This document shows, piece by piece, positions 1 through 40,529 of a stretch of DNA of 40,529 bases (position 1 is the first letter of the stretch; every line of letters begins with the position of its first letter). The stretch comes from an uncultured Bacteroidales bacterium. GTDB taxonomy: Bacteria; Bacteroidota; Bacteroidia; Bacteroidales; P3. The stretch spans positions 1-40,529 of the forward strand of contig CAMOFI010000005.1 in the NCBI GenBank assembly GCA_946613135.1, written 5' to 3'. The translations under genes were made by a program, and so were the position numbers. Below the pieces are notes generated by a model. It saw nothing but the letters and a program-made list of their open reading frames with translations, was not told the origin of the DNA and ran no database searches.

Positions 1-180
1 CAACTCGTCCACCTGACCGCCAACGGCACCGTTCGACAATGGCCTGAAATGTGGGAAGAATACATCTACTTTAAAGCACAATTCCAAAAGCAAAACGACT
101 CTATAGATAGAACAGAGCAAGACGAACTATTCAAAAAAATCGAAGATTACATCATCAAGCTTAAATCGCACGAATCATGA
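1..180 (+). CDS. Partial hypothetical protein, C-terminal 59 residues
   Basis: An open reading frame runs in frame 1 from the window edge to a TGA at 178-180; its start lies outside the window. The visible tail is hydrophilic and probably helical, rich in Q, E, K and D, ending in KLKSHES, with no membrane segment or recognisable motif. Its stop overlaps the start of the next gene in an ATGA (177-180), which implies translational coupling and suggests that the two products act together. I do not recognise the family. Coding status is supported by the open frame and the overlap, but the function cannot be judged from 59 residues. Confidence 0.6.
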   Translation, partial: QLVHLTANGTVRQWPEMWEEYIYFKAQFQKQNDSIDRTEQDELFKKIEDYIIKLKSHES

Positions 181-2279
181 ACAATGGCTATTTTTTCAGA
201 CTGAACAAGAATCTTTCCAGAATCGATGACGGAATAGCCATATACGACTATATCGACTTGCCGGCATACTTTGAATCGTCGAAGTCCAACCTGATGTCGC
301 CCAAGTTCCCAATAAATGTAACCATTCTACACGATTCCGTTTCGTTCCGCCTACACTACAACGTTTTCAGGAAGGAGGGAGTCGGCGAAAAAGAAATCAA
401 GTATTACCACGACTCCGAACATTTTGATGACGGCATCAAAGTCGATGTGGCCCACCTTGAAGAAGTACTTTTCGAACTGCCTTTTTCCGACCACCCGGAA
501 AAACCGCTCCACAAGATTCTTAAAGATATTTATAACGCACCCTTCCCTCAGCCCTTGAACGAGGATTTGGGCGGAGGAGGACGCTTCCTGAAAAAAATAA
601 TCAATAAAAGGTATCCGGAGAATGGCGTCTGTGAATCAGGATCTGATACCGCGCTTAAAGAAAACGAAAGCAAACAACTGGTCAGCGAACAACTCTACAA
701 GTCGAAACGCAAGTTTTCAAACAGCATATTGTCCTATTCCTCTCTCGAATTGATGGGGTTCGACAAAAGACAGAACCAATTCAACATCTATAACGAACAA
801 GGCATTATCGTAGGATTCCTTAGGAAACTGACGCTCGATTTCATGTTCGACATGATACACAGCGACGTTTTCAAAAACAGCTGCGAATATTCCAAAATGT
901 ATTCCGGACTGATGTCGGACTACTATTTCTCCGCCCTCGTGCATAAATGCGAATACTACTACAACCGTCACCGCATATACAACCTTTACAAAGAAGAGAG
1001 TTCTGACGGCAACAGCAACAAAGAGAGAATAAAAAAACTTTATCTGGAACAGCTTGTCGAATCTGAAAAAAACTGGATTGACGACATTATATCTCCATTG
1101 TCGGAACAGTATTTTGAATATCTGGAACCTGCCGAACACAAAAAGCGCTTTGAACTAAAAAACATTCCATCATGGTTCGCAAACCCGGAGGAAGAGATGC
1201 GGCGTGTTCATCTTGTACTCAGAAAATACAACTCCGAAGGCATCACTCGAACGCTCAAATTGAGAAAAGAAAAAGATGTTCCTTCGTCACAACGCATCCT
1301 GCGCGTGAGCCGACAGATACGTTACGACTCGTCGAAATGGTTCTTGAAACGATACGACTTCCACGACTTGTTTGCCCTTCACCTTTTCCCAATAGCCAAT
1401 TACGTCATCACTGCCGCTATTGCATTGGTAATGGGACTACTTACCTTCTCTCAATCAAGCACTACATACCTCTTGCTCGGCGCATTGGGAGCCTTAGTGC
1501 TAATAATGACAGCCTCCGTCCTATGGCGATCTTACAATCACGAACTGTTGCACAGATTTCGGCCTCTCAAACTGTTCCGGATCCCGCTCCACCTTATGCT
1601 GCCACGTCTCGTGGCTTCCATTGCAACGGCATGGTTCACGTTGACTCTGGGCTTCGACCTCTTCAACTCGTTTTTCGACTCCACTCCTTCATGGCTCACA
1701 ATCACCTTCGTATGCACCATCATATTCTTTTTCGTGCTGTTCAAAATCAACCAAATTACACCCAACCAACACTGGGGCAGAAAATGGCTCCGTGGAATAG
1801 AACTGATGATGATAAGCTTCATGATATCATTCTCAATAGGCATCGTCATGGTCAACTTCCTAGGGCAAAACTACATAGAACGAGGAGGAACAATCAGCGA
1901 CTTCTACGACCAATATGTATATACAACTGACGACATAAAGCAAAACTCGCTGAAGACCTTCGAAAGCAAGATTAAGAATGGACGTTTCTTCATATACGAC
2001 AACGGCAGAGCCAATTGCAGCGAAACCCTCGACTCGTTGAAGGACGACTCGTTAGTCTCCTTCAAACGACTGCAAAACGAGCTGACTAACGTTTTCCACA
2101 CCGACAAGAACGGCACCAAAATCAGCAATCGGCCTCTGGCAAAAGTCACTCCTGTTCTGAACATCGGCATCTTCGAACTGCGCAACTTCACCATAACCTT
2201 CTCTTTTGTAGCCATGTTTATAGGCATATTCATTCAACTTATAATTTTCGGCGACAATAAACAGATGACTGAACTATAA
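177..2279 (+). CDS. Large membrane protein of unknown function (700 aa)
   Basis: I do not recognise this family. The first ~395 residues are hydrophilic and mixed alpha/beta in character, with many Tyr and Phe and a glycine run (GGGG) near residue 130. The rest carries about six hydrophobic segments, near residues 401-420, 428-447, 470-492, 503-521, 541-562 and 671-692. A soluble stretch of ~100 residues lies between the fifth and sixth segments, and it may face the periplasm. There is no N-terminal signal peptide, so the large N-terminal part is probably cytoplasmic. The ATG overlaps the stop of the preceding gene by 4 bp, so the two are likely a coupled pair. I see no catalytic motif. It could be a membrane-anchored sensor or effector, but that is inference only. 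Confidence 0.75.
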   Translation: MNNGYFFRLNKNLSRIDDGIAIYDYIDLPAYFESSKSNLMSPKFPINVTILHDSVSFRLHYNVFRKEGVGEKEIKYYHDSEHFDDGIKVDVAHLEEVLFELPFSDHPEKPLHKILKDIYNAPFPQPLNEDLGGGGRFLKKIINKRYPENGVCESGSDTALKENESKQLVSEQLYKSKRKFSNSILSYSSLELMGFDKRQNQFNIYNEQGIIVGFLRKLTLDFMFDMIHSDVFKNSCEYSKMYSGLMSDYYFSALVHKCEYYYNRHRIYNLYKEESSDGNSNKERIKKLYLEQLVESEKNWIDDIISPLSEQYFEYLEPAEHKKRFELKNIPSWFANPEEEMRRVHLVLRKYNSEGITRTLKLRKEKDVPSSQRILRVSRQIRYDSSKWFLKRYDFHDLFALHLFPIANYVITAAIALVMGLLTFSQSSTTYLLLGALGALVLIMTASVLWRSYNHELLHRFRPLKLFRIPLHLMLPRLVASIATAWFTLTLGFDLFNSFFDSTPSWLTITFVCTIIFFFVLFKINQITPNQHWGRKWLRGIELMMISFMISFSIGIVMVNFLGQNYIERGGTISDFYDQYVYTTDDIKQNSLKTFESKIKNGRFFIYDNGRANCSETLDSLKDDSLVSFKRLQNELTNVFHTDKNGTKISNRPLAKVTPVLNIGIFELRNFTITFSFVAMFIGIFIQLIIFGDNKQMTEL

Positions 2280-2338
2280 CCATTCCTCGTACAAAAACGG
2301 TAACTGAATCAAAAACACATAACAAAAAAAACACTACG

Positions 2339-4285
2339 TTGAAAATAAAGAACAACTACTATTCCAACACTATTGCCGTTATAGCAAACCTGGCTTTAGC
2401 TTATGTGGCCTACATGCTCTGCCGCGTAGCCTACGTGTGGGAGAACTGGAGCCTCTTCGCTCCTGGATGGGACAACCTCAGTGTGGCAACACTGCTGAAA
2501 GGATCGCTCCGTTTCGACAGCTCGGCAATATTCTACACCAATCTGCTCTATGTCATACTGATGCTTCTACCCATCTACGCCAAAGAGAAAGAATGGTGGC
2601 AGAAAATGACGAGAACCATCTACCTCACCATCAACTCGCTGTCGGTGGCTATAAACCTGAGCGATGCCGTCTACTCGCAATTCACCGGCCGGCGCACCAC
2701 AAGCAGCTTCTTCAACGAATTCAGCAATGAAGGCAATCTCGGCTCAATTTTCTTCACCGAACTGATCAACCACTGGTACCTGGTCGTTGCCGGAGCCGTC
2801 ATAATTGCAATGATGTGTATACTCTATATCAAACCGACCACAGGCGAGCGCGACGAAATGCCCAAACGACGATACTACACTACTCAATCCATCGCATTGA
2901 CGATTGCACTGTTGGTTGGCACAACAGCCATAAGAGGCGGCACTCCGGGAGCCGTTCTGCGCCCCATCAACCTGGGTTCGGCAAACCAATATGTCAACCA
3001 ACCTCACGAGGCGGCCATTGTCCTCAACACTCCATTCTCGCTGATACGTACCATCGGCAAAACAACTTTCGCAGACCCTGGCTATTTCGACGACACCACA
3101 CTCGAGGCCATATACAATCCTGTGCACCAGCCGTCGGACACCATCCATAACAAAAAAAATGTGGTGGTAATCATCGTGGAAAGTTTCGCACGCGAATATA
3201 CAGGATTCTACAACCGCACACTCGAGGGCGGCAGCTATCGCGGCTACACACCGTTCGTCGACTCTCTTCTAAGCGTATCGACGACATGGGAACACACCTT
3301 CGCCAACGGCCGCAAAAGCATCGACGCAATGCCATCGATATTAGCCTCTATACCCATGTTCGTCGAGCCCTTCTACATGACAGGCTACTCCCTGAACCGC
3401 GTCAGCGGGTTGCCCGCAGAATTGGCCAAAGAGGGCTACTCGTCAGCCTTTTTCCATGGCGCCGAAAACGGATCGATGGGATTTCAGGACTTCGCCTACT
3501 CGATCGGATTCCAAAAATACTACGGACGCGACGAGTACGACGCCGACCCGCGCTTTGGAGGCGAAACCGATTTCGACGGAACCTGGGCGATTTGGGACGA
3601 ACCTTTCCTGCAATACTTTGCCACAAAGATGGGCGAAATGCAACAGCCATTCATCACTGCCGTATTCACAGCATCGTCGCACCACCCGTTTGTGATTCCG
3701 GAACAATACAAAGAGATCTATCCCGAAGAGGAACTGGTGATGCACAAATGCATACGCTACACCGACAACGCTCTGCGCCGCTTCTTCGCCACAGCATCGC
3801 AGCAGGAGTGGTTCGAGAACACCATCTTCGTTCTCTGCAACGACCATACAAACATGACCAACCATGACCTATACCGCACCCCTATAGGTGTATATAGTGG
3901 TCCAATCTTGATCTTCGACCCCAGTGGCGAACTGCCTAAAGGCATAATGCCCGGCATAGCTCAACAGATAGACATCATGCCGACAATCCTCGGCATGCTG
4001 GGCCATACCAGCCCGTATGTGGCTTTCGGTCAGGATCTGCTCAAGACCCCCGCCGACAGCACCTGGACCGTCAACTACGCCAACGGAATATACCAGTACC
4101 TGTGCGGAGACACATTGGTACAGTTCGATGGTGAGAAAATTGTGGGCACCTACAAGCTCAGCAGCGACCCGCTGATGAGAGAGCCGCTCAAATCTCATCC
4201 CCTCAGACACGAAAACAAAATAAAAGCAATTATACAGCAATACATGAAACGCATGGCCGAAGACCATCTGACCACAGCAAAATAA
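2339..4285 (+). CDS. LtaS-like sulfatase/phosphoglycerol transferase-type membrane protein
   Basis: The protein has 648 residues. About five N-terminal membrane segments (roughly residues 8-30, 60-80, 90-110, 145-165, 180-197) are followed by a periplasmic alkaline-phosphatase-fold domain. The metal-binding Glu is in VVIIVESFA (E281), the probable nucleophile is S327 in GRKSID, where many relatives have Thr, and Asp502-His503 in CNDHTN complete the metal site. This is the layout of LTA synthase-family proteins. In a diderm without lipoteichoic acid such enzymes usually transfer phosphoglycerol or phosphoethanolamine to envelope glycans or lipids, so the substrate is unknown. The reading frame begins with TTG at 2339, which is needed to include the first membrane segment; no in-frame ATG lies further upstream. 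It sits 59 bp after the preceding gene and 45 bp before the DUF456 gene. Confidence 0.85.
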   Translation: MKIKNNYYSNTIAVIANLALAYVAYMLCRVAYVWENWSLFAPGWDNLSVATLLKGSLRFDSSAIFYTNLLYVILMLLPIYAKEKEWWQKMTRTIYLTINSLSVAINLSDAVYSQFTGRRTTSSFFNEFSNEGNLGSIFFTELINHWYLVVAGAVIIAMMCILYIKPTTGERDEMPKRRYYTTQSIALTIALLVGTTAIRGGTPGAVLRPINLGSANQYVNQPHEAAIVLNTPFSLIRTIGKTTFADPGYFDDTTLEAIYNPVHQPSDTIHNKKNVVVIIVESFAREYTGFYNRTLEGGSYRGYTPFVDSLLSVSTTWEHTFANGRKSIDAMPSILASIPMFVEPFYMTGYSLNRVSGLPAELAKEGYSSAFFHGAENGSMGFQDFAYSIGFQKYYGRDEYDADPRFGGETDFDGTWAIWDEPFLQYFATKMGEMQQPFITAVFTASSHHPFVIPEQYKEIYPEEELVMHKCIRYTDNALRRFFATASQQEWFENTIFVLCNDHTNMTNHDLYRTPIGVYSGPILIFDPSGELPKGIMPGIAQQIDIMPTILGMLGHTSPYVAFGQDLLKTPADSTWTVNYANGIYQYLCGDTLVQFDGEKIVGTYKLSSDPLMREPLKSHPLRHENKIKAIIQQYMKRMAEDHLTTAK

Positions 4286-4330
4286 AAACTAACAATACAT
4301 ATTCTACACTGACAATACACAAACATCCTT

Positions 4331-4810
4331 ATGATTGCACTCGCCATAATATTAGCCATCGTCGGCCTGCTGGGCTCGATAGTCCCAGGCCTGCCGGGTC
4401 CGCCATTCAGCTGGGCCGCAATACTTATAGCCCACCTTACCCCTTCTATCGAATACGGCACTCCCCTGCTGATAGGCACTGCCGCAGCAGCCATAGTCAT
4501 CACCATTCTTGACTACATCATCCCCTCCATCAGCACAAAACGCCACGGAGGAAGCAAAGCAGGCGTATGGGGCTGCAATATAGGTTTGGTGATTTCTATT
4601 GTAGGTCTTCCTTTTGGTCCAACAGGCATTCTGGGCGTGATATTCTGGCCTTTCGCCGGAGCCCTCGTAGGCGAACTGCTCAGCGGCAAACAAAAAAATG
4701 CCGCACTCAAGGCCGCATGGGGAGCCTTCGTAGGATTCCTGACCGGCACAGGCCTCAAACTGGTCTATGCCGCCTTTTGCATCATTGTTGTTGTCAAGGA
4801 AATGTTCTGA
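4331..4810 (+). CDS. DUF456 family membrane protein
   Basis: This is a 159-residue, very hydrophobic protein rich in Gly, Ala and Ile. It opens with a membrane hairpin containing GLLGSIVPGLPGPP and has a second Gly-rich half (GLPFGPTGILGVIFWPFAGALVGEL). This repeated Gly/Pro-rich hairpin pattern and the length fit the DUF456 family, whose role is unknown; related families contain glycine-zipper-like segments. It follows the LtaS-like gene on the same strand after 45 bp and may be cotranscribed with it. It converges on queF, with only 8 bp between the two stop codons. Confidence 0.85.
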   Translation: MIALAIILAIVGLLGSIVPGLPGPPFSWAAILIAHLTPSIEYGTPLLIGTAAAAIVITILDYIIPSISTKRHGGSKAGVWGCNIGLVISIVGLPFGPTGILGVIFWPFAGALVGELLSGKQKNAALKAAWGAFVGFLTGTGLKLVYAAFCIIVVVKEMF

Positions 4811-4818
4811 TACTGCTG

Positions 4819-5283
4819 TCAGTCTTCGATTCTCAACGACCAGAAACGTTTCTCCGCCATCGACTCATATTTCGTGCCCGGCCGCCCATAGTTGGCAAAG
4901 GGATGGATGGCTATGCCTCCGCGAGGAACGAAGTTTCCCAAGACCTCAATATAGCGCGGATCCATCAACTTGACGAGGTCCTTCATAATAATGTTGACAC
5001 AGTCCTCGTGGAAATCGCCATGGTTGCGGAACGAGAAAAGATAGAGCTTCAAGCTCTTGCTCTCAACCATACGATGGTCTGGAATATAATTTATGCGTAT
5101 CTCGGCAAAATCGGGCTGGCCCGTAATGGGGCAAAGGCTCGTAAACTCTGGACATATAAACTTGACCCAATAGTCATTGTCCGGGTGCATGTTCTCGAAT
5201 GTCTCAAGAACCTCCGGAGCATAGTCGGTTCTGTAATCCGTTTTATGGCCAAGGGCCTGAAGCTTTTCGTTGTCTCTGTTCAT
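4819..5283 (-). CDS. queF: NADPH-dependent 7-cyano-7-deazaguanine reductase QueF
   Basis: QueF reduces the nitrile of preQ0 to the aminomethyl group of preQ1 with NADPH, the last free-base step before transfer to tRNA in queuosine synthesis. The protein has 154 residues, matching the short type-I (Bacillus-type) enzyme. The nucleophilic Cys51 sits in [12 protein letters not shown], with Asp58 as the expected proton donor. The family signature [15 protein letters not shown] (from Glu74) and the substrate-binding Glu93 in DFHEDC follow. No other que genes are nearby. The leader is long (see the promoter at 5466-5473). The gene converges with the DUF456 gene, with 8 bp between the stops and no obvious terminator there. 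Confidence 0.95.
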
Positions 5284-5465
5284 CGCAGTTTTTTTTAAGG
5301 GTGCACACAGCCGTTTCAGATACCTAACGATTGTGGACTGACGTCAAGTTTGCATAAAATAAGGTTCAAAAAACAGGAATCCACAACATGAATGTTCAAC
5401 ACACCATACCACAAACAACTATAATTAAACACATTACAGTTTATCTTGTCTCCTGTTTCATGTTA

Positions 5466-5473
5466 CAAATGTA
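5466..5473 (-). promoter_or_regulatory. Putative -7 element for queF
   Basis: Read on the minus strand the octamer is TACATTTG, an exact match to the Bacteroidota -7 consensus TAnnTTTG. No clear TTTG box is visible at the expected -33 spacing. It would give a leader of about 175 nt before the queF start. Confidence 0.4.
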
Positions 5474-5514
5474 CGTCATTTTCATTATGTAAGTGTTGTT
5501 TTTGTTTTTTTTTG

Positions 5515-5522
5515 TATTTTTG
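5515..5522 (+). promoter_or_regulatory. Putative -7 element for the C10 peptidase gene
   Basis: TATTTTTG matches the Bacteroidota -7 consensus TAnnTTTG and is followed by CA, as is common. T-rich sequence with TTG at 5496-5498 lies upstream near the -33 position. The predicted start of transcription leaves a leader of about 55 nt before the ATG at 5585. Confidence 0.5.
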
Positions 5523-5584
5523 CACCCTGTAAAGCACACGGAACATCAAAGCCATAAAACCAACGCTAACTTAATTTAATTAAC

Positions 5585-7783
5585 ATGAATACAATCAAAC
5601 AATTCTTTCAACGCCATTCATCATCCATATCCAGACACTCGGTCCTTACGACGACCGTGGCTGCCTTTCTTCTGGCCGTAGGGCTGCAGACGGCAAAAGC
5701 CAATCCTGTAGAGCCGGCAAAAGCACGCAAGACGGCAGCAACGTTTCTCAGCTCGAATGGCGCAAAAACCAATGCAGACGACCTTACCGACATCACCGCA
5801 GCCACACCGTTCAACAACATTTACATATTCAGCATCAACAACGGCAAAGGCTTTATTGTAATCTCGGCAGACGACAGAACCACGCCGGTTTTGGCCTACT
5901 CGCTAAACAATCCATTCGTTGCAAGCGACATGCCCCAACACGTCAAAGCATGGTATGAATCTTACGAGCGCAAAATAGACAAAAACCGGAAGGCTCCCGA
6001 AAACAAGACTGTGCGTGCCGAATGGGAACGGCTGGCCAACGGAATTGGCGAACCAGCTCCCAAAGCTATCGTAGGACCTTTCATAAGCACCAAATGGAAC
6101 CAGAGCCCGCGCTACAACCTGTACTGCCCCTACGACAGCGCCAATCACGGACGGGCCGTTGCAGGATGCACTGCAATAGCCACAGCTCAGATAATGAAAT
6201 ATTTCAACCATCCCGAGAGAGGCTACGGAAACTGCACCTACACTCACCCCTCGTTAGGTGAAATCAGTGCCAACTACGACGTGGAATACTTGTGGGACAG
6301 CATGCCCGAAACTCTGAACAAAAACAGTTCCGAAGCAGAAATTGATGCCGTTGCAACAGTGGTCTACCACGTAGGCGTCGCCGTCAGCATGGATTACAGC
6401 TATAAGGGCAGCGGTGGCAAAACAGCAAGCTATGGGTATGGTGGTGAGCCTTCGTCCGAAAACGCATTCAAATACAATTTCAAATACAGCCCATACGTCT
6501 GGACCGCATTCCGCATCGACTACACCCTTTCAGAATGGAAAGCCCTTATCAAAAACGAATTAGACAATGGACGGCCCATCCTTTACGCAGGCTATGACGA
6601 GGTTCAGTCTGGTCATGCCTTTGTGTGCGACGGATACAAAGAAAGTCCCAACGGCGCCACCACAGTGTACCACTTTAACTGGGGATGGGGCGGAACATAC
6701 GACGGATACTATCAGCTGGACAACCTCAATCCCAACTCTTTCCAGTATGGCAACAGCGGCTACCACTTCGACCTTTTTGCCACGGCCACAATGGGAATAG
6801 AACCCTACGACGGATGGGATGAAACAGGAACCACTACTGTAACGGCAACCTCCGAAGGCATTCGTGGAGCATCCGACAACGACGGTTCTGTGACAGGTGC
6901 CGGCAACTACAACTTCGGCGACACCATCACCCTTATAGCTACTGCCAATAACGAGCAATCCAAGTTTGTGCAATGGAGCGACGGATGCCGCTACAACCCA
7001 CGTGTTACAGTTGCCACGGGCGGCAACATCTCGTTCACGGCACAGTTCGCCCCCGTAAATAACGACACTGTCCGCTACCACACTTGCGACAACGCCATGA
7101 ACCGCGCTTCGAACCTGCCCCTCGGCTTGGGTGTGGACTCGATATGGGGCATCAAGATTCCCGCATCGGCCCTCAAAGCAGGTGCTCGTCTGAACGCTGT
7201 CCGTTTCATGGGACGTAAACAGGCGCTCCACACACTCTCTATCTATACTGGCACCGATACCCCCGAACAAAACGTATATACAGCTTCATTCGTCGACAGC
7301 CTTGACTACGACTACACATTCCACACTCACCACCTTTCAGCACCTGTCGACATCGACGGAACAAAAGCACTTTGGATCAAGCTTAAATGCACTGAAATCG
7401 ACACTCCTGGCGTCTTCTCCATCTACGGCGGCAATCCAAACAGCATGCTTGTTGGCGACAATCTTACTTCGATGGGCGACCAATGGAGGTTCAGTTGGAT
7501 GATCGAAGGACTCTTCAGCGACAATGTAGGTATCGACGACGTTTGTCCCAACAAAACAGAGATAAGCATCTACCCCAATCCTGCCAGTACAAGCATTACA
7601 ATCCATGGAATCGACAACCTCGACAAAGTGGAGATAATAGACATGAACGGAACCGTACAGACAGCCTATGCACACCACGGAACCATAGACATAAGCGGAT
7701 TGAATCCCGGAGTATACCTCTTGCGCATGGCAAACAGCGAACGACTAATCACCAAACGATTTGTGGTTGGCACAAAACGCTAA
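5585..7783 (+). CDS. Secreted C10 family cysteine peptidase with T9SS sorting domain
   Basis: The protein has 732 residues. An N-terminal signal peptide (hydrophobic stretch VAAFLLAVGL, likely cleavage after AKA near residue 39) precedes a Spi-type prodomain (about 40-150) with the typical GFIVISADDRTTPVLAYS segment. The C10 (streptopain/SpeB-like) catalytic domain spans about 165-400: Cys195 in VAGCTAIATAQ, His344 in SGHAFVCDGY, and FNWGWGG with the conserved Trp. A repeat resembling InlB B-type domains (about 420-490, ending SFTAQFAPV) and a beta-rich region follow. The last ~75 residues (SIYPNPAST...GLNPGVYLLRM...KRFVV) are a type A C-terminal sorting domain of the type IX secretion system. 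The enzyme is therefore probably exported as a zymogen across both membranes and anchored at the surface or released. It is monocistronic and closed by a terminator at 7819-7861. Confidence 0.93.
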   Translation: MNTIKQFFQRHSSSISRHSVLTTTVAAFLLAVGLQTAKANPVEPAKARKTAATFLSSNGAKTNADDLTDITAATPFNNIYIFSINNGKGFIVISADDRTTPVLAYSLNNPFVASDMPQHVKAWYESYERKIDKNRKAPENKTVRAEWERLANGIGEPAPKAIVGPFISTKWNQSPRYNLYCPYDSANHGRAVAGCTAIATAQIMKYFNHPERGYGNCTYTHPSLGEISANYDVEYLWDSMPETLNKNSSEAEIDAVATVVYHVGVAVSMDYSYKGSGGKTASYGYGGEPSSENAFKYNFKYSPYVWTAFRIDYTLSEWKALIKNELDNGRPILYAGYDEVQSGHAFVCDGYKESPNGATTVYHFNWGWGGTYDGYYQLDNLNPNSFQYGNSGYHFDLFATATMGIEPYDGWDETGTTTVTATSEGIRGASDNDGSVTGAGNYNFGDTITLIATANNEQSKFVQWSDGCRYNPRVTVATGGNISFTAQFAPVNNDTVRYHTCDNAMNRASNLPLGLGVDSIWGIKIPASALKAGARLNAVRFMGRKQALHTLSIYTGTDTPEQNVYTASFVDSLDYDYTFHTHHLSAPVDIDGTKALWIKLKCTEIDTPGVFSIYGGNPNSMLVGDNLTSMGDQWRFSWMIEGLFSDNVGIDDVCPNKTEISIYPNPASTSITIHGIDNLDKVEIIDMNGTVQTAYAHHGTIDISGLNPGVYLLRMANSERLITKRFVVGTKR

Positions 7784-7818
7784 GCCAACTCTGCCCACAC
7801 CCTTACATGCATAACAAA

Positions 7819-7861
7819 GACGAGGCTCATGGTCTTAGACCAGAGCCTCGTCCTGTTTTTT
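7819..7861 (+). terminator. Rho-independent terminator after the C10 peptidase gene
   Basis: GACGAGGCTC (7819-7828) pairs with GAGCCTCGTC (7843-7852). The inner GGTC/GACC (7831-7834 and 7838-7841) extends the hairpin, which is followed by CTGTTTTTT. It separates this gene from the convergent transporter gene. Confidence 0.85.
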
Positions 7862-7872
7862 AGCGTGTTACG

Positions 7873-9132
7873 CTATTCTTCTGTCGGGATTTCCTTGTTG
7901 ACATTCTTGCTGCCGACAAGGGCATAGAAAAGGATGTAAACAAAGCCAACAATAACAATCCAATAGCTACCCACATAGCCCACACTGTCGGCTAAAAGGT
8001 TCTGGAAAAATGGCAGTATACCTCCTCCACAGACTAACGTCATGAAAATGCCACTGGCAAGCGGTGTATATTTGCCCAGCCCTTCGGCCGACAGGTTGAA
8101 GATGGCTCCCCACATAACCGATGTGCAAAGGCCACACAGCGTAGCAAAAGCAATCTTGAGCGGCACATCGGCGCCATGGAGGTGGACAGTAGCACTCACC
8201 GGAATGAAAATCAGACAAAGGATGAACACAATGGCTATCGATGAAGCTGTGGCCAGCATAACTCTGGATGAGACTTTGCCGCCAAGCATGCCTCCTATGA
8301 AACGACCCACAAGCATCAAAAACCAATAAGCTCCGACAAACCATCCCGCCAGGTCTGCACCAAGTCCGAGACCTTCGCCAGGTGTTGTCATGTAAAGATT
8401 GGCAGTATTGGGGATTCCAACCTCAACACCCACGTAAAAGAAAATGGCTATAGCGCCCAGCACAAAGTGACGAAACGACAGTGGACTATATTTATCCTTC
8501 GGCTTGGACAGATGCTCGGCACGCGATTCCAGATGCGGCTCGGGAATTTTGGTAATCATTATGACCAGAAAAGCCACTGCAAAAATAACCATGGCAATGA
8601 TCATTGCCGGAGCGGCATCGCCCACACTGGCCTTGTCAACAGAACCACCTATCAGATAACCAAGCAGTATTGGAGCCAAGGTGCCACCTGTAGAATTGAT
8701 GGTTCCACCCCACTGTATGAGCTGGTTCCCCTTGTTGCCGCCACCGCCAAGGGTGTTGAGCATTGGGTTGACAACTATATTGAGCAGACACATCGAGAAA
8801 CCGGCCACCAATGCACCTGCCACATAAACAGCAAAATTCTCCACATAGCCCGACATGAATTGGATGCCCACACCGACAAATCCTACCGTCACGGCCAACA
8901 GAGAGGTAAACTTATAGCCTTTGCGGCGCAGGATAAGTCCTGCCGGAATGCCCATACAGGCATAGGCAATGAAATTGGCAAGCGTGCCGAGTTGGGCTAT
9001 GGCGTTGCTTGTGCCGAACTGGTTTTTGACAATAACACCCATCGATCCAGCGAAATTCGTGACGAAAGCAATCATGAAAAACAGCAAAAACATCACGATG
9101 ATGGGAATTGTGTAATTCTGTTTTTTTTCCAT
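7873..9132 (-). CDS. MFS transporter, FucP/FHS-like sugar permease
   Basis: The 419-residue protein has about 12 hydrophobic segments throughout. Its N-terminal layout (FVTNFAGSMGVIVKNQF, then LILRRKGYK between the second and third segments) and the central QWGGTINSTGGTLAPILLGYLIGG segment fit the FucP/glucose-galactose branch (FHS) of the major facilitator superfamily, proton-coupled sugar importers of the inner membrane. The exact sugar cannot be read from the sequence, and no sugar catabolic gene is adjacent. It is flanked by terminators on both sides and appears monocistronic. The ATG at 9132 lies just after an AT-rich stretch. Confidence 0.85.
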   Translation of the reverse strand: MEKKQNYTIPIIVMFLLFFMIAFVTNFAGSMGVIVKNQFGTSNAIAQLGTLANFIAYACMGIPAGLILRRKGYKFTSLLAVTVGFVGVGIQFMSGYVENFAVYVAGALVAGFSMCLLNIVVNPMLNTLGGGGNKGNQLIQWGGTINSTGGTLAPILLGYLIGGSVDKASVGDAAPAMIIAMVIFAVAFLVIMITKIPEPHLESRAEHLSKPKDKYSPLSFRHFVLGAIAIFFYVGVEVGIPNTANLYMTTPGEGLGLGADLAGWFVGAYWFLMLVGRFIGGMLGGKVSSRVMLATASSIAIVFILCLIFIPVSATVHLHGADVPLKIAFATLCGLCTSVMWGAIFNLSAEGLGKYTPLASGIFMTLVCGGGILPFFQNLLADSVGYVGSYWIVIVGFVYILFYALVGSKNVNKEIPTEE

Positions 9133-9149
9133 AATGTTATTATTCTATA

Positions 9150-9181
9150 AAAAAAGGGAAGCGGCACCGCACCACTTCCCG
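9150..9181 (-). terminator. Terminator of the atp operon
   Basis: Read on the minus strand, GGGAAG (9180-9175) and CTTCCC (9161-9156) form a stem followed by a run of seven T. It lies about 20 bp after the atpG stop. The loop contains a further GC-rich GTGCGGTGCC stretch that may extend the stem. Confidence 0.75.
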
Positions 9182-9199
9182 GTTTGAAAATATTTTTTC

Positions 9200-10072
9200 T
9201 TAACCTTTAAGGGCTTCTGAACCACTGACAATCTCTATTATCTCGTTGGTGATAGCTGCCTGGCGGGCTTTGTTGTAGCTCAGGCGAAGCTCCTTGAGCA
9301 GTTCCGTGGCATTGTCTGTGGCTTTCTGCATGGCCGTCATACGTGCACCATGCTCTGCAGCAAGCGAGTCGAGTATCACGCGATAGAACTGAGAACGCAA
9401 CGTGAGGGGTATCATTTCCTGCAAGATGCGCTCCTTGTCGGGCTCGTAGATATAGTCGTTGCGCGATTTTACGCCACTGTCGACAACAGCCTTTGGCACC
9501 ACGGGCAGAAACTGTTCTGCCGAAAGAATCTGAGTCAGAGAGTTCTTGAACTGGTTGTAGACAATCTCCACACGATCGTACTCCTTGTTGCAGAATGACC
9601 GCATGATAGCCTCGCTGATATCTGCAATAGAATCGAAATCAGGATTGTCGAGCACGTCGTCGTAACTTGCTGCAACAAGTTCCTTCTGTTTGGAGAAAAA
9701 CTCTGTGCAACGCTTACCGATAGTGATCATCTTCAACAACTTGCATCCTTTCGACTCATAATGTTCCTTGCGCGAGAGGGCCTCCTTGATAACGTTGGAG
9801 TTGAACGCTCCGCACAAACCCTTGTTGGATGTAACCACCACAAGGAGAACACTCTGGGCTGAACGGACTTCGTGGTATGGAGTCTGTACACCGTCCTCTA
9901 CATCGATGTCGCTGATAATCTCGTTCAGCATGGCAGCGTATGGGCGCATGCCCATGATGGCATTCTGTGCCCTCCGGAACTTGGCCGCCGAAACCATCTT
10001 CATTGCCGAAGTGATCTGCTGTGTGCTGCTTACCGATGCAATGCGTGTTCGTACTTCTTTTAAATTAGCCAT
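9200..10072 (-). CDS. atpG: F-type ATP synthase gamma subunit
   Basis: The gamma subunit is the central rotor stalk of F1, which transmits rotation of the c-ring to the alpha3beta3 head. The protein has 290 residues, the usual length. The N-terminal helix LKEVRTRIASVSSTQQITSAMKMVSAAK and the C-terminal helix RMTAMQKATDNATELLKELRLSYNKARQAAITNEIIEIVSG are the two halves of the conserved coiled-coil axle. GLCGAFNSN, the Rossmann-like segment start, is present. It is the last gene of the atpEFHAG cluster, 60 bp after atpA, and is followed by a terminator. Confidence 0.97.
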   Translation of the reverse strand: MANLKEVRTRIASVSSTQQITSAMKMVSAAKFRRAQNAIMGMRPYAAMLNEIISDIDVEDGVQTPYHEVRSAQSVLLVVVTSNKGLCGAFNSNVIKEALSRKEHYESKGCKLLKMITIGKRCTEFFSKQKELVAASYDDVLDNPDFDSIADISEAIMRSFCNKEYDRVEIVYNQFKNSLTQILSAEQFLPVVPKAVVDSGVKSRNDYIYEPDKERILQEMIPLTLRSQFYRVILDSLAAEHGARMTAMQKATDNATELLKELRLSYNKARQAAITNEIIEIVSGSEALKG

Positions 10073-10132
10073 ATTAGATTAATTCTGATTGTTGGATTTA
10101 GATATGAATAGCTGTTTTCTCAAATCCAAAAT

Positions 10133-11713
10133 CTATTTAGTATATTTCACACAGAGGTCGGCAGCCACTTTACGCATTGTGTCGAGATCCTCGTCGAGGA
10201 GTTTGCCGGCCTTGAGGTTGGCGAGGAGCTGCTGATGGTTCTGGCGAAGGAAGAAAAGATACTCTGTCTCGAAATTGTGCACCTTGTCGACTGGCACCTT
10301 CTGGATGAGGCCGTTGGTGCCACAGAAGATGATAGCCACCTGCTCTTCGACGGGCATAGGCGTATACTGAGGCTGCTTGAGGATTTCCACATTGCGTACA
10401 CCTTTGTCGAGGACTGCCTTTGTGGCAGCATCAAGGTCACTTCCGAATTTTGAGAAAGCCTCAAGTTCACGATACTGGGCCTGGTCGAGTTTGAGCGTGC
10501 CTGCTATCTTCTTCATCGACTTGATCTGAGCCTTTCCTCCAACACGGCTTACTGAGATACCCACATTGATTGCAGGCCGCACACCGCTATTGAAAAGGTT
10601 CGTTTCGAGGAATATCTGACCATCGGTAATGGAAATCACATTGGTCGGGATGTATGCCGACACGTCACCGGCTTGGGTCTCGATGATTGGCAATGCCGTC
10701 AGCGATCCGCCACCGCGCACTTTATCTTTGAGCGAAGCCGGAAGGTCGTTCATCTGCCGTGCTATCTCGTCGCTCTGGATTATGCGTGCAGCACGCTCAA
10801 GCAGACGCGAGTGCAGATAGAACACGTCGCCAGGATAAGCCTCGCGTCCCGGCGGGCGACGGAGCAGCAAAGAAACCTCGCGGTATGCTACAGCCTGCTT
10901 GGAGAGGTCATCGTAGATCACGAGGGCGTTGCGTCCCGTATCACGGAAATACTCACCGATGGCAGCTCCGGCAAATGGGGCATAGAACTGCATGGCGGCA
11001 GGATCGGACGCCGTGGCAGCGACAACGATAGTGTAGTCCATCGCGCCCTTCTCTTCAAGATTCTTGACGAGGTTGGCCACCGTAGAGCCCTTCTGTCCGC
11101 AGGCAACATAGATGCAGTAGACAGGGTCGCCAGCATCGTAGAAATTCTTCTGGTTAATAATTGTGTCGATAGCGATGGCTGTCTTGCCTGTCTGACGGTC
11201 GCCGATGATAAGTTCGCGCTGTCCGCGGCCGATGGGAATCATCGAGTCGATAGCTTTGATACCTGTCTGCAATGGTTGCTCTACAGGCTGACGGAATATG
11301 ACTCCCGGAGCCTTGCGCTCGATAGGCATATCGAACAGCTCGCCCTCTATAGGGCCTTTTCCGTCGATCGGCTCTCCTATGGTGTTGATCACACGGCCAA
11401 CCAGTTGTTCGCCCACCTTGACAGATGCGATACGTTTGGTCCGTTTCACAGTGTCGCCCTCGTTGATGGTGTTGGATTCGGCAAGCATGACAATGCCGAC
11501 GTTGTCCTCTTCAAGGTTTTGCACTATACCCTGTTCGCCTGTCGCAAACTCCACGAGTTCGCCCGACTGGGCATTGTTGAGGCCATAGACGCGTGCAATG
11601 CCATCGCCCACGGTAAGGACTGTGCCTACCTCTTCAAGGGCCACGTCAAGGTTGACGTCGGCAAGTTGTTTTTTCAGTATGGCTGATACTTCAGCTGGTT
11701 TTATTTCTGACAT
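10133..11713 (-). CDS. atpA: F-type ATP synthase alpha subunit
   Basis: This is the non-catalytic nucleotide-binding subunit of F1. It has 526 residues, close to the family norm. The Walker A motif GDRQTGKTA, the Walker B region [18 protein letters not shown], the arginine-finger segment around [10 protein letters not shown] and the family signature [14 protein letters not shown] are all present. The N-terminal [26 protein letters not shown] is the beta-barrel crown. It sits 72 bp after atpH and 60 bp before atpG on the minus strand. The catalytic beta subunit (atpD) is not in the window. Confidence 0.98.
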
Positions 11714-11785
11714 AGTTTTTTGAAATATTCTTTGGATAATCGCAGGTGTGACACCCGCATGATTGTGTGACAGATGAGAGGTGGG

Positions 11786-12343
11786 TTACAGTTTGCTTTC
11801 GTAGACGTTTTTGCTGAACTCTTTGCGCAGACGTGCAATTTGTGTGCTTATGCGTGCATCGTACATGTTGTTGTCGAACGTCACGCTGAAACCGCCAAGG
11901 ATGGAAGGATCAACCTTTGTGGCGAGTTCCACATCCTTACCGGTATGCCTGCCTACCACATCACAGACCGTCTGCCTGATGTCTTCGCCCACTTCGGCAG
12001 CTGTTACAAGGTCGGTGAAAACAATATTCTTTGCTTCGCGGTAGAGCTGTACGAAAGCGTTGGAAATACCCTTCAGGTTGACGCTCCTTCTTTTGCGCAC
12101 AACAAAGGCGAGAAAAAGAGCGCTGACCTTCGAAATCCTGCTGGCGAAGATATCGTCAAGAATGGCGATTTTCTTGCTTTCGCGTATCACCGGATTGGCA
12201 AATACCGTGCCAAGGATGTGGTTTTGGATACAAACCTGGTTGACCAGCCTCATATCGTCGCACACTGCATCAAGCTGCCCCGTGTCAGAAGCGACAAGAA
12301 AAAGGGCTTTTGCGTAGTTGAGATTTATTCTGTAGTCTTCCAC
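11786..12343 (-). CDS. atpH: F-type ATP synthase delta subunit
   Basis: The delta (OSCP-like) subunit joins the b-stalk to the top of F1. The protein has 185 residues and starts YRINLNYAKALFLVASDTGQLDAV, the typical N-terminal helical domain. It contains NPVIRESKKIAILDDIF, matching the conserved NP...K..IL segment, and ends with a beta-rich domain (VDPSILGGFSVTFDNNMYDARISTQIARLRKEF) equal to the family C-terminal signature. It lies between atpF (42 bp) and atpA (72 bp). Confidence 0.95.
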   Translation of the reverse strand: MEDYRINLNYAKALFLVASDTGQLDAVCDDMRLVNQVCIQNHILGTVFANPVIRESKKIAILDDIFASRISKVSALFLAFVVRKRRSVNLKGISNAFVQLYREAKNIVFTDLVTAAEVGEDIRQTVCDVVGRHTGKDVELATKVDPSILGGFSVTFDNNMYDARISTQIARLRKEFSKNVYESKL

Positions 12344-12385
12344 TTGATAAAAGTTGGGGATTGAACGATGTGATTAGCTTGGGGC

Positions 12386-12886
12386 TCAGTTCAGTTTGAC
12401 GTTTTCGAGTTCGCGGGCAACGAATTCGTTGGCTTTCTGTTTGTCCGAGAGTTCAGACTTGATGAGCTTTTCGGCTATCTCGATGGAGAGATTGGCGATT
12501 TGGTTTTTGAGGTCGTGCATAGCCTTGAGTTTCTCATTGTTGATATTTACGTTGGCAGCTTCAATCATGCGAGCGGCCTCCACTGCTGCCTTGTTTCGGG
12601 CATCCTCTTTTATCTGCTCGCTTGCCAGTCGTGCATTGCGAAGCATCTCGTCGCGCTGGGCTTTGGCCTCCTTGAGCATGTCTTCATTGTTAGCCTGCAG
12701 CTGGGCCATCTGTTTCTTGGTATCCTCTGCAGCATTGAGGGCATCGTTGATTGCTTTCTCACGGTCATTCAGCGCTTTGAGGATAACCGGCCAACCCCAT
12801 TTCATGAGTATGAATACCAATATTCCGAAGGCAATAACCATCCAGAATATCACACCAAGTCCGGGGCTTACTAAAGGATTGTTCAT
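12386..12886 (-). CDS. atpF: F-type ATP synthase b subunit
   Basis: The 166-residue protein has a single N-terminal membrane helix (about residues 8-30, GVIFWMVIAFGILVFILMKWGW) and a long charged helix to the C-terminus, rich in Ala, Glu, Lys and Gln. This is the peripheral stalk that holds F1 against rotation. FWMVIAFGILVFILMKW followed by PVILKALNDREKAI is the classical b-subunit opening. It lies 102 bp after atpE, in a gap with strong inverted repeats. Confidence 0.96.
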   Translation of the reverse strand: MNNPLVSPGLGVIFWMVIAFGILVFILMKWGWPVILKALNDREKAINDALNAAEDTKKQMAQLQANNEDMLKEAKAQRDEMLRNARLASEQIKEDARNKAAVEAARMIEAANVNINNEKLKAMHDLKNQIANLSIEIAEKLIKSELSDKQKANEFVARELENVKLN

Positions 12887-12913
12887 TATCAGAAGGTTTG
12901 ATTTATGGTTTTG

Positions 12914-12974
12914 TTTTGAATCGATTCAAAAGGTGTGGCACTTTGTGCCCATCGCACTCGGTACCACACCGAGT
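12914..12974 (-). promoter_or_regulatory. Structured spacer between atpE and atpF: palindrome and nested hairpins
   Basis: In the 102-bp gap three dyads are visible. The first is an 18-bp perfect palindrome TTTTGAATCGATTCAAAA at 12914-12931. The second is GGCAC-TTT-GTGCC at 12937-12949. The third is ACTCGGT-ACCAC-ACCGAGT at 12956-12974. An alternative longer pairing GGTGTGG (12932-12938) with CCACACC (12964-12970) overlaps the last two. In the transcript these could protect or attenuate the atpE message, and such arrangements can help raise c-subunit output. No U-tract makes a strong terminator. Confidence 0.5.
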
Positions 12975-12988
12975 CTTTCCCTCCAGTC

Positions 12989-13581
<593 letters not shown>

Positions 13582-15141
13582 TCAGACGAGGTCGATAGAA
13601 TAGTGCAGGCCTACGTTTTGGCGACGGGCCATAGCCTGTTTGATGATAAGGTAAGCACAGGCTATGAGGTTGCGGAGCTCGGAGAGCGGTTCGGTAAGGA
13701 CGCTCCGGTTGTAGAGTTCCTCTGTTTCACGGAAGATAAGGTTGAGACGGTCAAAAGCGCGTTGCAGACGCAAGTCGCTTCGGACAATTCCGACATAGTT
13801 GGTCATTATTTCCTGCAGCTCCTTCTTTGTCTGTGTGATGAGGACCATTTCCTCGTTGAGGACCATACCTTCGGCATTCCAGTCTGGCACAGCGTTGTTG
13901 ATGGTGGTGTTTTTGGATATCTCCACAGCGTCGAGTGCCGCATTGTGGGCATACACAGCAGCTTCAAGCAGCGAGTTGCTGGCGAGACGGTTGCCTCCAT
14001 GAAGCCCCGTACATGAACATTCGCCAGCAGCATAGAGATGATGGATGGATGAGCGTCCCCGGGTGTCGACTTTGATGCCGCCGCATTGGTAGTGGGCAGC
14101 GGGCCGTACAGGAATCATATCTTTGGTGATGTTGATGCCCAGTTCGAGGCATTTGGCATAGATTGTAGGAAAACCATCGATGAGCTCGCGTTTTCCGATA
14201 GAACGAGCGTCGAGCCAAAGGTAGTCGACACCAGCAAGTTTCATCTCGTTGTCGATTGCACGGGCCACAATATCGCGAGGGGCCAGCGAGAGTCGCGGGT
14301 CGTATTTGTGCATAAACTCGTTGCCATTGCGGTCCTTCAGTATGGCTCCCGCGCCACGCATTGCCTCGGTAATGAGGAAAGCCGGCTTCTCGGCCGGATT
14401 GTACAGGCTTGTGGGATGAAACTGCATAAACTCAAGGTCCTTGAGAACCCCGCGTGCACGATGGACCATTGCAACTCCGTCGCCTGTGGAGATAATCGGT
14501 GTTGTTGTGGTTGTATAGACGTTGCCCATGCCTCCGGTAGCAAGAAGGGTGACTTTGGCGAGATAGGTGTCTATCTCGTTAGTTTTGCAGTTGAGGGCGT
14601 AGACACCATAACAGTCGATGTCGGGCGTATGCTTAGTGACGCGTTGTCCGAGATGATGCTGGGTTATGAGATCGATGGCGAACTGGTTCTCTTTGAGTTC
14701 AATGTTAGGATGGCTGTTTATGGCGTCTAATAGGCCGCGCTCTATTTCGGCACCGGTATTGTCCTTGTGGTGGAGGATGCGGAACTCTGAGTGCCCGCCT
14801 TCCCGATGGAGGTCGAAGCGGCTGCCCTGCTTGTCCATATCAAAATTTACGCCATACTGAACCAGTTCACGTATACGCTCAGGGGCCTCGCGTATGGTCA
14901 TTTCCACGACTTCGCGGTCGCAAATGCCGTCGCCTGCAACGAGGGTGTCGGCTATATGTTTGTCGAAGCTGTCTGTATCATACATTACAGCAGCAATGCC
15001 CCCTTGGGCATATTTGGTTGAGCCTTCCGAGGCGTCGCCTTTGGAGAGGATGATGACTTTGCCGTAGGGGGCCACTTTAAGAGCAAAGCTGAGGCCTGCT
15101 ATGCCTGAGCCTATAACGAGAAAATCTACTTCGTATCGCAT
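13582..15141 (-). CDS. nadB: L-aspartate oxidase
   Basis: NadB oxidises L-aspartate to iminoaspartate with FAD, the first step of de novo NAD synthesis; NadA then condenses the product with DHAP. The protein has 519 residues. The FAD-binding GSGIAGLSFALKVA is at the N-terminus (residues 12-25), followed by GSTKYAQGGIAAV, the substrate region HREGGHSEFRILHH, MQFHPTSLYNP, and the second FAD motif GLHGGNRLASNSLLEAAVYA. All are hallmarks that separate NadB from succinate dehydrogenase flavoproteins, together with the short helical C-terminal domain. No nadA or nadC is adjacent, so the pathway is dispersed. Confidence 0.96.
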   Translation of the reverse strand: MRYEVDFLVIGSGIAGLSFALKVAPYGKVIILSKGDASEGSTKYAQGGIAAVMYDTDSFDKHIADTLVAGDGICDREVVEMTIREAPERIRELVQYGVNFDMDKQGSRFDLHREGGHSEFRILHHKDNTGAEIERGLLDAINSHPNIELKENQFAIDLITQHHLGQRVTKHTPDIDCYGVYALNCKTNEIDTYLAKVTLLATGGMGNVYTTTTTPIISTGDGVAMVHRARGVLKDLEFMQFHPTSLYNPAEKPAFLITEAMRGAGAILKDRNGNEFMHKYDPRLSLAPRDIVARAIDNEMKLAGVDYLWLDARSIGKRELIDGFPTIYAKCLELGINITKDMIPVRPAAHYQCGGIKVDTRGRSSIHHLYAAGECSCTGLHGGNRLASNSLLEAAVYAHNAALDAVEISKNTTINNAVPDWNAEGMVLNEEMVLITQTKKELQEIMTNYVGIVRSDLRLQRAFDRLNLIFRETEELYNRSVLTEPLSELRNLIACAYLIIKQAMARRQNVGLHYSIDLV

Positions 15142-15270
15142 ACTTGATTTAAGTATAATATTATGACGTTTTAACGCAGAACTGCTATTTTAATTATGTC
15201 TCTTCTCTTTATTTTTTTCTTATCCCGAACACCACCGACAGCCATATCAACAACAGACCGACTACAAATC

Positions 15271-16110
15271 CTATCCTCGGGTCAGGTACTTGATCTCGGC
15301 AGGATGGATTATTCCGTACTGGATGGCCTTGGCGATACGTGCTCCCGACTTGTTGACTATATTGAACTTGCGCGACAATTCCTTCTGCTTTTCTTGCACG
15401 CTTTTGTCTGTCTCGCTCCACCGCACAAGGCGTTGAGCAATTTCCTGAGCCGTACAGCCGGCAGCTTCGAGTTGCAGGATTTCGCGTTCCTCGTCGTTGA
15501 CAGGTTCATCAAGGGGTGGATGGTTCTCTTTGTCGAAATAGAGCTCGGCAGCTTCCATGAGCGTAAGCATGAGTGGATAGTTGAAATAGTATTTTTCACC
15601 TCGCTCGAGACACGAAATGGCTCTGATTATATTTTCTATCGAGAATCCTCCTATAGCGTTCTTGCTTACAAAAGCGTTGGCCCCTTTGTGGAGAGCCTCG
15701 AAAACAACGCTGCCGATGTTCTTGATACGCTGCGAACGGTCCGTCTCGTTTTGCAAGGGATTATCAAAACGGCCTGAGAGGATGATGATTTTTATATCCT
15801 GGCCATAGATATTCTTATACTGTCGGCGTATACGCTCTGTGATGAATATGCCTCCTGTTGGTTCGCCCTGAAACTCCATGTCGACAAGCAGGTAGTCCGG
15901 ACGTGGCCGCTGTGGGTCGTTGAGGGCTGCAAAGAGTTGCGGACCACTGGCGAAGGTGTCGAGCACTTCAAGTTCCTTGCGCTGCACATGTCCGTCATCA
16001 TCCATGCGGCAGTCAACGAGTTCCTTGCGCTCGTTAATCTCAAATTTTATCGCCTTTCTGATCAAGGGTTCGTCGTCGACGATCATCATTGTTATTTTAT
16101 CGGATGTCAT
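15271..16110 (-). CDS. Response regulator with LuxR-like DNA-binding domain
   Basis: The 279-residue protein opens with a receiver domain: acidic pair Asp12-Asp13 in MIVDDEP, phospho-acceptor Asp77 in LLVDMEF, Ser112 in IILSG and Lys150 in FVSK. The distance from acidic pair to Lys (about 138 residues) is some 30 more than usual, because of insertions near residues 30-48 and 115-135. The C-terminal 70 residues (NDEEREILQLEAAGCTAQEIAQRL...GARIAKAIQYGII) match the LuxR/NarL helix-turn-helix, also with a small insertion. The gene lies 60 bp downstream of the sensor kinase gene on the same strand and is its probable cognate regulator. The targets are unknown. Confidence 0.9.
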   Translation of the reverse strand: MTSDKITMMIVDDEPLIRKAIKFEINERKELVDCRMDDDGHVQRKELEVLDTFASGPQLFAALNDPQRPRPDYLLVDMEFQGEPTGGIFITERIRRQYKNIYGQDIKIIILSGRFDNPLQNETDRSQRIKNIGSVVFEALHKGANAFVSKNAIGGFSIENIIRAISCLERGEKYYFNYPLMLTLMEAAELYFDKENHPPLDEPVNDEEREILQLEAAGCTAQEIAQRLVRWSETDKSVQEKQKELSRKFNIVNKSGARIAKAIQYGIIHPAEIKYLTRG

Positions 16111-16170
16111 ATTGTGTGTTTGCAGGTTTGTGGGTATGTCGTGGATTAATGTGTGTTTTTGGGGTTCGTT

Positions 16171-18276
16171 TTAAGTGCTTAGGTGCTCTGCTCGTTGGAG
16201 CAGGAAATGGAATGTGGTGCCTGCGGCAGGAGAGCTTTCTGCCCAAATACGACAGCCTCGCAAAGTGTTGTCGTCGTGCTTTTTTATTATGTATCGGCAC
16301 AAAATAAGACCGAAACCGGTACCATAGGCGCGGTCGGTGGAAGGTTTGATTTTTTTGTCTGCGCGAAAGAGATTTTCAAGGGTCTCGGAATCCATTCCGC
16401 TACCAGTGTCTTTAATGGCTACCTCGACAAAGCGGCTGTCGCTTTCGAATGGCTGAGCATACACCGACACCGAGCCTTTTTCCGTATGCTGTATGGCATT
16501 GTTGACGATATTGCGAAGCATGATTTCCACCAGCTGCTTGTCGCCCACAATACTAAGGTCGGTCGGACAAAAGCTGACCGCCAAATCCGCACCCCTGAAA
16601 TTGCCGACGCTTTGCCGGACATTGTCAAAAACATCGCCAAGCGCCACAACGCCACGATTAAACTGCAACCCGCTCGGAATGGAGAGGTTTGTCCAACTCT
16701 TGATATTCTCAAAGGTCCGTATCAACTGTCCTGTCACCTCGCGTTTCAAGTCGTCCGGAAGCTTTTCGTTTTGGAGGTAAGAGATAAACGGAGTTATATC
16801 ATGGCGCAACACCGAGAGACAAGTTTCGACATTGGCTATGCGTTCGACATCTTGACGCTTTGCAGCCTGGAGCTGGGCTGTTTCACGACCCAGTGCCCTG
16901 GTGCGTCGGCGCAGCAGCAGCAGAGTGACGAAGAGTGCTATAGCCAGCACAAGAAGCACTATGGAGAATATCATGTAAGCCAGACTGCCGCGTCGGGCTT
17001 TGCTGAGTTGCTGTTGGAGTACGAAATCGGCCTTCTCATTCTGCGATATGTACGATAGCAGCTGCAGCTCGTGGCGTGTCCAATCGGCCACGACGTCGAG
17101 CGATGGGGCACACTGCGATGTGAGAAAACCCTCATAGAGCATCGCTTCGAACTTTGGAGCCACATTGAGCATTGATGAGTCTATAAGGGCCTCTGTAAAA
17201 TAGCTGCGTGCAGTTGCAGTGTCGCCATGCGCGAGGCAGAATCGTCCGGTTGCCACAATGCTGCCCAGTTTTTGGTAGGCGTCGCCATGTTGGAAAAAGA
17301 GGGCTGTGGCTTCGCGCAGGAAAGCGTATGCCATTTGATCGTAGCGTGTCCGGTCGGCAACTGTTGAGGTGTCGTCTTGGACGACATCAAATCCGAATGC
17401 ATCGAAAACCAGGTCGCTTATTTGCATCAGACGGTCGTTGTTGTTTTGCAACGCTTCCATATTAATCCTTCCGTTCCAAAGCATGAATCCCAACAGCTGG
17501 TAGGTATTGGCAAGGTGGTATGCGCTATAGCGTGTGCTGTCATCCAACAAACGCAGATTCTCAAAACAATAGTCAAGCACTTTGCCCACATACAGGGTTT
17601 GGTCTATCGAGTCGGTGCAAAGTGAATGATAGCCATATGCAATCGCATAGTTGAACGACATGTCCTGATGATAGTCGCAACGCAATTCGTGCCGACGGTT
17701 TTCCATCGCCGTAAGCAGTTCGGCCTGTTGGTATTGCGACTTGTTGCGGTAGTGGTAGTTGAGTGTTGTAGTGGTGATGTAGAATTCGCTCTGAGCCAAA
17801 TTGTAGAGCCAGCCTTTGTCATTATGTTTGAGGAGCCCCGACTGCTCTATGTCATAGAGGATCTGATAAGACCCCGCTATGTCGCACTTGCGCTGCAGCA
17901 AGCGCGACTTCAGGAGGTTGGCAAGCATTTTTTCAACCTCAGAGTTGGGCGACTTGCGTGTATAGGCAAGCACCGAGTCGGCGTATGCCTCTGCAGAGTC
18001 ATGGACCGACCGGTTGAAAAAGGATGTGGCAATGATATTCCACGAGCGAAGTTTCCCATCGTAGTATGATGGCAGACTGTCATCGATATAGCGCAATGCA
18101 CGTCGAGCAATCATCTCGCTGCGCTGGGCATAGTCATAGCGTTGCATGAAAGCAGACTTGTTGAGAGCGTCAACTTTTGACCGCATTAACGCATCGACAT
18201 CTTTCTCATCGCCGTTGCATGCAGTAGCGACGAACAGACACGCCACAACAAACATATAATGGATAAATCGAGGCAT
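16171..18276 (-). CDS. Sensor histidine kinase with periplasmic TPR-like region
   Basis: With the start at 18276 the protein has 701 residues. A signal-like N-terminus (hydrophobic YMFVVACLFVATAC, possible lipobox cysteine) is followed by ~400 helical residues with TPR-like spacing, expected to be periplasmic. A membrane helix lies near 433-457 (MIFSIVLLVLAIALFVTLLLL) and a coiled linker follows. The phospho-acceptor His492 is in LRHDITPF, with N-box LRNIVNNAIQH, G1 KDTGSGMD and G2 GTGFGLILCRYIIKKH. An upstream GTG at 18297 would add seven residues, but it falls beside a promoter-like TATTTTTG (18288-18295), so I prefer the ATG at 18276. It forms a two-component pair with the next gene, 60 bp away. 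The stimulus is unknown. Confidence 0.9.
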   Translation of the reverse strand: MPRFIHYMFVVACLFVATACNGDEKDVDALMRSKVDALNKSAFMQRYDYAQRSEMIARRALRYIDDSLPSYYDGKLRSWNIIATSFFNRSVHDSAEAYADSVLAYTRKSPNSEVEKMLANLLKSRLLQRKCDIAGSYQILYDIEQSGLLKHNDKGWLYNLAQSEFYITTTTLNYHYRNKSQYQQAELLTAMENRRHELRCDYHQDMSFNYAIAYGYHSLCTDSIDQTLYVGKVLDYCFENLRLLDDSTRYSAYHLANTYQLLGFMLWNGRINMEALQNNNDRLMQISDLVFDAFGFDVVQDDTSTVADRTRYDQMAYAFLREATALFFQHGDAYQKLGSIVATGRFCLAHGDTATARSYFTEALIDSSMLNVAPKFEAMLYEGFLTSQCAPSLDVVADWTRHELQLLSYISQNEKADFVLQQQLSKARRGSLAYMIFSIVLLVLAIALFVTLLLLRRRTRALGRETAQLQAAKRQDVERIANVETCLSVLRHDITPFISYLQNEKLPDDLKREVTGQLIRTFENIKSWTNLSIPSGLQFNRGVVALGDVFDNVRQSVGNFRGADLAVSFCPTDLSIVGDKQLVEIMLRNIVNNAIQHTEKGSVSVYAQPFESDSRFVEVAIKDTGSGMDSETLENLFRADKKIKPSTDRAYGTGFGLILCRYIIKKHDDNTLRGCRIWAESSPAAGTTFHFLLQRAEHLST

Positions 18277-18287
18277 ATTTTTTTTGC

Positions 18288-18295
18288 AAAAATAC
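18288..18295 (-). promoter_or_regulatory. Putative -7 element of the sensor kinase operon
   Basis: On the minus strand the octamer is TATTTTTG followed by CA, an exact TAnnTTTG match. A CTTG at 18317-18320 sits 21 bp upstream, near the -33 position. The element lies only about 12 bp before the preferred ATG, so the leader would be very short. Confidence 0.45.
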
Positions 18296-18380
18296 ACAAA
18301 ATATTTGAATGCAGCACAAGAGGAGATAATTGAAGAAAAAATTTTTCAGCTTGACATCTATTCACGACCGGACCGAAAAA

Positions 18381-18411
18381 GAAAAACCGACAGACGCTAT
18401 TGCCTGTCGGT
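18381..18411 (-). terminator. Terminator downstream of tRNA-Cys
   Basis: On the minus strand ACCGACAG (18411-18404) and CTGTCGGT (18393-18386) form an 8-bp stem with a 10-nt loop, followed by TTTTTC. It lies just after the tRNA gene in the direction of its transcription. Confidence 0.8.
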
Positions 18412-18421
18412 TCTGTTTTTG

Positions 18422-18492
18422 AGGTCGCTTCCGGATTTGAACCGGAGTAGCAGGTTTTGCAGACCTGTGCCTAACCCCTCGGCCAAACGACC
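18422..18492 (-). tRNA. tRNA-Cys (anticodon GCA)
   Basis: The minus-strand sequence folds as a cloverleaf. The 7-bp acceptor stem GGTCGTT/AGCGACC includes a G-U pair. The anticodon stem is CAGGT/ACCTG with loop containing GCA at 18460-18458, and the T-arm CCGG-TTCAAAT-CCGG is canonical. The discriminator base is U, which is a CysRS identity element. The CCA end is not encoded. A terminator follows directly. Confidence 0.95.
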
Positions 18493-18692
18493 TTTTCTCT
18501 TCAAAAAGTTTTGCAAAGATATGCCATTTTTTTCTAATGGCAAAATTTTTTTTACAATTCCAAGTCACCAACAATTCATAATATTGTTTTTCAGCAAGTC
18601 TCGTTCATTTTTTGTTCCTCGGCAAAGACCTGTTTTTCCCATGTCGGAGGAACGGGAACAGGAAGAATCCTGAAAAATTCGACATTTTTTCT

Positions 18693-18700
18693 CATCTTTG
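18693..18700 (+). promoter_or_regulatory. Possible -7 element at the RNA methyltransferase start
   Basis: CATCTTTG followed by CA differs from TAnnTTTG at one base and ends 4 bp before the ATG at 18705. If used, the mRNA would be nearly leaderless. No clear -33 box is seen. Confidence 0.3.
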
Positions 18701-18704
18701 CATC

Positions 18705-19520
18705 ATGAATGTGATACCTATTAAAAGCCTTGATATACCAGAATTAGATGTATTTATGCGACTTACAGAGGCTCAGTTGCGCAACAGACTCGAGCCGGAA
18801 AAGGGCATATTCATCGCCGAAAGCCTTAAAGTGGTAAGGACTGCCATTGAATGTGGCATTACACCCATTGCTTTTCTGTCGGAAGAGAAGCATATCGAAG
18901 GTGCACTCCGCAAACTCTTGGAGCAAGGCTCCATCAATCCCGACACACCGATATATACAGCCTCGCGCGAAACAATCTCACAACTAACGGGCTACGAACT
19001 AAGCCGCGGCTTTGTGTGCGCCATGCGTCGCCCCGCATTGCCCAAGATGGAAGAAATTTGCCGTGACAGCCGCCGCATCGCCATCATGGACAGCGTAGTA
19101 AACTCAACGAATACCGGAGCAATATTCCGTGCGGCAGCGGCTTTGGGCATCGACGGACTTCTTTTGACTCCGACATGTTGCGATCCGCTGAACCGACGCA
19201 GCGTCCGAGTCAGCATGGGAACTGTGTTCCAACTGCCTTGGACCTACATAAGCGGATGGCCCACGGCAGGAATCAACCGACTCCACGACATGGGATTTAC
19301 GATTGCAGCATTGGCTCTTAGCGACAAGGCCGTTGACATCGACAAGTCGGGACTTGACAAATCCGAGAAGCTGGCATTAGTGATGGGCACAGAGGGCGAC
19401 GGTCTGTCGACAGAAGTGACCACAGCATGCGACCATGTGGTGAGGATTCCGATGAGGCATGGTGTCGACTCTCTGAATGTGGCAGCCGCAGCAGCAGTCG
19501 CATTTTGGGAACTTGGATAG
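18705..19520 (+). CDS. SpoU/TrmH-family rRNA or tRNA 2'-O-ribose methyltransferase
   Basis: From the ATG at 18705 the protein has 271 residues. The frame stays open upstream, but that part has no family similarity and crosses a promoter-like element. The N-terminal ~100 residues form a substrate-binding domain (RNRLEPEKGIFIAESLKVV). The SPOUT domain carries the three family motifs: NTGAIFRAAAALGIDG (motif 1), LALVMGTEGDGLS (motif 2) and IPMRHGVDSLNVAAAAAVAF (motif 3). These make the trefoil-knot S-adenosylmethionine site. The substrate could be 23S rRNA (RlmB-like) or a tRNA; sequence alone does not decide. It is monocistronic and ends at a long hairpin. Confidence 0.9.
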   Translation: MNVIPIKSLDIPELDVFMRLTEAQLRNRLEPEKGIFIAESLKVVRTAIECGITPIAFLSEEKHIEGALRKLLEQGSINPDTPIYTASRETISQLTGYELSRGFVCAMRRPALPKMEEICRDSRRIAIMDSVVNSTNTGAIFRAAAALGIDGLLLTPTCCDPLNRRSVRVSMGTVFQLPWTYISGWPTAGINRLHDMGFTIAALALSDKAVDIDKSGLDKSEKLALVMGTEGDGLSTEVTTACDHVVRIPMRHGVDSLNVAAAAAVAFWELG

Positions 19521-19551
19521 CCCTGAACCGACACAAACACGCAATTGAATA

Positions 19552-19598
19552 AAAACGAAGACGAAAACAGAGCTGTAGTCTGTTTTCGTCTTCGTTTT
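19552..19598. terminator. Bidirectional terminator between convergent genes
   Basis: A perfect 20-bp inverted repeat (arms 19552-19571 and 19579-19598) encloses a 7-nt loop. The arms end in A4 on one side and T4 on the other. It can end transcription from the methyltransferase gene (plus) and, as a distal site, from the S46 peptidase gene (minus). Confidence 0.85.
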
Positions 19599-19717
19599 AA
19601 CCCAAATCGGTTGCGCGGATTCACGTCAGATTGGCTTTTTCACTGGCAGACCGACCGCGACAAGATCCTGAAACCGGTTTTGGTTCAACAATGTAACCTG
19701 TTTTTGCAAGGTTTTTC

Positions 19718-21889
19718 TTATTTGACAATCGTCATCTCGTCGATAAGGTTTTTTGCACCGGCATATTTGTCGATAACAAACAACATGTAGCGAGCGTCGA
19801 GGCAAATGCAGCGTTGGAGGTTTTCTTCGAAATCGATATCGCCGCTCATGGCCTCACTGTTGCCGTCGAATGCAAGTCCGATAAGGTTGCCTTCAGCGTC
19901 AATGACGGGGCTGCCCGAGTTACCTCCAGTAATATCATTGTTCGTGACAAAGCAGGTCACAAGTTCACCCTTGCTGTTGGCATATGGACCGAAATCGCGT
20001 GCAGCATATAGATTTTTAAGACGCTCCGGAACGATAAACTCGCTGGAAGTGGGGTCTTCTTTTTCCATGACACCCTTGAGAGTCGTGTAGTAGCTATAAG
20101 AGACAGCGTCTTTCGGGTCGTAGGCTTTAACATTTCCATAGGTAAGTCTGATGGTCGAGTTGGCATCAGGGCTCATGAGTTTACGGTTTTTGTTGATTTG
20201 GAGTATACCGTCGGTAAAATTGCGGATGCCGCGCTGTAAGCCATCGGCACTTTCTTTAGGGACCATACTGTTGACTTCGACATATTTCTCATAGATTTCT
20301 TTGCCAGCAGCGAAAAGCGGATCTTTCTCAAGTGCCTTGAGATCTATTTTCTGCATATACTTGTTATAGCCCTCCTGACTGACGAATGCCGATTTTTTGA
20401 AGATGTCGTCGACATATTTTTCGAAATTACCTTTGTATTTCCTGTCGGCATCGATAAGGAATTGAGGCATGAAGCGCATCTCCATGTGCGAATAGACGTA
20501 TTGGAACAAGGCTGCCATGAGTCGTTTTTCGGTGTCCGGGTTGTAGTCTTTATAGAAGTCCGCCATGGTTTTGTTGAGGGATTCGACAATTTCGTCTCTG
20601 CGGTCAGCATAACGGGGATTGTCGAGCATCTGCAGATTGCGTCCCGTGCGATAGACACGCCAAGGCAGTTCAGGACCGCTGATAAGTCCTTCTGAAAGAT
20701 AGGTGCTAGCAGTTTTGTATGTGGCGCGGTCGGCATAGCCTTTCTTTATGAGCGAAAGGGCTTCAGCATATTTCGGGTCCTTGTCTTTTGCCCAGTTTTT
20801 GTATTCGGCTTCAACTTCTTTCTTGACACCCATCGTGTTGAGGTTCTTGAGGGCTTTGTTCTGCTCGTTGCTGTACTTCCAATAGTTGGAGCAGCTGGCG
20901 TATTTGGAAGCATATTTTATCTTGGTCTCTTGCGAGGCAGCCATTTCTTCGCGCAGGATGTTGATTTTGACAGTACGAATCTCGTAGCGAAGCTTATTGG
21001 TTATATTCATGGTCTCTTCAAGTCCATAGGAGGTAAGGAAGTGGTCGGTAGTGCCTGGGAAGCCCATAACCATGGCAAAGTCGCCGTCCTTGATTTCTCG
21101 GTTGCTGACGGGGAGGTAGTGCTTGGGTTTAAGTGGAATGTTGGCATCTGAGTATTCTGCAGGATTACCGTCAGGGGCAGTATAGATGCGGAACATGGAG
21201 AAGTCGCATGTATGGCGAGGCCACGACCAGTTGTCGGTATCGCCTCCGAACTTGCCCATCGACGACGGCGGGGCACCGACAAGACGGACATCTTTGTAGA
21301 TGACATGAACGAAGAGAAAGTACTGGTTGCCGTTGAACATCGGTTTGACCTGGGCGTCGTATATGGTACCCTGCACGGCTTTCTTGGCAATACGGTCACA
21401 CACCTCTTTGACCGCACGTCCGCGTTCATCTTCGCTCATATCGTCCGAAAGGGCTGCACTGACCTGCTCAGTAACATCTTCCATGCGGACAAGAATCGAT
21501 GCGGTAAGGCCTGGGTTGGGCAATTCCTGGTCTTTGCTGTATGCCCAAAATCCATCGCGCAGATAATCGTGTGCTACAGTGGAGTGCTCCTGGATTTTAC
21601 CGTAGCCGCAATGGTGGTTGGTCGAGAGAAGACCTTGATCTGAGATTATCTCTCCAGTACAGAAATGCCAGAAGGGGCTGCCTTCGTTGCCAAGACCCAC
21701 GATAGCATCTTTGATACAGTTTTGGTTGATGCTGTAGATCTCTTCGGGGGTGAGTTTAAAGCCTGCTTTCTGCATATCGGCATAGTTTTTACCAATAAGA
21801 GACAGAAGCCACATGCCTTCGTCGGCAATGGCTACACGAGGTACGGTCAACATGAGACCGAGAGCAAGTAAAAGTGACTTGAATTTCAT
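19718..21889 (-). CDS. S46 family dipeptidyl-peptidase (DPP7-like)
   Basis: The 723-residue protein has a signal peptide (MKFKSLLLALGLMLTV..., likely cut after AIA at residue 22). The chymotrypsin-like halves carry the triad: His in STNHHCGYG (residues 92-93), Asp in GDTDNWSWPRHTCDF and Ser in TGGNSGSPV near the C-terminus. S46 enzymes remove dipeptides from free N-termini of oligopeptides in the periplasm. The residue 18 positions after the catalytic Ser decides P1 choice: Arg in DPP11 (acidic), Gly in DPP7 (hydrophobic). Here it is Gly (AFDGN), so DPP7-type specificity is inferred. It is divergent from the dcw operon and monocistronic. Confidence 0.94.
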   Translation of the reverse strand: MKFKSLLLALGLMLTVPRVAIADEGMWLLSLIGKNYADMQKAGFKLTPEEIYSINQNCIKDAIVGLGNEGSPFWHFCTGEIISDQGLLSTNHHCGYGKIQEHSTVAHDYLRDGFWAYSKDQELPNPGLTASILVRMEDVTEQVSAALSDDMSEDERGRAVKEVCDRIAKKAVQGTIYDAQVKPMFNGNQYFLFVHVIYKDVRLVGAPPSSMGKFGGDTDNWSWPRHTCDFSMFRIYTAPDGNPAEYSDANIPLKPKHYLPVSNREIKDGDFAMVMGFPGTTDHFLTSYGLEETMNITNKLRYEIRTVKINILREEMAASQETKIKYASKYASCSNYWKYSNEQNKALKNLNTMGVKKEVEAEYKNWAKDKDPKYAEALSLIKKGYADRATYKTASTYLSEGLISGPELPWRVYRTGRNLQMLDNPRYADRRDEIVESLNKTMADFYKDYNPDTEKRLMAALFQYVYSHMEMRFMPQFLIDADRKYKGNFEKYVDDIFKKSAFVSQEGYNKYMQKIDLKALEKDPLFAAGKEIYEKYVEVNSMVPKESADGLQRGIRNFTDGILQINKNRKLMSPDANSTIRLTYGNVKAYDPKDAVSYSYYTTLKGVMEKEDPTSSEFIVPERLKNLYAARDFGPYANSKGELVTCFVTNNDITGGNSGSPVIDAEGNLIGLAFDGNSEAMSGDIDFEENLQRCICLDARYMLFVIDKYAGAKNLIDEMTIVK

Positions 21890-21983
21890 TTTTGAAAGTT
21901 TTTATTGGAATTATATTTAAAAATTAAATTTAACAATTTGATTTAAAAAACACAGCACAATCCGTCACTTATTATACATTTTG

Positions 21984-21991
21984 CAAATTTA
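21984..21991 (-). promoter_or_regulatory. Putative -7 element of the S46 peptidase gene
   Basis: On the minus strand the octamer is TAAATTTG followed by CA, an exact TAnnTTTG match. The leader would be about 90 nt. A TTTG lies upstream (22022-22019) but at 27-bp spacing, longer than usual. Confidence 0.4.
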
Positions 21992-22236
21992 CACATTTTT
22001 TTTAAATATCCGTACTGGCAAATGAATGTGTTTGGACCTCCGACGAAGAAACAGACCAAAACGAGGGAACCGAAAGTTATCAACAAGTTATACACGCAAC
22101 AAAAAAGCCCCGGACCTCGGTGCATAAGCCAACCGATATCATCATCCGCTTAACTGTTTTTCAAATAGTTGACTCTAAATTAGCTTTTTTGAAACCTTTG
22201 GATTGTTTTGTCGTATAATTGAAAAACGAAAGGAAA

Positions 22237-22285
22237 TTTTTGGAAAAAATAATATTTTTTTGGAACTCGAAGGCTTTTTTTGGAA
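22237..22285 (+). promoter_or_regulatory. Three 20-bp-phased TTTTTGGAA repeats: candidate MraZ operator
   Basis: The nonamer TTTTTGGAA occurs at 22237-22245, 22257-22265 and 22277-22285, exactly 20 bp apart, so all three face the same side of the helix. A weaker CCTTTGGAT lies at 22195-22203. MraZ proteins are known to bind G-rich direct repeats upstream of their own gene; the position 40-90 bp before mraZ suggests autoregulation. The motif itself is not one I know as a described MraZ box. Confidence 0.5.
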
Positions 22286-22309
22286 AATTGTTTGTATTTT
22301 TACGCTTTG
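22279..22309 (+). promoter_or_regulatory. Candidate dcw operon promoter
   Basis: TTTG at 22279-22282 is followed after 18 bp by TACGCTTTG at 22301-22309, which resembles TAnnTTTG with one extra base. The -33-like box overlaps the third phased repeat, so a protein bound there would block or alter polymerase binding. The ATG follows at 22327. An alternative -7 is TATTTTTA at 22295-22302. Confidence 0.35.
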
Positions 22310-22326
22310 AAACATATTAGGCAATT

Positions 22327-22788
22327 ATGTCGTTAATCATTGGTATAGAATATTGTAAGCTTGACAGCAATGGCAGATTCAAGCTTCCAATTGCTATAAA
22401 AAAGCAACTGGAGGGCGAGGACTGTCGTTTTGTCATCAAGCCAAGTATCTATGCCGATTGTCTGGAGCTGTGGACTTATGCCAGTTTCGAAGCGGAGATA
22501 AGACATCTCCAAAAGGAGCTGAACCCTTACTCGATCGAAGACCGCAAAATGCTCCGCATACTGAGCGCGGGCAACATCGTGGAAATGGATACGAGTGACA
22601 GACTGGTGATTCCTAACGAGCAGAGGGCAAAACTGAAATCGTCAAAGGAATTGGTAATCCAGTCCTACGGAAAGTTTATGGAAATCTGGGATCGCGACAC
22701 TTACTGCCGAAACAACGAAAACGTCGATGGCTATGCCGAAAAAATCGACGAAAGGTTAGGGAGGGTCGCCTATGGATCAGAAGAATGA
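22327..22788 (+). CDS. mraZ: Transcriptional regulator MraZ
   Basis: The 153-residue protein has two SpoVT/AbrB-like half-domains: KLDSNGRFKLPIAIKKQL near residues 12-29 and EMDTSDRLVIPNEQRAKL near residues 97-114, matching the paired MraZ motifs. MraZ forms a ring and binds repeats before its own gene, controlling the dcw operon. This is the first gene of the cluster. It overlaps rsmH by 17 bp, consistent with translational coupling. Confidence 0.95.
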   Translation: MSLIIGIEYCKLDSNGRFKLPIAIKKQLEGEDCRFVIKPSIYADCLELWTYASFEAEIRHLQKELNPYSIEDRKMLRILSAGNIVEMDTSDRLVIPNEQRAKLKSSKELVIQSYGKFMEIWDRDTYCRNNENVDGYAEKIDERLGRVAYGSEE

Positions 22789-23707
22789 CAAACAGAACAA
22801 CGGACTGAAGTACCATGAGCCGGTAATGCTGTCCGAATGCATGGAAGGTCTGAACATCTGCGAGAACGGCGTGTATGTGGATGCAACGTTCGGTGGAGGT
22901 GGACATTCGCGTGCCATTCTGGCATACCTGGGACAGAACGGGAGACTGTTTGCATTCGACAGGGACATGGACGCCGCAGGCAACGTTCCTGACGACAGCA
23001 GGTTCTGCCTCATAAGCGAAAATTTCAGATATGTGAAGAATTTCTTGCGTCTACATGGCATACGCGAGATTGACGGCCTTATAGCAGATTTGGGAGTGTC
23101 AAGCCACCAGATAGACACTGCGGAACGTGGGTTTTCTACACGTATGGACGGCCCGCTGGACTTGAGAATGGACCGCCGAGAGGGAATGACTGCCGCCGAG
23201 TTGGTAAACACCGCCTCGGAGGAGGAGCTGGCAAGGATCCTCAAACTGTACGGCGAGTTAAGCAACGCCAAGGGCATTGCACACTGTATAGCCACGGCAC
23301 GCAAGGACGCAGCCATTGAGACAACAGCCCAGCTGCGGACAGCCGTAGAACGAACCCTTGCAAGGGGAAGAGAAAACAAGATGCTGGCAATGATATTCCA
23401 AGCATTACGCATAGAAATCAACGGCGAGCTGGAAGCTTTGCGACAAATGCTGACACAGGCAACGGAAATGCTGAAGATAGGCGGAAGACTGTGTGTGATG
23501 TCATACCACTCGCTCGAAGACCGACTGGTGAAGAATTTTATGCGTTCGGGCAATTTTGAGGGTGAAGTGGAAAAGGATTTCTATGGCAATGTGCTTTCTC
23601 CGCTGAAGATGGTTTCAAGGGGGGCAATAGTCGCATCGGAGGACGAAATTGCACAAAACAACAGAGCACGGAGTGCAAAATTGAGGGTGGCCGAGAGAGT
23701 TAAATGA
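22772..23707 (+). CDS. rsmH: 16S rRNA (cytosine1402-N4)-methyltransferase RsmH
   Basis: RsmH (formerly MraW) methylates N4 of C1402 in the 16S rRNA P-site using S-adenosylmethionine. The protein has 311 residues. It shows HEPVMLSECMEGL, the SAM-binding YVDATFGGGGHSRAIL, LIADLGVSSHQIDTAERGFS, GPLDLRMD and the C-terminal SYHSLEDRLVKNFM, all family signatures. The ATG at 22772 lies inside the end of mraZ (17-bp overlap in another frame). The second position in the dcw cluster is the usual one. Confidence 0.97.
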   Translation: MDQKNDKQNNGLKYHEPVMLSECMEGLNICENGVYVDATFGGGGHSRAILAYLGQNGRLFAFDRDMDAAGNVPDDSRFCLISENFRYVKNFLRLHGIREIDGLIADLGVSSHQIDTAERGFSTRMDGPLDLRMDRREGMTAAELVNTASEEELARILKLYGELSNAKGIAHCIATARKDAAIETTAQLRTAVERTLARGRENKMLAMIFQALRIEINGELEALRQMLTQATEMLKIGGRLCVMSYHSLEDRLVKNFMRSGNFEGEVEKDFYGNVLSPLKMVSRGAIVASEDEIAQNNRARSAKLRVAERVK

Positions 23708-23730
23708 CTTTACTTTATTAAGACAATCCA

Positions 23731-24060
23731 ATGGAGACAAGAAAAAACACAAAAAGGGATGGCCTTGCCAAGGTTTTGGGCGGAGACATGTTAGGTTCGC
23801 ACAGCGTACTGCGGCAGATCCCTCTCTTGCTGATAATCCTGGCGGGATGTCTGGCGATGGTAGCGGTAAGATACAACGTGGAGAGCCTGAATAAAGAGAA
23901 AGAACGGCTGCAAAAAAAAGTAAGCTACATGAGGGAACAACGTGTACAGATGAGAAAGGAATATCAAGAGTCTATCAGAATTTCGCGCATCGACGAGGTA
24001 CTGGACTCGATCGGGGTGGGGCTGGTTGCCGGCCCCCCATTTGAAATAAAGATTCTATAA
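23731..24060 (+). CDS. ftsL: FtsL-like cell division protein
   Basis: The 109-residue bitopic protein has a basic cytoplasmic N-terminus (METRKNTKRDG), a membrane helix near residues 30-48 (IPLLLIILAGCLAMVAV) and a short periplasmic coiled coil (NVESLNKEKERLQKKVSYMREQRVQMRKEY). This is the Bacteroidota FtsL layout, and the position between rsmH and ftsI supports it. FtsL partners FtsB-like proteins and FtsQ in activating FtsWI. Sequence similarity in the family is low, so the call rests on topology and synteny. Confidence 0.85.
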   Translation: METRKNTKRDGLAKVLGGDMLGSHSVLRQIPLLLIILAGCLAMVAVRYNVESLNKEKERLQKKVSYMREQRVQMRKEYQESIRISRIDEVLDSIGVGLVAGPPFEIKIL

Positions 24061-24190
24061 AATAACACCACAAAACACACAAAGCGACACTCACCTACAA
24101 GCAAAGGACAAAAAAATATAGTTCCAGTTCGCTCGACAGCATAGATACATCGACAATATTGGCTTTTCAGCACAACTAAACACAAAAAAC

Positions 24191-26446
24191 ATGCCACGCA
24201 AAGAACACACATCGCAAAGAACCAAGATAGCGCTGCTATTTCTGATCCTTGTTATCGGATTGGGGGGCGCTCTGCTGTGGGCGTCAATAAAGGTGACATG
24301 GGTCGACGGCGACATGTGGCGCGATCGCGCCGAGCGACTGACAAAAAACTACATGAACAAGAAGGCTCAGAGGGGAAACATATACTCGTCCGACGGGAAA
24401 ATACTCGCCACTACGGTTCCCGAATGCGACCTCTATCTTGACTTTGCAATACGCCCGGCACGCGACAACAAAGGCGACATAAAATTCTCCAAAGACAAGA
24501 AGGACACAATCTGGGAGACCCCAATTGCTGACTCTAACTACACCAAATACCTCGACACTGTCTGTCTGATTCTGCACAAAGCCTTCCCTGACTCCTCAGT
24601 ATCCTCCTTCAAACGCATCATAGAAGCCAAGCGCAACGCGAAAAAAAGGGGCGGGTGTGTGCGCATAAAGAGACATGTGCCCTACTCGGACTGGGACAAG
24701 ATATGCAAGCTGCCCGGATGGGGCCGTGGCGTGGTGCGATATGTGGACGGCAAGTCTGTAATCCACAACAAGAGATTCCATACCTACGGAAACCTGGCAG
24801 AGAGTGTCATCGGCTTTAACACATCGTATCTGGAAGAGAAATACACAGGACTCGAAGGCTACTACGACTCTATCCTGCGCGGTCGCGACGGAAGGGTGTT
24901 GTGCCGAAGACTTACATGGGGTTCGTGGATTCCGATAGGCAAGGAGACAATAACGGCATCTGAAGGCGACAGCCTGCGCACGGACTCGATACCCGGATAT
25001 CCGGTAATAAACGGACTGGACATTGTGGCAACAATAGACACACGCCTTCAGGATATTGCGCACTACTCGTTAGAACACGCACTAAGACGATACGGCAGCT
25101 CTGCAGGCTGTGCAATACTGATGGAGGTGGAGACCGGGAATGTACTGGTCTGTTCGTCGCTGATTCTTGACACAACAGGCAAATACGAGGAGATGCCGTA
25201 TCGGAATGTGGCCGTATCGGACCGTTATGAGCCCGGTTCAATATTCAAGCCTGTAATTCTTACAGCGATGTACAACGACCCGTCATTCGACCTCGACAGG
25301 GAAATGATGCTGCCAGTGGGACGCAAGCGGTTCAGCCTGAAGAGCAAAATCGTGGAAGACCACGGAATCACAAATGACGAATACCCTCTCTGGAAAGCTG
25401 TAGCAGTATCGTCCAACGTGGCTTTTTGCGAACTGGCATGGCGATACTACAACCATCGGCGCGACAGCCTCTTTGCTCAAGTGGCTCGTATATTCCCATA
25501 TGAGAAACTGAACACCGACATTGTGGCGTCGGAATACAAAAGCTTGACGCACCCGCTGACATACGACAACGACTTTCTGCGCTTCTGCTATGGATATACA
25601 AGTTCCGTGTCGCCTCTGAGGATGGCAACGTTCTACAACGCTTTGGCCAACAAGGGAAAGATGGTCAAACCGCGCTTTTGTCGCGGAGTGATAAAGAACG
25701 GTGAAGTGGAAGAGTTACCCGTTAAGGTAATAAAGGAACATATATGTTCAGCAGAGACTGCCGAAACAATCCGCGACCTGCTGATAGGTGTTGTCGAAGA
25801 AGGTACGGGCGACAACATCAAAAACGACACCTACAGCATTGCAGGCAAAACGGGAACCGCCGTAACGTCGCCCAATGCACCAACAAGCAACGCAACTTTC
25901 GTGGGTTTCTTCCCCGCCGACAAACCCAAATACACCTGCCTGGTAATGATGCAGGACATAAAACTTTTTGGAAGAAACGCCGCACCGGTGTTTCAAGACA
26001 TAGCCGACTGTGTAGTGTCCTTAGACAAAGAGCTTGACTGTCGTCCGACAATCACGAAAATGGCCGAACTGAAAAAGAAAAACAACGAAAGCAAGAGCGT
26101 GGCATATCCACTGCCCATCGTAATGAAAGCACCGCAGGCTGCAATCAGGTTAGTGCATCGCAGGTTAGGACTGGACTGCAGCAACATCCCCAATCAGTCC
26201 ATGTGGTGCACTTTCCAGCAACAGGACGACGAAACCGACACAAAACCCGGATATGTACCATACCAAATTCCTCAAGGACAGATACCAAACTGCTACGGGA
26301 TGACCATAAGAGACGCTCTCTTGCTGTGCCGCAGCATGGGAATAGACGTCACATACGAGGGCATGGGCAAGGTGGTGAGCCAAGAACCGAAGGCTCGCAC
26401 TCCGATTACAAAGAACACTAAAGTGCATCTGAAACTGAAACCATAA
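24191..26446 (+). CDS. ftsI: Septal peptidoglycan transpeptidase FtsI (PBP3) with PASTA domain
   Basis: The 751-residue class B penicillin-binding protein has a short cytoplasmic tail, a membrane helix near residues 13-36 and a pedestal domain beginning with RGNIYSSDGKILATT. The transpeptidase domain contains Ser350 of the SxxK motif (GSIFK), SSN at 407-409 and KTG at 553-555 (GKTGTAV). The last ~60 residues (PNCYGMTIRDALLLCRSMGIDV...LKLKP) are one PASTA domain. It cross-links septal peptidoglycan together with FtsW. It follows ftsL after 130 bp of non-coding sequence, the widest gap in this half of the operon. Confidence 0.96.
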   Translation: MPRKEHTSQRTKIALLFLILVIGLGGALLWASIKVTWVDGDMWRDRAERLTKNYMNKKAQRGNIYSSDGKILATTVPECDLYLDFAIRPARDNKGDIKFSKDKKDTIWETPIADSNYTKYLDTVCLILHKAFPDSSVSSFKRIIEAKRNAKKRGGCVRIKRHVPYSDWDKICKLPGWGRGVVRYVDGKSVIHNKRFHTYGNLAESVIGFNTSYLEEKYTGLEGYYDSILRGRDGRVLCRRLTWGSWIPIGKETITASEGDSLRTDSIPGYPVINGLDIVATIDTRLQDIAHYSLEHALRRYGSSAGCAILMEVETGNVLVCSSLILDTTGKYEEMPYRNVAVSDRYEPGSIFKPVILTAMYNDPSFDLDREMMLPVGRKRFSLKSKIVEDHGITNDEYPLWKAVAVSSNVAFCELAWRYYNHRRDSLFAQVARIFPYEKLNTDIVASEYKSLTHPLTYDNDFLRFCYGYTSSVSPLRMATFYNALANKGKMVKPRFCRGVIKNGEVEELPVKVIKEHICSAETAETIRDLLIGVVEEGTGDNIKNDTYSIAGKTGTAVTSPNAPTSNATFVGFFPADKPKYTCLVMMQDIKLFGRNAAPVFQDIADCVVSLDKELDCRPTITKMAELKKKNNESKSVAYPLPIVMKAPQAAIRLVHRRLGLDCSNIPNQSMWCTFQQQDDETDTKPGYVPYQIPQGQIPNCYGMTIRDALLLCRSMGIDVTYEGMGKVVSQEPKARTPITKNTKVHLKLKP

Positions 26447-26511
26447 AACCGTGCGCAACCATCCTGCAACGATAGAAAGAGTAACAAAACAACGACTATA
26501 ACGAAAAGAAA

Positions 26512-27990
26512 ATGAAACTGACCGAAATATTACACGACATAGAATTCAAGTCTTTCTGCGAAGGAAAGGAATGCAGCGTAGACGAACGCAACATTGACGG
26601 GATTGTATTCGATTCACGCAAGGCGACGAAAGGTTATCTGTTTGTGGCCCAAAAGGGTGTCCATACCGATGGGCATATGTACATCAGCAAGGCAATAGAG
26701 CAAGGATGCAACACCGTGATATGCTGCGACCTGCCCGAGAAACAACCCGAAGGGGTCTGCTTTCTGAAGGTTAATGATGCCGACATGGCTCTCGGCATGG
26801 CAGCAGCAAACTTCTACGGCAACCCATCGAAGAAACTGCAACTGATCGGGATCACGGGAACCAACGGCAAAACGACAACGGTGACATTGCTTCACCGCAT
26901 GATGCGCGACATGGGCGTCCATGCAGGTCTGATCTCCACAATAGTGAACCGCATCGACGACGAAGAATTACAGGCGACACACACGACACCCGACGCCGTA
27001 GAACTGAACATGCTGCTTGCCAAGATGGTGGAAAGAGGCTGCGAATACTGCTTTATGGAAGTAAGCTCGCACGCCATAGTACAGAAACGCATTGCAGGAA
27101 TAAAGTTTGCCGGGGCCATTTTCAGCAACATCACTCACGACCACCTTGACTACCACAAGACGATGGCCAACTATATTGCAGCAAAGAAAACACTTTTCGA
27201 CAACTTGCCGGAACAGGCTTTCGCTCTTACCAACATCGACGACAAAAACGGACTTGTGATGGTTCAGAACTGCAAAGCGAATGTGAAGACATATAGCCTG
27301 CAGACTGTTGCCGACTTCAGATGCAAGATTGTGGAAAGTACCATTCATGGACAGGAACTGCAACTGAGCGTAAATAGCAATGCCCCTCAAGAATTCTGGT
27401 CACCCTTGGTAGGTCGCTTCAACGCTTATAACATTACCGCCATCGTGGCAACAGCCATATTATGCGGGTTCGGAACAGAGGAGACACTTAGGGCTGCAAG
27501 CAAGCTTCATGCCGCACCGGGACGTTTCCAGTACCTGCATGGCAAAGGCATCACTGCCATCGTGGACTACGCCCACACTCCTGACGCTCTCCAGAATGTG
27601 ATAGACACAATAAACGAAGTTCGCGACAAACGCCAAAACCTCATAGTTGTTGTAGGATGCGGCGGCGACCGCGACCCGTTGAAGAGACCCATCATGGCCA
27701 GAATCGCCGCAACAGGAAGCGACCATCTGGTACTGACATCGGATAACCCGCGTACCGAAGACCCCGAAAAAATACTCGACAGCATGGAAGAGGGACTGGA
27801 TGCTGAACAACGTTCAAAAACTGTACGAATCAGCGACCGCAGACAGGCAATAAAGACAGCAACAATGATGGCACACGAGGGCGACATAATCCTCATTGCC
27901 GGCAAAGGACATGAAACATATCAAGAAATCAACAACATAAAACACCACTTCGACGACCGTGAAGAAATTGGAAAACTGCTAAGCATCTGA
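26512..27990 (+). CDS. murE: UDP-MurNAc-L-Ala-D-Glu:meso-diaminopimelate ligase
   Basis: MurE adds the third residue of the peptidoglycan stem peptide in the cytoplasm with ATP. The protein has 492 residues and the three Mur-ligase domains: an N-terminal substrate domain (VFDSRKATKGYLFVA), a central ATPase with ITGTNGKTTT near residue 115 and MEVSSHAI, and a C-terminal domain with DYAHTPDAL and GCGGDRDPLKRP. The DNPR motif (in SDNPRTEDP) marks enzymes that use meso-diaminopimelate rather than lysine, so an mDAP-type wall is inferred. Confidence 0.97.
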   Translation: MKLTEILHDIEFKSFCEGKECSVDERNIDGIVFDSRKATKGYLFVAQKGVHTDGHMYISKAIEQGCNTVICCDLPEKQPEGVCFLKVNDADMALGMAAANFYGNPSKKLQLIGITGTNGKTTTVTLLHRMMRDMGVHAGLISTIVNRIDDEELQATHTTPDAVELNMLLAKMVERGCEYCFMEVSSHAIVQKRIAGIKFAGAIFSNITHDHLDYHKTMANYIAAKKTLFDNLPEQAFALTNIDDKNGLVMVQNCKANVKTYSLQTVADFRCKIVESTIHGQELQLSVNSNAPQEFWSPLVGRFNAYNITAIVATAILCGFGTEETLRAASKLHAAPGRFQYLHGKGITAIVDYAHTPDALQNVIDTINEVRDKRQNLIVVVGCGGDRDPLKRPIMARIAATGSDHLVLTSDNPRTEDPEKILDSMEEGLDAEQRSKTVRISDRRQAIKTATMMAHEGDIILIAGKGHETYQEINNIKHHFDDREEIGKLLSI

Positions 27991-28084
27991 CAAAACTATA
28001 ACTTACATGCGAACAACTGTCACAATTTCTTCTCTCTTTTATACACTGTAGAAATCACGAATCAATAACAATAAAAAGAACATT

Positions 28085-29362
28085 ATGTTATATTATCTTT
28101 TCAACTGGCTGGACAAAACATTTGATTTCCCTGGTGCTGGAGTTTTTCAATACATCTCGTTCAGGGCAGCAATGTCTGCTATCACATCTCTGATAATCAT
28201 GCTCATCCTGGGCAAACCATTCATAAAATGGTTGAAGAAAAAACAAATCGGCGAAACAGTTCGCGACTTGAATCTCGAAGGCCAAAAGGATAAGGAAGGC
28301 ACTCCCACGATGGGCGGAATTCTGATTCTGGCATCGATAATAATACCCACTTTGCTCTTCGCAAAGCTCGACAACATTTACGTGCTCATAATGCTGGGCA
28401 CAACAGTGTGGCTCGGACTGATAGGTTTTTTGGACGACTATATAAAGGTGTTCAAAAAAGACAAAAAAGGGTTGAAAGGTAAATACAAAGTTATCGGACA
28501 AGTCATCCTGGGACTGGCCGTTGGTCTGTTGATAATGTATCATCCTGACATCACCATCAAAGAAACATCGTCGGTGGAATCGTACGTGGCTTCTCACAAT
28601 GTAAACATCCAAGACAACTACGAGAAAGCCAAAAACGAGTTCTCGCGTGACCCCGTGAAATCAACCAAGACAACCATCCCGTTCGTGAAAAACCACGAGC
28701 TCGACTATGCAAAGATTATAACCTGGATGGGCGACTGGACCAAAAACTGGGTATGGCTGGTATATGTTATCATTGTAATCCTGGTAGTTACCGCCACATC
28801 GAACGGAGCAAACCTCACCGACGGCATCGACGGACTGGCGACAGGAACATCGGCAATAGTGGGCTCCACATTTGCCATCCTGGCATGGGTATCGGGCAAC
28901 ATAATATTCGCCAACTACTTAAACATAATGTTCTTACCTAATATAGGCGAACTTGCGATATACATTACGGCGTTTGTCGGTGCCACGCTGGGCTTCCTAT
29001 GGTACAACACTCATCCCGCCGAAATATTCATGGGCGACACAGGATCGTTGGCCATCGGAGGAATCATTGCTGTTTTTGCCCTCCTCATCCGCAAAGAACT
29101 GCTTATCCCTATCATTTGCGGCATATTCCTTATAGAGAGCCTTTCGGTGATAATACAGACTGCCGGATGCAAGGCATACAGACGTCGGCACAAACTGCCA
29201 GTCGGCGAAGCTGTACCCGTCGACAAAAGACCGTTTCTGATGACCCCTCTTCATCACCACTACCAAAAGAAAGGAATAAAAGAGCAGAAAATCGTCATGC
29301 GCTTTTACATTGTAGGTATTGTACTGGCCATCATCAGCATTGTGACACTCAAACTCAGATAG
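28085..29362 (+). CDS. mraY: Phospho-MurNAc-pentapeptide transferase MraY
   Basis: MraY transfers phospho-MurNAc-pentapeptide to undecaprenyl phosphate, making lipid I in the inner membrane. The protein has 425 residues and about ten membrane helices. The motifs are KEGTPTMGG, the Asp pair in [23 protein letters not shown], the catalytic-region [16 protein letters not shown], and the [12 protein letters not shown] histidine motif. It is longer than E. coli MraY (360) because of a ~60-residue loop near residues 165-215, common in Bacteroidota. A 56-bp gap separates it from the murD remnant. Confidence 0.97.
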
Positions 29363-29418
29363 AACACTAACAAACTAAAAGAACTATAAATCCAACTTTA
29401 ACAAAACATCTTTGAAAT

Positions 29419-29964
29419 ATGTACGAATCATTAGCAACACAAGGACGCACCTCGGTACACACCGGTCTGGCTGGCATCGACTCGGCAAGACTGAAAAAAC
29501 TGCGTAGCAGCCACCTTAAAGAGTGCTTCAACTTGATCGACGAAATGAGACACAAACTCGAATTCGTGGCACGCATCAAGGGAGTATCCTTTATCGATGA
29601 TGCCGCCTCGCGCAGCGTCATGTCTACATGGTATGCACTCGAAACCATCGAAGGCAAAACCATCTGGATTGCCAACGGAAACCCGACAAACAGCAGCAAA
29701 GCCAACGAACTGAAACGGCTGCGCACTTTGGTGGAACAAAAAGTACAGACCATCATCACAATTGGAGACAGCACTCTGTACGAACAGGTTTTCGGCAGCG
29801 ACAAACTGAAAATCGTCGCAGCAAACAGCATGAACGAAGCAGTGACTAAAGCTTTCTACAGCTGCACCGAAAACATGAAAGTCCTCTTCTCGCCCGCCCT
29901 TGAAAATGGAATCTCGTACGAAACACAAGGCGATTCATTCAAACACGAAGTCAACGAACTGTAA
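29419..29964 (+). CDS. MurD C-terminal-domain-only protein (degenerate, likely non-catalytic)
   Basis: This 181-residue ORF sits at the usual murD position. HTGLAGIDSARLKKL, RHKLEFVARIKGVSFIDD and STWYALETIEGK align with the end of the central domain and the start of the C-terminal domain of Bacteroidota MurD. The N-terminal UDP-binding and central ATPase domains, some 270-300 residues, are absent, and the 56 bp upstream leave no room for them. Within the remaining domain, the DSKATN motif (E. coli Lys319 and Thr321) is DAASRS at 61-66, the GGxDK segment is NGNPTN, and SPACAS is SPALEN at 158-163. Such a protein cannot make UDP-MurNAc-Ala-Glu alone. The frame is intact, the codon use is like its neighbours, and the stop abuts the ftsW ATG. 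It is more likely a retained pseudoenzyme or scaffold than a decaying gene. A complete MurD must exist elsewhere, or be replaced. Confidence 0.85.
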   Translation: MYESLATQGRTSVHTGLAGIDSARLKKLRSSHLKECFNLIDEMRHKLEFVARIKGVSFIDDAASRSVMSTWYALETIEGKTIWIANGNPTNSSKANELKRLRTLVEQKVQTIITIGDSTLYEQVFGSDKLKIVAANSMNEAVTKAFYSCTENMKVLFSPALENGISYETQGDSFKHEVNEL

Positions 29965-31140
29965 ATGACCTCCGACAAGAAAGACATATTACACAAACTG
30001 CTAAACCCCTTCAAGGGCGACAAAGCGATATGGTTCATTTTTCTGATGCTGGCAATCATATCGCTCATATCGGTCTATAGCTCCGCAGGCTATCCGGCGG
30101 TCATCGCCGACACGACACCTTTGAGGGCTCTGATAAAACACGGGCTGTTTGTCGTTGCATCGTTCATTCTCGTCATTCTGTTGGCGAACTTTGACTATCG
30201 CAACTTCTCCGGAATGTCATGGTTCGGCTTTCTGATATCTGTGGCTCTGCTGATTGTTGCTGTGGCCATAGGACACGAAGACAATGCCGCCGGTTCAGGC
30301 ATGAGCAGATGGGTATATATCCCGCTGATAGGACGATTCCAACCATCCGAGTTCGCCAAAATCATCATCATCATCTATCTCGCAAGACTGTTGGCTCAAG
30401 AAAAAGAGACATTGCACGAGTGGACCACCCTGCGAAAAATACTCTTACCTATTCTTCTTGTTATCGGACTAATCGTCCCCGACAATCTGTCCACGGCACT
30501 TATCATATTTATTGTATGTTACGCCATGCTGAGGCTTACAAATGTCAACGCCAAGCAACTCAGACTGTCGGTCCTCGCTCTTTTGGCATTTGGACTGCTT
30601 GCCATTTTCGTAAGCGACAAACTCAACCTTCCGTTCCTTGAACGCTCCAGCACGTGGACGAGTCGCATAGACAAATGGTTGAATTTCGACGAAGAACAGC
30701 TCTCGCAAGAATCCATGGCCCGTATGGCTGTGGCCTCGGGAAAATTTTTCGGTGTCGGAGTAGGCTCAACAATTCAAGCAAGGCTGATGACACAAGCCAA
30801 CAACGACATGATATATTCTATAATCGTCGAGGAGACAGGCATGCTTGGTGGCCTTGTCGTTTTCCTGCTATACCTGTTCCTCTATATACGCTGCATTCGT
30901 ATTGCCTGGAGATGCGAGGGCGAATTCGGTCGCATGACCGTGGTTGGACTAAGTACCATGATATTCCTACAGGCAGGAATACACATGTGCGTCTCTGTCG
31001 GTGCCCTGCCGGTAACCGGACAGACCCTGCCGTTCATCAGCTCTGGAGGCTCGGCCTACCTGTGCATGGGTTTGGCGCTTGGAGTAATACAGTCTGTAGC
31101 CTACGACGTAAACCTGAAAGAAACTAAAGAGAATCATTAA
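29965..31140 (+). CDS. ftsW: Septal peptidoglycan glycosyltransferase FtsW
   Basis: FtsW is a SEDS polymerase that joins lipid II into glycan strands at the septum with FtsI. The protein has 391 residues and about ten membrane helices. YSSAGYP near the first helix, RWVYIPLIGRFQPSEFAK, the periplasmic-loop ARLMTQANNDMIYSIIVEETG (catalytic-region motif) and LPFISSGGSAYL are SEDS signatures. The ATG begins directly after the stop codon of the preceding murD remnant, so the two are surely cotranscribed and probably translationally coupled. Confidence 0.96.
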   Translation: MTSDKKDILHKLLNPFKGDKAIWFIFLMLAIISLISVYSSAGYPAVIADTTPLRALIKHGLFVVASFILVILLANFDYRNFSGMSWFGFLISVALLIVAVAIGHEDNAAGSGMSRWVYIPLIGRFQPSEFAKIIIIIYLARLLAQEKETLHEWTTLRKILLPILLVIGLIVPDNLSTALIIFIVCYAMLRLTNVNAKQLRLSVLALLAFGLLAIFVSDKLNLPFLERSSTWTSRIDKWLNFDEEQLSQESMARMAVASGKFFGVGVGSTIQARLMTQANNDMIYSIIVEETGMLGGLVVFLLYLFLYIRCIRIAWRCEGEFGRMTVVGLSTMIFLQAGIHMCVSVGALPVTGQTLPFISSGGSAYLCMGLALGVIQSVAYDVNLKETKENH

Positions 31141-31155
31141 CCAAAAATACAAGTC

Positions 31156-32277
31156 ATGAAAGCAATAATCAGCGGTGGCGGCACCGGTGGACACATCTTC
31201 CCTGCTATAGCAATAGCAAATGCCATCAAGGCCAGGTATGACGATGCCATTATTCTGTTTGTCGGTGCCGAAGGGCGAATGGAGATGGAAAAAGTGCCGG
31301 CCGCAGGTTACGAAATCAAAGGCCTTCCAATAGCAGGGCTGCAACGTAAACTTACACCAGCAAACATCATCAAGAACCTGCAGCTTCCCTTCAAGATGAT
31401 CAAGAGTCGCCGGATGGTCAAGAAAATCATTCGCGACTTCTCTCCCGACATAGTGGTTGGAGTAGGCGGTTTTGCTAGCGAACCTACGCTAAAAACTGCA
31501 GCGTCTATGGGATTCCCCACGCTGATTCAGGAGCAGAACTCCTATGCCGGATTGACAAACAAAATGTTAGCCAAGGATGCGCGAACCATATGCGTAGCCT
31601 ACGAAGGCATGGAGCGCTTCTTCCCGGCAGAAAAGATTGTCATCACCGGCAACCCGATACGGAAAGACATCGAACAGATGAGTGCCTCGACAGAAGATGG
31701 ACGCGCACACTTCGGTCTCGACAACGGTTCCAATGTACTTCTCATAATTGGTGGCAGCCTCGGAGCCCGCAGCATAAACAACATGATCCTGTCCAACCTG
31801 CAAAAAATCAAAGAGCAACAATCCTCACAGCAGGTACAGCTTATATGGCAGACCGGACAATGGATGTATGACGAGGCGCTAAAGGCTGTCGACGAAGCCG
31901 GAATGGGCAACATAATCAAAGTACACCGTTTCATCTCAAGAATGGATTTAGCCTACGCTGCCGCAGATGTGATCATATCGAGGGCAGGAGCCATATCCAT
32001 CAGCGAGCTGTGCATTGTCGGCAAACCGATCGTACTTGTCCCGTCGCCCAACGTGGCCGAAGACCACCAGACAAAAAACGCACTTGCACTTGTCAACAAA
32101 AATGCCGCCATTATGATTCGTGACAACGAGTGCGGCGAGCTCGGTATCGACACTGTATTCAATCTGCTCAACGACACAAGTCGAAGACTCTCCATGAGCA
32201 AAAACATCCAGTCGTTGGCAAAACGCAATGCTGCAGAACACATCGTCGACGAGATAGACAAAATAATCAAGAAATAA
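31156..32277 (+). CDS. murG: UDP-GlcNAc:lipid I GlcNAc transferase MurG
   Basis: MurG adds GlcNAc to lipid I at the inner face of the cytoplasmic membrane to make lipid II. The 373-residue GT-B protein shows GGGTGGHIFPAIAIA at the N-terminus, GVGGFASEPTLKTAASMGFPTLIQEQN, ITGNPIR, GGSLGARSINN and the UDP-GlcNAc site ISRAGAISISELCIVGKPIVLVPSP. It lies 15 bp after ftsW and 41 bp before murC. Confidence 0.97.
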   Translation: MKAIISGGGTGGHIFPAIAIANAIKARYDDAIILFVGAEGRMEMEKVPAAGYEIKGLPIAGLQRKLTPANIIKNLQLPFKMIKSRRMVKKIIRDFSPDIVVGVGGFASEPTLKTAASMGFPTLIQEQNSYAGLTNKMLAKDARTICVAYEGMERFFPAEKIVITGNPIRKDIEQMSASTEDGRAHFGLDNGSNVLLIIGGSLGARSINNMILSNLQKIKEQQSSQQVQLIWQTGQWMYDEALKAVDEAGMGNIIKVHRFISRMDLAYAAADVIISRAGAISISELCIVGKPIVLVPSPNVAEDHQTKNALALVNKNAAIMIRDNECGELGIDTVFNLLNDTSRRLSMSKNIQSLAKRNAAEHIVDEIDKIIKK

Positions 32278-32318
32278 CGCTCCACACTACAGTTCAAACA
32301 AGCTAAAAGACTCATACT

Positions 32319-33719
32319 ATGACATACTACTTCTTAGGTATCGGCGGAATAGGAATCAGCGCATTGGCTCGCTTTTTCAAGATGAGCGGACATACCGTAT
32401 GTGGCTACGACCGCACCGAGAGCCCGCTGACACGTCAACTCGAGAGCGAAGGCATTCCTGTCCATTACGACGACAACCCCGATAAGATTCCCGACAATAT
32501 CGACCTCGTCATCTACACACCCGCCGTCCCATACGACACTAAAGAATTCGAATTTCTGCGCAACAAAGGCGTCCCCATCAAAAAACGCTCGCAGGTGCTC
32601 GGCGAACTGACACATGGCAAGAAATGCATCGCCGTGGCCGGCACCCACGGCAAAACCACAACAAGCACACTGATAGCCCACCTGCTCAGCAAGACCGACA
32701 TCGGATGCTCCGCATTCCTTGGCGGCATATCGAAAAACTTCGAAAGCAACCTTGTCGTAAACAACGACAGCGAGTATATAGTGGTCGAAGCCGACGAATA
32801 CGACCGCTCCTTCCTGCAACTGCATCCCTATTATTCTGTAATTACCGCTACCGACCCCGACCACCTCGACATATACGGAACACACGAAAAAATGATTGAG
32901 GCCTTCGAGCAATACGCCAACCAGACATCGCCCGAAGGTGCCATCTTCGTGAAAGAAGGTCTGACCGGACACCACCACAATCACGAAGAAGACCACGCTC
33001 ACGAGGACGACGAGGACAAGACTCTGCATATAGGCGAAGAAATCAAACAATTCAGCTATTCGGCACGCTCCATCGAGCCCGACTATTACGCCATTAATGT
33101 CCGCAACTACAACGGCAACATCTTCTTCGACCTTCGCACACCAGAGCGGGTCCTGTACGACCTGGAGCTGCAAAACTCCTGTCTCTATAATGTAGAAAAC
33201 GCCGTCGCAGCCTCGGCTGTTGCTCTCCACTGCGGTCTCAACGAATATCAACTTCGCAGCGGTCTCAAGTCTTTCAAAGGCATCAAACGCCGTTTCGACG
33301 TCCGCATAAAAACCAAGGATCTGGTCTATATCGACGACTATGCACATCATCCAAGAGAAATTGCCGCAACAATCGAATCCGTAAAATATTTGTATCCCGA
33401 CAAAAGAATTGTAGGCATCTTCCAGCCTCATCTCTACTCGCGCACTCGTGACCTTGCCGACGGGTTCGCCGAAGCGCTAAGCCCGCTCGACGAAATAATC
33501 CTGATGCCCATCTATCCTGCTCGCGAAAAACCGATCCCTGGGGTATCATCCGGAATGATTCTGCGCAAAATCAATTCGATGAACAAATACTTAAGCACCC
33601 GCGAACAAATCCCCGATCTTGTCGACGCTCTCTACCCCGACGTGCTTCTCACTTTGGGAGCCGGCGACATCGACAGACTTGTACCCATACTTGAAGAACA
33701 TCTGAAAGAGAACATCTGA
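32319..33719 (+). CDS. murC: UDP-N-acetylmuramate:L-alanine ligase MurC
   Basis: MurC adds L-alanine to UDP-MurNAc, the first step of the stem peptide. The 466-residue protein has the N-terminal Rossmann motif GIGGIGISALA, the ATP loop AGTHGKTTT near residues 108-115, VEADEYDRSF, DHLDIYGTHEKM and the C-terminal DYAHHPREI and FQPHLYSRTR. Unusual is a His/Asp/Glu-rich insertion at residues 217-233 (HHHNHEEDHAHEDDED after Gly217) in the central domain; I know no such segment in typical MurC. The other active-site motifs are intact, so it should be active. Confidence 0.96.
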   Translation: MTYYFLGIGGIGISALARFFKMSGHTVCGYDRTESPLTRQLESEGIPVHYDDNPDKIPDNIDLVIYTPAVPYDTKEFEFLRNKGVPIKKRSQVLGELTHGKKCIAVAGTHGKTTTSTLIAHLLSKTDIGCSAFLGGISKNFESNLVVNNDSEYIVVEADEYDRSFLQLHPYYSVITATDPDHLDIYGTHEKMIEAFEQYANQTSPEGAIFVKEGLTGHHHNHEEDHAHEDDEDKTLHIGEEIKQFSYSARSIEPDYYAINVRNYNGNIFFDLRTPERVLYDLELQNSCLYNVENAVAASAVALHCGLNEYQLRSGLKSFKGIKRRFDVRIKTKDLVYIDDYAHHPREIAATIESVKYLYPDKRIVGIFQPHLYSRTRDLADGFAEALSPLDEIILMPIYPAREKPIPGVSSGMILRKINSMNKYLSTREQIPDLVDALYPDVLLTLGAGDIDRLVPILEEHLKENI

Positions 33720-33740
33720 CTTTAACAACGACACCAATAC

Positions 33741-34517
33741 TTGAAACCCACAGTCAAACATATCATCATCATAGCGCTCCTGACGGCAATCGTCGTCACT
33801 TTCCACATTGTTCGTCGCAACTCTACAATGAGAGGGATTGAATCCCATATCGCAGAGGACGGCATCGGGCTGCTTTCTCCTACCGACATAGACAGCCTTA
33901 TCGTTCTTTCTCACCCTCACATCAGACAAACAGACATCAAAGACATTGACCGGAAAGCGATTGCCGAAACACTGAAACAACACCCGTACGTGGCAGATGC
34001 AACGACACGCCTGTCTACAGGAGGTAAGCTTTTGGTAGACGTCACTCCCAACACCCCTGTGGTCAGAATGTTTTATCAAGGCAACGAATTCTATATATCT
34101 CAGCAGGGAACTTGCATGCCTCTGTGTGCAAAAAAATTCTGCAATATACTTATAGGTAACGTAAATCTCAGCGAGCCCTTATTGGCTAATACCTCCGCCC
34201 TGAATCTCGCAGACACTGCAAACCACAACCAGCCATCATCTCTGCTTAAAATATGGAAGACAGCTTGTTTCCTTAACGACAATCCAAAATACGGAGACAT
34301 TTTCGACCAAGTAAGCATTGCTGCCAACGGCGACATCTGCCTCATCCCGAAATTAGGCGAACTGACCGTCATCCTCGGCGACACAACACAGATGAATACA
34401 AAATTCGAGAACCTGTGGGCTTTTCTTGATCAGGGCATCAGCCTCGTAGGGTGGGACACCTATTCTGTCATAAACCTCAAATACAGGAACCAAGTTGTCT
34501 GCACAAAGAAAAAATAA
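33741..34517 (+). CDS. ftsQ: Cell division protein FtsQ
   Basis: The 258-residue bitopic protein has a short basic N-terminus, a membrane helix near residues 8-25 (IIIIALLTAIVVTFHIV), and a periplasmic POTRA-like segment (TDIDSLIVLSHPHIRQTDIKDIDRKAIAETLKQHPYVADATT) followed by the beta domain (GGKLLVDVTPNTPVVRMFYQGNEFYISQQGTCMPL). FtsQ recruits the FtsL/B pair and controls FtsWI. The start is TTG at 33741, 21 bp after murC; no ATG in frame would keep the membrane helix. The position between murC and ftsA supports the call. Confidence 0.92.
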   Translation: MKPTVKHIIIIALLTAIVVTFHIVRRNSTMRGIESHIAEDGIGLLSPTDIDSLIVLSHPHIRQTDIKDIDRKAIAETLKQHPYVADATTRLSTGGKLLVDVTPNTPVVRMFYQGNEFYISQQGTCMPLCAKKFCNILIGNVNLSEPLLANTSALNLADTANHNQPSSLLKIWKTACFLNDNPKYGDIFDQVSIAANGDICLIPKLGELTVILGDTTQMNTKFENLWAFLDQGISLVGWDTYSVINLKYRNQVVCTKKK

Positions 34518-34536
34518 AAACTTAATACATAATACC

Positions 34537-36042
34537 ATGAACAATCAGAACGACATCATTGTAGGCTTAGACATTGGGACAACCAAAATTGCCTGTTTCA
34601 TCGGCCAGCGCGGCGAAGGTGAAAAAATCAAAATCATCGGTTTCGGCAAAACCGAGTCTAAAGGCGTCGAACGAGGCGTAGTAAAAAACATCAAGGACAC
34701 CGCACGCTCAATCCAAAAAGCCGTAGCCGATGCCTCCGAGCAAGCCGGCATCGAAGTCCGCGAGGTCTATGTCGGCATTGCCGGACAGCACATCAAAAGC
34801 ATCAACAACCTCGGTTCTTACTCCATACCCCCAGACCACGACATTATCCAGACCGAAGATGTAGAAAAGCTGATTGAAGATCAATACAACATCCCTCTCA
34901 ACCCTGGCGAAGAAATAATCCACATCTTCCCGCAAAACTTCATTGTCGACGGCGAAGAACTGAGTCCAAGCGTTGAGCCGGTCGGAGTAGTGGGCAAACA
35001 GCTCAAGTCCAATTTCCACATCGTCACAGGCAACACGATGAACCTTCGCGCTATCCACGACAGCGTAGAACGCGCCGGACTCACCATCAAACGGGTCGTC
35101 CTCGAACCCATCGCCTCTTCCTACGCCGTTCTCGACGACACCGACAAAGACGCCGGCGTGGCACTCGTCGACATCGGTGGCGGCACAACAGACATCGCCA
35201 TTTTCAACGAAGGCATAATACGACACACCACCGTACTGCCTCTTGCCGGCAACGCCATAACAAACGACATCAAAGAAAACTGCCGTATCATGCGCAGCCA
35301 GGCCGAGGCACTCAAGACAAAGTTTGGCTCGTGTCTGCCTCAGAACGTAAGCGAAAACGACATTATAGCCATTCCCGGACTGCGGGCACAGCCTCCTCGC
35401 GAAATAAGCATGCGCACCCTCGCCGGCATCATCAAGGCTCGTACCGAGACAATCCTCGAACAGGTAGACTTCGAAATCAAACAGTCTCACCTCGAAAAAG
35501 AAATCTTTGCAGGTATAGTTCTCACTGGCGGCGGAGCACAACTCCGGCACATCAAGGATCTGACAGAGTACATAACAGGCATTGACACTCGTATAGGACT
35601 GCCCAACGAACATCTTGACAGAGACACCGACAACGAGATTATAAATACGATGTACGCAACAGGAATAGGTCTTGTGCTCTACGGATTCGACGAACTCGAC
35701 AAATACCGCCAGCAACTCGAGGAGGATGACAACCAAAACACTCATGCCGAACCAGACAATACACACGAAACATCCATACCAAAAGACAACGCCAACGATA
35801 TTTTCGCCGACATGCCTACTGCCAACGAAAGTACAACTCAAAAGCCTCTCGACGACATAGAACGAGAGATGCCGGCAACTCCCAAAACCGAACCTGCCGA
35901 CACAACTCCCGACGTGTCACGACGCCGTCCGCGCAAACCCGGTTGGGGCAGTCAAGCCATGAAAGCAATCGACAAATACTTCGGACGTGTTTTCGGCGAC
36001 GACACCATTCGAAACGAAGGCAAAGACGAGAAAGACATCTGA
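34537..36042 (+). CDS. ftsA: Cell division protein FtsA with long C-terminal linker
   Basis: FtsA is an actin-like ATPase that tethers FtsZ filaments to the membrane. I choose the ATG at 34537 (501 residues) because VGLDIGTTKIACFIGQRG, the phosphate-1 loop, follows directly; an upstream TTG at 34495 only adds sequence within the ftsQ end. VALVDIGGGTTDIAIF is the phosphate-2 motif and GIVLTGGGAQL the adenosine motif. After the core (~residue 400) comes an ~85-residue polar linker rich in T, P, D, E and N. A basic/amphipathic stretch near the end (WGSQAMKAIDKYFGRVFG) is the probable membrane-targeting helix. Confidence 0.95.
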   Translation: MNNQNDIIVGLDIGTTKIACFIGQRGEGEKIKIIGFGKTESKGVERGVVKNIKDTARSIQKAVADASEQAGIEVREVYVGIAGQHIKSINNLGSYSIPPDHDIIQTEDVEKLIEDQYNIPLNPGEEIIHIFPQNFIVDGEELSPSVEPVGVVGKQLKSNFHIVTGNTMNLRAIHDSVERAGLTIKRVVLEPIASSYAVLDDTDKDAGVALVDIGGGTTDIAIFNEGIIRHTTVLPLAGNAITNDIKENCRIMRSQAEALKTKFGSCLPQNVSENDIIAIPGLRAQPPREISMRTLAGIIKARTETILEQVDFEIKQSHLEKEIFAGIVLTGGGAQLRHIKDLTEYITGIDTRIGLPNEHLDRDTDNEIINTMYATGIGLVLYGFDELDKYRQQLEEDDNQNTHAEPDNTHETSIPKDNANDIFADMPTANESTTQKPLDDIEREMPATPKTEPADTTPDVSRRRPRKPGWGSQAMKAIDKYFGRVFGDDTIRNEGKDEKDI

Positions 36043-36181
36043 CGTTGAAAAACCTGTTGAAAACAATTGCCGCACAACATTCAGCATCAGAACAATAAAA
36101 CGTATCTTTACAACTGATTTACACCATCGCCATATCGGCACAAATCATTTATTACCAATAATCTGAATAGAAATAAGTACA

Positions 36182-38125
36182 ATGGAAGACAGCACAAATT
36201 TATCGATTTCGAACAATAACGAAACCCTAAATAACAACCTCATGGGCGGAAACTCCTCTGTCGAGTTTGAACCAATCCATGATCAGCCCGCCAAAATAAA
36301 AGTAATTGGTGTCGGTGGTGGTGGTGGCAACGCAGTTAATCACATGTACCGTGAAGGCATACATGGCGTAGAGTTCATAGTATGCAACACCGACGTCAAA
36401 GCTCTCGAGTCAAGCCCCGTTCCTAACAAGATAGTCCTCGGAACTCTTGGCGCCGGCAACAATCCCGAGCATGCACGGAAAATGGCCCTCGAACACAAGG
36501 ACGAGATTCTGCAATCAATCTCCGACGACACACAGATGCTTTTCATCACCGCCGGTATGGGCGGCGGCACAGGAACAGGAGCTGCCCCCGTCGTCGCCGA
36601 ACTGGCCAAAAGCATCAAACTGGCAGACGAGCTCGTGCCTCAAATACTCGTTGTAGCCATCGTGACCGAGCCCTTCGAATTCGAAGGTCCCGTACGTACC
36701 CAGCAGGCAAAGAAAGGCATTGACGAACTGAAAAAACACGTCGACGCAATCCTCGTCATCAACAACGACAACCTGCGCCGCCTTGGCGACATGGACATCG
36801 ACGAAGCCTTTAGCAAAGCCGACGACGTACTTCTCACTGCCGCCAAAGGCATCGCCGAAATCATTACTCGCGGAGGCAAAGTAAACATCGACTTCCGCGA
36901 TGTCAACACCGTCATGCAGAAAAGCGGCACGGCACTCATGGGTACAGGCTCCGGCCACGGCGAAAACCGCGCCATGGAAGCTATCGAAAATGCAGCAACA
37001 TCAGTACTGCTCAACGACAACGACATCCGCGGCGCCAAAAACGTACTGCTATACTTCTCCTACGCTCCAAACCACAAAATCAAGATGGACGAACTCTATG
37101 GCATCACCAACTACGTCAAAGAACGCACCGGCCATACAGCAAACGTCATCTGGGGTAACGGTATGGATGAAGATCTCGACGACGAACTGCGCATCACCCT
37201 CATCGCTACAGGTTTCGAACCGCTGCCTGGCAGAACAGTCATCAACCTCGAACCTCTCGAAGAACCTAAACCCAACGACGAAAAAAAGACTAACGACACC
37301 CAGGAAAAACAGAACACCAAGGATGTCCACGAATCTCCTATCGATGAGAGTGGCATTCACCTGGTTCATCGCGTCGCAACCGAAAACAAAGAAGACACTC
37401 CTGCCAAAGACGAGACTAAACAAGAACCCGCCAACAACACCGACGCCACAAAGCAGGAGAAAGACATCTTCAACAACCCCTCGAACGACGGCCCCAAACG
37501 CTATTTCTCGCTCGACGCCGTCCCTGAACCCTCCGAAGAAACAGAAAACGAGACCACAGACGAAACAAACTCTTTCGAATCCGACGAGAAACAGGAAAAC
37601 AACGACCACCTCAACGGCATCCGTGTCATATCGCGCGAGATAATCCAAAACACACCTCAACAGCAACCTTCAACACCTAAATTCAATATCCAGCAGACCG
37701 AAGCGATGGAGCAGACCAAGCCTGCAGAAAACAACACTCCCAACACTAACACCTACGACGTTTTTGGAGCCTCCTCTCGTGTCGACATTGTGGCCGAAAC
37801 CACAATAGCAAAACCCGCGACACAGCAGCAGGCCCATTCCGAAAGGATAACACAAAACCAGGTGGCACAGGCCCTAAACCCCAGCGAGAGTCTGGACGAC
37901 ATCAAGGCTCGTCAACGCGCCGAACGCATTCGCCGCATGAACGACCTGCTCCGTCACGACCCCGATGGCCCGCGCAAGGTCGAAGAAATGTCAGTCTCCG
38001 AGCTCTCCTCCGAACCCATCTACGAGGCTCCTCACTCTTCCGAAAGCGATGCTGCACGCACACGTGTAAGCGCCAACGGAGGCCTCTCCTCCTCCATGGA
38101 CTTCCTCAACGGACTACCCGACTGA
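36182..38125 (+). CDS. ftsZ: Cell division protein FtsZ with unusually long C-terminal linker
   Basis: The tubulin-like GTPase that forms the Z-ring. The core spans residues ~35-340: VGGGGGNAVNHM, CNTDVKAL, the tubulin signature GMGGGTGTGAAP (126-137) and the catalytic T7 loop NIDFRDVNTVMQ are all present. The ~300 residues after the core are highly charged and low in complexity (N, T, E, D, K, P, Q), making 647 residues in total where 400-450 is common. A final helix-like part (RQRAERIRRMNDLLRH) and a short hydrophobic end (SSSMDFLNGLPD) may be the FtsA-binding tip. It is the last gene of the dcw operon, 139 bp after ftsA. Confidence 0.96.
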   Translation: MEDSTNLSISNNNETLNNNLMGGNSSVEFEPIHDQPAKIKVIGVGGGGGNAVNHMYREGIHGVEFIVCNTDVKALESSPVPNKIVLGTLGAGNNPEHARKMALEHKDEILQSISDDTQMLFITAGMGGGTGTGAAPVVAELAKSIKLADELVPQILVVAIVTEPFEFEGPVRTQQAKKGIDELKKHVDAILVINNDNLRRLGDMDIDEAFSKADDVLLTAAKGIAEIITRGGKVNIDFRDVNTVMQKSGTALMGTGSGHGENRAMEAIENAATSVLLNDNDIRGAKNVLLYFSYAPNHKIKMDELYGITNYVKERTGHTANVIWGNGMDEDLDDELRITLIATGFEPLPGRTVINLEPLEEPKPNDEKKTNDTQEKQNTKDVHESPIDESGIHLVHRVATENKEDTPAKDETKQEPANNTDATKQEKDIFNNPSNDGPKRYFSLDAVPEPSEETENETTDETNSFESDEKQENNDHLNGIRVISREIIQNTPQQQPSTPKFNIQQTEAMEQTKPAENNTPNTNTYDVFGASSRVDIVAETTIAKPATQQQAHSERITQNQVAQALNPSESLDDIKARQRAERIRRMNDLLRHDPDGPRKVEEMSVSELSSEPIYEAPHSSESDAARTRVSANGGLSSSMDFLNGLPD

Positions 38126-38190
38126 TTTTCTCATTCAAAAAAAGCATTACACTAAACAAAAGACAATACATCTTCTCACACTTCATAATG

Positions 38191-38217
38191 AAAAGCGTCC
38201 CCCAAAAGGACGCTTTT
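38191..38217 (+). terminator. Terminator of the dcw operon
   Basis: AAAAGCGTCC (38191-38200) pairs perfectly with GGACGCTTTT (38208-38217) around a 7-nt loop. It lies 66 bp after the ftsZ stop and ends only 14 bp before the next ATG, so it could also act as a hairpin near the start of the following gene. Confidence 0.85.
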
Positions 38218-38231
38218 CTAAACTACAATAG

Positions 38232-39113
38232 ATGAAAAACAAAAAACTCTTTGGAACACTATGCGGCATCGGTGCCGCCATCTGCTACGGAACCAACCCT
38301 ATCGGAGCACAACTATACGCTGAAGGAATGACACCTCCTAACGTGCTGTTCTGGCGCTTTTCGCTGGCTTGGGCCATCATAGCCGTCGTCATGCTATTCA
38401 GGAAAGAATCCTTCAAAGTCACACGTCAGGAGTTTGCAACCCTCTCCGCCCTCGGCATCCTGTTCCTCGCTTCGTCGCTAACCCTCTATGTCAGTTTCAA
38501 ACTGATGGATGTCGGTGTCGCTTCGACAATCTTGTTTGTCTATCCCGTACTTACGGCTGCCATCATGGCTTTGTTTTTTAAAGAGAAAATCACTATTGCC
38601 ACCGCCATATCGATCTTCCTTTCTTTTATCGGAGTAATGCTTCTCTATTGGAACCCTCAAGGCGGAACACTCTCCTCTGCAGGTATCGCCCTTGTACTGA
38701 TATCAGCACTGACCTATGCCATATACATCATACTCATGAACCGGGCCAAATTGCCCATGTCGTCGTTCAAAATCAACTTCTATGTCTTGATATACTGTGC
38801 ACTCGGCAATCTCGCCATAGCACTTGCAGGTGGCGACGGGTTCCAACTGCCCGCCACACTCTACAGTTGGCTACACGTAGCATGGCTTGCCGTCGTACCA
38901 GCCATCCTGGCACTGGTGATGATGGTATATGCCGCAAAATACATCGGCTCAACCCCAACAGCCATCATGGGAGCTCTAGAGCCATTGACAGCAGTACTTA
39001 TCGGCATCTTCCTTTTCGGCGAAACATTCTCGGCAAATCTTGCAATAGGCATCTTGTTGATTTTTAGTGCAGTCATTATCATAGCACTACAAAGTAACAA
39101 AACCAAGCAATAA
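38232..39113 (+). CDS. EamA/DMT family membrane transporter
   Basis: The 293-residue protein has ten hydrophobic segments and two EamA repeats: residues ~5-140 (GIGAAICYGTNPIGAQLYAEGMTPPNVLFWRF...SFIGVMLLYW) and ~150-290 (GIALVLISALTYAIYIILMNR...PTAIMGALEPLTAVLIGIFLFGE). These fit the drug/metabolite transporter superfamily, which exports small metabolites or amino acids. The substrate cannot be assigned. It begins 14 bp after the dcw terminator. The next gene follows after 38 bp, so the two may form an operon, perhaps with mnmA. Confidence 0.88.
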   Translation: MKNKKLFGTLCGIGAAICYGTNPIGAQLYAEGMTPPNVLFWRFSLAWAIIAVVMLFRKESFKVTRQEFATLSALGILFLASSLTLYVSFKLMDVGVASTILFVYPVLTAAIMALFFKEKITIATAISIFLSFIGVMLLYWNPQGGTLSSAGIALVLISALTYAIYIILMNRAKLPMSSFKINFYVLIYCALGNLAIALAGGDGFQLPATLYSWLHVAWLAVVPAILALVMMVYAAKYIGSTPTAIMGALEPLTAVLIGIFLFGETFSANLAIGILLIFSAVIIIALQSNKTKQ

Positions 39114-39151
39114 AAAAGCGTATTAAACGTTAAAAGAATAAAAAACAAGTA

Positions 39152-40279
39152 ATGTCCCATCTAACACTCCTATTCCTGTTCCTAATCGGAGCCATGTCAA
39201 TATCATTCCTGTGCTCCATACTCGAATCAGTGCTGATGTCCACTCCCCTATCCTACATTACCATGCGAGAGGATGCAGGATATCGTCCCGCAACCACCTT
39301 CAAACAATTCAAGACTGACAACGGCAAACCAATTGCAGCAATATTGTCGCTCAACACCATAGCCAACACCATCGGAGCAGCAGGTGTCGGAGCTCAAGCC
39401 ACACAGGCCTTTGGCAACCAATGGTTCGGATTGGTATCTGCGATCACAACAATACTAATCCTCATTTTCTCGGAAATCATCCCGAAAACCATTGGCACAA
39501 CCTATTGGAAAAGACTGATGGGATTCACCTCCCACACAATAAGAATTCTGATTATACTTATGTATCCTCTTGTGCTACTGATCGGTCTGCTTACCAAACT
39601 GTTCTCAGGCAAAGACGACGAGACTGCCGTGAGCCGTGAAGAAGTAGCCGCAATGGCCGATGTGGGCGAAGACGAGGGTGTGCTTAATGAGGATGAAAAC
39701 AAGATTATTCAAAACGTAATAAAACTCGACAATGTCAAAGCCTACGATGTGATGACACCTCACAGCGTTGCCGCCGTGGCTCCCGAATCGATGACACTGC
39801 GCGAGTTCTACAAAGAAGAAGAATACAGCCACTTCAGCCGCATCCCTGTCTATGCCGACGACCCCGAATACATAACCGGATACATATTGCGCAGCGATGC
39901 ACTTGAAGACCTTGCCGAAGACAAGTTCAACAAGCAACTAAAAGAGATCAAACGCGACATACCTCTCTTCAACGAAGAGCAGTCGGTAAGCCACATCTGG
40001 GACTCGTTGCTCAAGCACAAAGAACAGATAGCAATAATCATCGACGAGTATGGTGGATTTCAAGGCATCATCACTCTCGAGGACATCATAGAGACCATTT
40101 TCGGACTCGAGATTATAGACGAAAACGACGAAGTGACCGATATGCAGCAATTCGCACGCGAACGGTGGAAACAACGCCAACGTCGCTTCAAAAGCATTCG
40201 CCTGCCAGACGACTGCGAATGGATAACAGCACCTGACGACAAAACGACGGAGACCACTAAAGAAGAAAAAATGTCATGA
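39152..40279 (+). CDS. CNNM/CorC-like membrane protein with CBS domains
   Basis: The 375-residue protein begins with a DUF21/CNNM transmembrane region (about residues 1-155, three to four helices; [15 protein letters not shown] and [14 protein letters not shown] are family hallmarks). A CBS pair follows at about 195-330 ([44 protein letters not shown]). Family members include the Mg2+/Co2+ efflux-associated CorB/CorC/MpfA proteins. The C-terminal CorC_HlyC domain of many relatives is absent; a charged tail follows instead. The stop overlaps the mnmA start by 4 bp (ATGA at 40276-40279). Confidence 0.9.
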
Positions 40280-40529
40280 AAATAGCTGCATTAGTATCCG
40301 GTGGAGTCGATAGCTCCGTTGTAGTCCATATGCTGAAAGAACAAGGCTACACACCCGACATTTTCTACATACGTATCGGCATGGAAGCCGAAGACGGCTA
40401 CATCGACTGCCCGGCAGAAGAAGACATCGAAATAACCACCTTCATAGCAAAAAAATACGGTTGCCGCTTCGAAGAGGTCAACCTGCACAATGAGTATTGG
40501 GACAACGTGGTGAGCTACACCATCGAGTC
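40276..40529 (+). CDS. mnmA: tRNA-specific 2-thiouridylase MnmA (partial, N-terminus)
   Basis: The ORF starts in an ATGA overlap with the CNNM gene and runs off the window after 84 codons. The N-terminal ATP-pyrophosphatase PP-loop SGGVDSSV (residues 8-15) is preceded by KIAALV, and [17 protein letters not shown] follows, as in MnmA, which makes 2-thiouridine at position 34 of tRNAs for Lys, Glu and Gln. The segment [35 protein letters not shown] fits the family. Other PP-loop enzymes are less likely. Confidence 0.88.

Follow-up and report, generated by a model that had tools for sequence, protein, structure and literature searches.

A stand-alone C-terminal domain of MurD is retained in the dcw cluster of many Bacteroidales that carry a putative MurL–MurD2 route

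In the window, that is, the whole 40,529-nucleotide stretch of DNA analysed here, the place of murD between mraY and ftsW is taken by a 181-codon gene, MurD-C, which is homologous to the C-terminal domain of MurD and lacks the ATPase half. The window is the entire contig C5 of a metagenome-assembled genome of an uncultured Bacteroidales bacterium (1.74 Mb, 140 contigs, 75% complete). The gene is under purifying selection, the stand-alone form is associated with MurL, and trees place the truncation of MurD more than once; the view of the initial annotation that this was a single odd locus had to be given up, as the pattern is repeated across many families of the order. The most satisfactory reading, and in our judgement a probable one, is that MurD-C would be the non-catalytic C-domain of the original dcw MurD, kept for a second job of a structural or regulatory kind. 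The features of the locus are as follows.

26512..27990, + strand: murE of the dcw cluster, upstream of MurD-C (NF001126 and TIGR01085 over cut-off)
28085..29362, + strand: mraY, upstream neighbour of MurD-C (TIGR00445 over cut-off)
29363..29418, + strand: spacer of 56 bp that separates MurD-C from mraY and whose sequence shows no trace of the ATPase half
29419..29964, + strand: MurD-C, the stand-alone MurD C-terminal domain (181 aa, ATG start, TAA stop)
29419..29550, + strand: residues 1–44 of MurD-C, derived from the last part of the central domain of MurD and with another sequence in place of the GKHN-type motif (helix/linker modelled at low confidence)
29551..29961, + strand: residues 45–181 of MurD-C, the predicted folded Mur ligase C-terminal (Rossmann-like) domain (pLDDT, Foldseek)
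29965..31140, + strand: ftsW, downstream neighbour of MurD-C, assigned by position and by TIGR02614 as best NCBIfam match (230 bits, cut-off of 337.5 not reached)
31156..32277, + strand: murG (TIGR01133 over cut-off)
32319..33719, + strand: murC (TIGR01082 over cut-off)

The ATG of ftsW at 29965 directly abuts the stop codon of MurD-C. Curated NCBIfam cut-offs are passed by the MurE, MraY, MurG, MurC, FtsA and FtsZ of the window, and its mraZ-like ORF gave no NCBIfam match at E 1e-20. The murD model TIGR01087 matches MurD-C with 66.3 bits (E 2.7e-18) over positions 279–440 of 441, which is below the curated cut-off of 211.95 bits, and the 181 residues do not reach the length of the three-domain enzyme; in Pfam only Mur_ligase_C is matched, with 20.1 bits, under its cut-off of 28.4. 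The P-loop (GxxGKT/S) and the catalytic centre of the central domain are absent, since the ORF starts past them and mraY ends 56 bp upstream. The initial annotation had described here an intact ORF that covers only the end of the central domain and the C-terminal domain of MurD, with the DSKATN, GGxDK and SPACAS motifs replaced and with no remnant of the ATPase half in the upstream gap, and each of these points was borne out: the sequence carries IDDAASRS, NGNPTN and, in place of SPACAS, SPALEN. A Lys stands in the K348-type column, in a loop where a 4-residue insert makes the alignment unsure.

MurD-C is predicted to fold as the C-terminal domain of MurD. The AF2 model, based on an alignment of 64 sequences, has a mean pLDDT of 84.8, with block means of 44–60 for residues 1–40, 81 for residues 41–50 and 91–98 from residue 51 onwards. 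A Foldseek comparison of this model with the PDB gave MurD at all ranks from 1 to 31 (rmsd about 2–4 Å), and a profile of 28 domains of the MurD-C type, two of them from full-length MurD, retrieved 11 distinct sequences from the PDB at E 0.001, all of them MurD. Residues were compared between 43 stand-alone and 73 full-length forms. The His of GKHN occurs in 2% of the former and 100% of the latter, and the following Asn in 28% and 100%; the K348-type and K319-type Lys, near-invariant in the full-length forms, are kept in 21% and 51% of the stand-alone ones. The fold core stays in the stand-alone forms, with the D317-type Asp in 100% and the Ser and Pro of SPA in 93–95%. Loss of substrate-side residues together with retention of the fold core is the pattern expected if catalysis has gone and the domain itself is selected. 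The stand-alone forms of G148 and G029 retain the D-Glu-side motifs NDSKATN, GGIDKGNDY and SPACASFD.

The comparison with relatives proposed by the initial annotation showed the stand-alone ORF at the same place in 25 of the 25 genomes of the genus searched and a full-length murD at this locus in none of them, so that neither a single-strain deletion nor an artefact was upheld. A scan of named genomes added 65 relatives, labelled uncultured Bacteroidales, Bacteroidetes or Candidatus Colimorpha and in many cases from rumen or hindgut. All 65 loci have an intact ORF of 160–181 aa, always in the order mraY, domain, ftsW; the gap between the aligned end of mraY and the domain has a median of 44 nt, and the distance from the domain to the aligned ftsW start lies anywhere between −19 and 715 nt. 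For the six pairs with the smallest dS, dN/dS was 0.045, 0.061, 0.087, 0.049, 0.10 and 0.044; the seventh pair has 0.25, and beyond it the values vary. These closest values, 0.04–0.10 and far under 1, together with the intact frames of the 65 relatives, agree with the earlier claim that the ORF is maintained. Over 313 pairs at dS 0.05–1.5 the median dN/dS was 0.28 for MurD-C, 0.20 for ftsW and 0.10 for mraY. The dN/dS of MurD-C climbs at larger dS, up to 1.04 in a single distant pair, and this rise is taken to be mostly saturation. In ten hand-picked pairs of each kind, divergence relative to ftsW had a median ratio of 1.64 for the stand-alone domain versus 1.04 where the domain is part of full-length MurD; for G000/G005, the pair to which the window belongs, the ratio is 0.79.

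The source genome offers a candidate for the missing ligase. It holds eight Mur_ligase_M matches in seven genes, namely MurE and MurC in the window, MurF, a MurF-Alr fusion, FolC, an Mpl/MurC-like ligase under both cut-offs, and an ORF of 925 aa. The two MurF-like genes lie on contigs C4 and C17; one encodes MurF on its own (about 520 aa) and the other the fusion of MurF to alanine racemase. The ORF of 925 aa joins matches to MurL and murD in one frame:

Contig C1, 16065–18839 (566–3340 of locus L039, − strand in L039): MurL-MurD2 fusion, 925 aa

Its MurL part matches NF041275 with 235 bits (E 9.3e-70), below a Xanthomonadales-specific cut-off of 700 bits, and its murD part is a full MurD match of 280 bits, over cut-off. 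The fusion has the P-loop GTKGKSTT, the motif LNLFQEHLDHY with Glu before His, and GGYSRGIDY with Arg at the K348-type position, where the MurD of A. baumannii has Asp and Lys, respectively. The L-Glu preference of Xanthomonas MurD2 depends on these two residues, whose exchange switches the enzyme to D-Glu, and the L-Glu product of MurD2 is epimerised by MurL (PMC8788868). Glu and Arg were both present in all 22 MurD2 loci examined, which represent 21 distinct genes because L111 and L126 are one gene; 21 of the 22 were matched without requiring Arg, the remaining one being L122. MurI had no match in the source genome, which is 75% complete. The missing ligase is best explained by a Xanthomonas-type L-Glu/epimerase route that would run through the fusion, with the L-Glu chemistry of this organism read from these motifs. 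The initial annotation had guessed at D-Glu addition by a fused ligase or a different route, and the fusion on contig C1 fits that guess. By frame length, MurL and MurD2 are also fused in G005, G103, G207, G297 and G131; they are adjacent separate genes in G001, G002, G016 and G021, which are members of the genus.

The distribution of this route was surveyed in 295 genomes of the order. MurL was matched in 100, of which 97 were counted as solid (G076, G099 and G212 were left out as fragments or weak matches), so that the putative L-Glu/epimerase route was solidly found in 97 of 295. Among 395 genomes drawn from the phylum, MurL was found at E 1e-20 in the source genome only. MurI was over cut-off in 178 of the 295 genomes; no strong MurI match was present in the 97 MurL-positive genomes, and weak ones (E 3e-12 to 2e-5) occurred in 18 of them. 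The dcw murD locus of these 97 genomes holds the stand-alone form in 37, full-length murD in 52 and nothing in five, and is cut by a contig end in three; in all 37 stand-alone cases the frame is closed by an upstream in-frame stop. In the five genomes G044, G153, G260, G101 and G205 (completeness 73–95%) MurD-C was not found even at E 0.01, a threshold at which only MurD2 and, in two of them, weak matches elsewhere came up; the function is thus dispensable there or the domain was missed. In 80 MurL-negative genomes, MurD is full-length in 73, one of which (G293) has MurD2 with no MurL found. The other seven comprise a stand-alone-like domain (G266), parts taken as contig ends (G179, G263 and G306), a split gene (G235), a weak match (G195) and no match (G041). 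The split murD of G235 (L233) is divided between a 330-codon and a 250-codon frame on one contig, probably through a frameshift, and that genome has a MurI match of E 2.6e-31.

Stand-alone MurD is associated with MurL: the ratio of stand-alone to full-length forms is 37 to 52 in MurL-positive and 0 to 73 in MurL-negative genomes, with G266 and G039 left out (Fisher p 4e-12, only a guide as the genomes are related). In G039 (98% complete; L059, L109), which was looked at separately, a degenerate stand-alone MurD domain is present, and MurL, MurI, MurD2 and full MurD were not found. The domain of G266 (L232) stands in a 269-codon frame with segments seemingly inserted in frame, some of them alike; this genome is 68% complete, MurL was not found in it, and its genus has MurL-positive members. 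In G224 (L056), the mraY that directly precedes the stand-alone domain is apparently split, its two frames overlapping.

The 52 MurL-positive genomes that keep full-length MurD imply that MurL alone does not lead to truncation. Their copies are of the D-Glu type: the P-loop and NDSKATN are present in 52 of 52, the K348-type Lys motif, ESSFQL and DHxDR in 51 each, HN in 50, the SPACAS pattern in 45 and the EHRxE pattern in 43. With motifs so largely intact, decay by way of a dead full-length enzyme was not supported. MurI is over cut-off in none of these 52 genomes. Class IV aminotransferases, none over cut-off, were matched in 21 of 43 full-length versus one of 37 truncated MurL-positive genomes; among ten examined, six best matched a D-amino-acid transaminase model, one matched a branched-chain model about equally, one was IlvE and two were PabC-like. 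Such an enzyme as the D-Glu source that would explain the retained MurD in some MurL-positive genomes is only a lead.

Phylogenies indicate that MurD was truncated more than once. The ftsW tree held 116 genomes (43 stand-alone, 52 full-length MurL-positive and 21 full-length MurL-negative). G076, G131, G119, G235, G266, G223, G030 and G037 were dropped because of contig ends, a frameshift, an interruption, a mis-hit or a lack of ftsW, and 19 of the 25 genus genomes were removed for thinning; the full-length MurL-positive rows, here and in the start-site analyses below, include G099 (MurL fragment only) and G293. Eighteen changes between stand-alone and full-length states were counted on the ftsW tree, at least six of them forced by starred branches, and 11 on the C-domain tree, at least three of them so forced, both trees being quick ones with long-branch warnings. 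Both forms occur within single genera: g6 (G148 and G029 versus G246), g51 (G073 versus G183 and G276), g36 (G058 versus G172) and g137 (G176 versus G270). The short/full pairs G251/G036 and G176/G270 agree on both trees; G073 with G183 and G276 is starred on the C-domain tree and part of one poorly resolved node on the ftsW tree, and G148/G029 beside G246 and G058 beside G172 are seen on the ftsW tree only. Since regain in place of a deleted half is unlikely, most changes of state are probably losses. A single ancient truncation or a spread of the short gene is disfavoured by this pairing of short and full forms. A split gene with its other half in another frame was also considered, and no N-terminal half lay between in the 17 loci, out of 20, that show mraY upstream (contig ends truncate L044, L045 and L046, of which L044 and L046 lie outside the stand-alone count).

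These observations could be accounted for if the N-terminal and ATPase domains of the dcw MurD had been deleted in place and the C-domain left. The L-Glu route would have replaced the ligase, by which the ATPase half would have become dispensable, and a second task of MurD, independent of catalysis, would be the reason for which the C-domain was kept. This task would most likely lie in protein–protein contacts, with MurD-C as a docking or regulatory component of the complex for cytoplasmic precursors near MurE, MurC, MurG, MraY and FtsW. By analogy this docking role is plausible: binding of MurD, MurE and MurF to MurG and MreB, and association of Mur ligases with MraY, are described from other bacteria (PMC6420597). 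It is weakened by the five MurL-positive genomes with no MurD-C found, by the faster divergence of the stand-alone domain in most of the picked pairs, and by G039 and G266, which have a stand-alone form with no MurL found. The maintained MurD pseudoenzyme that had been guessed at from this locus looks right, given purifying selection, 65 intact frames out of 65 and the absence of the ATPase half. An alternative that we consider unlikely gives MurD-C a part in the L-Glu route, as sensor or regulatory subunit, in which it would bind and tune MurL-MurD2 or bind UDP-MurNAc-dipeptide or D-Glu. The tie of the stand-alone form to MurL and the D-Glu-side motifs of some forms (G148, G029) speak for such a sensor, but MurD2 has a complete C-domain of its own, most substrate-side motifs are changed in the window's lineage, and MurD-C and the fusion lie on different contigs in the source genome.

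Still less probable is a slowly decaying pseudogene, or a spacer kept only for translational coupling to ftsW. The quick divergence in most picked pairs, the five empty MurL-positive genomes and the stop codon that abuts ftsW in the window would suit it. Yet the frames are intact in all 65 relatives, dN/dS is low in the six closest pairs and has a median of 0.28 over the 313 pairs versus 0.20 for ftsW, the fold core is conserved, and the distance to ftsW varies so widely that tight coupling is not conserved; a neutral spacer is disfavoured by dN/dS. An artefact of assembly or annotation, or a deletion in a single strain, is conceivable in that the window is a contig of a metagenome-assembled genome, but the same ORF recurs in many separate assemblies (25 of 25 genus genomes and 65 of 65 named loci), by which an assembly artefact is rejected and this whole reading becomes negligible.

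Retention of the C-domain for a non-catalytic job may be refined further by the position of the start codon. With starts of stand-alone forms assigned at the nearest Met, the length is 182 aa in 13 of 18 forms and 181 aa in two of 18, and the forms of the genus have 176–181 aa; most truncations reach down to one shared Met. This Met occurs in all 38 full-length rows that aligned, which come from 37 genomes including one MurL-negative (a 39th row is unaligned), in 54 of 54 full-length genes of the MurL-positive set (53 without the misplaced MurL-negative genome G030) and in 19 of 21 MurL-negative ones. The 20 nt upstream of the stand-alone starts have A at 0.53 and G at 0.07 (62 rows, six of them not at a start codon). 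In MurL-positive full-length genes, the 20 nt before the shared Met have A at 0.47 and G at 0.07 versus 0.33 and 0.22 gene-wide; the site ranks 10th of 419 windows by A minus G, and codons −8 to 0 account for nine of the 12 highest-ranking windows (the windows overlap). The corresponding values in MurL-negative full-length genes are 0.33 and 0.15, 112th of 418, at equal GC (p 0.0006 for the contrast, G030 left out). Predicted mRNA structure at the shared Met is −1.08 in MurL-positive genes, versus a gene mean of −4.95 and −1.72 at murD's own start, and −3.65 in MurL-negative genes (p 0.0005 for the contrast). In Flavobacterium, A at −3 and mRNA structure tune initiation, and Bacteroidetes initiate without Shine-Dalgarno sequences (PMC6847099).

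It is a serious possibility, somewhat short of probable, that murD in MurL-positive genomes already made a C-domain-only protein from an internal start and that truncation removed the longer product, which would account for most truncations sharing one start. The shared Met in full-length MurL-positive genes, its start-like, A-rich and G-poor context and mRNA predicted to be as weakly structured as at real starts argue for two products. On the other side, the contrast is uncorrected for kinship, and a kinship-aware comparison comes down to one to four independent pairs, for which a sign test is powerless. Values of z above 1 on both measures occur in 33 of 52 MurL-positive but also in five of 21 MurL-negative genes, and codons −6 to −8 of this site also account for three of the 12 most A-rich, G-poor windows in MurL-negative genes, so the loop as such contributes some of the signal. 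In addition, the starts of the short forms are assigned ones, and some of these forms have an earlier in-frame Met (e.g. G309). The fullest form of the idea is held a little more tentatively: the murD gene would have two products, the D-Glu ligase and an internally started C-domain with a non-catalytic role in lipid II or division, and once the L-Glu route had come, many lineages would independently have deleted the ligase part.

Mur ligases are antibiotic targets, and most work on them has treated them as enzymes. That the catalytic half was lost repeatedly and the same C-terminal piece kept is a natural experiment that separates catalysis from any other role, and with it a single small protein is enough to test the long-standing idea of a Mur/FtsW assembly. 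The repeated reduction of MurD to the same, apparently inactive, selected end piece hints at a non-catalytic second job of MurD. Among the papers listed in searches mostly confined to the open literature, none deals by its title with a MurD C-domain that stands alone, nor with MurL in Bacteroidales. The passages that name bearers of MurL list Proteobacteria, actinobacteria and a few others, with Bacteroidota not among them (PMC8788868; PMC5808125), so these lists do not include the order, in which roughly one in three of the genomes sampled carries the putative route.

We rate MurD-C as a putative pseudoenzyme form of MurD that stands beside an already known alternative route. With canonical MurD it has in common the sequence of the C-terminal domain, the predicted fold and the gene position, and it differs in having neither the N-terminal nor the ATPase domain, in the loss of the P-loop and GKHN and in the change of most Glu-side motifs. 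MurT, the subunit of GatD/MurT, is another case of a Mur ligase fold used outside stem-peptide ligation, with a weak Foldseek match to MurD-C (6gs2); MurT retains its ATPase domain, which MurD-C lacks. The fusion of MurE and MurF in Bordetella, with MurG as scaffold, is a precedent for Mur proteins as an assembled complex, and a stand-alone non-catalytic Mur domain does not appear in the passages that describe it (PMC6420597). The MurD2-MurL route of Xanthomonas and Micromonospora (PMC8788868; PMC5808125) shares with the present one a full MurD2 with both L-Glu determinants, here joined to a candidate MurL homologue, and no MurI. In contrast to that route, MurL and MurD2 form one polypeptide in the source genome and some relatives, and the old MurD domain is here retained beside them.
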